Below are positions 1 to 64,000 of a DNA stretch of 64,000 nucleotides, piece by piece. Below the pieces are notes generated by a model, which saw only the letters and a program-made list of their open reading frames with translations, was not told where the DNA came from and did no database searches. The position numbers and the translations under genes were made by a program. Within the stretch, counting starts at the first letter, position 1, and the number at the start of each line of letters is the position of its first letter. The stretch is from NCBI GenBank assembly GCA_028293125.1, contig JAQGPJ010000041.1, positions 1 through 64,000 of the forward strand, in the 5' to 3' direction. The DNA is from Verrucomicrobiales bacterium. GTDB taxonomy: Bacteria > Verrucomicrobiota > Verrucomicrobiia > Verrucomicrobiales > V1-33.

Positions 1-950
1 GCCGGGCTCACGGATCCTGGCGCGGCGGGAGCCGCCACAGCGGACGGGGAAGGCGCGGAGTCCCGGAAGGTCACCGGCACATTCTTATGGAGCTGAAGGT
101 TGACGCTGGCCACGCGGCGGCCGGCGGCTCCGGTTTTCTGAAGGATGGCGTCCAGCCTGGCCATCTGGCGGTCGAGATCCGAAGGCAGAAAGGTGAAGAG
201 CGCGTCCGTGTCCATCTGCGCCACCAGCGTGAACTCATTGAGAATGTGGATCTGCTCCAGCCCCATGGGCGGGGACCAGTTTTTCCGGCGCATCCGCTGC
301 GCCAGATCCAGAGCGGTGCGCACCGCCTCCGCAGGCACCTGGCGGCCTGGAATCACTCCGGACACATCCGCGCAGTAGATCACTGGCAAACTGCTGTACT
401 CCTCCAGCACAATGCCGCAGGGAAAGGCCACTCCCTCCCTGTCCAGCAGCAGGCCGCGTCCGTCAAATGGGCGCAGCCCCTGCGGGACACAGGCCAGCCA
501 GGCGGCGGGGCGGCGCTCATCCAGCCGGATGGAGAGATGGTTCGGCAGACGGCGCTCAACCTCCGCTTTGGAGACACGCGGCAGCTCCATGAGTTTGGAG
601 CGGATTTCGCCGAGGTCGAGATCCGTGATGTTCTGGTCAGGCCGCAGCCCGGTGGCGGCGGCGACCTGCGGGACCGTGATAACGCCATTGGTCACCAGTT
701 CGAACTGTCCCACCGCAAAATCCCCGCTGGCGTTGAAGGCCCGGTGCCACAGTCCGCCCGCAAAAACCACAGCCCAGACAACCGCTCCCCCCAAGACGGT
801 CCATCTCAGCACCTGCAGCGCCATCCGCTGACGGCGCATGACCACCTCCTTTTTCGACAGGGGCACCTCCAACGTCAGCTGGTGCTCGGTCTTCCGTTTG
901 CGGAAGCGCCTGTTGTCCCTGTCGCGGCGTTTGAGAAGTGGAAAAACCAT
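1..950 (-). CDS. ftsQ: Cell division protein FtsQ (3' end cut by window edge)
   Basis: Reading the minus strand from an ATG at 950 gives an open frame of 316 codons that runs off the left edge without a stop. The product starts with a basic cytoplasmic segment (many Arg/Lys), has one membrane helix at about residues 48-67, and continues as a periplasmic region. The stretch containing 'LPRVSKAEVERRLPNHLSIRLDE' fits the POTRA/FtsQ pattern, in which the strand ends with an '-RRLPN-L-I-L-ERRP' motif. FtsQ is the bitopic divisome protein that links early and late division proteins. It lies 26 bases downstream of ddl in the same direction, the usual dcw order (ddl-ftsQ, with ftsA expected beyond the edge). 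The C-terminal Ala/Pro-rich tail visible at the edge suggests the end is near. Confidence 0.85.
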   Translation of the reverse strand, partial: MVFPLLKRRDRDNRRFRKRKTEHQLTLEVPLSKKEVVMRRQRMALQVLRWTVLGGAVVWAVVFAGGLWHRAFNASGDFAVGQFELVTNGVITVPQVAAATGLRPDQNITDLDLGEIRSKLMELPRVSKAEVERRLPNHLSIRLDERRPAAWLACVPQGLRPFDGRGLLLDREGVAFPCGIVLEEYSSLPVIYCADVSGVIPGRQVPAEAVRTALDLAQRMRRKNWSPPMGLEQIHILNEFTLVAQMDTDALFTFLPSDLDRQMARLDAILQKTGAAGRRVASVNLQLHKNVPVTFRDSAPSPSAVAAPAAPGSVSP

Positions 951-976
951 GGGTCGGGAGCAGTTTCAGACCGCCT

Positions 977-1900
977 TCAACGTTGCACCGCCAGCGAAAG
1001 TTCCAGAATCCGGGCGCACAGGGCCGGATAGGTGATGCCCGCCGCCAGCGCCGCCTTGGGCAGAAGGCTGGTGGAGGTCATGCCAGGGATGGTGTTCACC
1101 TCCAGCACATAGGGTGTTCCGTCCTCATCCAGCAGCACATCCACCCGGCTGTAAACCTCCACGCCCAGCGCTTTGTGGGCTGCCATGGCCGCCGCCTGCA
1201 CCTCCGCGGTTTTTTCCGGGCTGAGATCCGCCGGACAGAAATAATCGCATCCTCCCTGCCCGGTCATCCAGGGGTACTTGTTGGAAATGTCGTAAAATCC
1301 GGTGCGGGGCTGGATATGCACGATGGGGAGCACTTGGTTCCCCAGAATGCCCACCGTCAGTTCCTTGCCGGAAATGAAGGGCTCCACCAGCGCGGTGCCG
1401 CCGAATTTTCCCAGATCCTCAATCGCCGCCGCAATGCCCGGCTCATCCCTGATGATATGCACTCCCACGCTTGAGCCTTCGCGCAGCGGCTTCATCACGA
1501 TCGGCAGCGGGATTTTCACATCCGCTGCCGTGGCCCCTGCCAGCTCCAGCACCTGGTACTCCGTGGTGGACACTCCGGCAGTCACAAATGCCGCCTTGCT
1601 TTTTTCCTTGTCGAACGCCAGCGCGCTGCTGGCCGACCCCGCCCCGGTGTAGGGCACACTGCGGGCCTCCAGCTCCCGCTGCAGCCCGCCGTCCTCGCCA
1701 TAGGTGCCGTGGATCACATTGAAGGCCGCCAGAATGCCTGCGGGAATCACAAAATCCGGACCGGTCACATCCACTTCGATCACACCGGCCCCCAATTCAT
1801 CCAAGGCCAGCGCGACCCCTTTGGCGGTTTCCAGGGAAACCGCCCGTTCAGAGCCCGGGCCCCCTTTGAGCAGCGCAATTTTGTGTCCAGTCAGTTGCAT
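977..1900 (-). CDS. ddl: D-alanine--D-alanine ligase
   Basis: A 307-residue ATP-grasp enzyme that joins two D-Ala for peptidoglycan precursors in the cytoplasm. Visible family signatures are the N-terminal 'LKGGPGSERAVSL' loop, 'HGTYGEDGGLQ' near residue 64 (the HGxxGEDGxxQ signature), 'PYTGAGSASSALAFDK' near 86, 'KPLREGSSVGV' (ATP-binding strand and loop) and the C-terminal metal and substrate segment 'EVNTIPGMTSTSLLPKAA'. Its length is normal for Ddl. It is followed after 26 bases by ftsQ, so the two are probably co-transcribed as the tail of a dcw cluster. The ATG at 1900 is the first start in frame with the conserved N-terminus. Confidence 0.95.
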   Translation of the reverse strand: MQLTGHKIALLKGGPGSERAVSLETAKGVALALDELGAGVIEVDVTGPDFVIPAGILAAFNVIHGTYGEDGGLQRELEARSVPYTGAGSASSALAFDKEKSKAAFVTAGVSTTEYQVLELAGATAADVKIPLPIVMKPLREGSSVGVHIIRDEPGIAAAIEDLGKFGGTALVEPFISGKELTVGILGNQVLPIVHIQPRTGFYDISNKYPWMTGQGGCDYFCPADLSPEKTAEVQAAAMAAHKALGVEVYSRVDVLLDEDGTPYVLEVNTIPGMTSTSLLPKAALAAGITYPALCARILELSLAVQR

Positions 1901-2086
1901 GTGCGGAAATTCTTAAAATCCAGAGGAATTTTGATTCTTTTACTAAACAGTCAATGTGTCCTGAATTCCAACGGTTTTCCTCGCCATTTTCACGGCTTCA
2001 AGCCCATTCAGACGCGGTTCAGGGATGGCATCCGCCATGCCCGAACGAAATCCGGACTTCAAAGGATGCAGAATGTGACCTGCAAA

Positions 2087-2118
2087 GCCGCCTCCTGGAG
2101 GAGGCGGCACCTGTTTTT
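2087..2118 (+). terminator. GC-rich hairpin plus T run in the ddl/chaperone intergenic region
   Basis: The 414-base gap 1901-2314 holds no convincing gene. It does contain a perfect 9-bp inverted repeat (GCCGCCTCC, 4-base loop, GGAGGCGGC at 2087-2108) followed on the plus strand by ACCTGTTTTT. A second small hairpin (TCCGG/CCGGA) follows at about 2119-2138. This has the form of a plus-strand intrinsic terminator, but no plus-strand gene lies upstream, so it could end a small RNA or be part of the leader of the gene at 2315. Confidence 0.45.
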
Positions 2119-2314
2119 CCGGTCGGAAAGCCGGACCTCCTCTCCGCCACGGAATTTTGTCATTTTGAACAGTTAAAAACACTGAATTTCCAGCAGGCAA
2201 AAACCTCTTGCCGCTTAACAGCCTTCCTCCTAGACTGCCCGTCCTCCCGCCCGGCTGGAAGTGCTTCCCGCCGGATTTTTTTCACGATCACCTTTCCCAT
2301 TCCGCCTCCCCGTC

Positions 2315-4165
2315 ATGCTCGAGACCCTGCGCAAGCATCACTACATCCTCATGTTGTTCGTCGCCGTGATCGTCTGCGTGGCGTTCGTGTTTTTCGGCGA
2401 CGCCACCCATACGCGGGGCGGACCAGGCAACCAGCCCATTTTCAGGGTGGAGGGCAAAGACTATTTCCAAGAGGATGTGCGCCGGATTGACGTCCAGGAA
2501 AGACTGGTGGGTTATCTGGCGAACATGCTGGAGGTGCCGGATATGCAGGGGGTGCCGGAGCAAATGCGGATGCAGCTGATGATGCAGATGAGAGGCGGCG
2601 ATCCGCTGATTCAGTATATCAACAGTCTCAGCAGTGTCGGAGCGCGGTTCGGCCGCAAAAGCCGTGAGGACCCCAATCTGGATCTGGCGATGAATGTCGC
2701 CGTGCTCCGCACCGAAGCCAAAAAGCTGGGAGTGGAGGTGGACCGGAAGGATCTGGTCAATTTCGTCCAGACCCTGCCCGTCTTCCAGACCAGCAACCAG
2801 TTCGATTCCCAAAAATACGAAAGCTTTCTGAACAGCGGCGTGGCGGGTGACCGTACCAACACCGAGCGTGAACTCTACACTATGCTGCGGGATGTGAGAA
2901 CCTATCAGAAAGTCCGGGATCTGATCGGGGGCTCCTTCGCTCCCTCCAAAGCTGAGGTGGATTTCCAGTACGCCTCCCAGCACGAAATCACCACCGCCGC
3001 CAGCGCCCTCGTTGAGAAGGCCAAACAAACCCCGGCGGCTCCCACGGACGCGGACATTCAGAAATTTTACGACGATGAGAAGGCCAAGTTTGAAAAAACG
3101 GCTGCCGCCCTGGCCGCGAAGCAGGAACCACCGGCGGCCGCCGCGGATCCGATAGTGCTTTCCGACGAAAAACGCGCTGTGCGCTACCTGCTGATCAATA
3201 TGCCTCAGCAGCCCGCTCCCGTCACCACTCCCGCCCCCACCGCCGAGGACACCTCCAAACTGCCTGAGGACCAGAAAAAGGCCAAGGAGGAGGAGTTCAA
3301 AAAGAGAATGGAGGAGCACACCGCCGCCCTCGCCAAGCGCGCCGGGGACATGAAGGCCTATGAGGACGCTCAGAAGACGGCTCTCACCAAAGCAGATGTG
3401 ATCAGCAATGCCTTGGTGGCCGAGGACCGCACCCAAACTTTCGAAGAGATCGTGAAAGCCAACGGGTTTGAGGCTAAAACCAGCGAGCCCTTCACGCGGG
3501 CCGCCCCGCCTGAGGACTTGAAGACGCAGCCCAACGTGGTGAATGAAATCTTCACCGCCGACAGCGGCTCCTCCGTGGCCCGCACGGTGCCGTTTCCGGC
3601 CAGTCCCCCCCTCCAAGGTTATGCCCTCTTTGAACTGATCAAGGTTGAGGCCCCGGCTATGCTGCCGCTGGACCAGGTGAAGGAGAAAATCACGGAGAAA
3701 CTTAAAGCCATCAATCTGACCACCGCGCTGAAGACGGCCGCCGACACCGCCCGCACCAAAATCCTGGAAGGAATCAAGGCGGGCAAGTCTTTTGCCGATG
3801 CCGCCAAAGAGGCTGGACTGGCTGCGGTGGAGATTCCCCCTTTCTCCTCAAAAAAGCGGCCGGCCGCCGATGTGAAGCACTCCTTTGTGATCACCGGCCA
3901 GGCCGCCACCCTGAATCCCGGTGAGGTGTCCGAGCCGCAGACCGTTGAGGAGGGCCTGCTGCTGGTGAGTGTGATCAAAAAGGAACTGATGAAGGATCCC
4001 AAAATGGAGGAGGACAAGAAAAGCCTGGCAGCCACTCAGACCATCTCCAGCGACACCCCTGTCAGAGTCAATATGTTCGGCCCCAGTCCGGCCAGCGTCA
4101 GCCCGCTTTTTGAGGCTTGGCTCAATGCCAGACGCACTGCCGCCGCCGAGGCCAAAGTGGAATAG
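2315..4165 (+). CDS. Membrane-anchored SurA/PpiD-like periplasmic folding factor
   Basis: 616 residues starting at the ATG that begins 'MLETLRKHHYILMLFVAVIV'; the longer open frame to 2261 only adds a non-conserved stretch. A short cytoplasmic N-terminus and a single membrane helix (about residues 9-28) are followed by a large periplasmic domain, the architecture of PpiD and other SurA_N proteins. The middle is helical and Lys/Glu/Ala-rich with a Pro/Ala/Thr linker near residues 300-330. The segment 'VKEKITEKLKAI' followed by 'AGKSFADAAKEAGL' is typical of the helical region around the rotamase domain in this family. A clear parvulin active-site signature is not obvious, so it may act as a chaperone rather than an isomerase. 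It is a monocistronic unit with its own strong terminator at 4214. Confidence 0.75.
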   Translation: MLETLRKHHYILMLFVAVIVCVAFVFFGDATHTRGGPGNQPIFRVEGKDYFQEDVRRIDVQERLVGYLANMLEVPDMQGVPEQMRMQLMMQMRGGDPLIQYINSLSSVGARFGRKSREDPNLDLAMNVAVLRTEAKKLGVEVDRKDLVNFVQTLPVFQTSNQFDSQKYESFLNSGVAGDRTNTERELYTMLRDVRTYQKVRDLIGGSFAPSKAEVDFQYASQHEITTAASALVEKAKQTPAAPTDADIQKFYDDEKAKFEKTAAALAAKQEPPAAAADPIVLSDEKRAVRYLLINMPQQPAPVTTPAPTAEDTSKLPEDQKKAKEEEFKKRMEEHTAALAKRAGDMKAYEDAQKTALTKADVISNALVAEDRTQTFEEIVKANGFEAKTSEPFTRAAPPEDLKTQPNVVNEIFTADSGSSVARTVPFPASPPLQGYALFELIKVEAPAMLPLDQVKEKITEKLKAINLTTALKTAADTARTKILEGIKAGKSFADAAKEAGLAAVEIPPFSSKKRPAADVKHSFVITGQAATLNPGEVSEPQTVEEGLLLVSVIKKELMKDPKMEEDKKSLAATQTISSDTPVRVNMFGPSPASVSPLFEAWLNARRTAAAEAKVE

Positions 4166-4213
4166 TCCGGGAGTCCGGCCTCCGGAAGCCTCATCCCCGG
4201 TTTCATTCACAGA

Positions 4214-4249
4214 CCCGGCTCTCCTTCAAAGGAAAGCCGGGCTTTTTTT
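4214..4249 (+). terminator. Intrinsic terminator of the SurA/PpiD-like gene
   Basis: An 11-bp stem with one mismatch (CCCGGCTCTCC / GGAAAGCCGGG), a 6-base loop TTCAAA, then CTTTTTTT, 48 bases after the stop codon at 4165. The T run is only on the plus-strand side, so it does not serve the convergent regulator gene that ends at 4279. Confidence 0.88.
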
Positions 4250-4278
4250 GCCGGCAGGGGGACCCTGCGGACTTTCCT

Positions 4279-5292
4279 TCAGGCTGCCCGTCCCGGATCA
4301 CGGGGGTTGTCAGGTGAGGGAAAACGCTCCTTCAGCAGCCGCAGCAATTCATGTGCGGCACGCCCTGGCGTCCTCTGCCGGGGCCATAGGGCAATGATTT
4401 CCCGGTCCGGCCGGGGTGTCTGAAATGGACGGTATTCGGGGTGGCATGAGGATTCCGCCTTTTGCGGATCCGGGGTGGATTTTGCGGGTTTGGCCTCAGT
4501 GCTTTTTGCCGCCGGTTTCGATGGCTCAGCGTCATGGCCGCTGGTTTGATTCCCCCGCAAAGCCATGCGGGGGATCAGGGCCAGTCCCATGCCGGTGGCG
4601 ACAAGCGCCTGGATGGTTTCCAGCTGGGCTCCCCGGAAGCTGATCAGAGGGCGGGCCCCCTGCCGGTCGCAGAAGCCCAGCACCTGGTCGCCCAGGCAAT
4701 GGCCCTCCCTCATGACAATCAGGCGCTCGCCTTCCAAATCCCTGGCGGTCACCGCGCTTTTCCGCAGCAGAGCATGGCCGGGCGGCAGGGCCAGAAAAAG
4801 GGGCTCCGTGAAAAGTGGGATGATCTCAAGCCTCGCATCCCGGACCGGATGGCTGGCAAGGACCAGATCCACTTCATAACCGAGCGCCAGTTGCAGCAGG
4901 CGGGCGGTGGTGTCCTCCTGGACCACTACCTCCACGCCGGGAAACTTCCGCATGAAAGCCGTGAGCGCCCCGGGCAGCAGATACGGTGCGAGTGTGGGCA
5001 GCACGCCAATGCTCAGCGTGCCCCTCTGCAGATCCAGCGCCTCCGTGGCTTCCCGTTTGGCGGCGTCGGCCTCCTCCAGAATCCGGACCGCGCGGGGGAG
5101 AAAAGCCTCTCCGCGGGGGGTGAGTTTCGCCTCCCGCTTCACGCGGTCGAAAAGCCTGCCGCCGAGCTCTTCCTCCAGCTTCTGAATCTGCTGACTGAGG
5201 GAGGGCTGGGAGACGTGGCACCGGGCGGCGGCTCGGGAGAAATTGCCGCTGCGGGCCACGGCCACAACGTAACGGAGCTGGTGCATTTCCAT
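4279..5292 (-). CDS. oxyR: LysR-family peroxide sensor, OxyR type
   Basis: 337 residues. The N-terminal winged helix ('MHQLRYVVAVARSGNFSRAA', 'SQPSLSQQIQKLEEELGGRLFDR') is a canonical LysR DNA-binding domain. The effector domain carries 'EGHCLGDQVLGFC' with cysteines at residues 199 and 208, the same numbers and spacing as the H2O2-sensing disulfide pair of E. coli OxyR. That makes OxyR a better call than a generic LysR regulator. Around residues 246-283 there is a hydrophilic Lys/Ala/Pro/Ser-rich insertion inside the effector domain that usual OxyR proteins (about 305 residues) lack. The gene is convergent with the upstream chaperone gene and has an ATAG-N7-CTAT palindrome across its start codon, suggesting autoregulation. 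No catalase or peroxidase gene lies next to it. Confidence 0.85.
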   Translation of the reverse strand: MEMHQLRYVVAVARSGNFSRAAARCHVSQPSLSQQIQKLEEELGGRLFDRVKREAKLTPRGEAFLPRAVRILEEADAAKREATEALDLQRGTLSIGVLPTLAPYLLPGALTAFMRKFPGVEVVVQEDTTARLLQLALGYEVDLVLASHPVRDARLEIIPLFTEPLFLALPPGHALLRKSAVTARDLEGERLIVMREGHCLGDQVLGFCDRQGARPLISFRGAQLETIQALVATGMGLALIPRMALRGNQTSGHDAEPSKPAAKSTEAKPAKSTPDPQKAESSCHPEYRPFQTPRPDREIIALWPRQRTPGRAAHELLRLLKERFPSPDNPRDPGRAA

Positions 5293-5307
5293 AGGTGAAG
5301 CCTATGG
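5289..5307. promoter_or_regulatory. OxyR-like palindrome on the oxyR start codon
   Basis: CCATAGG-TGAAG-CCTATGG is a perfect 7-bp inverted repeat with a 5-base centre. Its core ATAGGTGAAGCCTAT fits the ATAG-N7-CTAT half of the known OxyR consensus. The left arm contains the complement of the oxyR ATG (5290-5292). Binding here would block transcription or early elongation of oxyR. Only one half-site module is visible; no second ATAG-N7-CTAT lies 7 bases on. Confidence 0.55.
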
Positions 5308-5455
5308 TGACGGAGAAAACGGACTGTTTCAACAATCGTGAAGACCTGGCCCCGCCCCGACTCCGGATCCTCCTGACCGGAATTTTTCCCAAATTGCATA
5401 CCCTCTTCCCGGCCGCAACAGGCTTCATGGATCCGGATGGAAGACCGCCTTTCCC

Positions 5456-8400
5456 TTACTTTGGAGCAGCCGTGGTGACGGTGGGCACCATCACATGGCC
5501 CTGCGGCAGGGGCAGGCCGATGCCCGCGGCGGCGAATTCCCTGGCGATGCTGCAGTTCAGATCCGTCAGGGTCGGCAGCCGCTGGTCCAGAGTGGCGACA
5601 TGGAACCGCAGAAACAGCCTGAGCACGCTGTCTCCGAAGGATTCGAAGGAGACCACCGGCGGGGGCTCCTTCATGACCGCCGGGTGATCGGCGGCGATGC
5701 GGGCCAGCAGTTTGAGAGCGGCGGCGGGATCGGTGCCGTAGGCGACGCTGATGCCGATCTCCTGTCGGGTGATGCTGTCGGTCCGTGTCCAGTTCAGCAG
5801 CTTGCCGGTGATGAGCTCCTTGTTGGGCACGATGTAATCCTTGCCATCCCCGGCGCGGATGGTGGTGGCGCGGATCTGGATGCGGGCCACGGAGCCGGTG
5901 ATGCCGTCAATGGTGACCACATCCCCCGGACGGATGGGGCGCTCCGCCAGAATAATGAGCCCGGAAAAGAAGTTGGCGAAGATTTCCTGCAGCCCGAATC
6001 CCAAGCCCACCGTCAGTGCCGCCGCCAGCCATTGAACACTGGACCAGGTGATGCCCAACAGCCCGAGGGTGATGACCACTCCGGCGATGATGATGCCGTA
6101 GCGCGTGATGGTGCTCAGGGCGAACCGCGCGCCGGCATCCAGACTGAGCTGTGTGGTCAGAAGAAACTGGAGCGCACCGGGAATGCGCCGCGCGGCCAGA
6201 AAGGTCAGCACCGTTGCAGCCATGGCCAGGATAACCCCCAGCCAGGTGACACGTGAGGACTGGTCCTCCTTTCCTCCCATGGTTCCCAAAGCCAGCGAGG
6301 GAATGGGCGAGGTCAGGCCGGAGGAGGAGGAAGCCTTCTCCCCGGCGGACCCGGAGGATGCAGCTCCGGCGGGGGCGGGGTTGTCTGAAATCAGCGCCGA
6401 CAGGCTCTCGAGCGGACGGTTGGCCAGGTTTTTGGCCGCCGGCAGCACATCCGCCCAGATGGCCCAGACGGCGGCGGCGGCGAGGATGAAGGAAATGATA
6501 TCCACCAGCCCGCGCATCTCCTCGCCGGCCTCATCAATGTCCGATCCCGTGATTTCCGGAATCGGGGAATTGAGTGGCAGTTCCGCGGTGCCGGCACCGG
6601 GCGGGGTGTTCTCACTGGCGGCGGCGGCTGCCGAGGCGGCGGCGCGGGCCGCCTCCCTGGCCTCCCGCAGACGGCGGGCGCGCTCCGACCGCAGATTCCG
6701 GCGGTGCAGGGCGTGCCAGCGGTAGAACAACGCCCTTCCCAGCAGAAACGCCACTCCCGCCAGCAGAGTGGCCGCCAGCCGTTCCGTTAAAACCTCCGCA
6801 GTGTAAAGATAGCCCCGCAGCGCCAGCATGATGAGGGTTAATGGAATCAGCAGACTGAGACTCCGCGCCGCAAGCCAGGCCATCCGGGGCGTGCCCCGCG
6901 GCGGCAGGCCGGTCTGACTGCGGCCCAGCCTCCAGAAGCGGTGGACCCACCAAGCCGCCGCCAGCAGTTGCAGCACCAGAAATCCGCGCTCCGCCGGATC
7001 ATGCCGCGTGCCGTCGGAAAACCGGAAGAGGCTGCCCAGCAGCACACAGGGCAGCACCACCGCGCTGAGGTGGCGGAACTGCCAGCGGAGCTGCCGGACC
7101 ACGGCCGCCGGCCAGTGGAAATGCGCCAGCGCCAGCCCCGCATGTCTCAGGGGCTGACGGGCCAGCTCCAATCCCAGCAGAGCCACCGCCACGCGCTGCA
7201 GGCTGATGCTAAGGCTCAGGGTGAACGGGGTGCTCAGCGTGGAGTCCCGCCAAGGCAGCGCCAGCAGCCACAGCAGGGCCGGCCAAGGCAGTGAGATCAG
7301 CAGGGTCCAGAGACAGGCGGCCACAGTCAGGCGGAATTTGGATTCGGCCAGTTCCGCCATCCGCGCCAGCACCTGCAGCCGTCTGCGGCCCATCTGCCGC
7401 AGGACAAACAGAGAAACCAGCAGGATGACCGCCATGACGGCCAGCATGGGTGCTCCCCACACTCCCTGCCACCAGGAAGCAGGCAGTGCAGGATCCAGCA
7501 CGCCCGACATCAGCCATTGCAGGGAAGCCCCCAGGCTGCGCAGGCTTTCCCGGCTCGCCGGCCCGCTGCTGGGAATCCATAGAATGTTCTCGTGAATGAA
7601 TGCCCGGTGGGCCTGCACCACCGCCTGCAGCTGCTGGGCGGATTCCTCCACCCGCACCAGCATGTTGTAATACCGGTCATAGCTTTGCTGGAGAGTGATC
7701 AGCCCGTCACGCTGCGAAGTCCAGGCGGCGGCGGTTTGTGGATGGCCATTGGCGGTGGACGGGGGCGGAAGGGCGGCGATCTCCTCCTCCAGGGAGAGGC
7801 GCGCCAGCTCCACCTGATTCAGCCGCTCCTGGCGCTGCGTGGCCTGCACCTGCAGGCTGGCGGCGGATGGCAGGCTCTGACGCTGCTGGCGCAGTTCCAC
7901 CCCCACCACGCCGGTGGCCCCCAGCCGCCGTATTTTCTCCCGTGTGCGCAGGGATAGATCGAGCCAGCGGCGGGTCTGGGAGTCCAAGTGCCGCCACTCC
8001 TCGTCGGCGGCGGGGATCAGTTTCTCCACCACTTTCTTATTCTCGTTGGCGCGCTGAGTGACCTGTTCCAGAAGAGGCCTGAGCTCCTCGGGCGCCGATG
8101 CCTGATTGCGGGCCGCCGTCTCCACCCCCGTAGCCGCCGTCTCCGCACGCATCTGGGTGATACGCTGAGCCAGAGCGGCTTCCGCCGTCTCCAAGGCAGT
8201 CTGAAGCCGTATGGCGGCGGCCAGAGCGAGCGATGGCCAGCTGGTGGCATCCGAGGCATCCAGCCACGCCAGTTCAGACTGCGCGGCGTCCAGCTGCGCC
8301 TGGGCGGCGATGATTCCCGCCTGATGCACCATGCCCCGGGCCTCGGCCAGTTCTGCAGCTTCCCCGCTGGTGGCGGGCACGGCGGGTTCAGAGCGGAACT

Positions 8401-9037
8401 CCAGCAACCGGGCGTTCAGCGCCGTGACGGAGACCGTCAGCTCCTTACGCCGGGCAGCTGCCTGCTGCGGCAGATCGCGGGCGGCGGCGGCGGCGCGTCT
8501 GGCCTCCTCCAGACTGGCATGCATGCGGCTGGCGGCTACTTCCAGAGCATTCACCTCCGCGCCAAGCGGCGGCGGCTGGAGATTCTCCGGCAATACCGCC
8601 GGCTTGCCGGCCCCGTTGCGGATTTCCGACGCGCGGGCCGGCAGGTTCTTTATGCGCTCCTGAAATGAAGCACTTTGAGCGCGGGACTGCCCCGCCTGGT
8701 CCAGCAGGTTGGCCGCCTCCTCCGCCAAGGGGACCACAGCTTTCTGCACAGCGGCATCGACGGAGGCGGATTTCCAGCTTTTAAGTTTCGCCTCCACCCC
8801 CTCCAGAGTCAGGGCATTGGCCGCAGCATCGGTTTCCGGAGCTCCAGCCGCTGTGGCGGGTTTTTCCTGCGCGCAGGCTGCCGGCGGTGCCAACAACGGC
8901 ATTCCACCAAAACCGGCTGCCTGCAGGATTACAAAGCCTGCCAGCCAGCAGCGGACCGCTGACCAGGGTTTCAGGCACAAAACCCCCAAGGGGCCGGAAC
9001 GCCGCATCGGAGTGGAGGGGAATAAAAAACGGCGCAT
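5456..9037 (-). CDS. Large MscS-family mechanosensitive channel (MscK/MscM type)
   Basis: 1193 residues. An N-terminal export signal ends near 'PAACAQ' (about residue 56) and is followed by about 450 residues of Ala/Gln/Glu-rich helical, coiled-coil periplasmic domain. A block of about eight hydrophobic helices follows from about residue 510. The C-terminal MscS core shows the pore and beta domain signatures 'LTVGLGFGLQEIFANFFSGLIILAERPIRPGD' and 'VPNKELITGKLLNWT'. The size and layout match the large MscK/YjeP subfamily that releases solutes on hypo-osmotic shock. A Glu/Arg/Ala-rich cytoplasmic loop and a Ser/Gly-rich loop interrupt the membrane part. It is the last gene of the minus-strand run LptA-like, KdsD, MscS, 53 bases after kdsD. 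Confidence 0.88.
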   Translation of the reverse strand: MRRFLFPSTPMRRSGPLGVLCLKPWSAVRCWLAGFVILQAAGFGGMPLLAPPAACAQEKPATAAGAPETDAAANALTLEGVEAKLKSWKSASVDAAVQKAVVPLAEEAANLLDQAGQSRAQSASFQERIKNLPARASEIRNGAGKPAVLPENLQPPPLGAEVNALEVAASRMHASLEEARRAAAAARDLPQQAAARRKELTVSVTALNARLLEFRSEPAVPATSGEAAELAEARGMVHQAGIIAAQAQLDAAQSELAWLDASDATSWPSLALAAAIRLQTALETAEAALAQRITQMRAETAATGVETAARNQASAPEELRPLLEQVTQRANENKKVVEKLIPAADEEWRHLDSQTRRWLDLSLRTREKIRRLGATGVVGVELRQQRQSLPSAASLQVQATQRQERLNQVELARLSLEEEIAALPPPSTANGHPQTAAAWTSQRDGLITLQQSYDRYYNMLVRVEESAQQLQAVVQAHRAFIHENILWIPSSGPASRESLRSLGASLQWLMSGVLDPALPASWWQGVWGAPMLAVMAVILLVSLFVLRQMGRRRLQVLARMAELAESKFRLTVAACLWTLLISLPWPALLWLLALPWRDSTLSTPFTLSLSISLQRVAVALLGLELARQPLRHAGLALAHFHWPAAVVRQLRWQFRHLSAVVLPCVLLGSLFRFSDGTRHDPAERGFLVLQLLAAAWWVHRFWRLGRSQTGLPPRGTPRMAWLAARSLSLLIPLTLIMLALRGYLYTAEVLTERLAATLLAGVAFLLGRALFYRWHALHRRNLRSERARRLREAREAARAAASAAAAASENTPPGAGTAELPLNSPIPEITGSDIDEAGEEMRGLVDIISFILAAAAVWAIWADVLPAAKNLANRPLESLSALISDNPAPAGAASSGSAGEKASSSSGLTSPIPSLALGTMGGKEDQSSRVTWLGVILAMAATVLTFLAARRIPGALQFLLTTQLSLDAGARFALSTITRYGIIIAGVVITLGLLGITWSSVQWLAAALTVGLGFGLQEIFANFFSGLIILAERPIRPGDVVTIDGITGSVARIQIRATTIRAGDGKDYIVPNKELITGKLLNWTRTDSITRQEIGISVAYGTDPAAALKLLARIAADHPAVMKEPPPVVSFESFGDSVLRLFLRFHVATLDQRLPTLTDLNCSIAREFAAAGIGLPLPQGHVMVPTVTTAAPK

Positions 9038-9090
9038 GGGAGGGGGTTTGAGCCTGAATTCAGAAGCGCGGTGAGGCCTTATAAATTAAA

Positions 9091-10062
9091 TCAGAGAATC
9101 CGGTGACGGCTCAGGTCCTGGGTGTCCACCAGACCGACAGGATGGCGCAAGGAGTCCAACACCACCAACTCGTCCACAGGATGGTGCTCCAGCAGATTCA
9201 GCAGTTCCGCGGCCAGCTTGCCGCTGTGGATGGTGATGGGCTGCGGCGTCATGAAGCGGGCCACGGCCTCGCCGGCCAGACCAGGGTTGGTTTCAAAGGC
9301 ACGCGCAAAATCGCCCTGCGTGAAGATCCCGGCCAAAGTGCCGTCCGGATGGGTCAGGATCACGCAGCCGCTGCGGCAGCGCCCCATGGTGCGCACCGCC
9401 TCGCGCACCGTGGCATCGGGGGGCACCAAGGGCAGGCGGTCGCCGGTGCGCATGATGTCCGAGACCTTGGTGAGCAGCGCCCGCCCCAGGCTGCCACCGG
9501 GGTGCAGCAGCGCGAAATCCTCGGGCTGGAATCCCCGGGCCTCCAGCAGCACCATCGCCAGGGCATCCCCCAGCACCAGCATCACGGTGCTGCTGCTGGT
9601 GGGAGCCAGATTCAGCGGGCAGGCCTCCCGCTGCACCCTCACATCCAGCACCGCCTCCGCCGCCAAGGCGAGCGTGCTCTGGAGATTGCCCGTGAAGGCG
9701 ATCAGACGACACTGCTGGCGTTTGAGATGTGGCAGAAGGTTCAGCAGCTCATCCGTCTCCCCGCTGTAGCTCAGGGCGATGACGGCATCCCCCACCGACA
9801 CCATGCCCAGATCACCGTGCAGGGCGTCCTGGACATTCAGCACCACCGCGGGCGCGCCGGTGCTGTTGAGTGTGGCGGCGATTTTGGCGGCGATGTTGCC
9901 GGATTTCCCCACTCCGCAGAGGACCACCTTGCGTCCCTCTCCCACCACACTCCGCAGCAGGTCCACCGCCTCCACGAAAGCCTGGTCCAGGCGCTCCGAA
10001 AGGCGCTGCACCTCGGCGGTTTCAAGATCAATGACAGTTCGGGCTTTGGCCAGATAATCCAT
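9091..10062 (-). CDS. kdsD: Arabinose-5-phosphate isomerase (SIS + CBS domains)
   Basis: 323 residues. The N-terminal SIS sugar isomerase domain contains 'CGVGKSGNIAAKIAATLNSTG' (about 49-69), 'HGDLGMV' and 'LSYSGETDELLNLLP'. 'LAPTSSSTVMLVLGDALAMVL' and 'FALLHPGGSLGRALL' are strongly typical of KdsD/KpsF/GutQ. Two CBS domains follow ('DIMRTGD-LPLVPPDATVREAV', 'FMTPQPITI'). The enzyme interconverts ribulose 5-phosphate and arabinose 5-phosphate, the first step to Kdo of LPS. Placement between an LptA-domain protein and an envelope channel supports the LPS role over gluconate or capsule paralogues. Confidence 0.93.
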   Translation of the reverse strand: MDYLAKARTVIDLETAEVQRLSERLDQAFVEAVDLLRSVVGEGRKVVLCGVGKSGNIAAKIAATLNSTGAPAVVLNVQDALHGDLGMVSVGDAVIALSYSGETDELLNLLPHLKRQQCRLIAFTGNLQSTLALAAEAVLDVRVQREACPLNLAPTSSSTVMLVLGDALAMVLLEARGFQPEDFALLHPGGSLGRALLTKVSDIMRTGDRLPLVPPDATVREAVRTMGRCRSGCVILTHPDGTLAGIFTQGDFARAFETNPGLAGEAVARFMTPQPITIHSGKLAAELLNLLEHHPVDELVVLDSLRHPVGLVDTQDLSRHRIL

Positions 10063-10202
10063 GGGCGGTCAACAAGGGAAGGGGCAAACCGGCATCACGG
10101 GAACCGGTGGACTCCCGCCTTGGCCGCGTGCGGCGGGAGTGGAGTCCGCCGTGCGCGAAACACCGGGTGCGGTTCTTTCCTTCCGGTCAAACCCTTCACC
10201 CG

Positions 10203-12170
10203 TCAATTGGCGATGATCGTGCGGTTCGGCCCCTCGGTCAGAATGCGTCCATCGGATTTGATCACCATCACGGTGGAGGGCGAGGTGGAGACGTGGGCTC
10301 TGCCCCCTTTGCCTCCCTCCCGGACCTCGGGTTTCTCCCTGAGAGTGATCTCGCCGGTGGCCGGCCGGTAAATCACCCGGCCCGCGCTGACCATCCGTGC
10401 GGAGCCGGGCTGCCCCGCCTGGGCGCGCAGCATCACATGGCCGGAAGCCTCCAGCCGCTCAATGCCGTTTCCGGTCTTTTTCAAAAACACCTCCACACGG
10501 TCCCCCCGCAGGTGGACCACTTTGTCATTCAGTTCCACTCTGCCGGTGTAGATGACCTTGTTGTTCTTCTGATCGTGCTCTGTCCGGCCCGCTGACTGAA
10601 TGTCCACACTGCCGATCGCCGGCTCATCAAAAGCCGGAAGACTCTCCGGGAGTTTTTCCATCACAGTGTTCTCCACTCTCAATGGCAGAACAGCGGATGT
10701 GGGCATGGAGCGGGAAAGAACGGGTTCAGCCGCGGACTCCAGCTGCGGATTTTCGGAGACGCGGGTGGCGGCAAGGGCCAGGGAGCGCGCAAAAACCTCC
10801 TCACGCTGGGCCGGCGGCCTGGCGGCGGGGGAGGAGGAGGAAGCGGCATTGCCGCCGGGCTTGAGGAAAACGGGAATGGTCGCGGGGGCCGTGGGGGCTT
10901 GGACCGCCACCAGGACCGGAGCCGCGGTGCGGGCAGGGACAGGCGGAGCACTGGCAGCCGCCGTTGCCGGCGGCTTCACAGCCTCCGGTTTATTGCCACC
11001 CTGACGGGCGGAGGGATTGGCGACCACTGTTTTGCCGGCATCCCTGCCAGCGTCCCCTGCGGAGCCGGGAGCACCATCCGGTCCTCCTTTGAGAGTCAGG
11101 CTGGCGGTGCGGGAGTGCAGAAAATCACCCAGCCCGCTGAAGTCATCCGACGGCATTGCCGGAGACAGGGGCGCGGCCTTGGTCACAAAATCCGCCGCCT
11201 GCCGGCGGTCAGACCCGACGGAAGCCGGAAGGGGTCCCGGTTTGTCATCGGGAAGGGAGAACTTGTCGGAAACTGACGCCGGCGCGGGGCGGAAAGTGCT
11301 CTGCTTTTTGGCACTGGCCGCCATGGCGGCCCGGGCGGTCATGGCATCAATCGGCGCCACCGGTCTTTTGGGCGGGGCCACGTCGGGATTGGAGGCGGAA
11401 AAAGTCCGGGGAGCGGTGCTGTCCACCATGAGGGAGACGAAAGTCAGGGCGGAGGGCAGCCCTGTGGGCATGCCAAAGAACCGCTGTCCAAGATCGGCGG
11501 GAACAAAAACCCGGGAGGCGAACATATCATGATTCGGGGAGTCCGCACCGGCATCATTCCTATCGCCATCAGCGTTAGTAAAGTTGGAGGCGGTCTGCAC
11601 CAGACCGGAGGATGCCAGGGATCTCCCTTTGCCGGCACCGGTTTTTTTACCGGCAGCCACAGTGCCCGCTCCAGCGGTTTTGGCCGGCGGGGCATTGTCC
11701 GCAGGCTTTGATTTCTTTTTCGTGCCGGCGCTGGCCTGGGTTTTGTCAGGCGCGGACTTCGCGGGCTTGACGGAGGGTTTGGCCAGGGTCTTTGAATTGG
11801 CAGCCACGGTTTTCCCGGGTGACTTCCCCGCCGCAGGGGCGGCGGGTTTGCTCTTTTTGGCAGTTGTCAGAGCTTTGTCCTTGCCCGGTGCAGGTTTGGC
11901 CGGAACTTTGACCACGGCTTTGGGCTGGCCCTTCTCTTTGGAGCCGGGGGCTTTTGCGGTTGGTGAGGATTTGGCGGCAGTCTTTTTAGGCGCTGCGGGT
12001 TTCAGGGTGCCAGGTTTCGCAGCCGTGCCTTTTTTGGAGCTTCCACTGCTGTTGCCTGAGACGACAGGCTTGGACGCGGATTGCCCTTGGGCCTGAACGC
12101 AGGGAACGGCGGGAAGCCACATCAGCAGCCCGGCAGTGAGTAGACTGGTACTGATTTTCACAAAATCCAC
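10203..12170 (-). CDS. Secreted LptA/OstA-domain protein with a long Lys/Ala/Pro-rich N-terminal region
   Basis: 655 residues with a signal peptide ending near 'VQAQG'. Residues about 30-190 are extremely rich in Lys, Ala, Pro, Ser and Gly (runs such as 'KPAPGKDKALTTAKKSKPAA'), resembling histone H1-like tails, and a low-complexity Ala/Pro region follows to about residue 500. The last about 130 residues hold the recognisable domain: 'DIQSAGRTEHDQKNNKVIYTG-VELNDKVVHLRGDRVEVFL' and 'ASGHVMLRAQ', the repeated beta-strand pattern of LptA/OstA proteins that bridge LPS across the periplasm. The adjacent kdsD supports an LPS role. E. coli LptA is about 185 residues, so about 500 residues here are extra and probably disordered. 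Confidence 0.72.
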   Translation of the reverse strand: MDFVKISTSLLTAGLLMWLPAVPCVQAQGQSASKPVVSGNSSGSSKKGTAAKPGTLKPAAPKKTAAKSSPTAKAPGSKEKGQPKAVVKVPAKPAPGKDKALTTAKKSKPAAPAAGKSPGKTVAANSKTLAKPSVKPAKSAPDKTQASAGTKKKSKPADNAPPAKTAGAGTVAAGKKTGAGKGRSLASSGLVQTASNFTNADGDRNDAGADSPNHDMFASRVFVPADLGQRFFGMPTGLPSALTFVSLMVDSTAPRTFSASNPDVAPPKRPVAPIDAMTARAAMAASAKKQSTFRPAPASVSDKFSLPDDKPGPLPASVGSDRRQAADFVTKAAPLSPAMPSDDFSGLGDFLHSRTASLTLKGGPDGAPGSAGDAGRDAGKTVVANPSARQGGNKPEAVKPPATAAASAPPVPARTAAPVLVAVQAPTAPATIPVFLKPGGNAASSSSPAARPPAQREEVFARSLALAATRVSENPQLESAAEPVLSRSMPTSAVLPLRVENTVMEKLPESLPAFDEPAIGSVDIQSAGRTEHDQKNNKVIYTGRVELNDKVVHLRGDRVEVFLKKTGNGIERLEASGHVMLRAQAGQPGSARMVSAGRVIYRPATGEITLREKPEVREGGKGGRAHVSTSPSTVMVIKSDGRILTEGPNRTIIAN

Positions 12171-12346
12171 CTAATCATTTGGAAACCCGGAATATCAAGC
12201 AATTTCCATAAGCATCAGGGATTTAATGACTGAACCGCAGATTTCAGATGGCGCGGCAGACTCAAAGCCCGGGACAGATGGCGAAATGTGTAACCTTCTC
12301 CATTTTGGATTCATCCAGCGGGCAAACACCATTTTTGCCGCGCTTT

Positions 12347-12904
12347 ATGGACAATTACCTCACTTCCGCCGTCGTCTGGTCCATCGTGTGGCTGATCATC
12401 GGCATCCTGCTCACTTTGGGGGCCAGCCTGCTGACCGCGAGAACGCTTTTCCCGGAATTTTCGGAGCGCTGCGCGGGATCCTGTGCCCGTCCTGTCCGGC
12501 ATATCCTGCTTGGCCTTGTAGCCGCAGCGGTGGCGGGAGGCCTTGTGGCGTTGATGCAGCGTCTGGGACAGGGCGGCCAGCTTCCCACCCTGCTGATCAT
12601 CGGCACGGTCATCCTCATGTCGCTGGCCGGGGTATCGGGCCAGGTGGTGCGCATGGCCCGCCGCAGTATGCGCAGCGGGGAGGACCCCGCCGGCTGGCCC
12701 GCCGCCATCCGTGGCACGGCGGCGCTGACCCTGACTTACCTGCTGCCGGTGGCCGGATGGTTCCTGGTGCTTCCTCTCTCCCTGCTGTGCGGACTGGGCT
12801 GCACCCTGCGCAATCTGCGGACAGCCAAAGCCAAATCCCAAACCACCCCTCCCGCCACCGTCCTGGATCCGGTCATGCCTCCCATGACCCCGGAAATGGT
12901 GTGA
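12347..12904 (+). CDS. Integral membrane protein of unknown function
   Basis: 185 residues from the ATG giving 'MDNYLTSAVVWSIVWLIIGI'; the open frame to 12248 adds only a non-hydrophobic stretch without conservation signals. Four hydrophobic segments are visible (about residues 6-27, 46-65, 76-95, 125-150), with charged Arg/Lys loops and a Pro/Thr-rich cytoplasmic-type tail. I do not recognise the family. It is divergent from the LptA-like gene and 96 bases upstream of the DUF1800 gene, so it may share a transcript with the exported-protein genes that follow. Confidence 0.6.
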   Translation: MDNYLTSAVVWSIVWLIIGILLTLGASLLTARTLFPEFSERCAGSCARPVRHILLGLVAAAVAGGLVALMQRLGQGGQLPTLLIIGTVILMSLAGVSGQVVRMARRSMRSGEDPAGWPAAIRGTAALTLTYLLPVAGWFLVLPLSLLCGLGCTLRNLRTAKAKSQTTPPATVLDPVMPPMTPEMV

Positions 12905-13000
12905 CCGCTCTGATGTCCGGCCTCTGGGCGGTTCAGAGTTTCCTCCAGCCAAAACCCCCAGTCCACCGGTTCCGCTCCGCACGATCCCAATCATACGCCC

Positions 13001-14497
13001 ATGAAAACAGGAACCCATTTGCCGCGCCGGCATTTTCTCCGCCTTGCCGGAGGCGCGGGAGCCCTTTCATGGGTGACCGCGTGCGACCGGCTCAAGGATT
13101 TGAAAGCCAGTCTGCCGCTGGGACCGGGAGCGGACACTTTGGCCCCCTTTAAGACTCCCTCCGGATCCGGCCCGGATCTGATCAGCCACACGCTGAACCG
13201 CCTGACCTGGGGCGCCGCGCCCGGTGAATATGCCAGAGTCTCCGCGCTTGGCTCCACGCCGGAGGATTGCCTGGAGCGGTTCCTGGAGGAGCAGCTGCAT
13301 CCGGAAAAAATAGAAGATCCGGTCACCCGTGCCGCCCTGGCCCGGCTGGAAGCGGTCCGTGAACCGGTGACGGAGCTGTTTGAATACAAACCCTCGCAGC
13401 TCGACAGCGAGCTCACCCGTGCCGCCGTCATCCGCGCCTCCCACAGCCGCCGGCAGCTTTATGAGGTCATGGTGGCATTCTGGTCCGACCACTTCAATAT
13501 TGACTCCTCCAAACTGGACTGCCGCTGGTTCAAGACCGTGGATGACCGCGACATCATCCGGAAACATGCGCTGGGGAATTTCCGCAGCCTCCTGCGGGCC
13601 TCGGCCCTCAGCCCCGCAATGCTGTTTTACCTGGATGGGCGTGAGAACAAGCACCGCACCGCCGGGGACAAGCCGAATGAGAACTATGCCCGCGAGCTTC
13701 TAGAGCTGCACACCCTCGGCATCCATGGCGGCTACACCCAGGGCGATGTGATGGAGGCCGCCCGCTGCCTGACCGGCTGGACCGTCACCGGGCGCGAGGT
13801 GAAACTGGGGATCGGCAGGGTTTTCTTTGAGGCGGCGGCCCACGACGACGGGGCCAAATCCGTGCTCGGCCAGGAACTCTCCGCCGGCGGCGGGCCGGAG
13901 GATCTGGACCGTCTCCTCGCGGTTATCACCGCCCATTCCTCCACCGCAGCCTTCATCGCCCGCAAGCTTTGCCGGCATTTCATTGCCGACGAGCCTCCGG
14001 ATCCGGCAGTGGAAAAAGTGGCCGCCGCTTTTCACAACAGCGCCGGGGACATTCCGGAGACGCTGCGGGCCCTGTTCCGCACGGAGGAATTCCGCACCCT
14101 GCGCGGGGATAAAATAAAAAAACCTTTCCATTTCATCGTCTCCGCCCTGCGGGCCACGGGCAGCGCCACCTCCTGCGGCACCGGTGTCCGCCGGGCGCTG
14201 CAGATCATGGGGCACGCCCCTTTCCATTATCCCACGCCGGAAGGCCCACCGCCCTCCGGCGCGGACTGGCTGGCCACCCTGCTCTGCCGCTGGGATTTTG
14301 CTTCTCAACTGGCCGGAGGAAGCCTGAAATGCACGCGCACGGACACTGCCAAACTGACTGCCTGTGCCGGCGGGAGGGACGGACTGCTGCGTCATTTGTT
14401 CGGCCGCGATCCCGACACCGCCGAATGCGCCGCTGCCGGCAGTGTGAATTCTCCGCTGGCGCTGGCACTTGCCTCCCCGGCTTTTCAGACCTTCTAG
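13001..14497 (+). CDS. DUF1800 protein, Tat-exported
   Basis: 498 residues. The N-terminus has 'RRHFLRLAGGAGALSWVTAC', a Tat motif with a hydrophobic core and a possible lipobox cysteine. DUF1800 hallmarks follow in order: 'HTLNRLTWGAAPGEYARV', 'MVAFWSDHFNI' (about 158), 'DRDIIRKHALGNFRSLL', 'NENYARELLELHTLGIHGGYTQGDVMEAARCLTGWTV' and 'RKLCRHFIADEPP'. The biochemical role of this family is not established; it is abundant in PVC bacteria and usually pairs with DUF1501, as here (next gene 81 bases downstream). The two products are probably exported folded and act together. Confidence 0.9.
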   Translation: MKTGTHLPRRHFLRLAGGAGALSWVTACDRLKDLKASLPLGPGADTLAPFKTPSGSGPDLISHTLNRLTWGAAPGEYARVSALGSTPEDCLERFLEEQLHPEKIEDPVTRAALARLEAVREPVTELFEYKPSQLDSELTRAAVIRASHSRRQLYEVMVAFWSDHFNIDSSKLDCRWFKTVDDRDIIRKHALGNFRSLLRASALSPAMLFYLDGRENKHRTAGDKPNENYARELLELHTLGIHGGYTQGDVMEAARCLTGWTVTGREVKLGIGRVFFEAAAHDDGAKSVLGQELSAGGGPEDLDRLLAVITAHSSTAAFIARKLCRHFIADEPPDPAVEKVAAAFHNSAGDIPETLRALFRTEEFRTLRGDKIKKPFHFIVSALRATGSATSCGTGVRRALQIMGHAPFHYPTPEGPPPSGADWLATLLCRWDFASQLAGGSLKCTRTDTAKLTACAGGRDGLLRHLFGRDPDTAECAAAGSVNSPLALALASPAFQTF

Positions 14498-14578
14498 CCA
14501 TTCCGGCCTTCTGTCATCCCTCTCCCGGGGATGCCCTCCTTTGTTGATCGCTCCCATCCGGTTTTCCCCTGCCCCGCC

Positions 14579-15703
14579 ATGTCCGTCGGCCTTGAAACCA
14601 TCATCTCACCCGACCGCACGCCGTCACCGGTGATTGTGAGTGTGTTCCTGCGAGGCGGCGCGGACGGTCTGCACCTTGCCCCGCCGCTGGAGGACGATGC
14701 CTATCACCGCTCCCGCCCCACCCTCGCCGTGGCCAAAACCGCGGCCCTGCCCCTGGATGGTTTTTTCGGGCTGCATCCGGATCTGGCACCGCTGCACCCG
14801 CTTTATAAGGAAGGCAGTCTGTCCATCATTCACCAGTGCGGCACGGCGGAGTCCAGCCGCTCCCATTTTGAAGCCGAGGACTACCTGCACCATGGCGGGC
14901 TTCAGGGAGGCGGGTGGCTGGGCCGGTATCTGCACCATCAGCGCCGCCCTACGGACGGCCCGCTGACAGCCGTCAGCATTGGTCCCAATGTGTCGGATTC
15001 CCTGCGCGGCACGGCCGCGGTGGCTTTGCAGGACCTCCAGGATTTCACCCTGCCGGACAAGGATCCCGCTCTGCGGGGCCAGCTGGCGGCGCTTTATGCC
15101 CGGACGGGCGGGCCGCTGGGCATGGCCGGCCGTGATACTTTGGCGGCGCTGGAACGGATCGAATCCGTAAGGAAATCACCGGACCAGCCTGCCAACGGAG
15201 CAGAGTATCCGGTAGGCGGTTTTGGCAATGGCCTGCGGCTGATCGCACGGCTGATCCGCGCCCATGTCGGCCTGCGGGCGGCCACCATCGAACTGGGCGG
15301 ATGGGACTCCCATTTCACGCAGCTCACCCTCACCGCTGCATTGCTGCCGGAACTGGCGGGCGGGCTGGCCGCATTTCAACGGGATCTCGGTCCGGAGGCG
15401 GGCCGGGTGAGCACAGTGGTTGGCACGGAATTCGGCCGCCGGGTGGCGGAGAATGTCAGCATCGGCACCGACCATGGCCGGGCCGGCGTCATGATGGTGC
15501 TCGGGGGTGGCACGAAAGGAGGCCGCGTGCTGGCCGACTGGCCCGCCGCCGGCCTGGCTCCGGAGCTTTTGGAGGGTCCCGGCGATGTTCCGGTGTGCCA
15601 TGGCGTGCATCATGTGCTGTCCACCGTCCTCCGGCGCACCGCTCCTGAGGTGGATTTGGGCAAAATCTTTCCCGGTCTGAAACCGGGAACGGTGGGCATT
15701 TGA
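14579..15703 (+). CDS. DUF1501 protein (partner of DUF1800)
   Basis: 374 residues from the ATG giving 'MSVGLETIISPDRTPSPV'. The family core is clear: 'FLRGGADGLHLAPP', 'GLHPDLAPLHPLYKEGSLSIIHQCGTAESSRSHFEAEDYLHHG', 'ELGGWDSHF' and 'TEFGRRVAENVSIGTDHGRAGVMMVLGGG'. This is the alkaline-phosphatase-like fold seen in sulfatase-related DUF1501 proteins, with His/Asp clusters that could bind metal. Unlike most relatives it has no obvious Tat signal at its start, so it may be co-exported with its Tat-bearing DUF1800 neighbour. It lies in the same operon-like run. Confidence 0.88.
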   Translation: MSVGLETIISPDRTPSPVIVSVFLRGGADGLHLAPPLEDDAYHRSRPTLAVAKTAALPLDGFFGLHPDLAPLHPLYKEGSLSIIHQCGTAESSRSHFEAEDYLHHGGLQGGGWLGRYLHHQRRPTDGPLTAVSIGPNVSDSLRGTAAVALQDLQDFTLPDKDPALRGQLAALYARTGGPLGMAGRDTLAALERIESVRKSPDQPANGAEYPVGGFGNGLRLIARLIRAHVGLRAATIELGGWDSHFTQLTLTAALLPELAGGLAAFQRDLGPEAGRVSTVVGTEFGRRVAENVSIGTDHGRAGVMMVLGGGTKGGRVLADWPAAGLAPELLEGPGDVPVCHGVHHVLSTVLRRTAPEVDLGKIFPGLKPGTVGI

Positions 15704-15779
15704 GCTTAGGGTTGATCCGCATTTCATTTCGAACACCGGGCTGGTGTTTCCCCGGGGGTGCCTTTTAATTCGGGCCGCC

Positions 15780-16598
15780 ATGAAGTCCGTTGTCCACGCC
15801 TGCCACTTTCTGTTCTGTCTGAGTCTTCCCGGAGTTTTGATAGCCACCGGCTCCACTCCCGAACAGGCTCAAACCCAAACCCAAACCCAGAACAAGACCA
15901 TAGCCACAGCAACAGGCTCCCAGCCCGCGGCCCACACCGAACGCAGCATTGAGGGCTGGAAGGTGCGGATCGATGACCGGCTATTGAAGGGGGACGGGGC
16001 CGCAGCAGGGGAGAGGGCGGTGAAGCTGCTCACCTCGCGGCTGACGGCCATCACCGCTGTGCTGCCGGAGAAGCCGCTGGCCGGACTGCGCGCCATCACC
16101 ATTCAGCTGGATCTCAACTGCGGGGACCTGCACTCCATGCAGTACCATCCGGACGCCGGCTGGCTGAGGAGCAATGGCTACAGTGAAAAGCTGGCCAAGT
16201 GCGTCCACATTCCGGACATTGACCAGTTTCTCTCGCCGTTTGAAAACCACCGCATGCCGTGGGCGGTGCTGCACGAGCTGGCGCACGGCTATCACGATCA
16301 GGTGCTGGGATTCGACGAGACCCGCGTGCGGGCGGCGTGGGAGAAATTCCGCGCCGGCGGCAAATACGCCTCGGTCCTCACCAGCCCCGGCACTCTGCGG
16401 GAACACTACGGCCTGACCAATGACAAGGAGTTCTTCGCCGAAATGACCGAAGCCTATCTGGGCTCCAATGACTTTTATCCCTTCGTGGCCGGCGAGCTGA
16501 AACAGGCCGAACCGGAAATCTTTACCCTGATGGCGGACATCTGGGGTCCCCTTCCGGAACGCGGCGGCTCAAAACCCCCTGCCGCCGCCGCAAAGTGA
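15780..16598 (+). CDS. Secreted zinc metallopeptidase-like protein (HELAH)
   Basis: 272 residues from the ATG giving 'MKSVVHACHFLFCLSLPGVL', a signal peptide. After it comes a short Gln-Thr repeat (QTQTQTQ, residues about 27-33). The zincin motif HELAH lies at about residue 170 ('WAVLHELAHGYHDQVLGF'). A conserved acidic segment 'NDKEFFAEMTEAYLGSNDFYPF' about 50 residues later can provide the third zinc ligand, a layout reminiscent of ATLF/anthrax lethal factor-type gluzincins. Substrate unknown. It follows the DUF1501 gene after 76 bases on the same strand. Confidence 0.7.
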   Translation: MKSVVHACHFLFCLSLPGVLIATGSTPEQAQTQTQTQNKTIATATGSQPAAHTERSIEGWKVRIDDRLLKGDGAAAGERAVKLLTSRLTAITAVLPEKPLAGLRAITIQLDLNCGDLHSMQYHPDAGWLRSNGYSEKLAKCVHIPDIDQFLSPFENHRMPWAVLHELAHGYHDQVLGFDETRVRAAWEKFRAGGKYASVLTSPGTLREHYGLTNDKEFFAEMTEAYLGSNDFYPFVAGELKQAEPEIFTLMADIWGPLPERGGSKPPAAAAK

Positions 16599-16715
16599 CA
16601 GGCCGCCCGGTGCCTGCGCGGCGATTTCAATTCGTCAGGTTCCGGCATAATCCCCTCCGGTATTGCGTTATTGGCCCACTCCCACTTTATTCACCCCCGT
16701 CCGTTCTCTCCATTT

Positions 16716-18056
16716 ATGAAATCATTCCGCCTTCTGCCTGTCCTGTGCCTGTTCCTGATCACCGCCGGCACCAAGCCAGCGCGGGCGGATCTGAAAAGCT
16801 GGCTGGACAGGCCGGAGCCGGACTACCAATGGGAGTTGACCGAAACCGTGCATATGCTGGGCTGTGATATTTTCCGGCTGAAGCTGGTTTCCCAAGTCTG
16901 GCAGGGTATGCAATGGAATCACGACTTGGTGGTGTTCGCTCCGAAGGACGCCGCCCCCACGGACCAGATCCTCCTGCTCAACGAGGGCGGCAGCGCCAAT
17001 CCGCGGGGCTATCCCTACGGCATGCTGCTGGCCGCCAAGATCAAAGCCCCCTGCGCCATGCTGCTGGGCATCCCCAACCAGCCGCTGTTTGACGGCAAAA
17101 AGGAGGATGCCCTGATTGCGGAGACTTTTGTGAAGTATCTGGAGACAGGTGATGAGTCCTGGCCCCTGCTCTTCCCCATGGTGAAAAGCGTGATCAAGTC
17201 CATGGACGCGCTGCAGGCCTTTTCGGAGAAGCACCTGAGCAAAAAGGTGGAGCGCTTCATCCTCACCGGCGGCTCCAAGCGCGGCTGGAACACTTATCTG
17301 GCCGCCGCCTCCGACCCGCGCGTCAGCGCCATCGCGCCCATGGTGTTCGACTCCCTGAACATGGCGCTGCAACTTCCCCACCAGAAGGAAATCTACGGCG
17401 GGTACAGCCGCATGATCGATGACTACACCTCCCGCGGCTTGGTGCCCATGCCGGACACCCCCGCCGCCAAAAGGCTTTGGAGCTGGGTGGATCCGTGGTT
17501 TTACCGCCAGCGCCTGACCATGCCCAAGCTGATTCTGGCCGGCACCAACGACCCCTTTTGGAACACCGACGCCCTGAATCTCTATTGGGACGGGCTTCCG
17601 GAAAACAAATGGATTGCCTACATCCCCAATGCCGGCCACAGCCTGAACGAGAAGTCCGTCAAAACCGGCCAAAGCGACCGCAACCGGGCCATCGACACCC
17701 TCTGTGCCTTTGTGCGCTGGCAGCTCACCGGCACACCCATGCCCACCCTGACGTGGCGGCACGACGATACTGCGGACGGCTGGTCACGCCTCACCGTGAC
17801 GGCTTCCCAAGCTCCCAAATCCGCCACGCTGTGGGCCGCCACTGCCACCTCACGCGATTTCCGCGAGTCCACTTGGCAACCTCAAACGCTGGAGATTCCC
17901 GCCGACGGCAAAATCACCGCCCTGGTGCCCAAGCCCGCCACCGGCGGCCAGGCGTTCTACATCGACTGCGGCTTCTCCATGGAGGAGCTCACCTCCCACT
18001 TCTGCACCCAGCTCCGGGTAGTTGCCCCCAGTGCAGCCGCCAGCAGCGCGAAGTGA
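16716..18056 (+). CDS. PhoPQ-activated pathogenicity-related protein (alpha/beta hydrolase fold)
   Basis: 446 residues from the ATG giving 'MKSFRLLPVLCLFLITAG', a signal peptide cut near 'ARA'. The mature protein has 'FRLKLVSQVWQGMQWNHDLVVFAP', 'LLNEGGSANPRGYPYG', 'MVKSVIKSMDALQAFSEKHL', the nucleophile elbow-like 'ILTGGSKRGWNTYLAAASDPRV', 'IAPMVFDSLNM' and 'LILAGTNDPFWNTDALNLYWDGLP'. These define the PhoPQ-activated PqaA family. The C-terminal 90 residues form a beta-rich domain. Function in environmental bacteria is unknown; a hydrolase in the periplasm is likely. It ends just before the accessory region. Confidence 0.87.
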   Translation: MKSFRLLPVLCLFLITAGTKPARADLKSWLDRPEPDYQWELTETVHMLGCDIFRLKLVSQVWQGMQWNHDLVVFAPKDAAPTDQILLLNEGGSANPRGYPYGMLLAAKIKAPCAMLLGIPNQPLFDGKKEDALIAETFVKYLETGDESWPLLFPMVKSVIKSMDALQAFSEKHLSKKVERFILTGGSKRGWNTYLAAASDPRVSAIAPMVFDSLNMALQLPHQKEIYGGYSRMIDDYTSRGLVPMPDTPAAKRLWSWVDPWFYRQRLTMPKLILAGTNDPFWNTDALNLYWDGLPENKWIAYIPNAGHSLNEKSVKTGQSDRNRAIDTLCAFVRWQLTGTPMPTLTWRHDDTADGWSRLTVTASQAPKSATLWAATATSRDFRESTWQPQTLEIPADGKITALVPKPATGGQAFYIDCGFSMEELTSHFCTQLRVVAPSAAASSAK

Positions 18057-18566
18057 CTCTTTCAGGAGTTATGCCATTGGCTGCGGGGTATTGTCAGTGG
18101 TGTGGCGGCTTTGCTGGCCATGGGTCCGCAGCCGGGCTGCGGCCATGCGGGCTTTGGCCGGATACAGCGATTCAGCAAAAGGTTCCCGCTTCACGAGGAT
18201 TTCCTCCATCCGCACCATAATGAAATGAGGCCTGTTTCCAAGAAATCATGGTCCGCCCGCAGAGCGAGGCGTTTTGCAAGAATGTCTGCATAATATACCG
18301 CAGGCTGCATGATTCCAACACAGACCCACCCGAATTTTGCCTTACTCCCCCCCGGCCCTGATTCTGCGATGTGTAGCCCGGTCGCGAACAGGAGGTCAGA
18401 CTCGGCGCTCCCTCATGCCTCTAAGTTGTAAATTGAGTATTTATATCGCTGGCCCTCGCGGGGCGCTTTTTGCACTCCGGGGGTTGGGCCTGCGGAATCG
18501 GCACCCACCCCCCATTCTAAAAAACATACTTCTTATGCAAACAATACCGCTACCGTTAACAGCTCC
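18057..18566. other. Gap of low coding signal at the left edge of the accessory region
   Basis: No convincing gene starts in these 510 bases. From about 18300 base composition falls and the style changes from the Verrucomicrobial flank. A plus-strand frame is open without stops from 18432 (just after a TAA) into the coding region of the next entry, but has no ATG or GTG before 18567. A G-rich/C-rich imperfect hairpin lies at about 18479-18513. Confidence 0.4.
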
Positions 18567-18953
18567 GTGGAATCCACCGAAAACGCGTTCCCGTGTGAGG
18601 CGGTGTCCGAATGGACTGATAAAGCAATGACGTCCCTTGGCAGCAACGCGGGCAGTGGATATTCCCTCATCACAGGAAGGTGGGTGCCAGTTGCTCGGAA
18701 AACGATGAACAAGGTGCAGGCTAAGGCATCTGACGCAATGCTTAAGAAACTGGCAATCACCACGCTTCCCCTCATCAAAACGCAGTTCCTGTTTTCGCCA
18801 ATCGCATACACAAACCAAAAACCAACTGCGAATATGAGACTGCAAGCCTTCGAAGCTCTCTTCCTTCACGGATTCAAAGACCTTTACAGCGCCAAAAATC
18901 ACTTCATCAAGGCGCTCACGAAGATGGTGAAAGCCGTGACGAGTCCAGAATAA
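18567..18953 (+). CDS. Hypothetical protein, foreign-looking
   Basis: 128 residues from a GTG start, no family recognised. The product is mixed charged and Ala/Lys-rich with phrases such as 'EWTDKAMTSLGSNAGSGYSLITGRW' and 'FKDLYSAKNHFIKALTKMVKAV', and has no signal peptide or membrane helix. The same frame stays open 45 codons upstream to 18432 and reads like protein there ('RWPSRGAF'), so the true start may be further 5' or the gene may be truncated. Base composition is clearly lower in GC than the flanking genes and resembles the operon that follows. The minus-strand frames across it also stay open, so coding strand is not certain. Confidence 0.4.
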   Translation: MESTENAFPCEAVSEWTDKAMTSLGSNAGSGYSLITGRWVPVARKTMNKVQAKASDAMLKKLAITTLPLIKTQFLFSPIAYTNQKPTANMRLQAFEALFLHGFKDLYSAKNHFIKALTKMVKAVTSPE

Positions 18954-19065
18954 GATCTGGGTTCGCCCATCATTCCGAACATACCCCTTTGGGCTCATTT
19001 TAGGAAATGCAATCCGTCGGAGTAGTTCTGCTGGAGGCCGGATCATATTCAACTGGAATTAAATT

Positions 19066-19794
19066 ATGTCAAAGCACACAGATCTATCCGGTAAGCGCAT
19101 TCTGTTGAGTGGCGGCACAACCGGCATCGGCAGGGAAACGCTTAAGCTGCTCGTGGGCAAGGGTGCGCGCGTGCTCACCTTCGGGCGCGATGCCCCCGCG
19201 CTTGAAGACGCACTCGCTTATGTTCCTGATGCAATCGGCCTCACCGCTGACGCTGCAACCAAGGATGGGATCAAGAAGATTTTCGCCGAAATGGATGCAA
19301 AACTGGGAGGCCTCGACATTCTTGTTGCATGTGCGGCGCTGGGTGCCCAGCCGATCCATGAAATGGCCGATAATGACTGGCGTTACGTGATCGAGACCAA
19401 TCTGGTCGGCTATCTTGCCTCCGCCCGCGAAGCGATCCTGCGCATGGAACCGCAGGGTGGCGGACATTTGCTATTCGTCGGATCGATCAGTACTGAAATC
19501 AAGGCCGAGGGTGAAAGCGTCTATTCGGCGACCAAGGCTGGCATTCAGGCGTTTGCCGAAACTCTTCGCAAGGAAGTTGCGGTAAAGAATATCAAAGTAA
19601 GCGTCGTCCAGCCCGGTTCGGTGGACACCGATATGCAGGAATTGACCGCAGAGCAGAAGCGCGAGGCCGTCGCCGCTCACGAAATGCTTCATGCCGAGGA
19701 GGTGGCCGAAGCAATTGAATTCATTCTGACGCGTTCGGAGCGAACCGATATCGTAAATCTGCGAATCGAGCCGCGGCTCCAGAAAACCAGCTGA
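19066..19794 (+). CDS. Short-chain dehydrogenase/reductase (first of two in the operon)
   Basis: 242 residues. Classical SDR: nucleotide loop 'SGGTTGIGRETLKLLVGKGARV' (TGxxxGxG variant GGTTGIG, about 15-36), 'LDILVACAALG' in place of NNAG, catalytic Ser in 'LLFVGSISTEIKAEG', and the catalytic Tyr and Lys in 'SVYSATKAG'. It oxidises or reduces a hydroxyl/keto group with NAD(P)H; the substrate is not evident, but the neighbours suggest a sugar or polyol. First gene of a four-gene run, with four bases between its stop and the next ATG. GC content and codon use differ from the flanking Verrucomicrobial genes and resemble Alphaproteobacteria. Confidence 0.88.
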   Translation: MSKHTDLSGKRILLSGGTTGIGRETLKLLVGKGARVLTFGRDAPALEDALAYVPDAIGLTADAATKDGIKKIFAEMDAKLGGLDILVACAALGAQPIHEMADNDWRYVIETNLVGYLASAREAILRMEPQGGGHLLFVGSISTEIKAEGESVYSATKAGIQAFAETLRKEVAVKNIKVSVVQPGSVDTDMQELTAEQKREAVAAHEMLHAEEVAEAIEFILTRSERTDIVNLRIEPRLQKTS

Positions 19795-19798
19795 GAAC

Positions 19799-20869
19799 AT
19801 GAAACAACAGCCACCCTTTTTGATGAAAGCCGCGGTGAAGACGGCCCGTGGCAGGTTTGAGATCACCGAAGTTGAGCGCCTTGGTATTCCCGATGCCGAC
19901 TGGGTGCTTGCGCGGGTGCGCGTCGCGGGGATTTGCGGCACTGACCTGCGGCACTGGGACAAACCTGAACCCGAGCTCGAACATCATATTGTGGGTCATG
20001 AACTGGCGGGGGAAGTCGTTGAAATCGGCTCAGCAGTCACCAATGTCGCTCCGGGAGACCGGGTCGTCATCGAAAGCGTCATGGGTGACGGCGAGTGTGA
20101 ATGGTGCCGCGTGCAGCAGTATAATCTCTGCCCCAATCTATACGAGGTCAGGACCAAATGCGTGTCGCGCGCTTACGGCGAGTTTGTCACCGGTCCCGCC
20201 AGTAAGTTCTACAAGTTGCCGGAGCATATCAGTTTCGAAGAGGCCGCCCTGATCGACACTTTTTCGGTGTGCGTCCACGCACAACACAAGTCGGGGCTTT
20301 CCATCAACAACAAGGTCGCGATTATAGGGGCGGGGCCAATTGGCCTTGGACAATTAATGCTCGCCAAGGCAAGCGGCGCCGATGTGCTGATCACCGACGT
20401 CGTGGACAGCGCGTTGGCGAAGGAGCTGGGCGCGGATGTGGTTCTCAACACGGGCCGTGACGACCCCGCGGCAGCGGCGATGGCCTTCACCGGAGGCCGT
20501 GGCGTTGACATCGTCTTTGAATGCTCGGGCGGCAGGAGTATGCCAGTCACGCTGCCTCAGGCCACACAAATGGCGCGGCGTGGAGGCAAGGTGGTTATCG
20601 TCGGCGGATTCGATAAAGGGGTGACCACAATCGGACTGGAATGGCAGCGGATTCAGATGTCCGAAATACAGATTATTCCAAGTGCCAGCTTCTCATTTTA
20701 TGGACTTGACGCCGAACAGGGCATAGCGCTGGAACTGCTTTCGAAAGGCAAGCTGAACGCCAGCAAACTGATTACGCACCGCTTCACCCTGGATCAGATC
20801 AATGATGCATTCGAAGCCGGTGCGGCAAAGGAGAAAACAGCGGCTACCTTTATCGCAATCTCAATCTGA
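19799..20869 (+). CDS. Zinc-dependent alcohol (polyol/sugar) dehydrogenase
   Basis: 356 residues of the MDR family. Catalytic zinc ligands are visible in 'AGICGTDLRHWD' (Cys) and 'HHIVGHELAGEV' (His-Glu). A structural zinc loop is present with at least three cysteines ('GECEWCRVQQYNLCPN'). The Rossmann loop is 'VAIIGAGPIGLGQLMLAKASGA'. Closest in pattern to sorbitol/L-threonine-type dehydrogenases acting on vicinal hydroxyls. The first ATG gives MKQQPPFL; an internal ATG eight codons on (MKAAVK) is the more usual family N-terminus. Its stop codon overlaps the lactonase start by one base (TGATG), so the genes are translationally coupled. Confidence 0.9.
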   Translation: MKQQPPFLMKAAVKTARGRFEITEVERLGIPDADWVLARVRVAGICGTDLRHWDKPEPELEHHIVGHELAGEVVEIGSAVTNVAPGDRVVIESVMGDGECEWCRVQQYNLCPNLYEVRTKCVSRAYGEFVTGPASKFYKLPEHISFEEAALIDTFSVCVHAQHKSGLSINNKVAIIGAGPIGLGQLMLAKASGADVLITDVVDSALAKELGADVVLNTGRDDPAAAAMAFTGGRGVDIVFECSGGRSMPVTLPQATQMARRGGKVVIVGGFDKGVTTIGLEWQRIQMSEIQIIPSASFSFYGLDAEQGIALELLSKGKLNASKLITHRFTLDQINDAFEAGAAKEKTAATFIAISI

Positions 20870-21921
20870 TGAGTGATAGCCTCAGCGAATTGCACCTGTA
20901 TGTAGGCACTTATGCCGATGCTGGCGGTAAAGGCATTTACCCGCTTGGCCGCGAAGATGGAAAATGGGTAGCTGGCGACGCGTACAGGAGCGCACCAAAT
21001 GCTTCATTCGGAGTTTGGTCCAAGCGTCATGGCTTGTTTTATCTGGTCGACGAAAGAGCAGGAAAAATCGGGGTTTACCGTTGTGATCAAGGCAAATGGA
21101 GGCTGTTGGCCAGCACCTCAACGGAAGGTGATCAGCCGTGCCATCTTGCATTAAATCCGGATGAATGGTGGTTGGCTGCAGCTAATTACGGCTCAGGGAG
21201 TATCGCTCTGTTTCCTTTAGGTTCCGACGGTGGGTTGCTCAGCGAACCGACGATTCGGCAGAATGACGGCAGCAGCAAGGTCAAGGAACGGCAGGAAGGT
21301 CCGCACGCGCATTGTGTCGTTTTCAGTCCTGACGGGCACTGGCTTTACCAGACAGACCTCGGCACCGACGAAATTCTGGCCTTCGGGTTTGACAACGACC
21401 GAGGCCTGACCGGAGAACGCATATTGGCCTATAAGGCCGCGCCCGGCTCGGGGCCCCGACACCTGATATTTCATCCGCAAAAGCCGCTCGCGGTTCTGAT
21501 CAGCGAACTGGCGAGCACCCTGACGCTGTTCGAGGTGAAGCCGGACAGACTATCCATGCTGCAATTGATATCCACGTTACCTCCTGGTGCCACCACCGAA
21601 AATCTTGGTGGCCATGTCATGATCAATGCGGCTGGCGACCGGCTTTACGCAACAAATCGGGGCCATGACAGCATTGCCACCTTCGCCATTGGCGATGCCG
21701 GGCAATTGTCGTTCCTGCGTGACACACCTTCCGGCGGGGCGTCGCCCCGCTTTTTCCTCCTGCTCGAAGAACAGCGACTGATGGTTGTCGCGAACGAGGA
21801 GGGCAACATCGTCACATTCTTTGATGTTGGGCCGGACGGCCTGCTGACTCAATCGGGTGGAATCGCCATTCCGGCACCGGCTTTTATTTTCCAAACCCAC
21901 AAAAGCACCACATATGACTGA
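20869..21921 (+). CDS. Lactonase family protein (6-phosphogluconolactonase-like beta-propeller)
   Basis: 350 residues with the seven-bladed propeller pattern of the YbhE/Pgl family: 'LHLYVGTYADAGGKGIY' at the start, 'GDQPCHLALNPDEWWLAAANYGSGSIALFPL', 'GPHAHCVVFSPDGHWLYQTDLGTDEI', 'GSGPRHLIFHPQKPLAVLISELASTLTLF', 'LYATNRGHDSIATF' and 'GASPRFFLL'. No signal peptide, so cytoplasmic. It would open a sugar lactone made by one of the neighbouring dehydrogenases. It overlaps the upstream gene by one base and the downstream SDR by eight, showing a single translational unit. Its composition is among the least GC-rich in the window. Confidence 0.88.
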   Translation: MSDSLSELHLYVGTYADAGGKGIYPLGREDGKWVAGDAYRSAPNASFGVWSKRHGLFYLVDERAGKIGVYRCDQGKWRLLASTSTEGDQPCHLALNPDEWWLAAANYGSGSIALFPLGSDGGLLSEPTIRQNDGSSKVKERQEGPHAHCVVFSPDGHWLYQTDLGTDEILAFGFDNDRGLTGERILAYKAAPGSGPRHLIFHPQKPLAVLISELASTLTLFEVKPDRLSMLQLISTLPPGATTENLGGHVMINAAGDRLYATNRGHDSIATFAIGDAGQLSFLRDTPSGGASPRFFLLLEEQRLMVVANEEGNIVTFFDVGPDGLLTQSGGIAIPAPAFIFQTHKSTTYD

Positions 21922-22648
21922 CCTACATGGCAAAAGGGTATTGATTACCGGCGGGGCAGGCGGCGTCGGCAGCGCAGTCGCCCAGCGGATGGTCGCGGCT
22001 CGCGCCAAAGTGCTTCTCGCCGATCGGGACGAGCTCGAGCTGCGCCAAGCTGTTGCAAAGCTCGCACCGTCACGCGATATTGAAGCTGTCACTGCTGATC
22101 TATCGAGCGCCAGCGGGCTCAAACGGATGTTTGACCGGGTGGATGCATGGCTCGGTGGCCTCGATATCCTTGTCGCCTGCGCAGGCGTAGGCTCCGGACC
22201 ATTGCTTGAAATGGATGATGCCGCTTGGCGCTATGTGATCGAAAGCAACCTCGTCAGCTATGTTGCCTGCACCAAGGGGGCAATCGACCGGATCAAAGCG
22301 GGCGGCACAAACGACGGCATGATCATCCTGGTCGGATCGATCAGCGTTCATATCAAGGCGGTTGGCGAAAGCGTTTACAATGCCTCCAAAGGCGGCGTCG
22401 CGTCATTCGCCGAAACGCTTCGCAAGGAGCTTATCCCGGAAAGCATCCGGGTCACGCTCATCGAGCCAGGAGCGATCGGATCGGCGCTGCAGCCTTATTC
22501 GGCCGAGCAACGGGCGGCTGAAATTGAAGCCTACAAGATGCTGCCAGCTGGCGAAGTCGCTGAAGCAATTCTATTCGCCGCCACCCGGCCACCCGGTGTG
22601 GATGTGGTGACGCTTCGGATCGAACCGCTCGTGCAGAAAATTTATTAA
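21914..22648 (+). CDS. Short-chain dehydrogenase/reductase (second of two in the operon)
   Basis: 244 residues from the ATG giving 'MTDLHGKRVLITGGAGGVGSAV'; the longer frame to 21857 lies wholly inside the lactonase gene. SDR hallmarks are GGAGGVG, 'LDILVACAGVG', 'LVGSISVHIKAVGESVYNASKGG' with catalytic Ser, Tyr and Lys, and 'IEPGAIGSALQ'. It is paralogous to the SDR at 19066 ('GSIS--IKA-GESVY-A-K-G' and 'FAETLRKE' in both), so the operon carries two diverged copies, perhaps for two successive oxidations or for two epimers. It overlaps the lactonase by eight bases. IS debris begins just after its stop. Confidence 0.88.
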   Translation: MTDLHGKRVLITGGAGGVGSAVAQRMVAARAKVLLADRDELELRQAVAKLAPSRDIEAVTADLSSASGLKRMFDRVDAWLGGLDILVACAGVGSGPLLEMDDAAWRYVIESNLVSYVACTKGAIDRIKAGGTNDGMIILVGSISVHIKAVGESVYNASKGGVASFAETLRKELIPESIRVTLIEPGAIGSALQPYSAEQRAAEIEAYKMLPAGEVAEAILFAATRPPGVDVVTLRIEPLVQKIY

Positions 22649-22715
22649 TGCAACAGACCGCCACATGCTTCAATAGGGGGAGACCACACAAAGGGAAAAA
22701 AGTGCACGCTAACGC

Positions 22716-22895
22716 AAGCCTTTGACGAATGACCGTCCCGCAAGGCGGTGAGGCGGCTGCGGTGTGCCATGGGGGGGCGTAACGCAATCAAAAGCACAGG
22801 AACGGAGCATGGCACTGCTGCGCAAGTTTGAAATCAGTGGACTTTCGCTGGCGGAGTTCTGCCGTAAGCCTTTGACGCGTGACCGTTCGTCAAGG
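22716..22895. repeat. Pair of 30-bp direct repeats in IS debris
   Basis: Copies at 22716-22745 and 22866-22895 share 25 of 30 bases, with conserved parts AAGCCTTTGACG, TGACCGT and CAAGG. The copies start 150 bases apart and lie either side of the TnpA-like fragment. They sit between the foreign operon and hom and look like scars of insertion or recombination. Confidence 0.6.
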
Positions 22896-22955
22896 CTTGA
22901 CAGCAGCCTGCCTGCCGCTGCCGGGGCCTGCACTTTGTCTGTGGCGGCGGCGTAG
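22764..22955 (+). pseudogene. Fragment resembling IS66-type accessory transposase OrfA/TnpA N-terminus
   Basis: The frame around 22785-22868 reads 'QSKAQERSMALLRKFEISG', then 'LSLAEFCRK', matching the N-terminal pattern of IS66 OrfA proteins (a short helix, then 'SGLS-A-FCR'). After FCRK the similarity stops at the second direct repeat (22866), so the rest of the gene is gone. The remaining gap 22649-23013 has no other gene. On the minus strand a short Ala-rich frame is open but unconvincing. Evidence is one motif only. Confidence 0.4.
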
Positions 22956-23013
22956 GCTTCGAGTGTCAGGGTCTGAGCCGTTCCGCTGGCAGCGGCGGAC
23001 AGTTTGGAGAGGA

Positions 23014-23047
23014 CACGCCTGAATTATTCAGATAAATTACCAAAACC
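23014..23047 (+). repeat. Inverted repeat, left copy (flanks hom)
   Basis: 34 bases beginning CACGCCTGAATTATTCAGAT and ending AAATTACCAAAACC. The reverse complement of 24483-24516 matches it at 32 of 34 positions. The right copy contains the stop codon of the decayed IS701-like transposase, so both are probably ends of the same type of IS, facing each other across hom. This copy lies 7 bases beyond the hom stop codon. Confidence 0.75.
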
Positions 23048-23054
23048 GAAGTAA

Positions 23055-24377
23055 TCAGGCACCGCGGCCTTTAAGCGATTCCACACGCAGCAGGACAGGG
23101 GTGGTCTGCACGCATTCCAAAGCGGCGATTTCCGCGACGGCTTTTTTCATGGTGCCATAGGTGGCTTGGTGGAGCATGAGCATCAGATCGGCATCCGCGC
23201 TCGGATCCACCTCCGGTTGCTGGAGGGACAGGATGCCAATGCCATGGCCGGCGATGATTTTGGAGATGGAGGCGATCACGCCCGGGCGGTCGTCCACCCG
23301 CAGCCGGAGGTAATAACGGCTGACGGTCTGGTCCACCGGCAGGCAGGAGCCGTAGTGGCCTTGGGGGATGAAGCCGTTGTTGGTGCCGGCCTCGTTTGCC
23401 AAGTTGTCCACGGCGTCCGCAAGGTCGCTGATCACGGAGCTGCTGGTGGCATTCTGGCCGGCGCCACTTCCGTAAAAAAGAGTCTCGCCCACAATGTCGC
23501 CGTAAACGGCCACGGCATTCATGACGCCGTGCACATTGGCCAGGATATGGGATTGCGGTACGAGGCAGGGCTGCACACGGACCTCGATGCGGTTGGAGTC
23601 GTCCAGCCGGATCACGCCCAACAGCTTCACCACATAGCCCATGCTGCGGGCGAATCTGAGATCGGTCTGGGTGATTTCCGTGACGCCCTCCACATGCACC
23701 TGCTCCGGCCGCAGCCATGCGCCGTAACTCAGCCAAGCCAGCACGATGGCTTTGTGGCCGGCGTCCCAGCCATTGACATCCAGCGTGGGGTCTGCCTCCG
23801 CATAACCCAGCACCTGGGCCTCGCCGAGAGCATCGTCATAGCTCAGACCGGCCTCGCTCATGCGGGTGAGAATGTAGTTCGTGGTACCGTTGATGATGCC
23901 GTAGATGGCCTTGATGTGGTTGCCGATCAGAGCCTCCCGCACGGCCTTGATGATGGGGATGCCCCCGGCCACGGCGGCCTCAAAATACAACGGCACATCC
24001 TCACGCTCCGCCAAGGCCACTAATTCATGGCCGTGCTCCGCCAGCAGCGCCTTGTTGCCGGTGACCACCGTCTTGCGGGCCAGAATCGCCGTTTTGACGA
24101 GGTGATAAGCCTCGGTGACACCGCCGATCAGCTCCACGATGACGGGAATCTCCGGGTCGTTCACCAGATCGCGCCAGTCCGTGGTCAGCATGCCCTCCGG
24201 CACCTGCAGCTCCGTATGCTTCTCGGGTGTCCGCACGGCGATGCGGCGCACTTGGATGCGCACTCCCGTGCGGTCGGTGAGCAGATTCCCGTTTTTCAAA
24301 AGATTCTTGTACACACCCGCCCCCACGTTTCCCAGCCCGGCCAGGCCCACAAACACAGTCTTCGGTTCACTCGTCAT
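23055..24377 (-). CDS. hom: Homoserine dehydrogenase with ACT domain
   Basis: 440 residues from the ATG giving 'MTSEPKTVFVGLAGLGNVGAGV'. The Rossmann domain 'GLAGLGNVGAGVYKNL' (NAD(P)H) is followed by 'VVTGNKALLAEHGHEL', 'YFEAAVAGGIPIIKAVREALIGNHIKAIYGIINGTTNYILTRM' and 'AQVLGYAEADPTLDVNGWDAGHKAIVLAWLSYG', which contains the catalytic and substrate-binding residues. A C-terminal ACT domain ('YYLRLRVDDRPGVIASISKIIAGHGIGI') provides threonine feedback control. The enzyme reduces aspartate semialdehyde to homoserine for Thr/Met synthesis. It is a single-gene unit lying exactly between two inverted IS-end-like repeats, unusual for a core gene. Confidence 0.95.
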   Translation of the reverse strand: MTSEPKTVFVGLAGLGNVGAGVYKNLLKNGNLLTDRTGVRIQVRRIAVRTPEKHTELQVPEGMLTTDWRDLVNDPEIPVIVELIGGVTEAYHLVKTAILARKTVVTGNKALLAEHGHELVALAEREDVPLYFEAAVAGGIPIIKAVREALIGNHIKAIYGIINGTTNYILTRMSEAGLSYDDALGEAQVLGYAEADPTLDVNGWDAGHKAIVLAWLSYGAWLRPEQVHVEGVTEITQTDLRFARSMGYVVKLLGVIRLDDSNRIEVRVQPCLVPQSHILANVHGVMNAVAVYGDIVGETLFYGSGAGQNATSSSVISDLADAVDNLANEAGTNNGFIPQGHYGSCLPVDQTVSRYYLRLRVDDRPGVIASISKIIAGHGIGILSLQQPEVDPSADADLMLMLHQATYGTMKKAVAEIAALECVQTTPVLLRVESLKGRGA

Positions 24378-24482
24378 AAGGCGGCGACATAACACCGCAC
24401 CCCGCGCCCCGCGCAAGGGGCAGCGTCGGAATGTGACACGGGCCTCCCCACCCTTTCATACCAGTCCCGGCACACATAATCC

Positions 24483-24516
24483 GGCTTTGGTAATTTATCT
24501 GAATTATTCAGGCGTG
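24483..24516 (-). repeat. Inverted repeat, right copy (end of IS701-like element)
   Basis: Reverse complement of the 34-base repeat at 23014-23047 with two mismatches. The transposase remnant read on the minus strand ends with a TAA at 24504-24506 inside it, so this is the 3' end of the element. It lies 106 bases upstream of the hom start codon. Confidence 0.75.
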
Positions 24517-25430
24517 CCCTTCAAAGGAACCTGGGATCCCGCGGCGAAGTCCATGGAGGACCGTCTTTTACGGTGTCCGAGCTCCAACTGGCGCAGGACA
24601 TCGTCCGGCGTCACGGCGGCGGCGGGAAGGAAATGGCGCAGCAGCCCCATAATATCCTCACAGCTGAGCAGAGGGTGCTCCTCCGTGCGCATCATGCGCT
24701 CCCTCAGCCTGGAAGAGCATGGCCAGCATCACCGGGTGCCCCGAGTCACGCCATGCCAGCCAGCCGCGTGTCTGACAGTCCGCAAGGCCGGGGCTGATTT
24801 TGGTGCCCTGGAAGCCGCGCTCAATAAAATACCTTGCGCAGGCCATGTGGACCAGACGCACGGCGGGAGTGTCCGCCGGGCATTGCTCAGAGTCCATGAA
24901 ATCTCCTCCGACTGCCCGTTTTTGTCCGGCGCGCGCCGGGCGGTGAGGTGCCGGAGGCGCGGCCGCTCCTCCTGGCCATCCCATAAATACACCCGTTCAT
25001 GAATATATTCGACGCGGACCTCCCCGCGGGTCCTCCGGCGCAGGACGGTGACGGTCCAGGCATCTGCGGGCCGGGCGGCGGTCCACTCCGTGACGGTGAC
25101 CGGAGCGGTGGCCGCGGTGGACATCGGCCACGAAAGTCTCCCCGGCATCGTCTAGCGCCCGCAACAGCGCGGGATCCTTCCCGTAACCGGAATCCAGCAC
25201 CGCGGCCTCAAAGGCAGCCCCGGTGCTCCGCAGGTGCCGGATGAACTCCAAGGCCAAGGCGGCTTTGGTTTTGAATCCGCACTCCTCCGGGATGCCGGCC
25301 CGGGCGCAGAGGGCGGCATCCACGCACCACTCCTCCGGAGGTAAAAAGCCGCGCTCCGGCACGGCCCGGTCAAACCGGGATTCCTGGCTGGCTGGCACAT
25401 CACCACCGCCGGTGCATGACACTCCCCGCG
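24504..25430 (-). pseudogene. IS701-like transposase, truncated and frameshifted
   Basis: Three reading frames on the minus strand together make the C-terminal two thirds of an IS701-type DDE transposase. About 25422-25130 reads 'LPPEEWCVDAALCARAGIPEEC' and 'AVLDSGYGKDPALLRALDDAG' (DDE Asp in LDSGYG). About 25130-24880 reads 'VRVEYIHERVYLWDGQEERPRLRHL'. About 24880-24700 reads 'RYFIERGFQGTKISPGLADCQTRGWLAW' (the E region). About 24695-24504 reads 'PLLSCEDIMGLLRHFLP' and ends at TAA. The N-terminal third is missing; the remnant stops close to the 3' end of the prenyl synthase gene. At least two frameshifts make it inactive. Confidence 0.8.
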
Positions 25431-25485
25431 GACCGCTTCCGTCAAACGCCGAAAACTCCTTTTCCCCTGCCCTGTCCCCTTGGAT

Positions 25486-27153
25486 TTACGCCACCTGCGC
25501 GGTGGGAATCTGCGCTGGGACAGCGGACACGCCGGCCTCGGTGTGGCACCAGCCTTTGACTTCAAGGGGCGTGAAGATTTTGCCCACCACGCGGCGCATC
25601 AGACCTTTGAGATTGGCGTTGTCGAGGTCCTGCAGCGACCGGATGGCCTGCTCCCTGTAGCGGTCCAGAAGATCGCTGGCATGCTGGCGGGCTTTCTCCT
25701 GATCGCCGCTGAACCGCTCCGCGGTCAGGCAGGACACCAGATTCACGGACGGGGCCACGCCCTCCGCCGGCGGGCCGGCATTGAAGTCCTCGAGATCGTC
25801 CTTGATCTGATACGCGATGCCAAGGGCCTCGCTGAAGGCGCGCAGGGTCTCCTCCACCTCATCCAGCCTTCCGGCGTGGGCGGCTCCCAGCAGCAGGGCC
25901 ACGGAGAAGGCGGGAGCGGTTTTAAGCCGGAAAATCTCCAGCACCTGGCCACTGGTGAGGGGCACGGGATTTTTTTGCCAGGCGAGTTCAGCTCCCTGTC
26001 CCTGGCAGAGCTCGCGCTGTCCGTGGGCGGCGATGCGGATGAGGGGAGCCAGCGACGCCGCAGGCAGGCCGCATTCGGCGATGAGGCGGTAGCCCTCGCC
26101 GATCAGCAGGTCGCCAGCGTTCAGCGCCACCGCCAGACCGTGCTCAGTATGCAGCGCCGGCACATCGTATCGCTCCGCGTCGCCGTCCTCAATGTCATCA
26201 TGGATGAGCGAGGCCTTGTGGAAGCACTCCACGGCGATGGCGAGTTTTTTCACGCTGTCCGTGAAGGGGGCCTCGGCATTCTCCCGCAATGCCTGGCTGA
26301 CAGCCACAGTGAGGAATGGACGCCAGCGGTTGCCATGCCCCGCCAGCCAGGTGCGGGCCACCTCCTCCGCCTGCCCTTCCGCAGGACCCATCAGGGAGGT
26401 CAGGCTCTCATTGGAGAACCAAGTGCGCACCTCCTCGTGCAGGGCGTTCAGATTCAGCCGCCGGGTGCGGTCCTCGCTGGTCAGGTGCAGGTAGTCCCAG
26501 ACCCAGTCGATATCGACCGTGGTGTCGATGCAGTCATCCTGGAGGAGCGGCACGGCGACAGCGGGGATGGCCGCGGCCTCCACATACGGGAAGGTGCGCT
26601 CCAGCACCGGCAGGCAGGAAATGCCGACGATGGCCTCAATTTTCCCCGTCTGGATCAGCGACATCACGATGGCGCTGCCCTCGGCGACCAGCACCGCGTA
26701 GCCCAGACGCTCGGCCTCGTTCTGAAAATCCTGAATGGTGCAGAGCCCGCACTGCTTGCAGAGCAGGCCAAACTCGTCAAAGGGCGCGGGGCATTTGCTC
26801 TCCACCCGCAGGCACTTGGGCATCAGCAGCAGGCGGCGCTCGTAGGGAATGGTAGCCAGGGATTCGCGCCAGATCTCGTTGTTCAGCAGCACGCCCGCAT
26901 AGTCCCGGTACGCCGGGTCCAAGCCCGACTCCAGCACCACGCGCGCCGCCAGCTCCTTCAGTTCATCCGACGGCAGGGGCGGCACCGGCTTCTCACGCTC
27001 CACAAATTCCCGGATGAAGCGCAGCAGGGCATCCCGGGCGGGCTTGGTCTGGGGAATGTTCTTTTTGGGAGTCCGGAAGCGCCGGGAAGTCGGCGGCAGC
27101 GCAGGCGGCAGAGTGACGGACGGCAGGACTGCGGAAGGGGGAGCGGCGGACAT
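25486..27153 (-). CDS. DUF116 - polyprenyl synthetase fusion protein
   Basis: 555 residues from the ATG giving 'MSAAPPSAV'. The N-terminal half (about 85-225) is a DUF116 domain: 'LLLMPKCLRVESKCP', 'GLLCKQCGLCTIQDFQNEAERLGY', 'IEAIVGISCLPVLE' and 'VPLLQDDCIDTTVD', with about eight conserved cysteines likely to bind a metal or Fe-S cluster. The C-terminal half (about 255-555) is an isoprenyl diphosphate synthase with both Asp-rich motifs intact: 'LIHDDIEDGD' (about 319-323) and 'QIKDDLEDF' (about 452-456). It should condense isopentenyl and allylic diphosphates. What the Cys-rich domain adds is unknown. Single gene, stop codon next to the IS remnant. Confidence 0.88.
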   Translation of the reverse strand: MSAAPPSAVLPSVTLPPALPPTSRRFRTPKKNIPQTKPARDALLRFIREFVEREKPVPPLPSDELKELAARVVLESGLDPAYRDYAGVLLNNEIWRESLATIPYERRLLLMPKCLRVESKCPAPFDEFGLLCKQCGLCTIQDFQNEAERLGYAVLVAEGSAIVMSLIQTGKIEAIVGISCLPVLERTFPYVEAAAIPAVAVPLLQDDCIDTTVDIDWVWDYLHLTSEDRTRRLNLNALHEEVRTWFSNESLTSLMGPAEGQAEEVARTWLAGHGNRWRPFLTVAVSQALRENAEAPFTDSVKKLAIAVECFHKASLIHDDIEDGDAERYDVPALHTEHGLAVALNAGDLLIGEGYRLIAECGLPAASLAPLIRIAAHGQRELCQGQGAELAWQKNPVPLTSGQVLEIFRLKTAPAFSVALLLGAAHAGRLDEVEETLRAFSEALGIAYQIKDDLEDFNAGPPAEGVAPSVNLVSCLTAERFSGDQEKARQHASDLLDRYREQAIRSLQDLDNANLKGLMRRVVGKIFTPLEVKGWCHTEAGVSAVPAQIPTAQVA

Positions 27154-27343
27154 GCGGAAAAGGGAGGGGTCGCGGAGGATAGGCCGGGTGCGGGCAAATG
27201 CCAACTTTTAGATCGCGGAGCGGAACCGGGAAGTGTGCAACATTACGTGATGCCGGTCCGGTATTGTTTCAGGGTTGGCCTTGGAATGCTGGCCTTTGGA
27301 ATGGGCAGGCCCTTCCAGTCCGGAATTTATTAAAATCCCGCCT

Positions 27344-28633
27344 TCAGCTTCCGGGCAGTTCATCCCAGGATTTCAGCCCTGTCAGCGGCAGTGCAAAGGC
27401 GGCGGCTTCGGACCAGGCGGGCGTGCCGGCGGCTTTGAAAAGCGGGTAAATGCGTTTGGAGCGGTCAGGGGTGGAGATGGAGCCCGGTTTGTGCCGCCAG
27501 AGCCCCAGCATCAGGCCGCCCTCCTGGGAGTGATCCACATGCCGGTGGTAGATGAAGGCGTCCACCAGAGGGACCCGGCGGCATTTTTCCCAAGCGTAGG
27601 CAAAGGCGGCAGCCTGCAGGTCCTCCCCTTCAGGGCGGTCCAGGGTGTGGAATCCCTGCTCGCTCAGAATCACACGCCGAGGCTTGCCCTGCCAGAGCAG
27701 TTCCGGACGGGACAGGTGTTTGGAAAGCACCTCCAGGTTTTTGAAAGTCACATGCGGGCTGTCGTCATCCGGTGTCGCGTCCTTGTCCAGCCAGGTGCGG
27801 GGATTGCCCAGATCATCGGGATACGGATGATGCGCCAGCGCCCAGTCGTAGTCGCCGCCCTCCCCCTCCCGCGCCAAGCGGGCGAAGGTGTCCATGAAAT
27901 CACGTCCGGAGGTGGCCTCCTCCGGGCTGATGCCGGGCATGGAGGCCTTCCAGTGATGGTCCAGCGGGATGTAAAGCCGGGCATTGGCGGAGGCTTTGCG
28001 CACGCTTTGGTGGGCGATGCGGAAGGCTTTTTCGTATTCGGCCGCGGCTTCGGCCATGGGCATTTTGCCCAGGTTGTACCAGAGCCAGTGGGAGTTCACC
28101 TCATTGCCGATGATCCATCCCCACACCCGCCCGTGCTCCGGATGCGCCCCGCTCCAGCGGTCGGCCAGAAACTCCATCACCGCCCGCAGCCAGCGCCGGC
28201 CCTCAGCGGTGGCGGTGTTGAAGGCCCCAATGCTGTAGGATCGGTCCGCGCGCGCGGAGGAATGCTGCACGGTTTTGTCCTTCACCGGGTCCCCCGTGGG
28301 ATAGGCCAGAATGATCAGATACACCGCCACTCCGGCCTCCGACAGCGGCTTCACCTGTTTATCCAAAGCCGCAAGGGCCCGAGCTTGAAAGGCGTATTCC
28401 GTGCCCTCGCAGGTCCAGCGGGGATTGCCCTCCCGCTTCTCCGGATCAATGAGACTGGAGATGTTTACATTGATGCCGGCATGATGCACCCCCAGCGCCA
28501 GGGCGTCGTCCACCATCTGCACCTGAAGACCTTTGATATCCGGCAGTTGAGGAAACGGAGTCTGATCCGGCGCCGCTTTCAGCAGCAGCGGGAACAGGCA
28601 GAGCAGACTGGCGCACAGAGGGAAAAAACGCAT
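27344..28633 (-). CDS. Secreted DUF5722 (glycoside hydrolase-like) protein
   Basis: 429 residues from the ATG giving 'MRFFPLCASLLCLFPLLLKAAP', a signal peptide. The mature part has a TIM-barrel look: 'ALGVHHAGINVNISSLI', 'VAVYLIILAYP', 'VWGWIIGNEVNSHWLWYN' (candidate acid/base Glu in GNEVN), 'DWALAHHPYPDDL' and 'RRVILSEQGFHTL' (candidate nucleophile Glu in LSEQG), then 'FIYHRHVDHSQEGGLMLGLW'. This is the DUF5722 pattern of clan GH-A-like proteins in PVC and Bacteroidota; sugar substrate unknown. Confidence 0.8.
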   Translation of the reverse strand: MRFFPLCASLLCLFPLLLKAAPDQTPFPQLPDIKGLQVQMVDDALALGVHHAGINVNISSLIDPEKREGNPRWTCEGTEYAFQARALAALDKQVKPLSEAGVAVYLIILAYPTGDPVKDKTVQHSSARADRSYSIGAFNTATAEGRRWLRAVMEFLADRWSGAHPEHGRVWGWIIGNEVNSHWLWYNLGKMPMAEAAAEYEKAFRIAHQSVRKASANARLYIPLDHHWKASMPGISPEEATSGRDFMDTFARLAREGEGGDYDWALAHHPYPDDLGNPRTWLDKDATPDDDSPHVTFKNLEVLSKHLSRPELLWQGKPRRVILSEQGFHTLDRPEGEDLQAAAFAYAWEKCRRVPLVDAFIYHRHVDHSQEGGLMLGLWRHKPGSISTPDRSKRIYPLFKAAGTPAWSEAAAFALPLTGLKSWDELPGS

Positions 28634-28767
28634 CCCCCCAAGACGATGGGACGGCACGGACTGTGTCAGCGATTTCAATCCTCAAAGCTGGATAGCCGGG
28701 CCGCTGAAATTCCGTGCGGGGAGCCTACCCGCGAATTAACCGAAATATCTTTGGAAATGGTAAAAGG

Positions 28768-28807
28768 CCAGCGCGGCTCCGGCATCATGGGCCGGAGGCC
28801 GCGCTGG
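28768..28807 (-). terminator. Probable intrinsic terminator of the EEP nuclease-like gene
   Basis: Long interrupted stem: CCAGCGCGG pairs with CCGCGCTGG, and inside it TCCGGC/GCCGGA pairs around the loop. On the minus strand it is followed by CCTTTTACC, a short T run. It lies 58 bases beyond the stop at 28865. Confidence 0.5.
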
Positions 28808-28864
28808 GCGGCAAAACAGGAGGACCACCTTCTCCGCCGACGCGGAAGTTTGCAGGAAGGAGCC

Positions 28865-29788
28865 TTACGGAGCCGGAAACTCCACCGTGGCGCGGAGCGG
28901 ATAGTGGTCGGAGGGCCAGACATTTCCGCTGTGGCGGTAAATAATGGCGGCATCAATCAGCCGGGCGGTTTTGGGCACGAAGATATAGTCGATTTTCGAG
29001 CGGCTCCGCACGCCGGTGAAGTCGTGATAGGTGCCGGATTCGGAGAGCGGTGTCTCCGGATGCAGCACCCGCCAGGAATCCACCAGCCCCAAAGCGCTTT
29101 CCCGCACCGCCTTCACTACGGAGCTGTCCTCGCCGGAGTTGAAGTCGCCCGTGAGCACAAAAGGGCCGGCGGGCCTGCGGTTTTCCATGAAGCGGATCAC
29201 CTGCGCGGTGCCCTTGTCGCGGGCCTCCTGGGATTCGTGGTCCAGATGGAGGTTATAAAAATGAAACTCCCGGCCCGTTGGTTTGTCCTGGAGTTTGGTC
29301 CAGGTGCAGACGCGGGTGACCCGGTTGCCCCAGGTTTTGGAGTTCGGCACCTCCGGGGTGTCCGACAGCCAGAAGGTGCCGGACTCCTGCACGGTGAAGC
29401 GGTCTTTTTTGATCCAGATGGCCGAGTATTCGCCCTTGGTTTTGCCGTCCTCGCGGCCCACCCCGATCTCCTCATAGCCGGAAATGAGGGAGCCCAGGTC
29501 ATCCAGCATGGAGCGCAGCGCCTCCTGATAACCGATTAGATCCGGCTTGTCCTCCCGGATCACCTCCACGGCCTCCGCGCGGCGGGACTCCCAGGAGCGC
29601 TCATCCTTGTCGTTCTGATTCTTGTAACGCAGGTTGAAGGAGAGCACCCGCAGCTGCAGAGGCTGCGCCTCCGGCTGAGCGGGCGCTGGGGACAGGGGAA
29701 CCGCGGGATCGGCGGCGCGGCTGGAGCTGAGAGCGGGAGGGATCAAGGCGGAGACGAGAAGGGAAAGGGCAAGAGTTCTGCGGTTCAT
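28865..29788 (-). CDS. Secreted endonuclease/exonuclease/phosphatase family protein
   Basis: 307 residues from the ATG giving 'MNRRTLALSLLVSALIPPAL', a signal peptide cut near 'SSRA'. EEP-fold signatures are in order: 'LRVLSFNLRYKNQNDKD' (metal Asn), 'DLIGYQEALRSMLDDL' (metal Glu in YQE), 'YNLHLDHESQEARDKGT' (catalytic His), 'FVLTGDFNSGEDSS' (GDFN) and 'SKIDYIFVP' plus 'VWPSDHYPLRATVEF' (SDHYP). It hydrolyses a phosphodiester or phosphomonoester, nucleic acid or lipid, in the periplasm or outside. Same direction as the DUF5722 gene, with a hairpin in the 231-base gap between them. Confidence 0.88.
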   Translation of the reverse strand: MNRRTLALSLLVSALIPPALSSSRAADPAVPLSPAPAQPEAQPLQLRVLSFNLRYKNQNDKDERSWESRRAEAVEVIREDKPDLIGYQEALRSMLDDLGSLISGYEEIGVGREDGKTKGEYSAIWIKKDRFTVQESGTFWLSDTPEVPNSKTWGNRVTRVCTWTKLQDKPTGREFHFYNLHLDHESQEARDKGTAQVIRFMENRRPAGPFVLTGDFNSGEDSSVVKAVRESALGLVDSWRVLHPETPLSESGTYHDFTGVRSRSKIDYIFVPKTARLIDAAIIYRHSGNVWPSDHYPLRATVEFPAP

Positions 29789-29807
29789 AGCCCCCTGCAA
29801 ACGACAA

Positions 29808-29837
29808 AGGGCGGGTGCTTTTGTCAGCACCCGCCCT
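29808..29837 (-). terminator. Hairpin after the PVC cytochrome gene
   Basis: Perfect 11-bp inverted repeat AGGGCGGGTGC / GCACCCGCCCT with an 8-base loop. On the minus strand it is followed by TTGTCGTTTG, a weak T tract. It lies 75 bases beyond the stop of the cytochrome gene and 20 bases before the start of the EEP gene, so it may also attenuate read-through. Confidence 0.5.
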
Positions 29838-29912
29838 GCGCGTTCAGGGATCGGACGGCCCCTGCGCTCCAGCTCAAAACCGGAGTGGAAATGGGTGTCC
29901 GGAGCCGTTTCC

Positions 29913-32846
29913 TTATTTCAAAGACAGGAGAAACGCCTTCACGTCCTCAAACTCCTGCGGCTTCAGAATCAGGCGCATCGGCGGCATGGGGGAGACCGGC
30001 GTGGCGGTGTAGGTCTCGGCCAGCCGGGCATTGGGATCGGCCAGGCTTTCCGTCAGGTAGGCTTCATCCCTGCGGCTGGCGATACCGTCGAGGGCGGGGC
30101 CCACAGGGCTGCCTTTGCCTCCCAGCATATGGCAGTTCACGCAGGCGGCGACGGGGTGTTTCCAGAAGATATCCTCCCCGCGTTTGGCATCTCCGGCGCT
30201 GACCGTCTCCGTTTCGGTTTCAGGGACCAGTTCGCAGAACTTCACATCATCGAAGTGGCTGTCACCCCGCGCCACGTGCAGCAGGTTGATACTGCCTTTG
30301 GTGGCGGTGCCGCTGTTGTAGGTGGTTTCGACGAGCGTCCAATCGGCATTGCGCGTGACCTTCTCCGTCTCGGCGCGGATCAGGTGGTCATTCAGGCTGA
30401 TCTTGCCGCCCCGGAAGTTGTTGGTTTTGATCCAGGCGCTGAGGCGGTAGTCGGTGTTCGGCTTTAGCTCCACATCAGCGTGCAGGCTGGTGTCCGCCAT
30501 GCTTTTGGTGATGCAGCGGACGGATTTGGCACCGCTGTGGGTCCAGCCCGGCAGATCGGTGGTGGTCCACTCCGCGCTTTCAGTGCCAGGGGACTGATTA
30601 TAGTCCCGGCGCACCCAGCCTTCCGGCAGACCATCCGCGCCCGTGATTTCAAACCCCGGATTCGGCAGCAGATTGGGCCCCTCCTTGAAAGCCTCGGCTT
30701 TGTGCTTCCGCGACAGCATCCTGGTGGCCTCATGCAGCCATTCATCCTGGCGGTTCAGGGGATCCACGGAGAGTTTTTTGACCAGGGTCTGAATCTCCGG
30801 CGTGGTGGGGAACTCCGCCAGCTTCACCAGCGCCGCCAGGCGCGTGACGGGATCGGGATCGGTCATGATGCCGGAGCCGAAATAAAGTCTCTGCCCCGCG
30901 GCGTCCGCCGGCAGGGCGCGCACCGCATTGCGCCGCAGCCTGGCGTCCCGGGCATAGAGGGCGGCATTGAAAGTGGCCTCATCCAGAGCATTCAAGCCCT
31001 GCAGGGTCCACAGGGCGTGCAGCGCGCCGATGGCTCCGTCGTTGGCCAGCACCAGCTTTTTGAGCCCATCCGCGGCGGAGGTCATCTTCCGCTCCACCAG
31101 CTCCCGCTGGGCGGAGAGTCGGCGCTCCTGCACATCGGAGTTCAGCGCCGCGGTCAGCTGCGCGGGATCGGCGGGATCCAGTTTCAGCAGGGCCGCCGGC
31201 TGCTTCGCCTGATCCCACACCACACGGTAGATGCGGCCGCGGGAGTGGTCGCGCAAATCATTCTCGTGAGCACCGCCGGGACCCGTTTTGGCATCGTAGC
31301 CGCCGCTTCTCTGGGAGGGTGTGGGGTTGTGCTGGATAATGAAGTTCTGCCAGTCGGTGAACCACACCGCCCCGTCCGGACCCACCTCCGCGAAGACCGG
31401 GGACATCCACTCGTCCGTGCTGGCCACAAGATTGAAGCCATCGCCGGCGGTCATGCCCGCGCCTTCCGGTTTCACATCCATGAGGGTGATCACTTTCATG
31501 GTGGGCTCGCAGACCATGGCCCGGCCCTGAAGGCGGGGCGGGAGCTTGGCGGATTCGATGAAGTTGCTGCCCGCCGCCGCCGTGTAGCCGCCGAAGACAT
31601 CCACCTGCCGGTAGTTGGGCGTGATGGTGTGCACCATGTCCTCCGTATTGATCTTTTTGGCGGTCATGACCCGCAGCCCGTCGGGGACATGGGCGGCGGG
31701 GATGCCGCCGTAAAAGATCGGCGCGCCGTTCGCGGTGCCGCCGAACTGGTCGCCCGCCGCGTTGGCGCTTTGGCCCCAGGAGTTGTTGGTGAACTGGTGC
31801 AGGAACTCCAGCGCCGAACCGTCCGGTTTGAAGCGGTAGGTGCCCTGCGTGAAACGCTTCCGCTCTCCGCCGACGGTGCCGTCGAAGGAGGAATAACCCA
31901 CGCAGCCATAGAACCAGTTGTCGATGCCGTAGTGCAGGTTGCTTGCCTGGGCATGGGTGTCGCCGATGCCCCAGCCCGTGATGATGTCCTGCTTCATGTC
32001 CGCCTTGTCATCGCCGTCCGTGTCCTTCAGAAACAGGAAGCGCGGCGGCTGGGCCACGATGATGCCGCCATTGGCGAAGGTGAGGCTGGTGGGAATATTG
32101 AGGTGGTCGGCGAAGACCGTGAACTTGTCCGCTTTGCCGTCGCCATCGGTGTCCTCACAGATTTTGATGCGGTCATGCCCTTCCCCGGTCGGGGTCACGC
32201 CGTGGGGATAATCACTGGTCTCCGCCACCCAGCAGCGCCCGCGCAGGTCCCACGCCAGGGCGATGGGCTTGGCGATGTCGGGCTCCGACGCGAAGAGCTC
32301 AATGCGCAGGTCCGGGGCCGTCTGCGTGCGTTCCAGACTGGCCTTCACACTCATGGGATGCTGGAACGTCAGCGGCTCCGGGCGGCGCTCGTAGTTGGCG
32401 ACATTCCTGTCCGGACTGCGCTCCTCCGGCTCCAAGGCTTTCAGCCATGCCTCGCGGTCCGCCTTCCGCTGCGGACCCGCCGCGGCCACCAGTTTTTCCA
32501 GAAGCGGATTCAAAAAGGCGTCCGGTGTGGGATTGCGGTCACTGCCACTGAAATCCGTGGTCACCACTTTCGACTTGTCGAGACCGGCCAGCGCGGGAAA
32601 GCCGTCGGCGGGCGCGTCCAGCAGCACGGCGTCGAATTTGGAAAGCCACTCCGGCGTGACCTGCGAGGGATCCGCCGCATAGTCAAACCACAGGGCCTCG
32701 CGACCGAAATCCCGCATCACCGTGTGGCAGTGCTGCCGTCCGCCGGTGGCCTCGCTGCCCAGGAACAGCACACGGATGGGGGAGGGAGCGGCCTGCGCCA
32801 GGGGCGGCAGGCTCAGGGCAAGGACGACGGGCAGAAGGCGGTTCAT
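29913..32846 (-). CDS. PVC-type membrane-bound dehydrogenase with HEAT-like, jelly-roll and C-terminal cytochrome c domains
   Basis: 977 residues with signal peptide 'MNRLLPVVLALSLPPLAQA'. Order of parts: a ThuA-like glutamine amidotransferase-fold segment ('IRVLFLGSEATGGRQHCHT'), a beta-propeller dehydrogenase region of the PVC family (about 170-540; 'IALAWDLRGRCWVAETSDYP', 'ICEDTDGDGKADKFTVFAD', 'VGPDGAVWFTDWQNFIIQHNP', 'RGRIYRVVWD'), HEAT-like repeats (about 560-720), a carbohydrate-binding jelly roll ('NLLPNPGFEITGADGLPEGW', about 730-880), and a cytochrome c domain with the haem site CVNCH and a distal Met region. It needs c-type haem attachment, which the ResB/CcsA system at 43096-46841 can provide. 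Substrate unknown. Confidence 0.88.
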   Translation of the reverse strand: MNRLLPVVLALSLPPLAQAAPSPIRVLFLGSEATGGRQHCHTVMRDFGREALWFDYAADPSQVTPEWLSKFDAVLLDAPADGFPALAGLDKSKVVTTDFSGSDRNPTPDAFLNPLLEKLVAAAGPQRKADREAWLKALEPEERSPDRNVANYERRPEPLTFQHPMSVKASLERTQTAPDLRIELFASEPDIAKPIALAWDLRGRCWVAETSDYPHGVTPTGEGHDRIKICEDTDGDGKADKFTVFADHLNIPTSLTFANGGIIVAQPPRFLFLKDTDGDDKADMKQDIITGWGIGDTHAQASNLHYGIDNWFYGCVGYSSFDGTVGGERKRFTQGTYRFKPDGSALEFLHQFTNNSWGQSANAAGDQFGGTANGAPIFYGGIPAAHVPDGLRVMTAKKINTEDMVHTITPNYRQVDVFGGYTAAAGSNFIESAKLPPRLQGRAMVCEPTMKVITLMDVKPEGAGMTAGDGFNLVASTDEWMSPVFAEVGPDGAVWFTDWQNFIIQHNPTPSQRSGGYDAKTGPGGAHENDLRDHSRGRIYRVVWDQAKQPAALLKLDPADPAQLTAALNSDVQERRLSAQRELVERKMTSAADGLKKLVLANDGAIGALHALWTLQGLNALDEATFNAALYARDARLRRNAVRALPADAAGQRLYFGSGIMTDPDPVTRLAALVKLAEFPTTPEIQTLVKKLSVDPLNRQDEWLHEATRMLSRKHKAEAFKEGPNLLPNPGFEITGADGLPEGWVRRDYNQSPGTESAEWTTTDLPGWTHSGAKSVRCITKSMADTSLHADVELKPNTDYRLSAWIKTNNFRGGKISLNDHLIRAETEKVTRNADWTLVETTYNSGTATKGSINLLHVARGDSHFDDVKFCELVPETETETVSAGDAKRGEDIFWKHPVAACVNCHMLGGKGSPVGPALDGIASRRDEAYLTESLADPNARLAETYTATPVSPMPPMRLILKPQEFEDVKAFLLSLK

Positions 32847-32971
32847 GATGGGATCGGTCTTTATGATGGTTGACTGTGCTCCGGTGATACATCAGCCCTT
32901 CTTCGGTTCCCATTTACGAAAGCGCGGAATTTATATGAATTTTACCACTTCCGCTGCTTTCCTCGCCCGGT

Positions 32972-34102
32972 TCAGACCAGACGCGTGTAGCGCCGGCCCG
33001 GCAGCTGTCTCACCAGACGGCGGAGCTCCAGACGCATCAGCGCCACGGAGACACTCGAGGCCGCCAGGCCGGTGGCGTCGATGAGCTCGTCCATCTGGCG
33101 CTCCTCCTGTCCCAGCGCCTGCCAGAGGGCGGACTCCTCGTCCGTCAGATCCACCAAAGCCGCGGCGGGAGGCGTGGAACCGGAGGCGCCGCCGCCACTG
33201 CCGCCCGCCGCAGCGGCGGACGGCGGAAAGAGCTGGTTCAGATCCTCAAGTATGTCCTCCGCGCTCAGCACCAGCCGCGCGCCGTTCTGAATCAGCTTGT
33301 TGCAGCCCAGAGAGGACGCGCGGTCAATGGGACCCGGCACGGCATAGACGCTGCGACCTTGGTCGGCGGCATTGTTGGCGGTGATTAGCGCGCCGCTCCA
33401 GGCAGGGGCCTCCACCACGAGGATGCCGTGACTCCATCCGCTGACGATGCGGTTCCGCTGGGGAAAAGTTTGTTTGTCAGGCTCCGTCAGGATGGGAAAC
33501 TCGGAAACCACAGCCCCCCTCCCATCCGCGATGCGGTCCGCCAGAGCCGCGTTCTCCGGAGGATAAAGATGGGCCATTCCGGAACCGATTACGGCGATGG
33601 TCCGGCCGCCGGAGGCCACCGCCCCCTCGTGGGCCGCGGTGTCGATGCCGCGCGCCAGGCCGCTCAGGACCGTCACACCGGCATGGGCCAGCTGAAACGA
33701 CAGCTTCCGCGCCGCGGTCAGACCGTAGGAGGTCGCCCGCCGCGAGCCCACCACACCGATGGCCACCCGGTCCCGCGGCTCCAGCTTCCCCCTGACATAA
33801 AGCACCAGCGGCGGATCGTGGATCTCCGTCAGCGGTTCGGGATAAAGCTCACTGCCCAGGGGCACCACCGTCAGACCCATTTCCCGGATGCGGTTCAGCT
33901 CCCCGCCCAGGTCCGCATGGTCCTGCCATTTCCGCAGAATGCCCGCTGTTTCCGTCCCGATGCCCTCCACGCGCCGCAGAGAGTCCGCCGGCGCCTCCAG
34001 CGCCGCCGCCGCTGAACCCAGCTGCGCGATCAGACGGCGCACGCGCACCGGCCCGATTTTCGGCAGCATATTCAGAGTTAGCAGCGCTTCCAATTCCGTC
34101 AT
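32972..34102 (-). CDS. dprA: DNA-processing protein DprA
   Basis: 376 residues from the ATG giving 'MTELEALLTLNMLPKIGPVRV'; the open frame to 34273 adds only unconserved sequence. A SAM/HhH-like N-terminal segment is followed by the Rossmann-type DprA core: 'AIGVVGSRRATSYGLTAARKLSFQLAHAGVTVLSGLARGIDTAAHEGA', 'IAVIGSGMAHLYPPENAALADRIA', 'FPQRNRIVSGWSHGILVVEAP' and 'SGALITANNAADQGRSVYAVPG'. A Gly/Ser/Ala linker then leads to a winged helix (DprA_WH, 'EERQMDELIDATGLAASSVSVALMRLELR'). DprA loads RecA on incoming ssDNA during natural transformation. Divergent from the dus gene. Confidence 0.95.
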   Translation of the reverse strand: MTELEALLTLNMLPKIGPVRVRRLIAQLGSAAAALEAPADSLRRVEGIGTETAGILRKWQDHADLGGELNRIREMGLTVVPLGSELYPEPLTEIHDPPLVLYVRGKLEPRDRVAIGVVGSRRATSYGLTAARKLSFQLAHAGVTVLSGLARGIDTAAHEGAVASGGRTIAVIGSGMAHLYPPENAALADRIADGRGAVVSEFPILTEPDKQTFPQRNRIVSGWSHGILVVEAPAWSGALITANNAADQGRSVYAVPGPIDRASSLGCNKLIQNGARLVLSAEDILEDLNQLFPPSAAAAGGSGGGASGSTPPAAALVDLTDEESALWQALGQEERQMDELIDATGLAASSVSVALMRLELRRLVRQLPGRRYTRLV

Positions 34103-34256
34103 GATTCCGCCGCCCATAGCGGGAATAACCCGTTCCGGCAAGGAGGCTTTAACAAAAACCAACAGGAAGCATGAACAGCGGAGGAGAAGAAACCCGGCTT
34201 TTCGCCTTCCCCGCTTTCGGATTGCGGACCGGGCCCCTCGCCGGGTATGGTGGCCA

Positions 34257-35306
34257 ATGCTTCCGTGGCTCAATCCCTCCCGTCCTCCGCTCTATCTCGC
34301 CCCCATGGCGGGCGTGACCGACGTGGTCTTCCGCCGCCTTTGCAAGGAGCTGGGCGCGGACGTCATGGTCACGGAGTTTGTCTCCAGCGAGGGCATCATC
34401 CGGCGAGACGACCGCACCCGGCACTACACGGAATTCGACGAGGGGCAGCGCCCCGTGGGCGTGCAGCTTTTCGGAGCCACTCCGGAGAACATGGCGGAGG
34501 CCGCCAAAAAAGTCGTGGACTGGAAGGCCCCGGATTTCATCGATCTCAATTTCGGCTGCCCTGTCAATAAGGTGGTCGCCAAAAACGGCGGCTCCTCCCT
34601 GCTCCGCGACTGCCCGCTGCTGACCGCCGTCGCCACGGCGGTGGCCAAGGCGGTCAGTGTTCCCGTCACTGCCAAGATCCGCATCGGGTGGGATGAGAAG
34701 TCCGTTAACGCCCCCCAAGTGGTCCGCCTGCTGGAGGACTGCGGCATCGCTGCGGTCACCATCCATGGCCGCACCCGCGCCCAGGGCTACAGCGGCCAGG
34801 CGAACTGGGAGGTCATCGCGGAGTGCGCCGAAGCCTCCCGCCTGCCCATCATCGGCAACGGCGACCTCGCCTGCGGGGCGGATGTGGAGCACCGCATGCG
34901 CACCACCAAAGTGCGCGGCCTCATGATCGGGCGCGCCGCCATGGGTTATCCCTGGGTTTTCCGCGAGGCCCGCCACTATCTGGAAACCGGCACCCAGCCC
35001 GAACCCGTCCCGGCGGAGGACCGCTGGGCCTTCATGCTGCGTCACTGCCGCCTGGCCATGGAGACCGGGCGGTTCATCAACGAGCGGGCCCTCGTCCAGT
35101 CCCTGCGTTCCCGCCTCATGGCCTACAGCAAGGGCCTTCCCGGCAGCCGTCTCCTCCGCACCCGCTTCTGCCACGTGCAGAGTATGATGGAGCTGGAGGA
35201 CATCGCGGCCTCCTGGATTGCCCGCACCGGGGAATTCGCCGGCATCCACGCTCAGGAGGCGCATCCTGACGAAACTGAGCCGGAAAACGCATTGGCGATA
35301 GTCTGA
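34257..35306 (+). CDS. dus: tRNA-dihydrouridine synthase
   Basis: 349 residues from the ATG giving 'MLPWLNPSRPPLYLAPMAGVTD'; the frame upstream to 33888 lies in the dprA gene and is not coding. Dus signatures: 'LAPMAGVTDVVFRRLCKELGADVMVTEFVSSEGI', 'IDLNFGCPVNKVVAKNGGSSLLRD' (catalytic Cys in NFGCP), 'TIHGRTRAQGYSGQANWEVI', 'IIGNGDLACGADV' and 'GLMIGRAAMGYPWVFREA'. It reduces uridine to dihydrouridine in tRNA with FMN. Closest in pattern to DusB, though the subtype cannot be fixed by eye. Confidence 0.93.
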   Translation: MLPWLNPSRPPLYLAPMAGVTDVVFRRLCKELGADVMVTEFVSSEGIIRRDDRTRHYTEFDEGQRPVGVQLFGATPENMAEAAKKVVDWKAPDFIDLNFGCPVNKVVAKNGGSSLLRDCPLLTAVATAVAKAVSVPVTAKIRIGWDEKSVNAPQVVRLLEDCGIAAVTIHGRTRAQGYSGQANWEVIAECAEASRLPIIGNGDLACGADVEHRMRTTKVRGLMIGRAAMGYPWVFREARHYLETGTQPEPVPAEDRWAFMLRHCRLAMETGRFINERALVQSLRSRLMAYSKGLPGSRLLRTRFCHVQSMMELEDIAASWIARTGEFAGIHAQEAHPDETEPENALAIV

Positions 35307-35322
35307 AACTTCTTCATAGGGA

Positions 35323-36063
35323 TCAACATGAGTTGGCACGCTTCCGCCAGCGCTGGAACGCGATCAGCCCAGGAATTGCGAAGAGTGCGGCCACGGCCAA
35401 AGCGATCATTGCCAGCCGCTGCGCCCCCAGAGTCCGGCGTTCCACGACCTTGCCAGTACGGAGATCAAATACCCAGGCATCCTGACATCCCAGATTCAGC
35501 CTCCATTCCGCCGCCCCGAAAGAGCGTTGGGCGGTGATGAAGGTGAGATAATTCCCGTGCGTCTCAAATTCCTCATACCAGTCAAGGTGCCAGTTCACGT
35601 TGGTGAGCTTGAAAAACACTTTTGATCTCAATCTGCCCAGTAATTGATGGCACCCATATTCGCGGATGGGTTTTCCCTGATGGAAAAAGGACAAGGCCGG
35701 CTCATCAGGATACTGCAAAGCGTGATCAAACACCACCGCCATGGAGTCCAAATCCGGCGAAACCCTCAAGTTTCTCTCATAGGCATACCAGTCCACCTGC
35801 CAGACCGGAGACAGAGTGCCCACCTCATAAACCCCGGATTTTAGGAAAACCTCGCTCAGCGCCAGTTCCCGCCCGTCCGGAAGTCTGAAGAGCTCATCCC
35901 AACGATTTTGGGGCTCTGATTTTCCCGTGGTCATCACCAGCAGGCGTTTGCAGTCGGCGGAAAGCTTGGCATAGGACTGCGACGAAGGAGTAAAAGCCGG
36001 AGCCATCGGCGCTCCGCCAAGCCATACGGCGATCACCAGCCAAATCCATTTATTGCTGCGCAT
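35323..36063 (-). CDS. Hypothetical exported protein with C-terminal anchor
   Basis: 246 residues, no family recognised. An N-terminal signal 'MRSNKWIWLVIAVWLGGAPMAPA' is followed by a soluble region rich in aromatic residues ('FFKLTNVNWHLDWYEEFETHGNYLTF'). A membrane helix near the end (about 218-238, 'LAMIALAVAALFAIPGLIAF') is followed by a basic tail, so the body is likely extracytoplasmic. Convergent with dus (16 bases between the stops). Confidence 0.6.
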   Translation of the reverse strand: MRSNKWIWLVIAVWLGGAPMAPAFTPSSQSYAKLSADCKRLLVMTTGKSEPQNRWDELFRLPDGRELALSEVFLKSGVYEVGTLSPVWQVDWYAYERNLRVSPDLDSMAVVFDHALQYPDEPALSFFHQGKPIREYGCHQLLGRLRSKVFFKLTNVNWHLDWYEEFETHGNYLTFITAQRSFGAAEWRLNLGCQDAWVFDLRTGKVVERRTLGAQRLAMIALAVAALFAIPGLIAFQRWRKRANSC

Positions 36064-36225
36064 GGGCCTTTTGCCAACCGCCTGATCTGAATGGCGGAGG
36101 ATAAGCCCATTCCCTACAAAAACCGCCTTTCGCTGGCAATCCTTTTCCGCCTTTCAGCCTATGGGAAAACGTGGAACCGCCTTGCACGCACAAAAGAAGT
36201 GCCTCCTGCCGGCTGCCGACTTGTT

Positions 36226-36375
36226 TCAGCCCCCACCCTCCCATGGCAGGCCGAGGGCATGCCAGCAGGACCTGAAGCTGTCCCTCACAATGCTGGCGAT
36301 CAATTCCAGATCCAGTGGACGGTGCGCGTCCAGCACAGCCTTCAGGCGGTCGATGTCCGGGAATTCCGTTCTCAC
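36226..36375 (-). pseudogene. Truncated Fic-protein N-terminal fragment
   Basis: A GTG-started frame of 49 residues, missed by simple length cut-offs. It reads 'FPDIDRLKAVLDAHRPLDLE' and continues 'LIASIVRDSF', matching the N-terminal helix of Fic proteins (pattern 'D-LKA-LD--RPL-PELVARI-E-L'), but it ends at TGA before any Fic motif. The frame is open further upstream into the end of pgsA. The rest of the 379-base gap 36064-36442 shows nothing else. Probably a dead remnant. Confidence 0.35.
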
Positions 36376-36442
36376 GTTTTGAAGCCGGAAGCGGGAGCGG
36401 CATTGAATGGTTCGGAGGCGGCGGTCCGTCCCCGGCCCGTCC

Positions 36443-37063
36443 TCACATCTCCGTCAGCACCACCTGCCGGTTTTTCCAGAAGTAGGCAAAGCCCGAGTAC
36501 AGCGTGGTGGCCAGGGTGATGCCCAGCAGGAGGGGATGCAGGTAGCGGAAGCCCAGTCCCGGCAGCTCAAACAGCGGACGGGCGAATGCCAGCGGCTGCT
36601 CGCGGGTGGCGAGGTAGACGAGCAGGTAGCAGGCAGTGACGATTTGCCAGATGGTCTTCTGCTTGCCCAGTTTGTCGGCGGCCAGCACCGCGCCCTTGGA
36701 GCCCGCCACCAGGCGCAGGCCGGTGACTAGGAATTCCCGCGCCAGAATGGCGATTACCAGCCAGCCGGGAATCAGCTGGCCGGTGGACAGCGGGGGGGGC
36801 GAGCCGGCGAAGGACTGGCCCATGAGGGTCACAAACGCCGCCGCCATCAGCACCTTGTCCGCCAGTGGGTCCATCAGCTTGCCGAAGGCGGTGACCAGAT
36901 TCCGCTCGCGGGCGATTTTGCCGTCCAGCCAGTCGGTGATGGAGGCCACCGCAAAAAGCGCCAGCCCGATGGTGAAGGCGTAGGCCCAGGGAACGGCCGT
37001 GACGGCGACAAAAACAACGGTGAGCGCCAAACGGGAGACCGTGAGCCGGTTGGGAAGATTCAT
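36443..37063 (-). CDS. pgsA: CDP-diacylglycerol--glycerol-3-phosphate 3-phosphatidyltransferase
   Basis: 206 residues, integral membrane. The N-terminus 'MNLPNRLTVSRLALT' is typical. The CDP-alcohol phosphotransferase motif is visible as 'SITDWLDGKIARERNLVTAFGKLMDPLADK' (D..DG..AR....G...D...D), with four to five membrane helices after it. It makes phosphatidylglycerol phosphate for membrane phospholipids. It lies 48 bases downstream of moaE on the same strand. The longer PgsA form with 'LAREFLVTGLRLVAG' is present. Confidence 0.93.
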   Translation of the reverse strand: MNLPNRLTVSRLALTVVFVAVTAVPWAYAFTIGLALFAVASITDWLDGKIARERNLVTAFGKLMDPLADKVLMAAAFVTLMGQSFAGSPPPLSTGQLIPGWLVIAILAREFLVTGLRLVAGSKGAVLAADKLGKQKTIWQIVTACYLLVYLATREQPLAFARPLFELPGLGFRYLHPLLLGITLATTLYSGFAYFWKNRQVVLTEM

Positions 37064-37111
37064 GAAGGGAGGAACAGGGTTTTGACAGGCGGTCAGAAAG
37101 TCGGGTATGGG

Positions 37112-37510
37112 TCAGGAGGGCTCCAGATAATCAGGATGCTTCCAGACAGGCACGGAAATTTTCAGCCGGCGGACATATTCGGCACAGAGGGCAAAGGATT
37201 CCGCGCTGTGCCTTCCGGCAACGGCAATGAGCAGGCTGGCGTCCCCGTTGGCCACAAATCCGGTCCGGTGGTGCAGCCGCAGCGGATGCGGTCCATAATC
37301 GACCTGCATTCCGGCAGCCAGCCGCTCCATCTCGCGCAGCGCCATGGAGTCGTAGGAGCTGTAGGTGATGCCGCGCAGGGGACGGCCGTTTTCGGAATCG
37401 CGCACCCGGCCGTAAAAGCAGACCTGAGCTCCCCACTCGCCGGAATCGGCAGGTGGGATTTCGGGCACCGGTTCAGGCCCAATGGTGATCAGAACAGACG
37501 CATTTTCCAT
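37112..37510 (-). CDS. moaE: Molybdopterin synthase catalytic subunit MoaE
   Basis: 132 residues from the ATG giving 'MENASVLITIGPEPVPE'; the longer frame to 37702 runs through the divergent gnd gene. MoaE features: 'AQVCFYGRVRDSENGRPLRGITYSSYDSMALREMERLA', 'PLRLHHRTGFVANGDASLLIAVAGRHSAESFALCAEYVRRLKISVPVWKHP'. It transfers sulfur from thiocarboxylated MoaD to precursor Z. The C-terminus is short (only 'DYLEPS' after WKHP), so the last active-site Lys of longer MoaE proteins may be absent. No moaD or other moa gene is adjacent. Confidence 0.88.
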   Translation of the reverse strand: MENASVLITIGPEPVPEIPPADSGEWGAQVCFYGRVRDSENGRPLRGITYSSYDSMALREMERLAAGMQVDYGPHPLRLHHRTGFVANGDASLLIAVAGRHSAESFALCAEYVRRLKISVPVWKHPDYLEPS

Positions 37511-37595
37511 TGCCAAGCCCTTCAGGAGGGACACGTTGCCCGCTCTCAAACTCCCGGTGCCCCCGGCCCGCAAGAGCGAATACCTTATCGAAAAT

Positions 37596-39023
37596 ATGAG
37601 CAAAAGTGACTTTGGACTGATCGGACTGGCCGTCATGGGCCAGAACCTGGTGCTGAACGTGGAAAGCCGCGGCTTCCAAGTCAGCGTGTACAACCGCACC
37701 ACCGCCGTGACTGATCAGTTCATCGCCGACAATCCGGAAAAGAAGCTGGTCGGCTGCCGCACGCTGGAGGATTTTGTCGAAAGCCTGTCCACGCCCCGCA
37801 AGATCCAGATCATGGTGAAGGCCGGTGCGGCCGTGGACGCCGTGATCGACTCCCTGGTCCCTCTGTTGAACAAGGGTGACATCATCATCGACGGCGGCAA
37901 CAGCCTCTACACTGACACCGAGCGCCGCGACGCCGACCTCAGCGAGATGGGTCTGCGCTTCATCGGCGCGGGCGTCTCCGGCGGTGAGGAGGGCGCGCTC
38001 AAGGGCCCGTCCATCATGCCCGGCGGCCCGCTCAGCACCTGGGAGGTGATGAAGCCCATTTTTGAAAGCATCTCCGCCAAGGTGAACGGCGAGCCCTGTG
38101 TCACCCACATCGGCCCCGGCGGCGCCGGCCACTATGTGAAGATGGTGCACAACGGCATCGAGTACGGCGACATGCAGCTCATCTGCGAGGCCTACAACAT
38201 CTTCAAGGCCGCCGGCTTCACCACCGACGAGATGGCCAAGGTCTTCACCGACTGGAACGACGGCGACCTGGAGTCCTACCTGATCCAGATCACCTCCAAA
38301 ATCTTCGCTGAGAAAGATGACGAAACCGGCCAGCCTATCGTGGACCTGATCGTGGACAAGGCCGGCCAGAAAGGCACCGGCCAATGGACCCTTCAAAACG
38401 CCGTGGAGAACGCCATCGTCATCTCCACCATCAACGCCGCCGTGGAGGCCCGCATCCTCAGCAGCCAGCGCAAACAGCGCCTCGCCGCAAGCAAGGAGCT
38501 CCATGGCCCGGAGGCCGCCATCAGCCTCGATAAGCAGGCGCTGGTGGACAAGGTGCATGACGCTCTTTTCGCCTCCAAAATCATCTCCTACGCCCAAGGG
38601 CTCGACCTTATCAAAACCATGGGCGAGAAGAAAAGCTGGGGTCTTGATCTCGGCAAAATCGCCGCCATCTGGCGCGGGGGCTGCATCATCCGCGCCAAGT
38701 TCCTCAACCGCATCACCGACGCCTACCGCGGCAATCCCGGGCTGACCAACCTGATGCTGGATCCCTTCTTCAAGGACCTGCTCAACAAATTCCAGCAGAA
38801 CTGGCGCGAGGTGGTGGCCATCGCCGTCACCAACGGCATTCCCGTCCCGGCCTTCAGCGCCTCCCTCGGCTACTACGACAGCTACCGCGCCGCCCGTCTG
38901 CCCGCCAACCTGCTTCAAGCCCAGCGCGATTTCTTCGGCGCCCACACCTACGAGCGCCTCGACAAGCCGGAGGGCAAGCCCTTCCACACCGAGTGGCCCG
39001 ACGTCGTCGAGGACGACGCCTGA
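37596..39023 (+). CDS. gnd: 6-phosphogluconate dehydrogenase, decarboxylating
   Basis: 475 residues from the ATG giving 'MSKSDFGLIGLAVMGQNLVLNVESRG'. Full-length family match: NADP loop GLAVMG, 'GDIIIDGGNSLYTDTERRDADL', 'GVSGGEEGALKGPSIMPGG', 'HIGPGGAGHYVKMVHNGIEYGDMQLICEAY' (catalytic Lys) and 'GTGQWTLQNAVENAI', with the C-terminal tail 'YERLDKPEGKPFHTEWPD'. It oxidises 6-phosphogluconate to ribulose 5-phosphate, the substrate of KdsD encoded at 9091. Divergent from moaE with 85 bases between, and followed by a strong terminator. Confidence 0.97.
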   Translation: MSKSDFGLIGLAVMGQNLVLNVESRGFQVSVYNRTTAVTDQFIADNPEKKLVGCRTLEDFVESLSTPRKIQIMVKAGAAVDAVIDSLVPLLNKGDIIIDGGNSLYTDTERRDADLSEMGLRFIGAGVSGGEEGALKGPSIMPGGPLSTWEVMKPIFESISAKVNGEPCVTHIGPGGAGHYVKMVHNGIEYGDMQLICEAYNIFKAAGFTTDEMAKVFTDWNDGDLESYLIQITSKIFAEKDDETGQPIVDLIVDKAGQKGTGQWTLQNAVENAIVISTINAAVEARILSSQRKQRLAASKELHGPEAAISLDKQALVDKVHDALFASKIISYAQGLDLIKTMGEKKSWGLDLGKIAAIWRGGCIIRAKFLNRITDAYRGNPGLTNLMLDPFFKDLLNKFQQNWREVVAIAVTNGIPVPAFSASLGYYDSYRAARLPANLLQAQRDFFGAHTYERLDKPEGKPFHTEWPDVVEDDA

Positions 39024-39093
39024 TCCGCTTCAGCGCCTTCACCAGCATTGGACTGGAAAGCGCATCCGGCTCAAAGATCATTCTTTTATTTCA

Positions 39094-39124
39094 AACCGGC
39101 TCTTTCATGGAGCCGGTTTTTTTT
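39094..39124 (+). terminator. Intrinsic terminator of gnd
   Basis: Perfect 9-bp stem AACCGGCTC / GAGCCGGTT, 7-base loop, then an unbroken T run to 39124. It may also act weakly for the convergent fic gene. Confidence 0.9.
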
Positions 39125-39166
39125 GCATCGGAATCCTTCCATGAAGTCCGGCAAATACCGGCAACC

Positions 39167-40228
39167 TCACAGGTCAGCTTCCCGTGTGTAGAAAACACCA
39201 CGGCCTTTTCCGTGGCGTGCAATCAATCCGGAATCCACCATCTCCGACATTTTCACTTTCAGAGTATTCCGGTTGGCTCCGGTGGCCGTGACGGCCTCGG
39301 AAAGTGTCACCTGCTGCCCGTCATCGAACAGGCGGAGCAGCGAGGCGATCAGCGGTGATCCGGATTCCAACCGCTTTTGCTCCAGCTGGATTTTCCGGTT
39401 CAGATTGTCCTTCTGACGCCCCAGGCAGCGCAGGAAAAACAGGAGCCATGGCTCCCAGTCCACGGAATCCGACCGCATGGCCGATTGGGTCTTTCTGAGT
39501 GCCCGGTAGTAAAACTCCTTGTTCTCCTCAATCACCGATTCCAGTGAGGAGTACGGCACATAGCTGTAACCGTGCCTGAGCAGCAGCAGGGTTGTCAGCA
39601 CACGGGAAAGCCGGCCATTGCCGTCCTGAAACGGATGGATGGCGAGGAACCAGACGACAAAAACGCCTGTGATCAGCAAAGGATGCAGAACCTGGTCGCG
39701 TTCCGCCTCCATCATCCAGTCGATCAGGCGCCTCATGGCCAGTGGTGTCTCAAACGGGGAGGCAGTCTCAAACACGATGCCCAGCTGCACACCGTCCGCG
39801 TCGAAAGCCGCCACATGGTTGTCCAGCGCTTTATAGTCTCCGCGGTGCCGGGCATCCTTGCCGGAATACTGGAGCAGGGTCCGATGAAGCTGCCGGATAT
39901 GGTTTTCCGTCACCGGAATGTGCTCGAAGGATTCAAAAACCACGTCCATTGCCGTCGCATATCCGGCAACCTCCTCCTCATCGCGGTTTTTGAATTCCTG
40001 GATGCTGATTCCCGCAAGAAGGGTGGCCACCTGCTGGTCGGTGAGCCGGCTGCCCTCAATGCGTGTGGACGATCCAATGCTTTCGATAGTGGCGATTTTC
40101 CGGAGTTGGGACAGCTGGTCGCGGGACAGCCGCCGGAATATCCTCCACTGCCCTCTGAAATCATCCAAAGAGGCGATCAGCTTCAGCATTTCCGGGGTGA
40201 TGCCGGGTTTTGGGACAAGATTCAGCAT
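39167..40228 (-). CDS. Fic family protein (class II, self-inhibited AMPylase type)
   Basis: 353 residues. An N-terminal inhibitory helix carries 'SSTRIEG' (S54-x3-E58-G59, the (S/T)xxxE(G/N) motif), which blocks ATP binding in class II Fic proteins. The catalytic motif HPFQDGNGRLSR starts at His198 and is complete. 'HRTLLQYSGKDARHRGDYKALDNHV' is the Fic flap region. A C-terminal winged helix ('QVTLSEAVTATGANRNTLKVKMSEMVDSGLI') suggests it can bind DNA and perhaps its own promoter. Expected activity is transfer of AMP to a target hydroxyl. No separate antitoxin gene is next to it, consistent with internal inhibition. Convergent with gnd. Confidence 0.92.
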   Translation of the reverse strand: MLNLVPKPGITPEMLKLIASLDDFRGQWRIFRRLSRDQLSQLRKIATIESIGSSTRIEGSRLTDQQVATLLAGISIQEFKNRDEEEVAGYATAMDVVFESFEHIPVTENHIRQLHRTLLQYSGKDARHRGDYKALDNHVAAFDADGVQLGIVFETASPFETPLAMRRLIDWMMEAERDQVLHPLLITGVFVVWFLAIHPFQDGNGRLSRVLTTLLLLRHGYSYVPYSSLESVIEENKEFYYRALRKTQSAMRSDSVDWEPWLLFFLRCLGRQKDNLNRKIQLEQKRLESGSPLIASLLRLFDDGQQVTLSEAVTATGANRNTLKVKMSEMVDSGLIARHGKGRGVFYTREADL

Positions 40229-40230
40229 GG

Positions 40231-40278
40231 GATATCCATTAAATATCCAATTATATCCATTTTCTATCCCATTATCAA
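40231..40278 (-). promoter_or_regulatory. fic promoter with helically phased TGGATA repeats
   Basis: Read on the minus strand: TTGATA (40278-40273), a 17-base spacer and TATAAT (40255-40250), a near-ideal sigma-70 promoter, with the ATG at 40228 about 21 bases after the -10. Four direct repeats TGGATA/GGGATA start at steps of 11, 10 and 11 bases and overlap the spacer, the -10 and the leader. The phasing on one face of the helix suggests an operator, plausibly for the Fic protein's own winged helix. Confidence 0.65.
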
Positions 40279-40721
40279 GCCGTCCAGTTCCCGGTTTCTG
40301 GCCATCCGGAAGCCCGCTGCGCCTTAAAACGGCAAAAACATTCCTTGAAATTTTTAAGATTCGGCGGACAGTGATGGCCTTCCAACAAGGAGGCCCCTAT
40401 GTTCACCGCACAAATATCCCCATTGGCATCAACGCTGTCTGAAAGCAGCGCTGGCCGGGGTTGTGCGGTTTGATGAGGGATCGGTAAACAGGAAAGCAGA
40501 AACAGATTTCCACGCGGGAGGAGGACCCCCGCCTGTTTTCCACCTCATCCGGCGGCACGCATTCAGGTCAGCGCGCACTCCGGCAAAACCGGGCACGATC
40601 GTGCCATGCCCGGAGGATGGACTTCCGCCCCTCTGACAAAACAGGGTGCGGCGGTCCGCTGAGATTCCATTTTGCCCCATCCAGGCTGAGCCGTGGACGG
40701 GGCACCCTTGTTTGACCTGAC
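40279..40721. other. Gap between fic and the RbfA-like gene; nothing recognised
   Basis: About 440 bases. Open frames here (for example minus 40743-40429) lack codon bias, conserved motifs or a plausible start. No tRNA-like fold, strong terminator or repeat seen. It presumably holds the promoter of the RbfA-like gene. Confidence 0.5.
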
Positions 40722-41159
40722 TTGAAAACACAACGCAAAGCATCCGTGAAGGAAATGAAACCCCTGTGCGCCGAACCGCACCCCGGGGACGGAATTCCCT
40801 CTCACATTCTCAAAAAACAACAGCAGCAGCTGGAACGCCCGACCGGGTCCTCCGGTGGGCGGGCCAATGCCCGGCACCAGCAATACTGCAAGGCCGTGCA
40901 GCGCTCCCTGGAGGGCGGCCTGGCCTCCGCCTGCGGGGACGAGCGGTTGAAGGATCTGATCATTCAATCCGTGGAGCCCATGCGCAGCGGTGCGCATCTG
41001 CTGGTCGTGGTGGCGGTGCCCGAGGTGGACCACAGCGCGATAGGCGCGCTGGAGCAGTCCCTTCAGAAAGCCGCCGGCCTGCTGCGCTCCGTGATCGCCA
41101 CGGAGATCCAGCGGAAACGCACCCCGCACCTGACCTTCAGAGTGGTGCCTGAAACCTGA
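40722..41159 (+). CDS. RbfA-like ribosome maturation factor
   Basis: 145 residues. Residues about 50-142 follow the RbfA (KH-type) pattern: 'QQYCKAVQRSLEGGLASACGDERLKDLIIQSVEPMRSGAHLLVVVAVPEV', then 'ALEQSLQKAAGLLRSVIATEIQRKRTPHLTFRVVPE', where 'AAGLLR--IA--I--KRTP-L-F' is the RbfA signature. The N-terminal 35 residues are Gln/Pro-rich and not part of the family; an internal ATG at 40755 may be the true start. RbfA normally sits by nusA-infB-truB; here it precedes an RtcB-type ligase gene, so it may be a specialised copy. RbfA aids 16S rRNA 5'-end processing on the 30S subunit. Confidence 0.65.
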   Translation: MKTQRKASVKEMKPLCAEPHPGDGIPSHILKKQQQQLERPTGSSGGRANARHQQYCKAVQRSLEGGLASACGDERLKDLIIQSVEPMRSGAHLLVVVAVPEVDHSAIGALEQSLQKAAGLLRSVIATEIQRKRTPHLTFRVVPET

Positions 41160-41331
41160 TAAACAACACTATTCAAACACTATGATGGCCGCCGCCCGCA
41201 CGGCTTCCCCTGTCCTCCCCATCACCGTTGGCCCTCCGGTCTTCGGTGCCGGCGGGCAGGAGAAAACCGGCGGGCGGCACAGCCATCCCCCCGATGCCGA
41301 AACGTCGGGGAACATCGAGATAAAACCAATC

Positions 41332-42942
41332 ATGAAACTTTTGAACGAAAGCGATCTGCTGCTCGCCGGATGGCTGCACGGACCGCAGCTCGCCGAAATG
41401 CTGGCCGCCGTGGCCCGCATGGAGGAGCGTGGCATCCAGGATCCTGGCTATGCCATGAAACTGCTGCGCCGCGACTTCCCCCCGCCGGAGCCCAAATGCC
41501 GCATGCGGGACGAGGCCGCACCGCTGGCCACCGCCATCGAGGCCACCGGCCCGGTGGACGAAGCGAACATCGCCGCTGTGAAGCGGCTGATGGACCAGCT
41601 GCTGCGCGTGCCGGTGATCCAGCGCGGAGCCATCATGCCCGACGCCTGCCCGGCGGGGCATGCGGTGGCCACCATTCCCGTGGGCGGGGCCATCGCGGTG
41701 GAGAACGCCATCATCCCCAGCGCCCACAGCGAGGACATCTGCTGCTCCATGATGGCCTCGTTCTTCAAAACGGACGCGGATGTGGAGACGCAGCTGGATG
41801 CCCTGATGAAATCTACGCGCTTTGGGGCGGGAGGAAGGAAGGAGGAGGACTGGGTGAGCCATCCCGTGCTGAAGGAGGACGTGTGGGACAACCCTTACCT
41901 TCAGGGACTGGAGCGCCACGCGGCCATGCATCTGGGGGATCAGGGGGACGGCAACCACTTCGCCTTTCTAGGCGAATGCCTCCTCACGGCGGAGCAATGC
42001 GCCGCTCTGGCCAAAGCCGGGCATCAGGAGCTGGCCGATGCCCTGGGGCCGGAACTCAAGTCAGCCGGCGGCGCGGACGCGCCGTCCGTGGTCCGATGGA
42101 ATGTGCTGGTGACCCACCACGGCAGCCGGGGACTCGGAGCCCACGTTTACAAGCGCGGCCAGAAAGCTGCCGAAAAGCAGACCGCCAAAACCGCCGCCGG
42201 CATCCCCATAGCAGCCTGCTGGCTGGACTTCGATTCGGAGGAGGGCGCGGCCTACTGGGAGGCGCTGCAGTATGTGAGCCGCTGGACTCTGGCCAATCAT
42301 CAGTGCATCCATGCCTCCTTGGCGGAAAAGCTGGGCACGGTCATCGCCGCCAGCGTGGGCAACGAGCACAATTTTGTCTGGAAACGGGACCGCCTCTTTC
42401 TCCATGGCAAGGGAGCCACGCCCGCATGGAATGATGACTTGGGCCGTCCCCGCATCGGCCTCATCCCCCTGCACATGGCGGCTCCCATCCTGCTGGTGCT
42501 GGGCCGGGACAATGCGGAATACCTGAGCTTCGCCCCCCACGGGGCCGGGCGGAATGTCTCGCGCCGGGCGGCGGTGAGGGCCTTTCAGCAGGAGGATGGG
42601 CTTGGTCCGGATGCCAAAGAGCTGCAGCGGCTGGTCTCGGAGCAGACACCGGGCATCGCGGTCCGCTGGTGGCACAAAAAACCGGACCTCAGTGAAACCC
42701 CCATGGCCTACAAGCCGGCGGCCCAAGTGAAGTCGCAGATCGCGCAGTTCGGGCTGGCGGAGGTGGTGGCGGAGATCCGCCCGCTGGGCTGCATCATGGC
42801 GGGCGACGCCGGACCGCGCCCGTGGGAGCGGGACAAGGACCTGACCCCCAAACAGAAACGCCAGATTGAACACCGCGCCGACCGCCGCAAATCCCGCCAA
42901 GGTCTACTCAACTGGGATGATGAACCGGAAGGCGGAGGTTGA
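41332..42942 (+). CDS. RtcB-family RNA ligase, divergent subgroup
   Basis: 536 residues from the ATG giving 'MKLLNESDLLLAGWLHGPQ'; the frame upstream to 41182 lacks conservation. RtcB motifs appear in altered form: 'PAGHAVATIPVGGAIAVENAIIPSAHSEDICCSM' (Asp/Cys metal site), 'HLGDQGDGNHFAFLG', 'VTHHGSRGLGAHVYKRG', 'GNEHNFVWKRDRLFLHGKGATPAW' (the HGKGAT His is the expected guanylylation site) and 'APHGAGRNVSRRAA'. Family members join 2',3'-cyclic or 3'-phosphate ends to 5'-OH RNA ends with GTP and Mn2+. The upstream RbfA-like gene hints at repair of ribosomal RNA. A 6-bp hairpin (CCCCGA/TCGGGG, about 41289-41310) precedes the start. Confidence 0.85.
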   Translation: MKLLNESDLLLAGWLHGPQLAEMLAAVARMEERGIQDPGYAMKLLRRDFPPPEPKCRMRDEAAPLATAIEATGPVDEANIAAVKRLMDQLLRVPVIQRGAIMPDACPAGHAVATIPVGGAIAVENAIIPSAHSEDICCSMMASFFKTDADVETQLDALMKSTRFGAGGRKEEDWVSHPVLKEDVWDNPYLQGLERHAAMHLGDQGDGNHFAFLGECLLTAEQCAALAKAGHQELADALGPELKSAGGADAPSVVRWNVLVTHHGSRGLGAHVYKRGQKAAEKQTAKTAAGIPIAACWLDFDSEEGAAYWEALQYVSRWTLANHQCIHASLAEKLGTVIAASVGNEHNFVWKRDRLFLHGKGATPAWNDDLGRPRIGLIPLHMAAPILLVLGRDNAEYLSFAPHGAGRNVSRRAAVRAFQQEDGLGPDAKELQRLVSEQTPGIAVRWWHKKPDLSETPMAYKPAAQVKSQIAQFGLAEVVAEIRPLGCIMAGDAGPRPWERDKDLTPKQKRQIEHRADRRKSRQGLLNWDDEPEGGG

Positions 42943-42979
42943 AGCCTGGCCCGAGCCGCCTGCTGGACTGGAGACCTAC

Positions 42980-43014
42980 AAAAAACCCTGCCGGGAAAAG
43001 CCTTTCCCGGCGGG
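42980..43014 (-). terminator. Intrinsic terminator of the resB-ccsA operon
   Basis: Arms CCCTGCCGGGA / TCCCGGCGGGG pair with one mismatch, and on the minus strand the stem is followed by TTTTTT. Lies 82 bases beyond the ccsA stop at 43096. Confidence 0.85.
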
Positions 43015-43095
43015 GTCACGAACGCTTGTCAGAGTCTGTCTGCCTGTCGGCTGCGGGGATGCATGACATCCGTCCGCACCCTGCCGCCTGACCGA

Positions 43096-45054
43096 TCAGG
43101 CCGGGCTGCTGAGGGGAGCCTTGGCAGGCCCGGCGGCATCCAGGGATTTTTTGGCTTTGAGCGCGGCGGCTCCTGAAGCCGGAAGCAGCAGGCGGCCCAG
43201 CAGCACGATCAGGCAGTTGAAAGCGATGAATCCCCACAGACCGTAGAAGGCGGCATCAATAAACCCGTAGCTGTGAAGGCCGATGCCCAGCATGTTGGTG
43301 CCGAACCATGACCAGCTGGTGACGATATTGCCGACGATGGCCAGCAGCATCAGCCCGCGCTCGCGGACCAGTCCGCCGAGACGGGCATGGAGAATGAGCG
43401 CGTTCCAGAGCACAATGATCAGCGCGCCGTTCTCCTTGGGATCCCATCCCCAGAAGCGGCCCCACGACTGGTCGGCCCAGATGCCGCCCAGGACCGTGCC
43501 CACAAAACTGAAGAGCACCCCGAAGCACACCACGCCAAAGACCATGGAGGAGAAAATCCCTCCCAGCTTGGCTTGGGAGGACGGATCAACCAAGCTACGG
43601 ACCACATAGATAATCCCGATCACCCCCGCGACATAGGTGGCCATGTAGCCCAGCGTGACCACCACCACGTGGGTGGCCAGCCAGAAGTTGGTGTCCAGCA
43701 CCGCCTGCAGCATGACCATGGTGTCGCCGCTGAGCGAGAGGAAGTGGGCGATGATCAGAGTTGCAAAACCAATGAAGGCGGAAACCACCACTCCAATGCA
43801 GACCGGCCAGATTTTCTCGATAATGAGGCCCGCCGCCGTGGCCGCCCATCCAATGAAAACGGCTGAGGAGTAAAGATTTGTAACCGGCGGTCGGCCCTCC
43901 AGAACCATACGCATGATCAGCGCCACCGTCATCAGCACCCATGCCACTGTCATAAGACCCATCGACGATTTACGCAGATACTCCAGTTTTTCGGGGGCAA
44001 ACCAGACTGCCAGAGCCAACAGCAGGGCCACCGCGCAGATCTGCATGCCTTTGTAGAAAGGCTCCACGAAGTTGAACAACTGTTCCCGGGTGCCCTTTTT
44101 CAGGTCTTTGCTGTAGATGCTCTTCTCCTCCTCGTTAGCACCCGCCTTTTCCAGCTGGCTGCGGTAATCCGCGATGGCTTTGCTCATGGCGGGCATGTCG
44201 CCGGCCCTGTAGGCACTGACGATCGCGGTGTAGGAGGCCAAAGCGAAGTGCGGCTGTGCGGACGGTGCCGAGAGGCGGATTTCATTGAGGACATTCTGAT
44301 AGGTGTCATCCTTGCCAGTCTCCGGCCGGTGGGGCGGCACGATCAGCGGGGCCGACAGCTGAGTCTGCGCCCATTCAAGGATGGCCGGATCTCCGGCCTG
44401 CCCGTTGGTGCGGGCGTTGAGGGCTTGCTGCACCTCAACAAATTTGGCGCGGTAACCGGCGATGGACTCCTCAAGATTCGGTCCGGTGAAAAGGCTGAGT
44501 GTGGCTTTGACCGATTGATACGTGGAGATGGACTGGGAGAGATCCATCACGGAGCGCTCGTAAGCCGAGCGCAGCTCCTCCTTGATGGCGGCGGCGCGCT
44601 GCGCCTCATGAATGAAAGCGTCATACTTGGGAGCCATCTGGTTCCATGAGTAATGCTTGCCATCGGACTGTTTGGCGGGATCAGGCTCCTTGGGCAGGCC
44701 CAGCAGAAATTTCAGATCATCATTGTCCACCCGGAAACAGGGCCGGGTGTCGCCCGCCTCCGGCTTCATCATCAGCTCCACCAGCCATTCGGTGGCGGAG
44801 ATTTTTTTACTGGCGGAGGGCTTCCAGAAACTGGAGTTCCAAGGCTCCAGCAGCATGGTCTGCTTCAGGCGCAGCTGCATCAGCGTGTTGCGCGCCAGGG
44901 AGTCGAAGGGCTGGTGCCGGCCCTTGCTGACCACCGGCAGGGCACCGAACTCCTTCACGGGGAGGCCGCTGTCAGGATTCTTTGGCCCGCGCAGCGATCC
45001 CAGCGGCCAAAGAGCGAAAAGGAGAGTCAGAATGAGGGGAAGGCGGTTTTTCAT
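43096..45054 (-). CDS. ccsA: Cytochrome c biogenesis protein CcsA (with extra N-terminal domain)
   Basis: 652 residues from the ATG giving 'MKNRLPLILTLLFALWPLG', which overlaps the resB stop by ATGA. Residues about 30-340 form an extracytoplasmic domain not found in standard CcsA. The C-terminal half has about eight membrane helices with the haem-handling WWD motif 'WGRFWGWDPKENGALI' and the flanking His positions ('GLHSYGF', 'ATHVVVVTLGYMATY'). With ResB it forms the System II haem lyase that attaches haem to CxxCH proteins in the periplasm, such as the cytochrome encoded at 29913. Confidence 0.92.
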   Translation of the reverse strand: MKNRLPLILTLLFALWPLGSLRGPKNPDSGLPVKEFGALPVVSKGRHQPFDSLARNTLMQLRLKQTMLLEPWNSSFWKPSASKKISATEWLVELMMKPEAGDTRPCFRVDNDDLKFLLGLPKEPDPAKQSDGKHYSWNQMAPKYDAFIHEAQRAAAIKEELRSAYERSVMDLSQSISTYQSVKATLSLFTGPNLEESIAGYRAKFVEVQQALNARTNGQAGDPAILEWAQTQLSAPLIVPPHRPETGKDDTYQNVLNEIRLSAPSAQPHFALASYTAIVSAYRAGDMPAMSKAIADYRSQLEKAGANEEEKSIYSKDLKKGTREQLFNFVEPFYKGMQICAVALLLALAVWFAPEKLEYLRKSSMGLMTVAWVLMTVALIMRMVLEGRPPVTNLYSSAVFIGWAATAAGLIIEKIWPVCIGVVVSAFIGFATLIIAHFLSLSGDTMVMLQAVLDTNFWLATHVVVVTLGYMATYVAGVIGIIYVVRSLVDPSSQAKLGGIFSSMVFGVVCFGVLFSFVGTVLGGIWADQSWGRFWGWDPKENGALIIVLWNALILHARLGGLVRERGLMLLAIVGNIVTSWSWFGTNMLGIGLHSYGFIDAAFYGLWGFIAFNCLIVLLGRLLLPASGAAALKAKKSLDAAGPAKAPLSSPA

Positions 45055-46841
45055 TTGGCTTTCTTTTTGGAGATGAAACGCCCGAGATGCAGGAGAAAGT
45101 GGCGGCACATGCCGTAGGCGACAAGCGCACAGCCGAAATACGGGGAGAACCAGCCGGGATTCCTGACCACTTGGAGGGAACTGGTGCCGATATTGGCGCC
45201 ATTCACCTGATCGCGGCCCATCTGGCTCTGGAAAAAAGTCAGATTCCCGTTCTCAAAACGGAGGGGGGAGTTCATGAAGATTTCCGCCTCGCGGTCCCCC
45301 TGCCTGTTGTCCTCCTGAATGCGGACGCGGCTGCGGAAATCCTTCGGGATGTCCGTGCCGGGGTATTTGTCATGAGTGGTCTTCAGCAGGGTCATGGCGA
45401 AGGTGTGGTATTCCCGCGCGAAACGGAGGCTGATGCGGTATTCCTGCCCCTGCACACTGACGGTCTGCTCCTTCAGCATCGGAGTCACCAGCCATGATCC
45501 CAGACTGGCCCCGTTCCGGCCCGTCAGTTCCACCACGGCGGAGGGCACATTGCGGGAGTCCATGGTGCGGGTCTCCTTCAAGGGAATGGTGAAGTAGCGC
45601 GCGGCCACCGGACTGTCCGCCTGGGGTTTGGGGAAGCTGTCCTCCAGCTGTTTTCCCGCCTCGATCTGCGCGGCGGTGAAGGCCATGGCCCCTCCCTGCA
45701 TCTGGAAGCGGCCCAGCATTTCCTTGCGGAAACCGGACTTCAGCTCCTCCAGCAGACGGGCCGCCCTGGCGGGATCGGCGGCGATGCGTTTGGCGCTCTC
45801 CACGGGATCGGCATTGCTGGGCTCACCCACGGACTGGAGGGCTTTGGTCCACACCGCGCGGCGGCCCGGGGATTCCAAGGCCTCCGCGGCGGTGGCGGGC
45901 AACTGCTCCGCCAATGAATATTTGCTTTCCAGCGTGGCCAGCGCCTGGCGCAGGGTGGCCTCCTGTTTGCGGCACTCCTCCCGGTCGATCAGGTCACTGT
46001 TGATTGTCCAATACTTCACCTGGACGGAGAAGGGCAGCTTGTCCGCATGGAGTGTTTTGCCGGTTTCCGTCAGCATGCCGCCGGGGATGACGGTCACCTC
46101 ATCCGTTTTGGCATCCACGGTGCGGGCCAGGGCCAGCTCCGTTTCCTGATGGCTTTCACTGTAGTGCTTGGTTTCGCCCTCGCGGAAGGCCAGGTGCGTC
46201 TCCTTCGCAAAAAGATCCGTGCTTAGCTGGCCCAGCAGCAGTACCGCGATGCCGATATGGACCAAGTCCACGCCGATCTTCCGTCCGCTGGAGGGCAGGC
46301 GGGAGCCGGTCATACACAGCGCCATGTCCACCGTGAGGAGCACCAGTTGGGACAGCACAAAATAGTACGGCATCCAAATCAGGGACTTGGTGGTGAAAAA
46401 CAGCACCACCATGACAATCAGGTAATGCGCGGCCATGGCCAGCAGCCCGCCCGGCGGGTATTTCAGCCGGCGGAAGTGGGCTCCCAGCATGTTCACCAGA
46501 AACAGCGTCCCCAGAAGGTAGCCGCCCGGATAATAAAGCACCCACCAAGGATCCCCGGCCTGACGGATGATGAACCAGCTTTTGAACCAGCGGGCCTGGG
46601 CGAGGTAAAGCCCTTCATGGACCTGAGCCACCGTGCCCCCAAGAACCAGAAGAACACTCAGGCCCAGGATGAGCACCGCCAACTGGAAGGAGGTCAGGTA
46701 ATTCCAAGTCCGTTTTAAAAAGCCGGGCTTTGACGGCGCGGGTTTGTCCGCGGCGGAAGAGGGCGCATCCGCCGGAGGACGGGCATTACCGGTGGCGGTG
46801 GAGGATGCCGGCGGGGGTAAGGGAGAGGTTTCGGAACTCAC
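45051..46841 (-). CDS. resB: ResB-like cytochrome c biogenesis protein
   Basis: 596 residues. A Pro/Ala/Ser-rich cytoplasmic N-terminus (about 1-40) is followed by ResB features: first helix 'LTSFQLAVLILGLSVLLVLGGTVAQVHEGLYLAQARWFKSWF', further helices to about residue 220 with 'DLVHIGIAVLLLGQ', a large periplasmic domain containing 'LPFSVQVKYWTI' and 'SSLQVVRNPGWFSPYFGCALVAYGM', and a last helix near the C-terminus. ResB delivers apocytochrome and haem with CcsA. Coupled to ccsA by a 4-base overlap; a lipoprotein gene lies 21 bases upstream in the same operon. Confidence 0.9.
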   Translation of the reverse strand: MSSETSPLPPPASSTATGNARPPADAPSSAADKPAPSKPGFLKRTWNYLTSFQLAVLILGLSVLLVLGGTVAQVHEGLYLAQARWFKSWFIIRQAGDPWWVLYYPGGYLLGTLFLVNMLGAHFRRLKYPPGGLLAMAAHYLIVMVVLFFTTKSLIWMPYYFVLSQLVLLTVDMALCMTGSRLPSSGRKIGVDLVHIGIAVLLLGQLSTDLFAKETHLAFREGETKHYSESHQETELALARTVDAKTDEVTVIPGGMLTETGKTLHADKLPFSVQVKYWTINSDLIDREECRKQEATLRQALATLESKYSLAEQLPATAAEALESPGRRAVWTKALQSVGEPSNADPVESAKRIAADPARAARLLEELKSGFRKEMLGRFQMQGGAMAFTAAQIEAGKQLEDSFPKPQADSPVAARYFTIPLKETRTMDSRNVPSAVVELTGRNGASLGSWLVTPMLKEQTVSVQGQEYRISLRFAREYHTFAMTLLKTTHDKYPGTDIPKDFRSRVRIQEDNRQGDREAEIFMNSPLRFENGNLTFFQSQMGRDQVNGANIGTSSLQVVRNPGWFSPYFGCALVAYGMCRHFLLHLGRFISKKKAK

Positions 46842-46862
46842 AGGAAAAGGGAAGGCCGGAAG

Positions 46863-47486
46863 TTAGAATTTAACCGTCGCAAGGAAGGCCGTGAAGGCGG
46901 CTTTCTGGGAATCCACCGCGGGCGGCGGCCCCTGAAGCTTGAAAAACCAGCTCTTGCCCTGCAGGTGCGCAAAGGCTGTGACAATGCTGAGAGGCTGGCC
47001 CTGACGGTCGCCGATCACCTCGAACATCTGCCCCGGCATGCCGCCGATCGGGATGGGGGACAGGGCTTTTTTGGCCTCCTCCTCGGAAAGCTCAGGCAGG
47101 CCGAAAACGCCCCGCCACATGCCCACCAGCATGGTTTCCCGCCCCTCCATGGAGGCCAGGGATGTGACATTGATGGTCACATCGCCCTGCGGCGTGGAGC
47201 ACTGGAACTGCGCCGCATTCATGCGGTCCCGGGGAAGCTTTTCCCAGTTGTCGGGAGCCGTGTAGGCTATTGGAGGCACTTCCGGGGTGGGCGCGGGGGC
47301 GGGGTCATGACCATCGCCGTCATCCGCCGTCCCTGCGGCTGTGGCTGAGAACTCCACATCCTTGGGCGCAAGGTAAGTGCTGATTTCACCCCGGCGGCAG
47401 GACGGGAGCAGAAAAAGGCAGGACGACACCGCCAGCAGGGGAAGCCGGACGGAACGCCGGCGCAGCAGGAATGGGAGGTTTATCAT
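46863..47486 (-). CDS. Hypothetical lipoprotein upstream of resB-ccsA
   Basis: 207 residues. Signal peptide with the lipobox 'FLLPSC' (Cys about 30) and a basic n-region. After an Asp/Pro-rich linker, a domain of about 140 residues contains 'YTAPDNWEKLPRDRMNAAQFQC', 'MLVGMWRGVFGLPELSEEEAKKAL' and 'SWFFKLQGP', with 'FLATVKF' at the C-terminus. This resembles predicted membrane or periplasmic proteins seen beside cytochrome c biogenesis genes in Verrucomicrobiota, but no function is known. Probably first gene of the resB-ccsA operon. Confidence 0.75.
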   Translation of the reverse strand: MINLPFLLRRRSVRLPLLAVSSCLFLLPSCRRGEISTYLAPKDVEFSATAAGTADDGDGHDPAPAPTPEVPPIAYTAPDNWEKLPRDRMNAAQFQCSTPQGDVTINVTSLASMEGRETMLVGMWRGVFGLPELSEEEAKKALSPIPIGGMPGQMFEVIGDRQGQPLSIVTAFAHLQGKSWFFKLQGPPPAVDSQKAAFTAFLATVKF

Positions 47487-47724
47487 GGAGCGGGGGGATC
47501 AGCGGCTGCAGGCCTCCGGGCAACAGAGCGGCAAGACGGAACTACGCAGCGGCGGAACGGAGTCTTACGTTGCCGGCAGGCGGCCATGGGAATGCCGCGT
47601 GCCCGGCCCCGCAAGGGCGGGAGGCCTGGGCAAAGGCGTCACCGCCCGGTGTTTCCGTTTAGCGACTTTGACCGATGCCGCTTTTTCAGAGGGCGGAGAC
47701 TTGATCCGGCATGGGTTCCGGGAT

Positions 47725-47770
47725 TAAAAAATCAGCGCCCCGGCATGGGCGGAAACCTCATGCCGGGGCG
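47725..47770 (-). terminator. Intrinsic terminator of glyS
   Basis: Perfect 12-bp stem CGCCCCGGCATG / CATGCCGGGGCG with an 11-base loop. On the minus strand it is followed by CTGATTTTTTAAT. It lies 61 bases beyond the glyS stop. Confidence 0.9.
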
Positions 47771-47831
47771 GGTTGCGGATGGATTGATTGGCAAAAGGCC
47801 GGCGGGGCAAAACCCTGACCCTGCAGGCCGC

Positions 47832-49589
47832 CTACAGACGGCTCAGCAGCCAACCGGCGAGGCCGGCGGTTTTCACGCGGGTCTGCGCGCCACCGTCGCG
47901 TTCGCGGACGGTGACGGTGTCCGCAAGCTCGGGGCCCTGCTCGCCGAGGGTTTCGAAGTCGATGGTGACGCAGAAGGGCGTGCCGATCTCATCCTGCCGG
48001 GCATAGCGGCGGCCGATGGCTCCCGCCTCGTCGTAAAAGGCGTTCAGGCGGCCTTTCAGCAGACCGAAGACCTCGCGGGCTTTGGCCACGAGCTCCGGCT
48101 TGTTTTTGAGCAGCGGGAACACACCGACTTTGACGGGGGCGATACTGGGATGCAGACGCAGCACGGTGATGGTCTCCGGCTTGCCCTTGCCGTCCGTCTT
48201 CTCATACTGATCGAACGCTTTGGCGATCACCGCCAAGGCCATGCGGTCCAGACCGGCGGAGGGCTCGATGACGTGCGGCAGGTAGAATCCCTTGAAGAGC
48301 CGTTCGAACCAGGCGCGCACCTCGGCCTCGCTGAGCGCGCCTTTCTCCTTGGCCTGCTCCGCCGCGATGCGGCGCTGGATCAGAGCCTCCTTTTCCTCAT
48401 CGCCCAGTTTGGCGGCGGCGGTTTTAAGCTCCTCATCGAAGTATTCGAGCGGCTTGCCGCAGTGCTTCTGATGCTGGGAAAGGTCGAAATCACCGCGGGC
48501 GGCGATGCCCTCCAGTTCCTCGGTGCCGAAGGGGAATTCACACAGGATGTCCACGCAGGCGCGGGCATAATGGGCCAGCTCCTCCTTGCTCTGCCAGTAG
48601 TAGTGAATCACCTTGCCAAGGCCGATGCTCTCATAGAAAGCCGTGCGCTGGGCGACCCAGTAGCGGTGCCACATCTCCCAGCCCCAGTCATCCTGGGGCT
48701 CGCTGAGGTCGGCGCTTTCGGACCAAGCGGCGACTTTGCCAGAGATGATCTCGATGGCCTCATCGGGCTTGATAAAGAACTCCAGCTCCATCTGTTCGAA
48801 CTCCCGGCTGCGGAAAGTGAAGTTTCGCGGGTTGATCTCATTGCGGAAGGCCTTGCCGATCTGGCAGATCCCGAACGGCATTTTCACGCGGCTGGAATCG
48901 ACCACGTTTTTGTACTGCGCGAAGATCGCCTGCGCGGTTTCAGGGCGCAGGTAGGCGATGTTCTCCTCGCTCTCCACCGGACCGGTGTGGGTTTTGAGCA
49001 TGAGGTTGAACATGCGGGGCTCCGTCAGCTCCGCGCCGTTCTCGGGATTATAAGCGGTGGAGTTCTCCACCTTTTCGCCGGTTTCGCCGCCGATGGGCTC
49101 AGGGTCCTTCAGACCACGTGCGGCATAAAAAGCCTTGGCGGTTTTGAGGGCGGACTCCCTCGGCTTCCCGGCGGGGGCCAAGGCGGAAAAGGCGGTGCTG
49201 CTGGAGGCGCCGTCCGCGCCGGCGGCACCGGTGAAGCGGTAAACCATGCCGCTCTGCGGCTCGATCTGGTCGGCGCGCAGGCGCTTGTTGGTCACCAGGC
49301 AGTCCACCATGGGATCCGCGAAGGTGTCCACGTGACCGGACGCTTTCCAGATGGCCGGGTGCATGATGATGGTGGCATCCAGGCCGACCACGTCCTCGCG
49401 CTCGCGGGTCATGGCGCGCCACCAGGATTCACGCAGATTGCGCTTCAGTTCGGCCCCCAAGGGACCGTAGTCCCAGAACCCGTTGATACCGCCGTAGATT
49501 TCGGAGGATTGGTAGATGAAGCCCCGGCGTTTGCAGAGGCTGACGATCTTCTCCATCACGGGTGGTTCAGACTTGGCTGGACTGGACAT
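47832..49589 (-). CDS. glyS: Glycyl-tRNA synthetase (dimeric, eukaryote/archaea-like class II type)
   Basis: 585 residues of the single-chain alpha2 type. Motifs: 'RRGFIYQSSEIYGGINGFWDYGPLGAELKRNL', 'YLRPETAQAIFAQYKN' (motif 1 area), 'GICQIGKAFRNEINPRNFTFRSREFEQMELEFF' (motif 2, RxE), 'PSAGLDRMALAVIAKAF' (motif 3), and the anticodon-binding domain 'VFPLLKNKPELVAKAREVF', 'YARQDEIGTPFCVTIDFETL'. It charges tRNA-Gly. Between the catalytic motifs is an insertion with 'AQHQKHCGKPLEYF'-like sequence as in other bacteria. Own terminator downstream; no T-box seen in the 196-base upstream gap. Confidence 0.95.
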   Translation of the reverse strand: MSSPAKSEPPVMEKIVSLCKRRGFIYQSSEIYGGINGFWDYGPLGAELKRNLRESWWRAMTREREDVVGLDATIIMHPAIWKASGHVDTFADPMVDCLVTNKRLRADQIEPQSGMVYRFTGAAGADGASSSTAFSALAPAGKPRESALKTAKAFYAARGLKDPEPIGGETGEKVENSTAYNPENGAELTEPRMFNLMLKTHTGPVESEENIAYLRPETAQAIFAQYKNVVDSSRVKMPFGICQIGKAFRNEINPRNFTFRSREFEQMELEFFIKPDEAIEIISGKVAAWSESADLSEPQDDWGWEMWHRYWVAQRTAFYESIGLGKVIHYYWQSKEELAHYARACVDILCEFPFGTEELEGIAARGDFDLSQHQKHCGKPLEYFDEELKTAAAKLGDEEKEALIQRRIAAEQAKEKGALSEAEVRAWFERLFKGFYLPHVIEPSAGLDRMALAVIAKAFDQYEKTDGKGKPETITVLRLHPSIAPVKVGVFPLLKNKPELVAKAREVFGLLKGRLNAFYDEAGAIGRRYARQDEIGTPFCVTIDFETLGEQGPELADTVTVRERDGGAQTRVKTAGLAGWLLSRL

Positions 49590-49785
49590 GGCTTGTTTTC
49601 TTTGGCAAATGGACGCGCTTTCTCATTTTTCCGGGCGTCCGGCGGACCGGCATTCAAGCTGCCGCATGTCCTTCGCGCAAATGGAAATGCCACCACGGAG
49701 CCGCATGCCAACCAGTGGTGCATTGCCGGGCTGTGGCACTGCACTCCGGGAGCTGCCGCGGATGGGTCACAGCAGCCTGGCAGGA

Positions 49786-50718
49786 TCAGCTCTGCCTCTT
49801 CCATCCCATGGCCAGCAGCGTCTGGAAGTTCGGCGGCTCGCTTTCGCGGTCCACGGTGCGCACATGGATATCCTGAAAGCCGGCATCCTCCAAAAAGCCA
49901 TACAGCTCCACCTCCGTGAATCCCAGCCACACATCCGCATAAAGTTCGCGGGCTTGCTCGAAGTCATGCTTCAGCAGGTCCAGCACCACCAGCCTCCCGC
50001 CGGGGCGGGTGATGCGCCACGCTTCGCGGATGGCCCGCGGGGGCTGGGCCGCGTGATGCAGAGCTTGGCTTAGGAAAACCAAGTCCACGGAGGCATCCTC
50101 AATGGGCGGCTCCTCCAGTTCGCCGAGCCGGAACTCCAGATTCGCGAATCCGTTCTCCCGCGCGGTTTTAACTCCGAACTCAATCATCTTTTCGGAGTTG
50201 TCCACCGCGATCACTTTGGCCGCACGCTGAGCCAGCAGCTGGGAGAAGGTTCCCTCCCCCGCCCCCAGATCCGCGATGGTCCAAGACGGCGGGAGCAGTA
50301 GCAGCAGGCTTTCCGCCAGCCCCTTCCACGAGCGGCCCGGCAGATAGCTGCGTCCGAATTTCCCGGCCAGCTGGTCAAAATAAATCCGCGCGGTGTCCGC
50401 GCGTTTGCGCAGCGCCAGCTTCAGGGCCCGTTTGTCCTCCAGCGCCTCCGGCACGCTGTCCGATCCCTCGCGCACCAAGGCCTGAAGAGTGGCGCTGACA
50501 GCGCCAAGGCCGTAGATACTGTTCTTCCCTGACCGACGCGCCTTCACCAGCCCTGCATTCTTCAGCAGCCCCAACTGCGTGCTGATGCGGCTCTGCTTCA
50601 TGTTCAGAATATCCTGCAGCTCGGCCACGGAAAGCTCCGCCTGATCCAGCAGCAGGAGCAGCCGGAGGCGGGTGGGTTCGCTGAGAAGGCGGAGGGAGTC
50701 GAGTACGGAGGCCGGCAT
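49786..50718 (-). CDS. ArsR-type regulator fused to a SAM-dependent methyltransferase
   Basis: 310 residues from the ATG giving 'MPASVLDSLRLLSEPTRLRLLLLL'. Residues 1-90 are an ArsR winged helix ('SVAELQDILNMKQSRISTQLGLLKNAGLVKARRSGKNSIYGL'). Residues about 125-310 are a class I methyltransferase with 'IADLGAGEGTFSQLLAQRAAKVIAVDNSEKMIEFG' (motif I and acidic loop), 'VFLSQALHHAAQPPRAIREAWRITRPGGRLVVLDL'. Such fusions in other bacteria sit with methionine or SAH metabolism or arsenic genes; here the neighbours are glyS and DUF1501, so the signal and substrate are unclear. The DNA-binding half may sense SAM or SAH through the fused enzyme. Confidence 0.88.
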   Translation of the reverse strand: MPASVLDSLRLLSEPTRLRLLLLLDQAELSVAELQDILNMKQSRISTQLGLLKNAGLVKARRSGKNSIYGLGAVSATLQALVREGSDSVPEALEDKRALKLALRKRADTARIYFDQLAGKFGRSYLPGRSWKGLAESLLLLLPPSWTIADLGAGEGTFSQLLAQRAAKVIAVDNSEKMIEFGVKTARENGFANLEFRLGELEEPPIEDASVDLVFLSQALHHAAQPPRAIREAWRITRPGGRLVVLDLLKHDFEQARELYADVWLGFTEVELYGFLEDAGFQDIHVRTVDRESEPPNFQTLLAMGWKRQS

Positions 50719-50896
50719 GAGGGGCCGGACTCTATGGCGGGTCAAGCGGCGCTCCGCAACCCGCAGGATCGCCCTGAAGCGTATATTCAGCATCAATGCG
50801 CCCTGCTTACGTAGCAATGCGCGCGCACTGCCTCCACAAGTCTCAACCGTGCCCTGCATTGAAAGAACCGGCTCCGCGCTCCATTATCCCCTCTCA

Positions 50897-52330
50897 GTGA
50901 AATCCCCCCACGCCCCTGACCTTTCGCACCTTTTCGCCACCCGCCGCGACTTCCTCAAACGCTGCGGCATGGGCATGGGCGCGATGGCTTTCCAATCCCT
51001 GTTCCCCGATGCCGCCAGCGCGGCGGGGAACCCACTGGAGGGGCGGTCGCCGCAGTTTCAGCCGAAGGCCAAGCACATCATCCACATCTTCGCCAACGGC
51101 GGCCCCTCGCAGGTGGACACTTGGGACCCCAAGCCGGAGCTGACCCGCCTGCACGGCCAGGACATGCCCAAGGAGAATCTGCGCACGGAGCGCAAGACCG
51201 GGCACCTGATGAAGTCGCCCTACAGCTTTAAAAAGTATGGCCAATCCGGCTTGGAGGTCAGCGAGATTTTCGCCAAAACCGCCGAGTTTGCCGACGATCT
51301 CTGCGTCATCCGCTCCATGCACGCGGATGTGCCCAACCATGAGCCCTCGCTGCTGCTGATGAACTGCGGCGAGGCCCGGCTGGTGCGGCCCAGCATGGGG
51401 TCGTGGGTGACCTACGGACTGGGGACGCTGAATCAGAACCTGCCCGGCTTCATCACCATGTGCCCCGGCGGCTATCCCATCCAGGAAAGCCAGAACTGGC
51501 AGTCCGGCTTCCTGCCGGGAACCTACCAAGGGACCTACATCGACACCCAGCACCGGGAGCTGGACAAGCTGATCGAGAATATCCGCAACGACCGGCTTCC
51601 CCTGAAGGAGCAGCGCCGTCAGATCGATCTGCTGCAGGAGCTGAACCGCCGGCATCTGGCGCGCCGCGACGAGGATGCCCAGTTGGAGTCGCGCATCCAG
51701 TCCTTTGAATTGGCCTACCGCATGCAGATGGATGCCAGCGATGCCTTCGATCTCAGCCGGGAGCCCGTCCACATCCGGGAAATGTACGGCGACACCGTGC
51801 ATGGACGGCAAATGCTCATCACCCGCCGCCTGATCGAGCGTGGCGTGCGCTTCATCCAGTTGTGGCACGGTCCGGGGCAGCCCTGGGATCACCATGATGA
51901 TATCGAGGCCGGCCACCGCCAGCTGGGTCTGGAGTGCGACCAGCCGATCGCCGCCCTGCTGAAGGATCTGAAACAGCGCGGCATGCTGGACGAGGTGCTG
52001 GTGATGTGGGGCGGGGAATTTGGGCGCACCCCGGTGGTGGAGCTGCCCACTGCGGGAGCCAACGCCGGCAAGGTCAACGGCCGCGACCACAACCACTACG
52101 GATTCACCTACTGGATGGCCGGCGGGGGCTCCAAGGGCGGATATGTCCACGGAGCCACGGATGACTTCGGTTTCGCGGCCCGCGACAACCCGGTCCATGT
52201 CCACGATCTCCACGCGACCATCCTGAAACTCCTGGGGTTTGACCACGAGAAATTCACCTACCGCTACGCCGGGCGCGACTACCGCCTGACGGATGTGCAC
52301 GGCAAGGTGGTGGATCAGCTGATCGCCTGA
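50897..52330 (+). CDS. DUF1501 protein, Tat-exported, without a PSCyt partner
   Basis: 477 residues from a GTG giving VKSPHAPDLSHLFATRRDFLKRC; the frame is open further 5' but that overlaps the divergent regulator. The Tat signal is 'TRRDFLKRCGMGMGAMAFQSLFPDAASA'. Family core: 'IIHIFANGGPSQVDTWDPKPEL', 'IRSMHADVPNHEPSLLLMNCGEARLVRPSMGSWVTYGLG', 'QLWHGPGQPWDHHDDI', 'WGGEFGRTPVVE', 'GRDHNHYGFTYWMAGGGSKGGYVHGATDDFG' and 'HDLHATILKLLGFDH'. This subgroup usually follows a DUF1549/DUF1553 cytochrome gene in PVC bacteria; none is adjacent here. Confidence 0.9.
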   Translation: MKSPHAPDLSHLFATRRDFLKRCGMGMGAMAFQSLFPDAASAAGNPLEGRSPQFQPKAKHIIHIFANGGPSQVDTWDPKPELTRLHGQDMPKENLRTERKTGHLMKSPYSFKKYGQSGLEVSEIFAKTAEFADDLCVIRSMHADVPNHEPSLLLMNCGEARLVRPSMGSWVTYGLGTLNQNLPGFITMCPGGYPIQESQNWQSGFLPGTYQGTYIDTQHRELDKLIENIRNDRLPLKEQRRQIDLLQELNRRHLARRDEDAQLESRIQSFELAYRMQMDASDAFDLSREPVHIREMYGDTVHGRQMLITRRLIERGVRFIQLWHGPGQPWDHHDDIEAGHRQLGLECDQPIAALLKDLKQRGMLDEVLVMWGGEFGRTPVVELPTAGANAGKVNGRDHNHYGFTYWMAGGGSKGGYVHGATDDFGFAARDNPVHVHDLHATILKLLGFDHEKFTYRYAGRDYRLTDVHGKVVDQLIA

Positions 52331-52384
52331 CGCCCCGCCGGCGTTTTGGTGAAATCCCTGTCCTTATGCCGATGACCGGAAGGA

Positions 52385-53035
52385 CTACTTCCGGGTTTTG
52401 ACCGGCTTTGCGCGCTTGGGGAAAAGCTCCCGGCACAGCCGGCAGACCGTGCCGTCGCAGCCACGGGCGGTGCAATGCGCCCGCCCGTAAAAGATGATTT
52501 GAAGGTGCAGCTTGTTCCACCGTTCCCGGGGGAAGAGCTTTTTGAGATCCGCCTCCGTCCGCTCCACGGACCGTCCATCGGTCAGCTCCCAGCGCTGGGC
52601 CAGCCGATGGATATGGGTGTCCACGGGAAACGCCGGAAAGCCGAACGCCTGGGACATCACCACTGATGCCGTTTTGTGCCCCACCCCCGGCAGAGCCTCC
52701 AGTGCCTCAAAACTTTGAGGAACCTTGCCGCCGTGCTGGTCCAGCAGAATCCGGGACAATTCGGAAATGGCCTTGGCCTTGCGGGGGGACAGCCCGCAGG
52801 GGCGGATGATGGCCTGAATCTCCTCCACCGGCACCCTCACCATGTTCTCCGGAGTGTCCGCCCGGCCAAACAGCAGCGGGGTCACCGTGTTGACGCGGGC
52901 ATCCGTGCACTGGGCGGACAGCAGCACAGCGATAAGCAGGGTGTAGGGATCGCGGTGATCCAGTGGGATGGGAGTCTCCGGGTAGAGTTCCTCCAACACC
53001 TCGGAAATTCTGGCCGCTCGCCGGGTGCGGGTCAT
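52385..53035 (-). CDS. nth: Endonuclease III (DNA glycosylase/AP lyase)
   Basis: 216 residues from the ATG giving 'MTRTRRAARISEVLEELYP'; an upstream ATG at 53080 adds 15 residues. Helix-hairpin-helix 'LEALPGVGHKTASVVMSQAFG' with the catalytic Lys, and 'FPVDTHIHRLAQRWELTDG' with the catalytic Asp. It removes oxidised pyrimidines. The C-terminal Fe-S loop has four cysteines spaced C-x4-C-x4-C-x2-C ('HCTARGCDGTVCRLC') rather than the E. coli C-x6-C-x2-C-x5-C. Convergent with the DUF1501 gene. Confidence 0.93.
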   Translation of the reverse strand: MTRTRRAARISEVLEELYPETPIPLDHRDPYTLLIAVLLSAQCTDARVNTVTPLLFGRADTPENMVRVPVEEIQAIIRPCGLSPRKAKAISELSRILLDQHGGKVPQSFEALEALPGVGHKTASVVMSQAFGFPAFPVDTHIHRLAQRWELTDGRSVERTEADLKKLFPRERWNKLHLQIIFYGRAHCTARGCDGTVCRLCRELFPKRAKPVKTRK

Positions 53036-53145
53036 GCAGGGAAAGAGAGAATCGTAAACGGCGGCATTTCCTTGTGCCAATCTCCAGTGCCCCGGCTGGG
53101 GAAACAGCGATTTCCGGAAATTTCACTCACTGACTCCTCCTCTCC

Positions 53146-53206
53146 AAAAACGGCAGGGCGTCCTATCCTCCAGTCTCTGTAAAGACTGGAAAAAGAACGC
53201 CCTGCC
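53146..53206 (-). terminator. Two-tier terminator hairpin of the 3D-domain gene
   Basis: Outer 10-bp stem GGCAGGGCGT / ACGCCCTGCC at 53152-53161 and 53197-53206, with an inner hairpin CCAGTCT / AGACTGG. On the minus strand it is followed by GTTTTTGG. Lies 50 bases beyond the stop at 53256. Confidence 0.75.
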
Positions 53207-53255
53207 AGTGCTTTTGAAAATTCAGACTGAGGGACAAATTCGGTGCGGCTCTGGA

Positions 53256-53792
53256 TCAGCCGCGGAGATTGCGCCTGATGCTTTCCACCATGGTCCGGAC
53301 GTGGGGATAGGAGACGCGGTCACCCAGAATGGCCAGGCTGTCGCCGTAGGAGCCCCATTTGATCACCTTGATGCGCACATTGCGCGCGCCCCATTCACTG
53401 ATGCCGGCCATGTCCGGCTTGTAGAGATCAATGGTCTTGGTGCCGACCAGCGCGCTGCCGTAGTCGTCAATGCGGTAGGTGTAGGGCAGACCCTCGATTT
53501 TGAACACAGTGCCCAGAGGGAACACGGACCAGTCGGACGCCGCACTGCGGAACATGCCATACTGGAGATTGCCGCCTTCGGCACTGGCACGCCCGTATTT
53601 CAGGCTGTCAGCCTCAACGTGGCTGTAGGCGGTGGTGCGGACTTTGTAATATTTGGCGTTGTCGATTTGAGAACGCCCACTGCCGGTTTTGTGGACCTTG
53701 GCATCAGCCAGGCTGGTGGTGGAGGAGCAACTGCAGAAGCAGGCACTGGAGGCGGCGGCAAGAAGGGCGGTCAGAAGCGGTCGGCAGGCCAT
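53256..53792 (-). CDS. 3D-domain lipoprotein (double-psi barrel, cell-wall type)
   Basis: 178 residues. A lipoprotein signal has several Cys near 'SSACFCSC', so the lipid-attached Cys is one of these. The 3D domain (about 45-160) shows 'VRTTAYSHVEADS', 'FPLGTVFKIEGLPYTYRIDDYGSALVGTKTIDLYKPDMAGISEWGARNVRIKVIKWG', containing the three Asp residues (Y-IDD-G, K-IDLY) that name the family. Such domains occur in lytic transglycosylases such as MltA and in resuscitation-promoting factors, so it probably binds or cleaves peptidoglycan in the envelope. Confidence 0.85.
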   Translation of the reverse strand: MACRPLLTALLAAASSACFCSCSSTTSLADAKVHKTGSGRSQIDNAKYYKVRTTAYSHVEADSLKYGRASAEGGNLQYGMFRSAASDWSVFPLGTVFKIEGLPYTYRIDDYGSALVGTKTIDLYKPDMAGISEWGARNVRIKVIKWGSYGDSLAILGDRVSYPHVRTMVESIRRNLRG

Positions 53793-54015
53793 AAATTCGG
53801 AAGTGGCGGGTTAATTCGCAGGAAAACAAGATCCTCCGGAATGTTGAACTTCAGGCTCCTTTGACATTCAGGAGCCGGAAACGTTGAGCACCGGCGAAGC
53901 GATTAAAGCAGCCGGCGGGCCGTGTTTAAACTTTTTTGAAATGGCAGGCAAGAGATTTATACCCTTCATTTCTCTTAATTTCCATAAAAACCTCAAATTT
54001 TCAGATTCACGCCAC

Positions 54016-54034
54016 TTGAATAAAATTTATTCAA
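54016..54034. other. Perfect AT-rich palindrome TTGAATAAA-A-TTTATTCAA
   Basis: Nine-base arms around one central base, in the otherwise gene-free 245-base AT-rich stretch 53793-54037. It sits four bases from the stop of the TPR gene. It could be a bidirectional terminator core or a regulator site; neither is proven. Confidence 0.5.
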
Positions 54035-54037
54035 TTT

Positions 54038-55021
54038 TCATTTTCGTTTTTCAGAAGGGTTTTCCTCGCTGCTGAGCAGGGATTCCAGCGGCAGTGTCAT
54101 CCACTGGCTGGCACCCTTGCCACGGGCCAAATCCAGAGCTTTTTGCCCTGCTGTCCGGTCTCCCAGCAGAGTATGGGCAATTCCCTTTTCACAGATCAGG
54201 GACAGATCGGGATTCTCCGGACGAAGCCGCGACTCCATCTCCAAGAGGGCGGCGCGCAGATCCGTCTCCGCTCCGGGCCGGTTCCCGTCATGCAGGCGGA
54301 TACGGGCCCGGCGGATGAGCCAGGCGGCCTGATAACGGGTATTGCCCAGTTCCTCCTCGATCTCCGGCAGGATTTCATCCCCCCGACCGGCGTCCAGCAT
54401 GGCGTCATACCATTTTTCCCGGAGCACAAAACTCCGGATTTTGCCCATGGCCTGAGAGAGATCTCGAATGCGCTCATCGTGTTTTCCCAGCCGCCGCTGG
54501 GCTTCCGCCCGCAGCAGGCAGAGATCCAGCAGCAAATCCGGGGAGCGCTTCAGACCATCCTGCGCGGCAGCCAGGGCCTCCTCATTTTTCCCGCTGCGCA
54601 GCAGCAGATCCGCCAGCACGCTGTCACAGCCGGGAATGTGGAACGCCTGGGCCGGCGGAGCCGAAGCCATGGCTTTCCGCAGCCGGCCGATGCCGTCCTC
54701 AATCCGGCCTTCCGCCGCCTCCTCCCGCGCCAGTTCCCGGCTGGCGGGCAGGAAGCCGGGGTTCAACGCCAGAGTTTTCTCAAAATCGGCCCGCGCCTCC
54801 GCCGGTTTGCCCATCTCGCGGTAATTCCACGCCCGCTGGAAATACAGTTCGGGAACCTCCGGCATTTTAGCGATTTGAGCCGTGAGGTCAGCCACCGTGA
54901 TTTCGTGCCCCGGATCCGGCCACGCGCTTTCCGCTCCAGCCAGCGCCAATGCCAGCGCGAGCACCGGCACCGCAGTGCTCCGCCATCCTCCGCGATGTAA
55001 AATCTCCCCTGCCCTGATCAT
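54038..55021 (-). CDS. Exported TPR-repeat protein
   Basis: 327 residues. The signal peptide is near 'STAVPVLALALALAGAESAWP'. At least four tetratricopeptide-like helix pairs follow: 'ELYFQRAWNYREMGKPAEARADFEKTLALNPGF' (clear consensus), 'LADLLLRSGKNEEALAAAQDGLKRSPDL', 'LCLLRAEAQRRLGKHDERIRDLSQAM' and 'AWLIRRARIRLHDGNRPGAETDLRAALLEM'. Likely a periplasmic scaffold or binding protein; partner unknown. Divergent from trxB. Confidence 0.8.
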   Translation of the reverse strand: MIRAGEILHRGGWRSTAVPVLALALALAGAESAWPDPGHEITVADLTAQIAKMPEVPELYFQRAWNYREMGKPAEARADFEKTLALNPGFLPASRELAREEAAEGRIEDGIGRLRKAMASAPPAQAFHIPGCDSVLADLLLRSGKNEEALAAAQDGLKRSPDLLLDLCLLRAEAQRRLGKHDERIRDLSQAMGKIRSFVLREKWYDAMLDAGRGDEILPEIEEELGNTRYQAAWLIRRARIRLHDGNRPGAETDLRAALLEMESRLRPENPDLSLICEKGIAHTLLGDRTAGQKALDLARGKGASQWMTLPLESLLSSEENPSEKRK

Positions 55022-55351
55022 GGACCATTATTCAGCAGAGCACCCGCGCCTTGCCAACCGCCAACCGGGTACGGAGACATTCATTTTTAATGGAGGCCTC
55101 TCCGCCAAGCGCAAAAGCGGAACCGTTCGCTATCCAACAAATTCCGGTGGCGGCAGCGCTTTCCTTAACACCCCGTTTCCCACCCGCCAGCCGAGTGACG
55201 CTTTCCACCGCGCCACTACGCAGAATCTCCGCATTTTCCCTTTCCCCACCCCTGCCTTTCCCCATACTCCCTGGCCCGCGACCAGCGTTTGAGGCCAAGT
55301 CCCTGCGGCTTTCCACCAAGCCCCCCATCTTTTTTAATACCCGGACCCAAT
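55022..55351. other. Gap between TPR gene and trxB; no gene seen
   Basis: 330 bases with no convincing frame, RNA fold or repeat. It must hold the divergent promoters of the TPR gene and trxB. Nothing more can be said by eye. Confidence 0.5.
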
Positions 55352-56305
55352 ATGGAAAACGTCATCATCATCGGCAGCGGCTGCGCTGGCCTCACCGCCG
55401 CCCTTTACACCGCCCGCGCCGATCTGACCCCCTTGGTTGTCACCGGCACCATGCCCGGCGGCCTGCTCACCACCACCACCATTGTGGAGAACTACCCGGG
55501 ATTTGTGGAGGGCATCGACGGTTATGCCCTGATGATGAACATGCAGAAGCAGGCCGAGCGTTTCGGAGCCCGCATGCGCAGCCTCAGCCGCGTGGAGGCG
55601 GTCGACCTGAGCCAGCGCCCCTTTGCCATAACGGTGGACGGCGAGGTGCTGCACACCAAAACTCTCATCATCGCCACCGGCGCCGGCCACCGGCACCTCG
55701 GCATCGAAAGCGAGCACCTGCTGGAGAACAAAGGCGTCACCTACTGCGCCACCTGCGACGGAGCCCTGCCCATGTTCCGCAACAAGCCGCTGGTCGTGGT
55801 GGGCGGCGGCGACTCCGCCTGTGAGGAGGCCCTCTATCTGACCCGCTTCGCCTCCACCGTGTATCTGGTGCACCGCCGCGATGAGCTGCGCGCCTCCAAA
55901 ATTATGGCCGACCGCACGCTGGCGCATCCCAAAATCAAGCCCGTCTGGAACACGGAGGTCACGGAAATACTGGATGTGGCCAAGGATGTGGTCACCGGCA
56001 TCCGCCTGAAAAACAACCAGACCGGAGAGGAGTCCGTGCTGGACTGCGCCGGAGTCTTCATCGCCATCGGCCTGGTCCCCAGCACCCAGCTTTTCAAGGA
56101 CACCCTGGACACGGACGAGGCGGGATACTTCGTTCTCACGGAGGGCAGCAAAACCAAGGTCCCCGGAGTTTTCATCGCCGGCGACTGCGCTGACAAGGTT
56201 TACCGCCAGGCCATCACCGCCGCCGGCATGGGCTGCACCGCCGCCATCGACTGCGAGCGCTTCCTCCAGGAGGAGGCCCACCACGCGCCGCCCGCGGCGG
56301 TCTGA
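55352..56305 (+). CDS. trxB: Thioredoxin reductase
   Basis: 317 residues from the ATG giving 'MENVIIIGSGCAGLTAALYTARAD'. FAD loop GSGCAG, 'GTMPGGLLTTTTIVENYPGF', the redox site C132-A-T-C135 in 'GVTYCATCDGALP', the NADPH loop 'VVVGGGDSACEEALYLTRFA', and the C-terminal FAD site 'GVFIAGDCADKVYRQAITAAGMGCTAAIDCERFL'. It reduces thioredoxin with NADPH. The second Gly of the usual GxGPAG is replaced by Cys (GSGCAG), a known variant. Followed after 43 bases by a DUF2716 gene on the same strand. Confidence 0.95.
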   Translation: MENVIIIGSGCAGLTAALYTARADLTPLVVTGTMPGGLLTTTTIVENYPGFVEGIDGYALMMNMQKQAERFGARMRSLSRVEAVDLSQRPFAITVDGEVLHTKTLIIATGAGHRHLGIESEHLLENKGVTYCATCDGALPMFRNKPLVVVGGGDSACEEALYLTRFASTVYLVHRRDELRASKIMADRTLAHPKIKPVWNTEVTEILDVAKDVVTGIRLKNNQTGEESVLDCAGVFIAIGLVPSTQLFKDTLDTDEAGYFVLTEGSKTKVPGVFIAGDCADKVYRQAITAAGMGCTAAIDCERFLQEEAHHAPPAAV

Positions 56306-56348
56306 AAGACTTGAGGCGCACATCCCCTGCTGGCCTGGCCGTAATCCA

Positions 56349-56879
56349 ATGGTCCGCCCAAACCCAGCACCTGCCCCTTTTTGCGTGAGTGCATGGACCA
56401 TCATTCCGGATCAGGAAGTCGATTCCATTTGGGACCGGTTTTACGATGATTTTGATTTCCGCCCAAGCATGGGAACGTTTCCGGGTATCTGGGAGCCGGT
56501 TCCTTCAGTCACCTACCGCTTGGACTCTGTGTACGGGACACCGGAGCATCACGACCGGATGATGGAGGGATTCGATGACGCCGCCCTGCGGATATGTTCG
56601 GCTATCTGCCAGCCTTCGGGCAGAGTGCTGGCTCTCGATTGGCAGCATCCCTGTTACTATTTTGCCCCCGCGCTTCATAACGGCCACTGGGAAGTGCCGC
56701 CCTTTCCCGATGGAGACTATTATATTTTCTTATCGGAGGACTTCAGAGATGGTTGGTTTGGACATCCTTGGGAGCAGACTGTCTGCATCTTCGGCCAGCG
56801 GGCTGTCTCCAGCCTCGGAATGGGCCTCCCGAAGCTGTTTACCAATCCTATCCGGCAGCGGATATGCCCACCCTCATGA
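56349..56879 (+). CDS. DUF2716 protein (immunity-like)
   Basis: 176 residues; the first 12 are not conserved, so a GTG at 56382 could be the true start. The DUF2716 pattern is strong: 'IWDRFYDDFDFRPSMGTFPGIWEPVPSVTYRL', 'LALDWQHPCYYFAPA', 'PPFPDGDYYIFLSEDFRDGWFGHPWEQTVCIFG'. Cytoplasmic, acidic, about the family's usual length. Members are scattered in Bacilli and other phyla and often lie in gene groups with polymorphic-toxin immunity proteins, so an immunity role is plausible but not shown. The next gene (DUF4303-like) is of the same kind. Confidence 0.82.
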   Translation: MVRPNPAPAPFCVSAWTIIPDQEVDSIWDRFYDDFDFRPSMGTFPGIWEPVPSVTYRLDSVYGTPEHHDRMMEGFDDAALRICSAICQPSGRVLALDWQHPCYYFAPALHNGHWEVPPFPDGDYYIFLSEDFRDGWFGHPWEQTVCIFGQRAVSSLGMGLPKLFTNPIRQRICPPS

Positions 56880-56988
56880 ATCCAGCCGCCGGCAACACCT
56901 TCCATGTGCCGGACCAGACATTCGGCCTTCACGCCCTGGTGCCTGGCAAAGTTTGCCCACATAGTAAAATTCAACCTTCTGAGCACCA

Positions 56989-57537
56989 ATGGGCTTATTG
57001 CAGGAAATTGAAGCGAAGTGGTTTGAAACTGCCGCCGAGGCTATCCTTGCCCAGGTTTCAGCCCACCCTCAGGAACAGTTCTATGCGGCCGCATTTTGGC
57101 TTTTTTACGAGGATTATACCCGGTTCGGAACGCCCTTGCTCGCCCTCAATACCGAGAACTGGATTACGGCGATGGACCCGGAGATGGGCATCGATTTGAG
57201 GTGGCATCCCTCTGATTGGCAATACTCCCACATGGACGGCGCCTTTGAGACCATGCAGCCGTATTACCTGAAGCTGTCGGATCATCTCGTGGGACGGGGC
57301 GAGGTTTATTGGGAAATCGTCAGTGCGGAGCATCAGGCCGGCGTGGCGCGGGTATGCCGGCGCCTGACGCATGAAATCCGCTCCCGGTCAGGAGTTTTCG
57401 CGGATATACGCCTGCCCGATTACTTCGTGGTGGGGATTTTTGAGACCCGCGAGGATGATCCGCTGTTCACCGAGCTTGTCAGAGCCAGCATCGCCCCGGA
57501 GATTCTCTCAACCCTGCCTTTCCCAATATGGGAATGA
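56989..57537 (+). CDS. DUF4303-like protein (immunity-like)
   Basis: 182 residues. 'FETAAEAILAQVSAHPQEQFYAAAFWLFYEDYTRFGTPLLALNTE' and 'IDLRWHPSDWQYSHMDGAFETMQPYY' fit the DUF4303 pattern (an N-terminal helix, 'FYA-A-', then 'RW-P-DW-Y'). The C-terminal half ('VCRRLTHEIRSRSGVF', 'PDYFVVGIFETREDDPL') also fits. Soluble and acidic, with no signal peptide. DUF4303 is one of the SUKH-neighbour immunity families in polymorphic toxin loci. No toxin gene is next to it, so these may be orphan immunity genes. Confidence 0.65.
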   Translation: MGLLQEIEAKWFETAAEAILAQVSAHPQEQFYAAAFWLFYEDYTRFGTPLLALNTENWITAMDPEMGIDLRWHPSDWQYSHMDGAFETMQPYYLKLSDHLVGRGEVYWEIVSAEHQAGVARVCRRLTHEIRSRSGVFADIRLPDYFVVGIFETREDDPLFTELVRASIAPEILSTLPFPIWE

Positions 57538-57546
57538 CACTGAGCA

Positions 57547-58083
57547 TCAACGATTGGATATTTTGAGGAAAACGGAAAACAGCTTCAGCGCCATGGACCT
57601 GAGCGATCCCCAGAATGCCGACGTCCGCATCCCAGCCGCCGGCAACCAGATGGGGCAACCCATGCTGAAGCCATCGACCGCCCCACTGACCAGCAGACCT
57701 GAATCCACAATAAGCCCAGGACCTGTGACCATCGGAACTAACTCCGCCCGCCAGCCGCATTTTTCCATCTGATTCACCAAAGCCGGAAGCTTGGACCACT
57801 TCAGCGCCTTCAGCTCCTTTTCCGCCAGCATGCCCTCCGCGCCGCCTTTCGGGCAGATGTCCTGACACTTCCGGAAAAGAGTGACCGCTCCGGATTTGTC
57901 ACCCTCTGACAGCCGGCGGGGGCGGCGGGAAAGGCGGTCTCACTTTCCTTTCCGGGATGACTTTGGGATCCGCCGCCTGTTTGCTGGCCTTCATCAGGGC
58001 CTCCTCGGATTCCTGCCCGGCGAGGAAGCGGATCCGGAGCAACCGACTGTGCAGGTTGATGCTTGTCAAACCGCCGGTTCTGT
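57547..58083 (-). pseudogene. Frameshifted gene of unknown family
   Basis: Two minus-strand frames both read like protein. The first (58083-57899) contains 'LRIRFLAGQESEEALMKASK', then 'VIPERKVRPPFPPPPP' and a stop. The second (57903-57547) begins 'RLSEGDKSGAVTLFRKCQDI', then 'AEKELKALKWSKLPALVNQM'. They meet at a run of five G (57918-57922), so a one-base indel there would fuse them. The last about 35 residues may be in yet another frame. No family recognised. It lies between immunity-like genes and the guanidine riboswitch. Confidence 0.5.
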
Positions 58084-58107
58084 GCCACTCTTTGCGCTTC
58101 ACCTGAA

Positions 58108-58150
58108 GCGGGGACGACCCCGCCTCTCTGATTCGCACGGGGACGACCCC
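58108..58150 (+). ncRNA. Guanidine-II (mini-ykkC) riboswitch
   Basis: Two adjacent hairpins with ACGA loops: GCGGGG-ACGA-CCCCGC (58108-58123) and GGGG-ACGA-CCCC (58139-58150), joined by 15 bases. Paired stems with ACGR loops are the defining feature of the mini-ykkC/guanidine-II class, each pair binding guanidine. A GGAG-containing ribosome binding site at 58160-58165 follows. The downstream gene encodes a SugE/Gdx transporter, the classical partner. Confidence 0.93.
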
Positions 58151-58166
58151 ATACCTATTGGAGAGC

Positions 58167-58487
58167 ATGATGAGCTGGATTATTTTGATTGTTGCAGGGC
58201 TTTTGGAGGTGGGCTGGGCGGTTGGCCTCAAATACACGGAAGGCTTCAGCCGATTGTGGCCAAGCGTGGGCACTGCGGCCGCGCTTGTTCTAAGCATTGT
58301 CCTGCTGGGGATCTCCCTGAAAACCCTCCCCATGGGAACAGCCTACGCCGTTTGGGTGGGCATCGGGATCGTGGGAACCGCCGTTACGGGAGCCTTCCTT
58401 GGAGAGCCCTTTGGTGCCGGGAAAATCGTGGGATTGCTGCTGATTATCACCGGCATCGTTACTCTGAAGGCGAATTCTCAAACTTGA
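58167..58487 (+). CDS. gdx: Guanidinium exporter Gdx (SugE, small multidrug resistance family)
   Basis: 106 residues with four membrane helices; ATGATG at 58167 gives two possible starts. SMR features: 'MSWIILIVAGLLEVGWAVGLKYTEGFSRLWPS' with the membrane-embedded Glu in LLEVGW, 'ISLKTLPMGTAYAVWVGIGIVGTAVTGAFLGEPF' typical of the Gdx/SugE branch rather than EmrE, and 'LLLIITGIVTLK'. It exports guanidinium in exchange for protons as an antiparallel dimer. Controlled by the guanidine-II riboswitch just upstream. Confidence 0.93.
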   Translation: MMSWIILIVAGLLEVGWAVGLKYTEGFSRLWPSVGTAAALVLSIVLLGISLKTLPMGTAYAVWVGIGIVGTAVTGAFLGEPFGAGKIVGLLLIITGIVTLKANSQT

Positions 58488-58779
58488 TTACGGAGACAGG
58501 TGCATGGTATCCTTTTTGATTGCGGCAGTGGCCTCCGGCCCAGGCTTGGCGCATGTGATCGCGCGGACAGCCGCCGGAAGGCGGCCCAAAGGCTTGGCGT
58601 CCTGTTTTGGAACCGGAATTGGTGGAATTGTTTCACGTCCTTGCCCCGTCGATAACTGGCCAGCGCCGCCCCGCAGGAAAAGGCCAAAGCATCCTCAGTT
58701 CCCCAGCTCAATCCAAATCCAGCGAAGAATAGAGGCGGCGACGGAAGTGATCCGGAGTTTCCGCGTGTGACTTGAGAAA
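58488..58779. other. Gap after gdx; no convincing gene
   Basis: About 290 bases (373 to the next gene). Frames on both strands are open but show no conserved sequence, no start context and no codon bias. The terminator of the oxidoreductase gene lies at its far end. Confidence 0.5.
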
Positions 58780-58818
58780 AAACAAACCTGTGCCAATGCT
58801 TTCAGGCATTGGCACAGG
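58780..58818 (-). terminator. Intrinsic terminator of the Gfo/Idh/MocA gene
   Basis: Perfect 13-bp stem CCTGTGCCAATGC / GCATTGGCACAGG with a 6-base loop. On the minus strand it is followed by TTTGTTTTTT. Lies 43 bases beyond the stop at 58861. Confidence 0.9.
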
Positions 58819-58860
58819 CTTATCGGAAAAACGGCCTCTCTGTCCCGGCAAAGGATCACC

Positions 58861-59910
58861 TCAGGCCCAGGCGATGTCGCTGATCGGCACCGGAACGCCC
58901 CCGAGGGCGGCGGAGTGGTCAGCGGCGAAGATGACCTGATGGCTGCGCATGGCGTCCCTGAAACTGGTCAGGGGCATTTCCTGACCGGCCTCCAAGGCTT
59001 TGAAGAAGACCTCGAACTGCGTCTGATAGGGGTGGTCCGCCACATCGCCGGAGTCGATGGGGTGGATGCTCAGCTGGCTCCACTTTGCTTTGTTGAGCCC
59101 GGCGATCTTGTTGCTGTGGAACTTCTCGTCAAGAAGGGTGCCCTCGCTGCCCACGAGGTGGGTGTGGAAATAGTAGGGCTGGAAGCAGTCCAGCACGCTG
59201 GCGCACTTGCCGATGCGGCCGTCCTTGAATTTCAGCAGGGACACCGTGGTGGTGGGGTAGTCGTAGATGCTGAAGTAGGGGTGCGTGCTCTGGGTGTTGA
59301 GGCTGGTGATGCTTTCCACCTCCCCGTCCATGCACATCAGCAGCGCGTCCATGGCGTGGCAGCCGGCGGTGAGCAGGCTGCTGCCGGCCCCTTTCTTCTG
59401 CGTGTTCCAGCGGTACTGGCCATACCAAGGGCCCAAGCCGTGGTAATAATCGATCTCGCCGTAATGCACGCGGCCCAGCATGCCGCTGTCGATCATGCTT
59501 TTGACAGTCACAAACTGGCCGCTGTGGCGCACTTCGAAACACACGCAGGTCTTCACGCCGGCGGCGGCCACGGCGCGGTCCGCCTGCAGGCACTCATCCC
59601 AAGTGAGGGCGATGGGTTTCTCCAGAATGATGTGCTTGCCCGCCTCCGCCGCCTGCACGGTGAAGCGCAGGTGGTCCCAAGGGTATCCGGTGATGTCCAC
59701 CACCTCCAAGTCCGGCTGGGCGAAAAAGGCCGCCGCGTCCGTGAAGCTGGTGATTTTGCCGCCGTACTTGGCCGAAAGCTCCGCGTCGTCCAGTTTCCGG
59801 GAGGAAAGGATGGAGGTGACGTTGCTTTGACCTGTGGCGTGAAGAGCGGGGATATGGGCGGTCGCCGCCCAGCCGTAGCCAATAATTCCGGTGTTGAAGA
59901 CTTTGGACAT
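58861..59910 (-). CDS. Gfo/Idh/MocA family oxidoreductase
   Basis: 349 residues. Rossmann start 'FNTGIIGYGWAATAHIPALHATG' (GxGxxA variant). 'HIILEKPIALTWDECLQADRA' carries the EKP motif of the family. The C-terminal beta-sheet substrate domain follows ('VHYGEIDYYHGLGPWYGQYRWNTQKKGAGSSLLTAGCHAMDALLMCM', with the catalytic-region His). It oxidises or epimerises a sugar or inositol with NAD(P). Such proteins are highly expanded in PVC bacteria. No signal peptide is seen, so cytoplasmic. Neighbouring nadE (94 bases upstream, same strand) gives no hint of the substrate. Confidence 0.9.
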   Translation of the reverse strand: MSKVFNTGIIGYGWAATAHIPALHATGQSNVTSILSSRKLDDAELSAKYGGKITSFTDAAAFFAQPDLEVVDITGYPWDHLRFTVQAAEAGKHIILEKPIALTWDECLQADRAVAAAGVKTCVCFEVRHSGQFVTVKSMIDSGMLGRVHYGEIDYYHGLGPWYGQYRWNTQKKGAGSSLLTAGCHAMDALLMCMDGEVESITSLNTQSTHPYFSIYDYPTTTVSLLKFKDGRIGKCASVLDCFQPYYFHTHLVGSEGTLLDEKFHSNKIAGLNKAKWSQLSIHPIDSGDVADHPYQTQFEVFFKALEAGQEMPLTSFRDAMRSHQVIFAADHSAALGGVPVPISDIAWA

Positions 59911-60004
59911 AGTTCCGGCAATGGTTGGCGCGGATTGGGCCGGATTGCCAGCAAACTTGCACCTCCGGGCCAGCCCTTTTTACATACTTTTCACACTGCG
60001 GATG

Positions 60005-62008
60005 TCAGGATGCGGAGAGTCCGCCGATGGTCTCCCTCAGTTCCGCCAGCTCCACTTCAAAACCGCTGCTCAGGATGGGGAAACGGCACCAGGTTTTGGG
60101 ATCGAGGTTCTCGTCATCCAGATGGAAGCTAGGGGCATAGCGCTCCCGTTTCCACTGATTACGGCACCAGAGCAGAAAGAAGCGCTCCACCCACCCTCCC
60201 AACTGGGCGGTGGTGTATTGGGGGAAATCCAGCCGCATTTGCAGAAAAACCTCCAGTGGCAGGCGCTTGTCCCGGATGGCTTGGCGCTCGATGGCGTCCA
60301 GCAGCGGATAGGGCATGAGGTCCCCCTCGTCGGTCTGCTCCTCACCGGGAGGCCTGAGCTCCGCCGTGGGGGCCTGGGCGTTGACGACGTGGAGCACCGG
60401 CAGCGGATGCCGGCCGGCGGGGCCGTGATGCTCCATCCAGCGCAGCCACTCGCGCAGCCACGCCTTGTCAATGCCGGCGATGGGGCTCAGCCCTCCGCTG
60501 GTGTCGCCGTCCATGGTCGCATAACCCACCGCGGCCTCGCTGCGGTTGCTGGTGGACAGCAGCAGTGCATTTTTTAGATTGGCCACCATCCAGATACCGG
60601 GACTGCGCACGCGGGCCTGAATGTTCTGCAGGGTCACGTCGTCCTGCTCCCAGGTCAGGGCGCGGCCGATGCCGCCCTCCACCATGGAGGTGTAGCCCTC
60701 GACCAGTTTCGTGATATCGAACTCCAGATGCCGCGCGCCCACGGCCTCCGCCACGGACCGGGCCGCATGCCGGGTCACGTCACCGCTGTTCTCACTGGCC
60801 TGATAAGCCGTGGTCAGCAGCGCCCGCACGAGCGCGGACTCATCCGCCGCCTCCTTCACACTGGGAATAAAGGCCAGTTTTTTCCGGAACCCGTCCAGTC
60901 CCATCTCCTCGGTGCCCAGTTCCACCATCAGGCGGATGAGCACCGCAAGGGCGGTGCTGTCGGCCCCGCCGCTGAGTGACACCACAAACCCCTGCGACCG
61001 GCTTTTCCGCAGGTAGTCAAAGAGTGCCAGCGGCACCACGCGGGAAAATTCCTCGAATTTCAGATCAGGGGCCAGCTCCCAGGCTGCGGCCTCACGCCCG
61101 CTGTGCTCCGGGGTCATTGCCGGCCATTCAAAGGGCATCCTGACCACTCCGGGATCGCCGTTGGCGAAGTCGGGCACATAGGCCGAGGTTTTGGCCTGCG
61201 TCACCCGCCCGGCGTCGATATCCACCTGGGCGCTGATCATCCGCATGTCCGCATAGGAGAAACGCTCCGCCGTGGCCAGCAGGCGGCCATGGGCGGCGAT
61301 CATGGCCTCGCCGTCGAACACCACCCTGCCCGACTCATTACCCAGCAGATTTGCATAGACATAAACCGCGTGGAACGCGCGGCTGCCCTCCAGCACCAGA
61401 CGCTGGCGGACCGCGTTCTTGCCAAAAGCGAAGTGGCTGGCGCTGGGGTTCAGAATCACATCCACCCCGCGCTGCGACAAGCCAACCCCCGGACGGTCGC
61501 CCACCCACGCATCCTCGCAGATTTCAAAGCCGATGCGCACCCCGCCGACCTCATAGATCAGATCCCCGCAGGGCCAGGTCCGCCCGCTGTCATCCGTCAG
61601 GACGCTGACCACTCCCGCCGGCCACGGCTTGAACCAGCGCGGCTCATAGTGAATGCCGTCCCCGGCTAAAAACCGCTTTCCGGAGAAGCCGCCGATGCGC
61701 CCGTCCACCAGCATGGCCACCATGTTGAAAATGCTCTTCCGGTGCCGCACCGGCAGCCCCACGGAGACCACCAGTCCAGACGTCTCCGGCGCGATCTCCT
61801 CCAGCAGCCGCCACGCGGCGGCGGACACTCCCGGGGCCTGAAACGCGTCCTCGCATCCATACCCCGTCAGGCACAGTTCCGGCAGGCACACCACGGAGGC
61901 TCCCTGGGCTCTGGCCTCCGCCAGCGCCAGACGCACCCGCGCGCCATTGCCCCGCCAGTCCAGAGGGGTCTGATTCAGCACTCCAGCCGCCACTTTGATC
62001 AGTCTCAT
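60005..62008 (-). CDS. nadE: Glutamine-dependent NAD+ synthetase
   Basis: 667 residues from the ATG giving 'MRLIKVAAGVLNQTPLDWRGN'. The N-terminal nitrilase-type amidase (about 1-280) has 'VVCLPELCLTGYGCEDAF' (catalytic Glu) and 'RIGFEICEDAWVGDRPG' (catalytic Cys). The C-terminal synthetase has the PP-loop 'VVSLSGGADSTALAVLIRLM' and 'STSNRSEAAVGYATMDGDTSGGLSPIAGIDKAWLREWLRW'. It releases ammonia from Gln and makes NAD+ from deamido-NAD+, the last step of NAD synthesis. Full-length for the two-domain type. The 224-base gap upstream (62009-62232) holds no gene. Confidence 0.95.
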   Translation of the reverse strand: MRLIKVAAGVLNQTPLDWRGNGARVRLALAEARAQGASVVCLPELCLTGYGCEDAFQAPGVSAAAWRLLEEIAPETSGLVVSVGLPVRHRKSIFNMVAMLVDGRIGGFSGKRFLAGDGIHYEPRWFKPWPAGVVSVLTDDSGRTWPCGDLIYEVGGVRIGFEICEDAWVGDRPGVGLSQRGVDVILNPSASHFAFGKNAVRQRLVLEGSRAFHAVYVYANLLGNESGRVVFDGEAMIAAHGRLLATAERFSYADMRMISAQVDIDAGRVTQAKTSAYVPDFANGDPGVVRMPFEWPAMTPEHSGREAAAWELAPDLKFEEFSRVVPLALFDYLRKSRSQGFVVSLSGGADSTALAVLIRLMVELGTEEMGLDGFRKKLAFIPSVKEAADESALVRALLTTAYQASENSGDVTRHAARSVAEAVGARHLEFDITKLVEGYTSMVEGGIGRALTWEQDDVTLQNIQARVRSPGIWMVANLKNALLLSTSNRSEAAVGYATMDGDTSGGLSPIAGIDKAWLREWLRWMEHHGPAGRHPLPVLHVVNAQAPTAELRPPGEEQTDEGDLMPYPLLDAIERQAIRDKRLPLEVFLQMRLDFPQYTTAQLGGWVERFFLLWCRNQWKRERYAPSFHLDDENLDPKTWCRFPILSSGFEVELAELRETIGGLSAS

Positions 62009-62232
62009 AGGGGTAAAAAGCAAAAACCGGTTCCACCGCTCCATGCGGCTCCGGCTCCCCGCACCATGACTGGTGCCGGTGCTTTGTCTAACGCGGAACG
62101 GCCCCGCGGATTACGGGGAAGTTTTCAGGTCCCGGCTTTCAGTTTCAATATCCACAAAGCCGCAACCTCCGGCATCAGGAAACAGGTTCAGCCTCCAACT
62201 CTGAAAACTGAAGACTGAAAATTTGCTTCCTC

Positions 62233-62925
62233 CTACTGGACCGTGATATTAAGCCTCACAAAGCGCGGCAGTCCGGCACTGATGGCCGGCGTGACCAGCA
62301 GCTTGACCCGCTCGTAAACGGGACTGACCGTCACCGGGTTGCCCAGCGCCGCGAAGGCGGCGGCACCCCAGGTTTGCAGATCAGCCGTTTCCTGCACGGT
62401 CTGAACGCCGCTGTTTTTACGGCGGATGTACTCCACCGTGATGAACCGGGCACCTCCCAGCGTCTCCTCCCGGATCAGTGGCAGGCCGCTGTTGCCGGCC
62501 CCCGCCGCGAGCACCGGCGTGCCTGAGGCCAGGGGATCAAGGTTGAACATGAATTCCAGCAGATTGGTGACGCCATCCCCGTCCGGATCCGCGGCGGGTG
62601 CTGCCGGGGGATCAGTGGTGCCGCCAAAAATGGCGGTCTGCCAGGCGGCAAAGGCCACCTGGCCCTCTCCGGTGCCGGTGCTCCCACCTGCAGCCAGCTG
62701 GGCCGTGAAGCCGGACAGCAGCGTGTATTTCGGGCTGGAGGCGGTCCCGGCCAGGGAGGACAGAGTGGCGGTCTGGGAATAAACCGTGCCGCCGGACACT
62801 GCGGTGCCGCCGGAGTTCAGCGATTCCGCCTGGATTTGATAGGGGCCTCCCTGCCGCACCTGGGCGGAAAGCAGCGGCGCGGCGGCCAGCATCAGTGCGG
62901 CGGCGGGAAAAAACACGCGGATCAT
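62233..62925 (-). CDS. Secreted protein with a Ca-binding-like DPDGDG segment
   Basis: 230 residues from the ATG giving 'MIRVFFPAAALMLAAAPLLSAQV', a signal peptide. Residues about 20-85 ('GGPYQIQAESLNSGGTAVSGGTVYSQTATLSSLAG') resemble repeat stretches of Verrucomicrobial secreted proteins. 'DPDGDGVTNLLEFMFNLDPLA' (about 118-138) is the thrombospondin-type calcium motif very common in this phylum, followed by a beta-rich C-terminal domain. It overlaps the kelch gene by ATGA, so the two are translationally coupled. Confidence 0.7.
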   Translation of the reverse strand: MIRVFFPAAALMLAAAPLLSAQVRQGGPYQIQAESLNSGGTAVSGGTVYSQTATLSSLAGTASSPKYTLLSGFTAQLAAGGSTGTGEGQVAFAAWQTAIFGGTTDPPAAPAADPDGDGVTNLLEFMFNLDPLASGTPVLAAGAGNSGLPLIREETLGGARFITVEYIRRKNSGVQTVQETADLQTWGAAAFAALGNPVTVSPVYERVKLLVTPAISAGLPRFVRLNITVQ

Positions 62926-64000
62926 GGGCGCTGATAGAGGTAGAGGGTCTGGCCGGGCCGATAGCGGCCACCGGTGTTCAATTCGGAGCCGGAAGTGCCG
63001 CCCCAGATAATCATTTCGGAGCCGCTCCACACGGCATTCTGCATGGCGCGGGCCGCGGGCACTCCTGTCAGGCCGGCAGCGGTCCAGCTGTTGGCTCCGG
63101 GACTGTAACGGCCTCCGGTGCTGGTGTAAACCGCCGGGTTGTAGGGGCTGGTGTAACCGCCCCAGACAATCATCTCATTGCCTGACCAGACCGCGGTGTG
63201 CCTCATCCGCGCCGGCACCGCATCGCTGACGCTCATGGCGGTCCAGGTATTGCCGGCAGCATTGTAGCGTGATCCGCTGTTGAAAAGAATGAACTCCGCT
63301 CCCGTGGGCCCGGCGGGATCCTTGGATTGCCCGCCCCAGACCATCATTTCCGAGCCTGTCCACACGGCGGTGTGAAAGAAACGGGGATTGGTGTTGGAAG
63401 CGGCCATGCCCGTCCAGATGTTGGTCGCCGGATTGTACCGGGCACCGTCCGCATAGGCCGTCTGGCCGCTGAGCGCCGTGGTGTTGACGCCGCCCCAGAC
63501 AATCATTTCCGCGCCGGACCAGACAGCGGTGTGCAGCTGCCGGGCCGAGGGCGCGGAGACTTTGGAAATCGTAGCCCAAATGCCCGTCTCCGGATAGAAG
63601 GCGGCTCCATCACCCAGCGCGGCGGTCCCATCAACCCCCCCCCAGACGATCATAGCATTGCCGGTCCACACAGCGGAGGCCCGGTAACGGGCCGAAGGCG
63701 CGTTGGCGGTTCCCACAGTGCTCCAAGTATCAGTCGTTGGATTGTAGCGTCCGCCCGTATTTTGGTAGGCCAAATCGGTGACCCCGCCCCAAACGATCAT
63801 TTCCGTGCCGGTCCAGACCGCCAAAGCGTCATTCCGGGGAGCCGGCTGGTTGACGGTGTTCATGGCTTTCCATGTGTTGGTCGTTGGATTGTAGCGCCAG
63901 CCCCCCCCGCTGTCGCCCCAGACCATCATTTCCGTGCCCGTCCAGACGGCGGTGGCGCGATCGCGCGCGGCACCCCCGGTGATGGCCGTCCAGCTGTCCC
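62922..64000 (-). CDS. Kelch-repeat protein (5' end cut by window edge)
   Basis: Open from the window edge to a TGA at 62922. Seven copies of a 45-55 residue kelch unit are visible, each with 'AVW(T/S)G-EMIVWGG' and most with 'GGRYNP-TNTW', ending in 'GGRYRPGQTLYLYQRP'. Kelch units form beta-propeller blades, usually for protein or glycan binding. The N-terminus, with any signal peptide, lies outside the window. The next gene, coupled by a 4-base overlap, encodes a secreted protein, so the kelch protein is likely exported too. Confidence 0.88.
   Translation of the reverse strand, partial: DSWTAITGGAARDRATAVWTGTEMMVWGDSGGGWRYNPTTNTWKAMNTVNQPAPRNDALAVWTGTEMIVWGGVTDLAYQNTGGRYNPTTDTWSTVGTANAPSARYRASAVWTGNAMIVWGGVDGTAALGDGAAFYPETGIWATISKVSAPSARQLHTAVWSGAEMIVWGGVNTTALSGQTAYADGARYNPATNIWTGMAASNTNPRFFHTAVWTGSEMMVWGGQSKDPAGPTGAEFILFNSGSRYNAAGNTWTAMSVSDAVPARMRHTAVWSGNEMIVWGGYTSPYNPAVYTSTGGRYSPGANSWTAAGLTGVPAARAMQNAVWSGSEMIIWGGTSGSELNTGGRYRPGQTLYLYQRP

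Follow-up and report, generated by a model that had tools for sequence, protein, structure and literature searches.

The window analysed here, a stretch of 64,000 nucleotides from a Verrucomicrobiales bacterium, contains a tightly packed set of four genes with a composition unlike that of its surroundings, which raises the questions of where this cassette came from, what it was part of and what its enzymes do. The first gene, SDR1 (window positions 19066–19794, + strand), encodes a short-chain dehydrogenase/reductase of 242 aa (PF00106, E 8e-44). It is followed on the same strand by a zinc-dependent medium-chain dehydrogenase of the sorbitol/threonine dehydrogenase type (19799–20869, 356 aa, PF08240/PF00107), a 6-phosphogluconolactonase-like lactonase with a seven-bladed β-propeller (20869–21921, 350 aa, PF10282, E 6e-77) and SDR2 (21914–22648, 244 aa, PF00106, E 2e-43), a paralogue of SDR1 with 48% identity. 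All four frames are intact between 19066 and 22648. A gap of 4 bases separates SDR1 from the dehydrogenase gene, which overlaps the lactonase gene by 1 base (TGATG), and the lactonase and SDR2 genes overlap by 8 bases; this packing on one strand is exactly that given in the initial annotation, and Pfam agrees with its four enzyme identities. Since homologues of the dehydrogenase align only from about residue 9 (MKAAVKTARG...), its start is perhaps at 19823, and the gap after SDR1 would then be 28 bases. The cassette had previously been drawn from 18430, and the 636 bases from there to SDR1 contain two gene remnants described below. The GC content of the cassette genes is 0.557–0.590, compared to ~0.63 for the window. 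In 1-kb windows it is 0.54–0.59 across the cassette and mostly 0.60–0.68 elsewhere, and GC3 is 0.60–0.66 compared to 0.74–0.82 in the four flanking genes measured, which confirms the drop in GC that had been noticed by eye.

The dehydrogenase occurs at E ≤ 1e-60 in one of the 338 Verrucomicrobiota genomes searched, namely the host itself, and its best match among 57 relatives from the host's order is 37% identical. It is 87% identical to the dehydrogenase of Sphingomonas sp. JC676, with which it pairs inside Sphingomonadales in the phylogenetic tree (support 99). SDR2 belongs to a sphingomonad clade of four genomes (support 100), and SDR1 also falls among sphingomonads, with 65–77% identity to the equivalently placed SDR in sphingomonad operons. 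For the dehydrogenase and SDR2, dN is low (0.08–0.09) and dS near-saturated. The cassette was acquired horizontally from a Sphingomonas-like bacterium, as had been proposed on the expectation of an alphaproteobacterial, possibly sphingomonad, source; placement inside Verrucomicrobiota, the outcome that would speak for a native origin, was found neither in the 338 genomes nor in the dehydrogenase tree. The low GC, proposed as a mark of foreign DNA, does distinguish the cassette from the host flanks but is not typical of the donor group, as the sampled sphingomonad loci have a GC content of 0.62–0.67, all above the 0.56–0.59 of the cassette. It thus marks an unsampled donor lineage and not sphingomonads generally. 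In the tree, SDR1 is placed apart from its JC676 counterpart (AU p 0.09), and the lactonases are just 57% identical, so the history of the operon is mosaic.

In sphingomonad operons, SDR1 is preceded by an unannotated gene of ~740 residues, here called F1. The window retains the last 11 codons of F1 and its stop (SAGGRIIFNWN-stop, 19027–19062, + strand), 3 bases ahead of SDR1, as seen both in a scan with the F1 tail signature and in an alignment of tails. Six-frame translations totalling 2.57 million codons contain 23 matches to the signature, 22 of them at the ends of F1 genes; the other is the window site. The order F1-SDR1-dehydrogenase-lactonase-SDR2 is therefore found in the window with the F1 tail correctly placed and in frame, but with the body missing, and the left break is inside or just before F1. 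A profile search of the window with F1 gave no detection, the tail being too short, and tblastn of F1 returned noise and no usable match. The four genes are probably the 3' portion of an operon of sphingomonads, promoter-F1-SDR1-dehydrogenase-lactonase-SDR2, that was gained horizontally and lost its promoter and the body of F1. Their order recurs behind F1 in Sphingomonas sp. JC676 and Sphingomonas bacterium RYN_529. The suggestion of a detached module with no described gene order needs correcting, because JC676 has an identical arrangement of these four genes. Lactonase and SDR2 are inconstant members of the sphingomonad operons. F1 itself belongs to no Pfam family and has no sequence relative in Pfam or the PDB, and its predicted model (pLDDT 91) is an (α/α) toroid. 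Residues D369, W371, H375, H408 and D437 of F1 are invariant. The host genome encodes an F1 homologue elsewhere, 33% identical.

The promoter region of F1 suggests how the operon is controlled in sphingomonads. The motif GGAAC-N16–18-GTT, scored within ≤110 nt upstream of F1, is found at 10 of 26 F1 genes, whereas among 412 unassigned neighbour genes only 6 have it (Fisher p 5e-10; with one close group collapsed, 6e-7). It agrees with the EcfG motif of Sphingomonas melonis Fr1, GGAAC-N17–20-GTT (PMC6599016). The list of EcfG-dependent genes in that strain includes a 'Zn-dependent alcohol dehydrogenase' (#2499), glycosidases and malto-oligosyltrehalose enzymes (PMC6599016); #2499, a possible orthologue of the window dehydrogenase, is without a good motif of its own. 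Judged by these motifs, transcription of the sphingomonad operon most likely depends on EcfG, the general-stress sigma factor. The window has no strict EcfG motif at 17500–23500. A relaxed GGAA match at 19003 was rejected as an EcfG site, such matches being about as frequent as expected by chance. The search for sigma-70-like promoters gave none on the + strand and a total count not above that of shuffled sequences. Because there is no clear EcfG motif, and EcfG is reported to be exclusive to Alphaproteobacteria (PMC3892343), the cassette may be silent in the present host.

At the right border lies a host multi-copy repeat or transposon debris (22710–22915, no strand assigned) that matches about 20 other, partial, places in the host genome, several of them at contig ends, and contains a direct repeat of 34 bases (22713–22746 and 22863–22896, 150 bases apart). 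The IS debris reported directly after the cassette was thus right in substance. As the multi-copy repeat spans the right junction, misassembly is possible there. The left junction is outside known repeats and shows nothing more than a weak 98-base match elsewhere in the genome. Upstream of the F1 remnant, an open frame of 128 codons (18567–18950, + strand) is a truncated yciF-like remnant; over its last ~33 codons the translation is similar to the N-terminal part of the YciF/DUF892 ferritin-like stress proteins. Its match to Pfam DUF892 (E 2e-4) is under the gathering score; its identity to YciF genes located close to the cassettes of sphingomonads and Flavobacterium is 36–43% across ~35 residues, and hits to plasmid YciF have an E of 3e-3. 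This remnant may stem from either host or donor. The cassette lies between a PhoPQ-related gene and a homoserine dehydrogenase gene. In a comparison aimed at the empty site, the latter gene is present in relatives (86% in the genus) with neighbours unlike those in the window, and no empty site is readable.

Both SDRs have the TGxxxGxG and S-Y-xxx-K motifs of classical SDRs (PF00106), in the form of SGGTTGIG, GSIS and YSATK in SDR1, where S replaces the first T, and TGGAGGVG, GSIS and YNASK in SDR2. The residues after β2 suggest that SDR1 is NADP-dependent (GR) and SDR2 NAD-dependent (DR). The dehydrogenase has the ADH_N and ADH_zinc_N domains and the GICGTD and GHE catalytic motifs of zinc MDRs; its first structural-zinc Cys is replaced by Asp (GDGECEWC...C). 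Its nearest solved structure is human sorbitol dehydrogenase (1pl6, E 9e-47). The lactonase scores under both NCBIfam 6-phosphogluconolactonase cut-offs (130/500 and 86/370 bits), and NCBIfam equivalogs gave an exact name to none of the five proteins submitted. A small sugar or polyol is the most likely substrate of the operon enzymes; we infer this substrate class, like the order of the reactions. F1, with its sugar hydrolase/epimerase-like fold, would release or rearrange the sugar or polyol. NAD(P)-dependent oxidation of its hydroxyl groups by the dehydrogenases would follow, and the resulting lactone would be opened to the acid by the lactonase. For the cassette, the previously suggested conversion of a polyol or sugar to a lactone and then to an acid appears plausible; the cassette in the window contains no sugar-acid dehydratase, aldolase or kinase of Entner-Doudoroff or Weimberg type.

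That the genes are instead a native Verrucomicrobial operon of atypical composition is hardly conceivable. The host does have its distant F1 homologue, but the presence of the dehydrogenase in a single genome of the phylum rules out native genes, and the trees put the dehydrogenase and SDR2 in sphingomonads. It is quite improbable that a piece of a co-sampled sphingomonad contig was joined to a Verrucomicrobial contig in assembly. The genome is in 120 contigs, the repeat crossed on the right side has copies at the ends of other contigs and the composition shifts along with the cassette; however, the left junction is in no known repeat, the contamination estimate is 0.7%, the closest known sphingomonad is 87% identical, and no sphingomonad DNA continues on either side. 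F1 and the yciF-like frame are also already truncated at the join, as an old insertion would give.

With horizontal transfer as the preferred origin, the genes could be decaying passengers, neither transcribed nor selected in the host. We lean against this reading while taking it seriously: the promoter and first gene are gone, neither a strict EcfG motif nor a + strand sigma-70-like site is present and the composition is unmatched to the host, but the four frames are open over 3.5 kb next to truncated F1 and yciF-like sequences, a difference that recent arrival could equally explain. It is rather unlikely that the lactonase and dehydrogenases serve to detoxify reactive aldehydes, quinones or lactones from oxidative stress and not sugar metabolism. 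The stress-type promoter, the YciF neighbours and the broad substrate range of the SDR and zinc dehydrogenase families would suit such a role, whereas the F1 fold is of sugar-enzyme type, the dehydrogenase is nearest to polyol dehydrogenases and, in JC676, genes for a GH130 phosphorylase, an FGGY sugar kinase and a mannitol dehydrogenase lie downstream of SDR2.

The window thus represents a well-supported transfer of a metabolic operon between phyla, and what is left of the first gene, its final codons, is a readable scar. Such a transfer is ordinary in kind, and the uncharacterised, probable stress operon of sphingomonads to which it points is more interesting: a recurrent, unannotated operon combining a stress-type promoter with a ~740-residue Pfam-less protein of sugar-enzyme fold, and genetically tractable in culturable Sphingomonas strains. 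Literature searches found no relevant description of the gene set. As a tentative idea, and one we would not bet on, F1 may represent a new (α/α)-toroid carbohydrate-active family, and F1-SDR-dehydrogenase(-lactonase-SDR) an undescribed stress-induced sugar or polyol route, spread across Alphaproteobacteria and Bacteroidota and truncated in Verrucomicrobiota, where it would operate without F1 or with the host's distant homologue.

Among known systems, the closest are the operons of Sphingomonas sp. JC676 and Sphingomonas bacterium RYN_529, which match the cassette in gene content, order and strand, with identities for SDR1, dehydrogenase, lactonase and SDR2 of 71/87/57/86% and 70/71/52/75%, respectively. 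They differ from the window in having a full F1 upstream, an EcfG motif, a GC content of 0.64–0.65 and other flanks. A Spirosoma plasmid copy has the SDR and dehydrogenase together with an SPW-repeat gene and no lactonase. The dehydrogenase shares its domains with the sorbitol/L-threonine dehydrogenase branch (best structural matches 1pl6, 5vm2 and 2d8a) but just ~35% identity; its best NCBIfam families, tdh and scyllo-inosose 3-dehydrogenase IolM, are sub-threshold at 158–165 bits compared to cut-offs of 458 and 450. The lactonase matches PF10282 over its whole length and has 3fgb and 3scy as nearest structures; PpgL (6igb) and YbhE (1ri6) are further lactonases of this 6-phosphogluconolactonase type. 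F1 shares its toroid with GH76 α-mannanases, which have a catalytic Asp pair, and with AGE/cellobiose 2-epimerases, which have a His pair (Z 22–27 over residues ~268–666); the identity is ~10%, and F1 has additional N- and C-terminal β domains.

The four genes are complete open reading frames on the forward strand, assigned by Pfam as an SDR (SDR1, 19066-19794), a zinc-binding dehydrogenase (19799-20869), a PF10282 lactonase (20869-21921) and a second SDR (SDR2, 21914-22648). These coordinates confirm the 4-base gap and the overlaps of 1 and 8 bases read in the initial annotation. The two SDRs are paralogues with 48% identity. The true start of the dehydrogenase may be at 19823, because its homologues begin eight residues downstream of the called start. 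At 20061-20180 this enzyme has an Asp at the first structural-zinc cysteine position (GDGECEWC...C), where some relatives retain the cysteine (GCGHCEWC). The cassette genes have a GC content of 0.557-0.590 and a GC3 of 0.60-0.66, compared to a GC3 of 0.74-0.82 in four host flank genes. Further lower-GC stretches of the window lie at 53001-54000 and 39001-41000 (GC 0.556-0.578).

The closest counterpart of the dehydrogenase in 57 genomes from the host's order has 37% identity, and among 338 genomes sampled across the phylum a strong match occurs only in the window's own. In a named-genome collection, 42 loci carry relatives with roughly 55-87% identity, mostly in Sphingomonas and other Sphingomonadales, plus a Bacteroidota group. 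Sphingomonas sp. JC676 has the four genes in the same order, with 71, 87, 57 and 86% identity to the window, and Sphingomonas RYN_529 also carries all four. The dehydrogenase is accessory in JC676's family too, since only 4 of 150 genomes there have it at this level. JC676's own genes have a GC content of 0.63-0.67, and the donor was therefore probably an unsampled lineage with lower GC. On plasmid unnamed3 of Spirosoma oryzicola (L012:7740-10053) an SDR, an SPW-repeat gene and the dehydrogenase are found with 67-68% identity; the core pair is thus plasmid-borne in Bacteroidota.

In the dehydrogenase tree, window and JC676 form a pair (support 99) within Sphingomonadales; grouping the window with Bacteroidota was rejected (AU p 0.009). 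Two copies recorded as Arthrobacter sp. TPD3018 and Microvirga sp. SRT01 fall inside Sphingomonas in this tree, which may reflect mislabelled records or gene transfer. SDR2 falls within a sphingomonad clade of four members (support 100). SDR1 lies among sphingomonads, not adjoining that of JC676, although grouping the two is not formally rejected (AU p 0.09), and the weakly resolved lactonase tree places JC676 nearest. Taken together, these trees show an operon of sphingomonad origin with a mosaic history.

In 26 of the loci a gene of ~740 codons, F1, is present, usually directly upstream of SDR1. It belongs to no Pfam family and has no sequence relative in the PDB. The window lacks F1 apart from a C-terminal tail: the frame ending 3 bases ahead of SDR1 reads SAGGRIIFNWN-stop and matches F1 ends such as PANGRIVLTWE-stop. 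In six-frame translations totalling 2.57 million codons the tail signature matched 23 times, at 22 F1 ends and the window site. On the basis of this match and scan, we take 19027-19062 to be what remains of F1 and place the left edge of the acquired segment shortly upstream. Just upstream of the remnant, the end of 18567-18950 weakly resembles the N-terminal start of YciF (DUF892) stress proteins. The host has an F1 homologue of its own (33% identity) on contig C53 (L078:8769-11000, G000:C53). YciF/DUF892-like genes and one for a large CheB/CheR-PAS histidine kinase share that stretch, which makes it another setting in which F1 lies among stress genes.

The right side of the cassette crosses a repeat (22710-22915) that contains a direct repeat of 34 bases, its copies 150 bases apart, and that recurs in part at about 20 places in the genome. 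Partial copies end several contigs, which suggests an active or recent mobile element; the repeat also calls for assembly caution at this junction. No such multi-copy repeat was found on the left side. All four genes keep intact frames, with a low dN against a nearly saturated dS, a pattern compatible with selection in the host or in the donor. A motif scan of 17500-23500 found no strict site for EcfG, the general-stress sigma factor of Alphaproteobacteria. Without F1 and the alphaproteobacterial promoter, the cassette may be read from another promoter or be silent in its present host.

An AlphaFold2 model of F1 built with 21 homologues (pLDDT 91) matches, over residues ~268-666, the (alpha/alpha) toroids of GH76 mannanases and cellobiose 2-epimerases (Z 22-27). 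This fold match suggests a sugar-active enzyme and leaves the reaction unnamed. In the most likely scheme, for which we infer substrate, reaction order and direction, F1 would release or rearrange a sugar, the SDRs and the sorbitol-dehydrogenase-like enzyme would oxidise hydroxyls with NADP or NAD, and the lactonase would open the resulting lactone. Downstream of the JC676 operon lie genes for a GH130 phosphorylase, an FGGY kinase and a mannitol dehydrogenase, whose annotations are consistent with sugar or polyol chemistry. A fair rival is that the enzymes detoxify aldehydes or lactones made under stress. Genes for YciF, MFS, patatin and metallo-beta-lactamase-fold proteins recur near the operons. 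In 10 of 26 loci GGAAC-N16-18-GTT precedes F1 by no more than 110 nt, typically at 54-68 nt from the start, compared to 6 of 412 neighbour genes without a common family (Fisher p 5e-10, or 6e-7 with one close species group collapsed). This motif is the one described for EcfG, given as GGAAC-N17-20-GTT in S. melonis Fr1 (PMC6599016) and GGAAC-N16-CGTT in Sphingopyxis (PMC7083833). A Zn-dependent alcohol dehydrogenase (#2499) is listed as EcfG-dependent in Fr1 (PMC6599016) and may or may not correspond to the dehydrogenase of the cassette.

Follow-up and report, generated by a model that had tools for sequence, protein, structure and literature searches.

Homoserine dehydrogenase is encoded in the window (the whole 64,000-nucleotide stretch of DNA analysed here) by hom, a 440-aa reading frame at 23055–24377 on the minus strand that matches Pfam Homoserine_dh, NAD_binding_3 and ACT. 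A short repeat that looks like the end of an insertion sequence (IS) flanks the gene in two inverted copies. We asked whether hom was moved as the cargo of an IS pair, or whether IS copies landed beside a gene that was already in place.

The two repeats derive from the right end of an IS701-family element

Positions 23014–23047 agree with the reverse complement of 24483–24516 at 32 of 34 bases, as an earlier note on this DNA had described, and a repeat finder lengthens the inverted match to 44 nt at 89% identity. With up to 3 mismatches allowed, the window has two occurrences of a 25-base core of the repeat, 100 window shuffles have none, and the whole 6.48-Mb genome holds 3 copies of the core; a chance origin is therefore excluded. 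The earlier note had proposed a genome search for the repeat and for complete IS copies, and this search yielded one apparently complete element. Located on contig C100 (about 3098–4638 of L004), it has the third copy of the repeat as its right end. Its open transposase of 446 aa scores 300 bits against the NCBIfam IS701 model NF033540 (cut-off 150) and 177.9 bits against Pfam DDE_5. The element has terminal inverted repeats, with TTCGGCTTTGGTAATTT common to both ends, and is bordered at either side by ATAA, a 4-bp target duplication read by eye.

Each window repeat consists of the terminal repeat plus the last transposase codons. Since these codons are present in both, both are right ends of the element, rather than one left end and one right end. 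A 3′-terminal stretch of an IS701 transposase remnant is found in the right copy, with the stop codon that the earlier note had assigned to it, and such a stretch is found in the left copy as well. Thus, the inverted repeats are two right ends of an IS701-family element, both pointing inward at hom.

The two copies abut unlike target sequences

Exact termini were placed from the C100 copy together with a right-end rule drawn from a related IS701 element in the same-genus genome G004. The right end of that element is found at 15 places, many of them at contig ends; read by eye, the terminus follows AGAA in 15/15, and the tetranucleotide beyond it fits NTAN in 14/15, the exception being TCAA. 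These copies reflect the insertion preference of the related element, not that of the window's own IS701. With at least 15 right ends, the G004 element looks recently active.

This places the end of the left remnant at 23050; its putative target, GTAA at 23051–23054, touches the hom stop codon at 23055–23057. The right remnant ends at 24480, with an inferred target of ATAA at 24476–24479. Hence, the earlier reading of the 34-mers as IS ends stands as to IS701 ends that face hom, but the exact termini lie 3 bases further inward. The inner targets of the two copies are unlike (GTAA versus ATAA), as separate insertions would leave. The usual target of the IS701 family is YTAR, for which no literature match was found; the C100 target ATAA is 4 bp long and its first base is not Y.

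Both copies are relics

The right remnant, on the minus strand at 24480–25400 (outer limit approximate), retains the right end and part of the transposase. It lacks the left end, the first third of the element and the N-terminal part of the transposase, carries an internal deletion, and is frameshifted so that the transposase falls into three pieces. The three window transposase fragments score 67.8, 28.2 and 16.3 bits against NF033540, each under the cut-off of 150.

The left remnant, on the plus strand at 23003–23050, is shorter still, with the last transposase codons, the stop codon and the right-end terminal repeat. Its local alignment to the C100 element starts at 23003 and reaches 87% identity over 47 nt. 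The sequence at 22881–23008 aligned to the C100 element with a score of 13.0, no better than shuffles (mean 14.9, maximum 21.5). A genome-wide BLAST search with the complete element gave 7 matches, including the C100 self-match, and none lay left of 23009 on the contig. The proposed loss of the transposase from the left copy is therefore borne out, with about 48 bp remaining. Across the whole genome, no further left end of the element was found at up to 3 mismatches besides that of C100. Both window IS701 copies, having neither a left end nor an open transposase, are relics.

The left remnant directly abuts a relic of a different element. At 22864–23002 lies the transposase side of an IS66 right end, with its terminus at 22864, that matches L188 at 73% over 164 aligned columns; the adjacent L188 ORF is an IS66 transposase. 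This relic in turn abuts the interrupted tnpA of a second one, an IS66 left end on the plus strand at 22714–22863, comprising the terminal repeat and the start of tnpA and cut inside that gene. The second relic shares 81–83% DNA identity over 109–156 nt with five ends in its own genome (L189, L190, L191, L193 and L194), and L189 ORFs match IS66 TnpA, TnpB and LZ_Tnp_IS66. The IS66 assignment follows from these DNA matches to own-genome ends whose ORFs hit IS66 models. The genome has many IS66 elements, as shown by about 20 such ends, several of which coincide with the end of a contig. The likely order of events is that one IS66 inserted into another, and that a deletion then joined IS66 to the IS701 remnant.

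The earlier note had tentatively linked the loss from the left copy to the arrival of a foreign cassette. Four genes at 19066–22648 encode an SDR, a zinc alcohol dehydrogenase, a lactonase-type beta-propeller and an SDR-like protein, the last so called by eye. Their GC content is 53–59%, compared with about 61–66% in the surroundings, and comparison with plasmids gave three weak matches (Asticcacaulis, Spirosoma). The cassette was likely acquired horizontally. Nested IS66 insertion and deletion explain the loss at least as well as cassette arrival.

hom resembles a resident gene with its own upstream region

A search of the genome for the second hom that the earlier note had suggested looking for found none; hom is single-copy. 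Its product is 86% identical to those of the same-genus genomes G003 and G004, and 73–76% identical, in long matches, to those of other genera of the family; G007, G010, G001 and G002 gave partial matches only, and G016 none. Same-genus sequences are closest and other genera next, which fits the expectation for a resident gene. On this pattern of identity, hom appears to be a resident core gene. One further contig, L009, is labelled Rhodoglobus and carries a hom 87% identical to that of the window, probably a binning error.

The region upstream of hom, at 24378–24475 on the minus strand, contains a CTTGYGC motif (GCGCAAG near 24411–24417 on the plus strand). CTTGTGC is common to the upstream sequences of several relatives, and the window has CTTGCGC at the corresponding place, as judged by eye, between the right IS end and the hom start codon. 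This region is likely the hom promoter. A sigma-70 consensus scan of it gave no match, and no promoter-like match directed outward was found at the IS ends.

A terminator search returned one terminator-like match inside hom and none at the IS ends. At 23003–23060, the hom stop region and the IS end can form a hairpin in which GCCUGA pairs with UCAGGC (−13.4 kcal/mol, z −2.55, without a U tract), perhaps due to chance. No RNA families were detected at 18000–28000, and a search for tRNAs found none.

Gene order is shuffled around hom and elsewhere

We compared hom neighbours between the window and its relatives, using window ORFs that are 60 aa or longer and start between 5000 and 45000. Twelve relative hom loci correspond to ten places, as L010 and L126 share one contig and L011 and L127 another; three of the ten places (L009, L133 and L134) lie on contigs shorter than 5 kb. 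None of the ten holds any window gene besides hom. Where the earlier note had asked whether hom has the same flanks in all relatives, the flanks proved unlike those of the window.

Queries from four of the ten loci showed that the relatives also have few hom neighbours in common among themselves. The overlap is small rather than nil: a gene at 10707–11918 of L132, close to hom, has homologues of about 50% identity in the hom vicinity of L129, L130 and L131. Two other window genes served as controls. For polyprenyl synthetase, which adjoins the right relic, an adjacent window gene was in common at 0/6 relative loci, with two of the loci matching distant window ORFs; for dprA, the count was 0/4, with two matching a distant window ORF. 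Because the controls also lack common neighbours, gene order is generally shuffled and hom is no exception. Its variable position therefore needs no IS explanation.

An inverted 13-mer match within 800 bp around hom was absent in 8/8 relatives compared, covering eight of the ten places (L133 and L134, with partial hom, were omitted).

Independent insertion is the likeliest explanation

Very probably, two independent IS701 insertions were tolerated just outside an important gene and then decayed. From the mapped termini, the relic state of both copies and the single-copy hom, we infer that two copies of one IS701 type would have entered the gaps flanking hom independently, their opposite orientation putting both right ends toward the gene. 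One would have inserted just past the hom stop codon. The second would have entered some 100 bp ahead of the start codon, clear of the likely promoter, and insertions within hom or its promoter would have been lost to selection. The left copy would then have been reduced to 48 bp beside the nested IS66, and the right copy truncated and frameshifted. Two observations weigh against independent insertion, beside the fact that the G004 preference belongs to a related element: movement of hom would equally give neighbours unlike those at all ten relative places, and the symmetric layout with right ends inward fits a composite unit just as well.

Those same observations are what the composite reading draws on. 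The earlier note had suggested that hom was moved or inverted as a composite unit, and two related, inverted IS copies do flank a potential cargo gene here. The pair would have carried hom and its promoter to this site as one unit, relocating them within the genome, and then decayed until the outer ends were erased. We consider this very unlikely. Both window copies are truncated, no outer ends survive for a transposase to act on, and, with both left ends lost, an outer target duplication is unreadable. Moreover, hom is single-copy and most like same-genus genes, the two control genes show that relocation is not special to hom, and no IS701 homologue was found near hom at the 12 relative loci from ten places. 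If true, it would be a rare instance of an IS pair moving a core biosynthesis gene. Inversion of hom in place, by recombination between the two copies, draws on their inverted orientation and is similarly improbable: no duplication pair survives to reveal swapped flanks, and the flanks are common to no relative, so nothing speaks positively for it. The chance that the 34-mer is instead a dispersed terminator or regulatory repeat is smaller again, close to negligible. The 34-mer has a small palindrome and folds with the hom stop downstream of the gene, but the repeat lacks a terminator-like match. We rejected a repeated terminator because the core occurs only three times in 6.48 Mb and one of those copies, on C100, ends a complete IS701.

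Taken together, the locus most likely reflects commonplace wear of the genome, and nothing indicates that hom travelled by transposon. Independent IS relics beside a retained gene can thus mimic a composite transposon, and what tells the two apart is whether the unit has outer ends with a target duplication beyond them. The locus adds one further case of IS wear by a resident gene, in a group with strongly shuffled gene order.

Comparison with known systems

The element has in common with the IS701 family (NF033540, DDE_5) the transposase family and, in the C100 copy, terminal inverted repeats at both ends and a 4-bp target duplication; both window repeats are the right end of such an element. 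The window copies differ in being inactive fragments without left ends, and the target here is NTAN, as against the usual YTAR. The arrangement resembles IS-flanked composite transposons in that one IS, present in two inverted copies, encloses a gene. Unlike those systems, it has no functional outer ends and no outer target duplication, and its cargo would be a resident core gene with no evidence of transfer.
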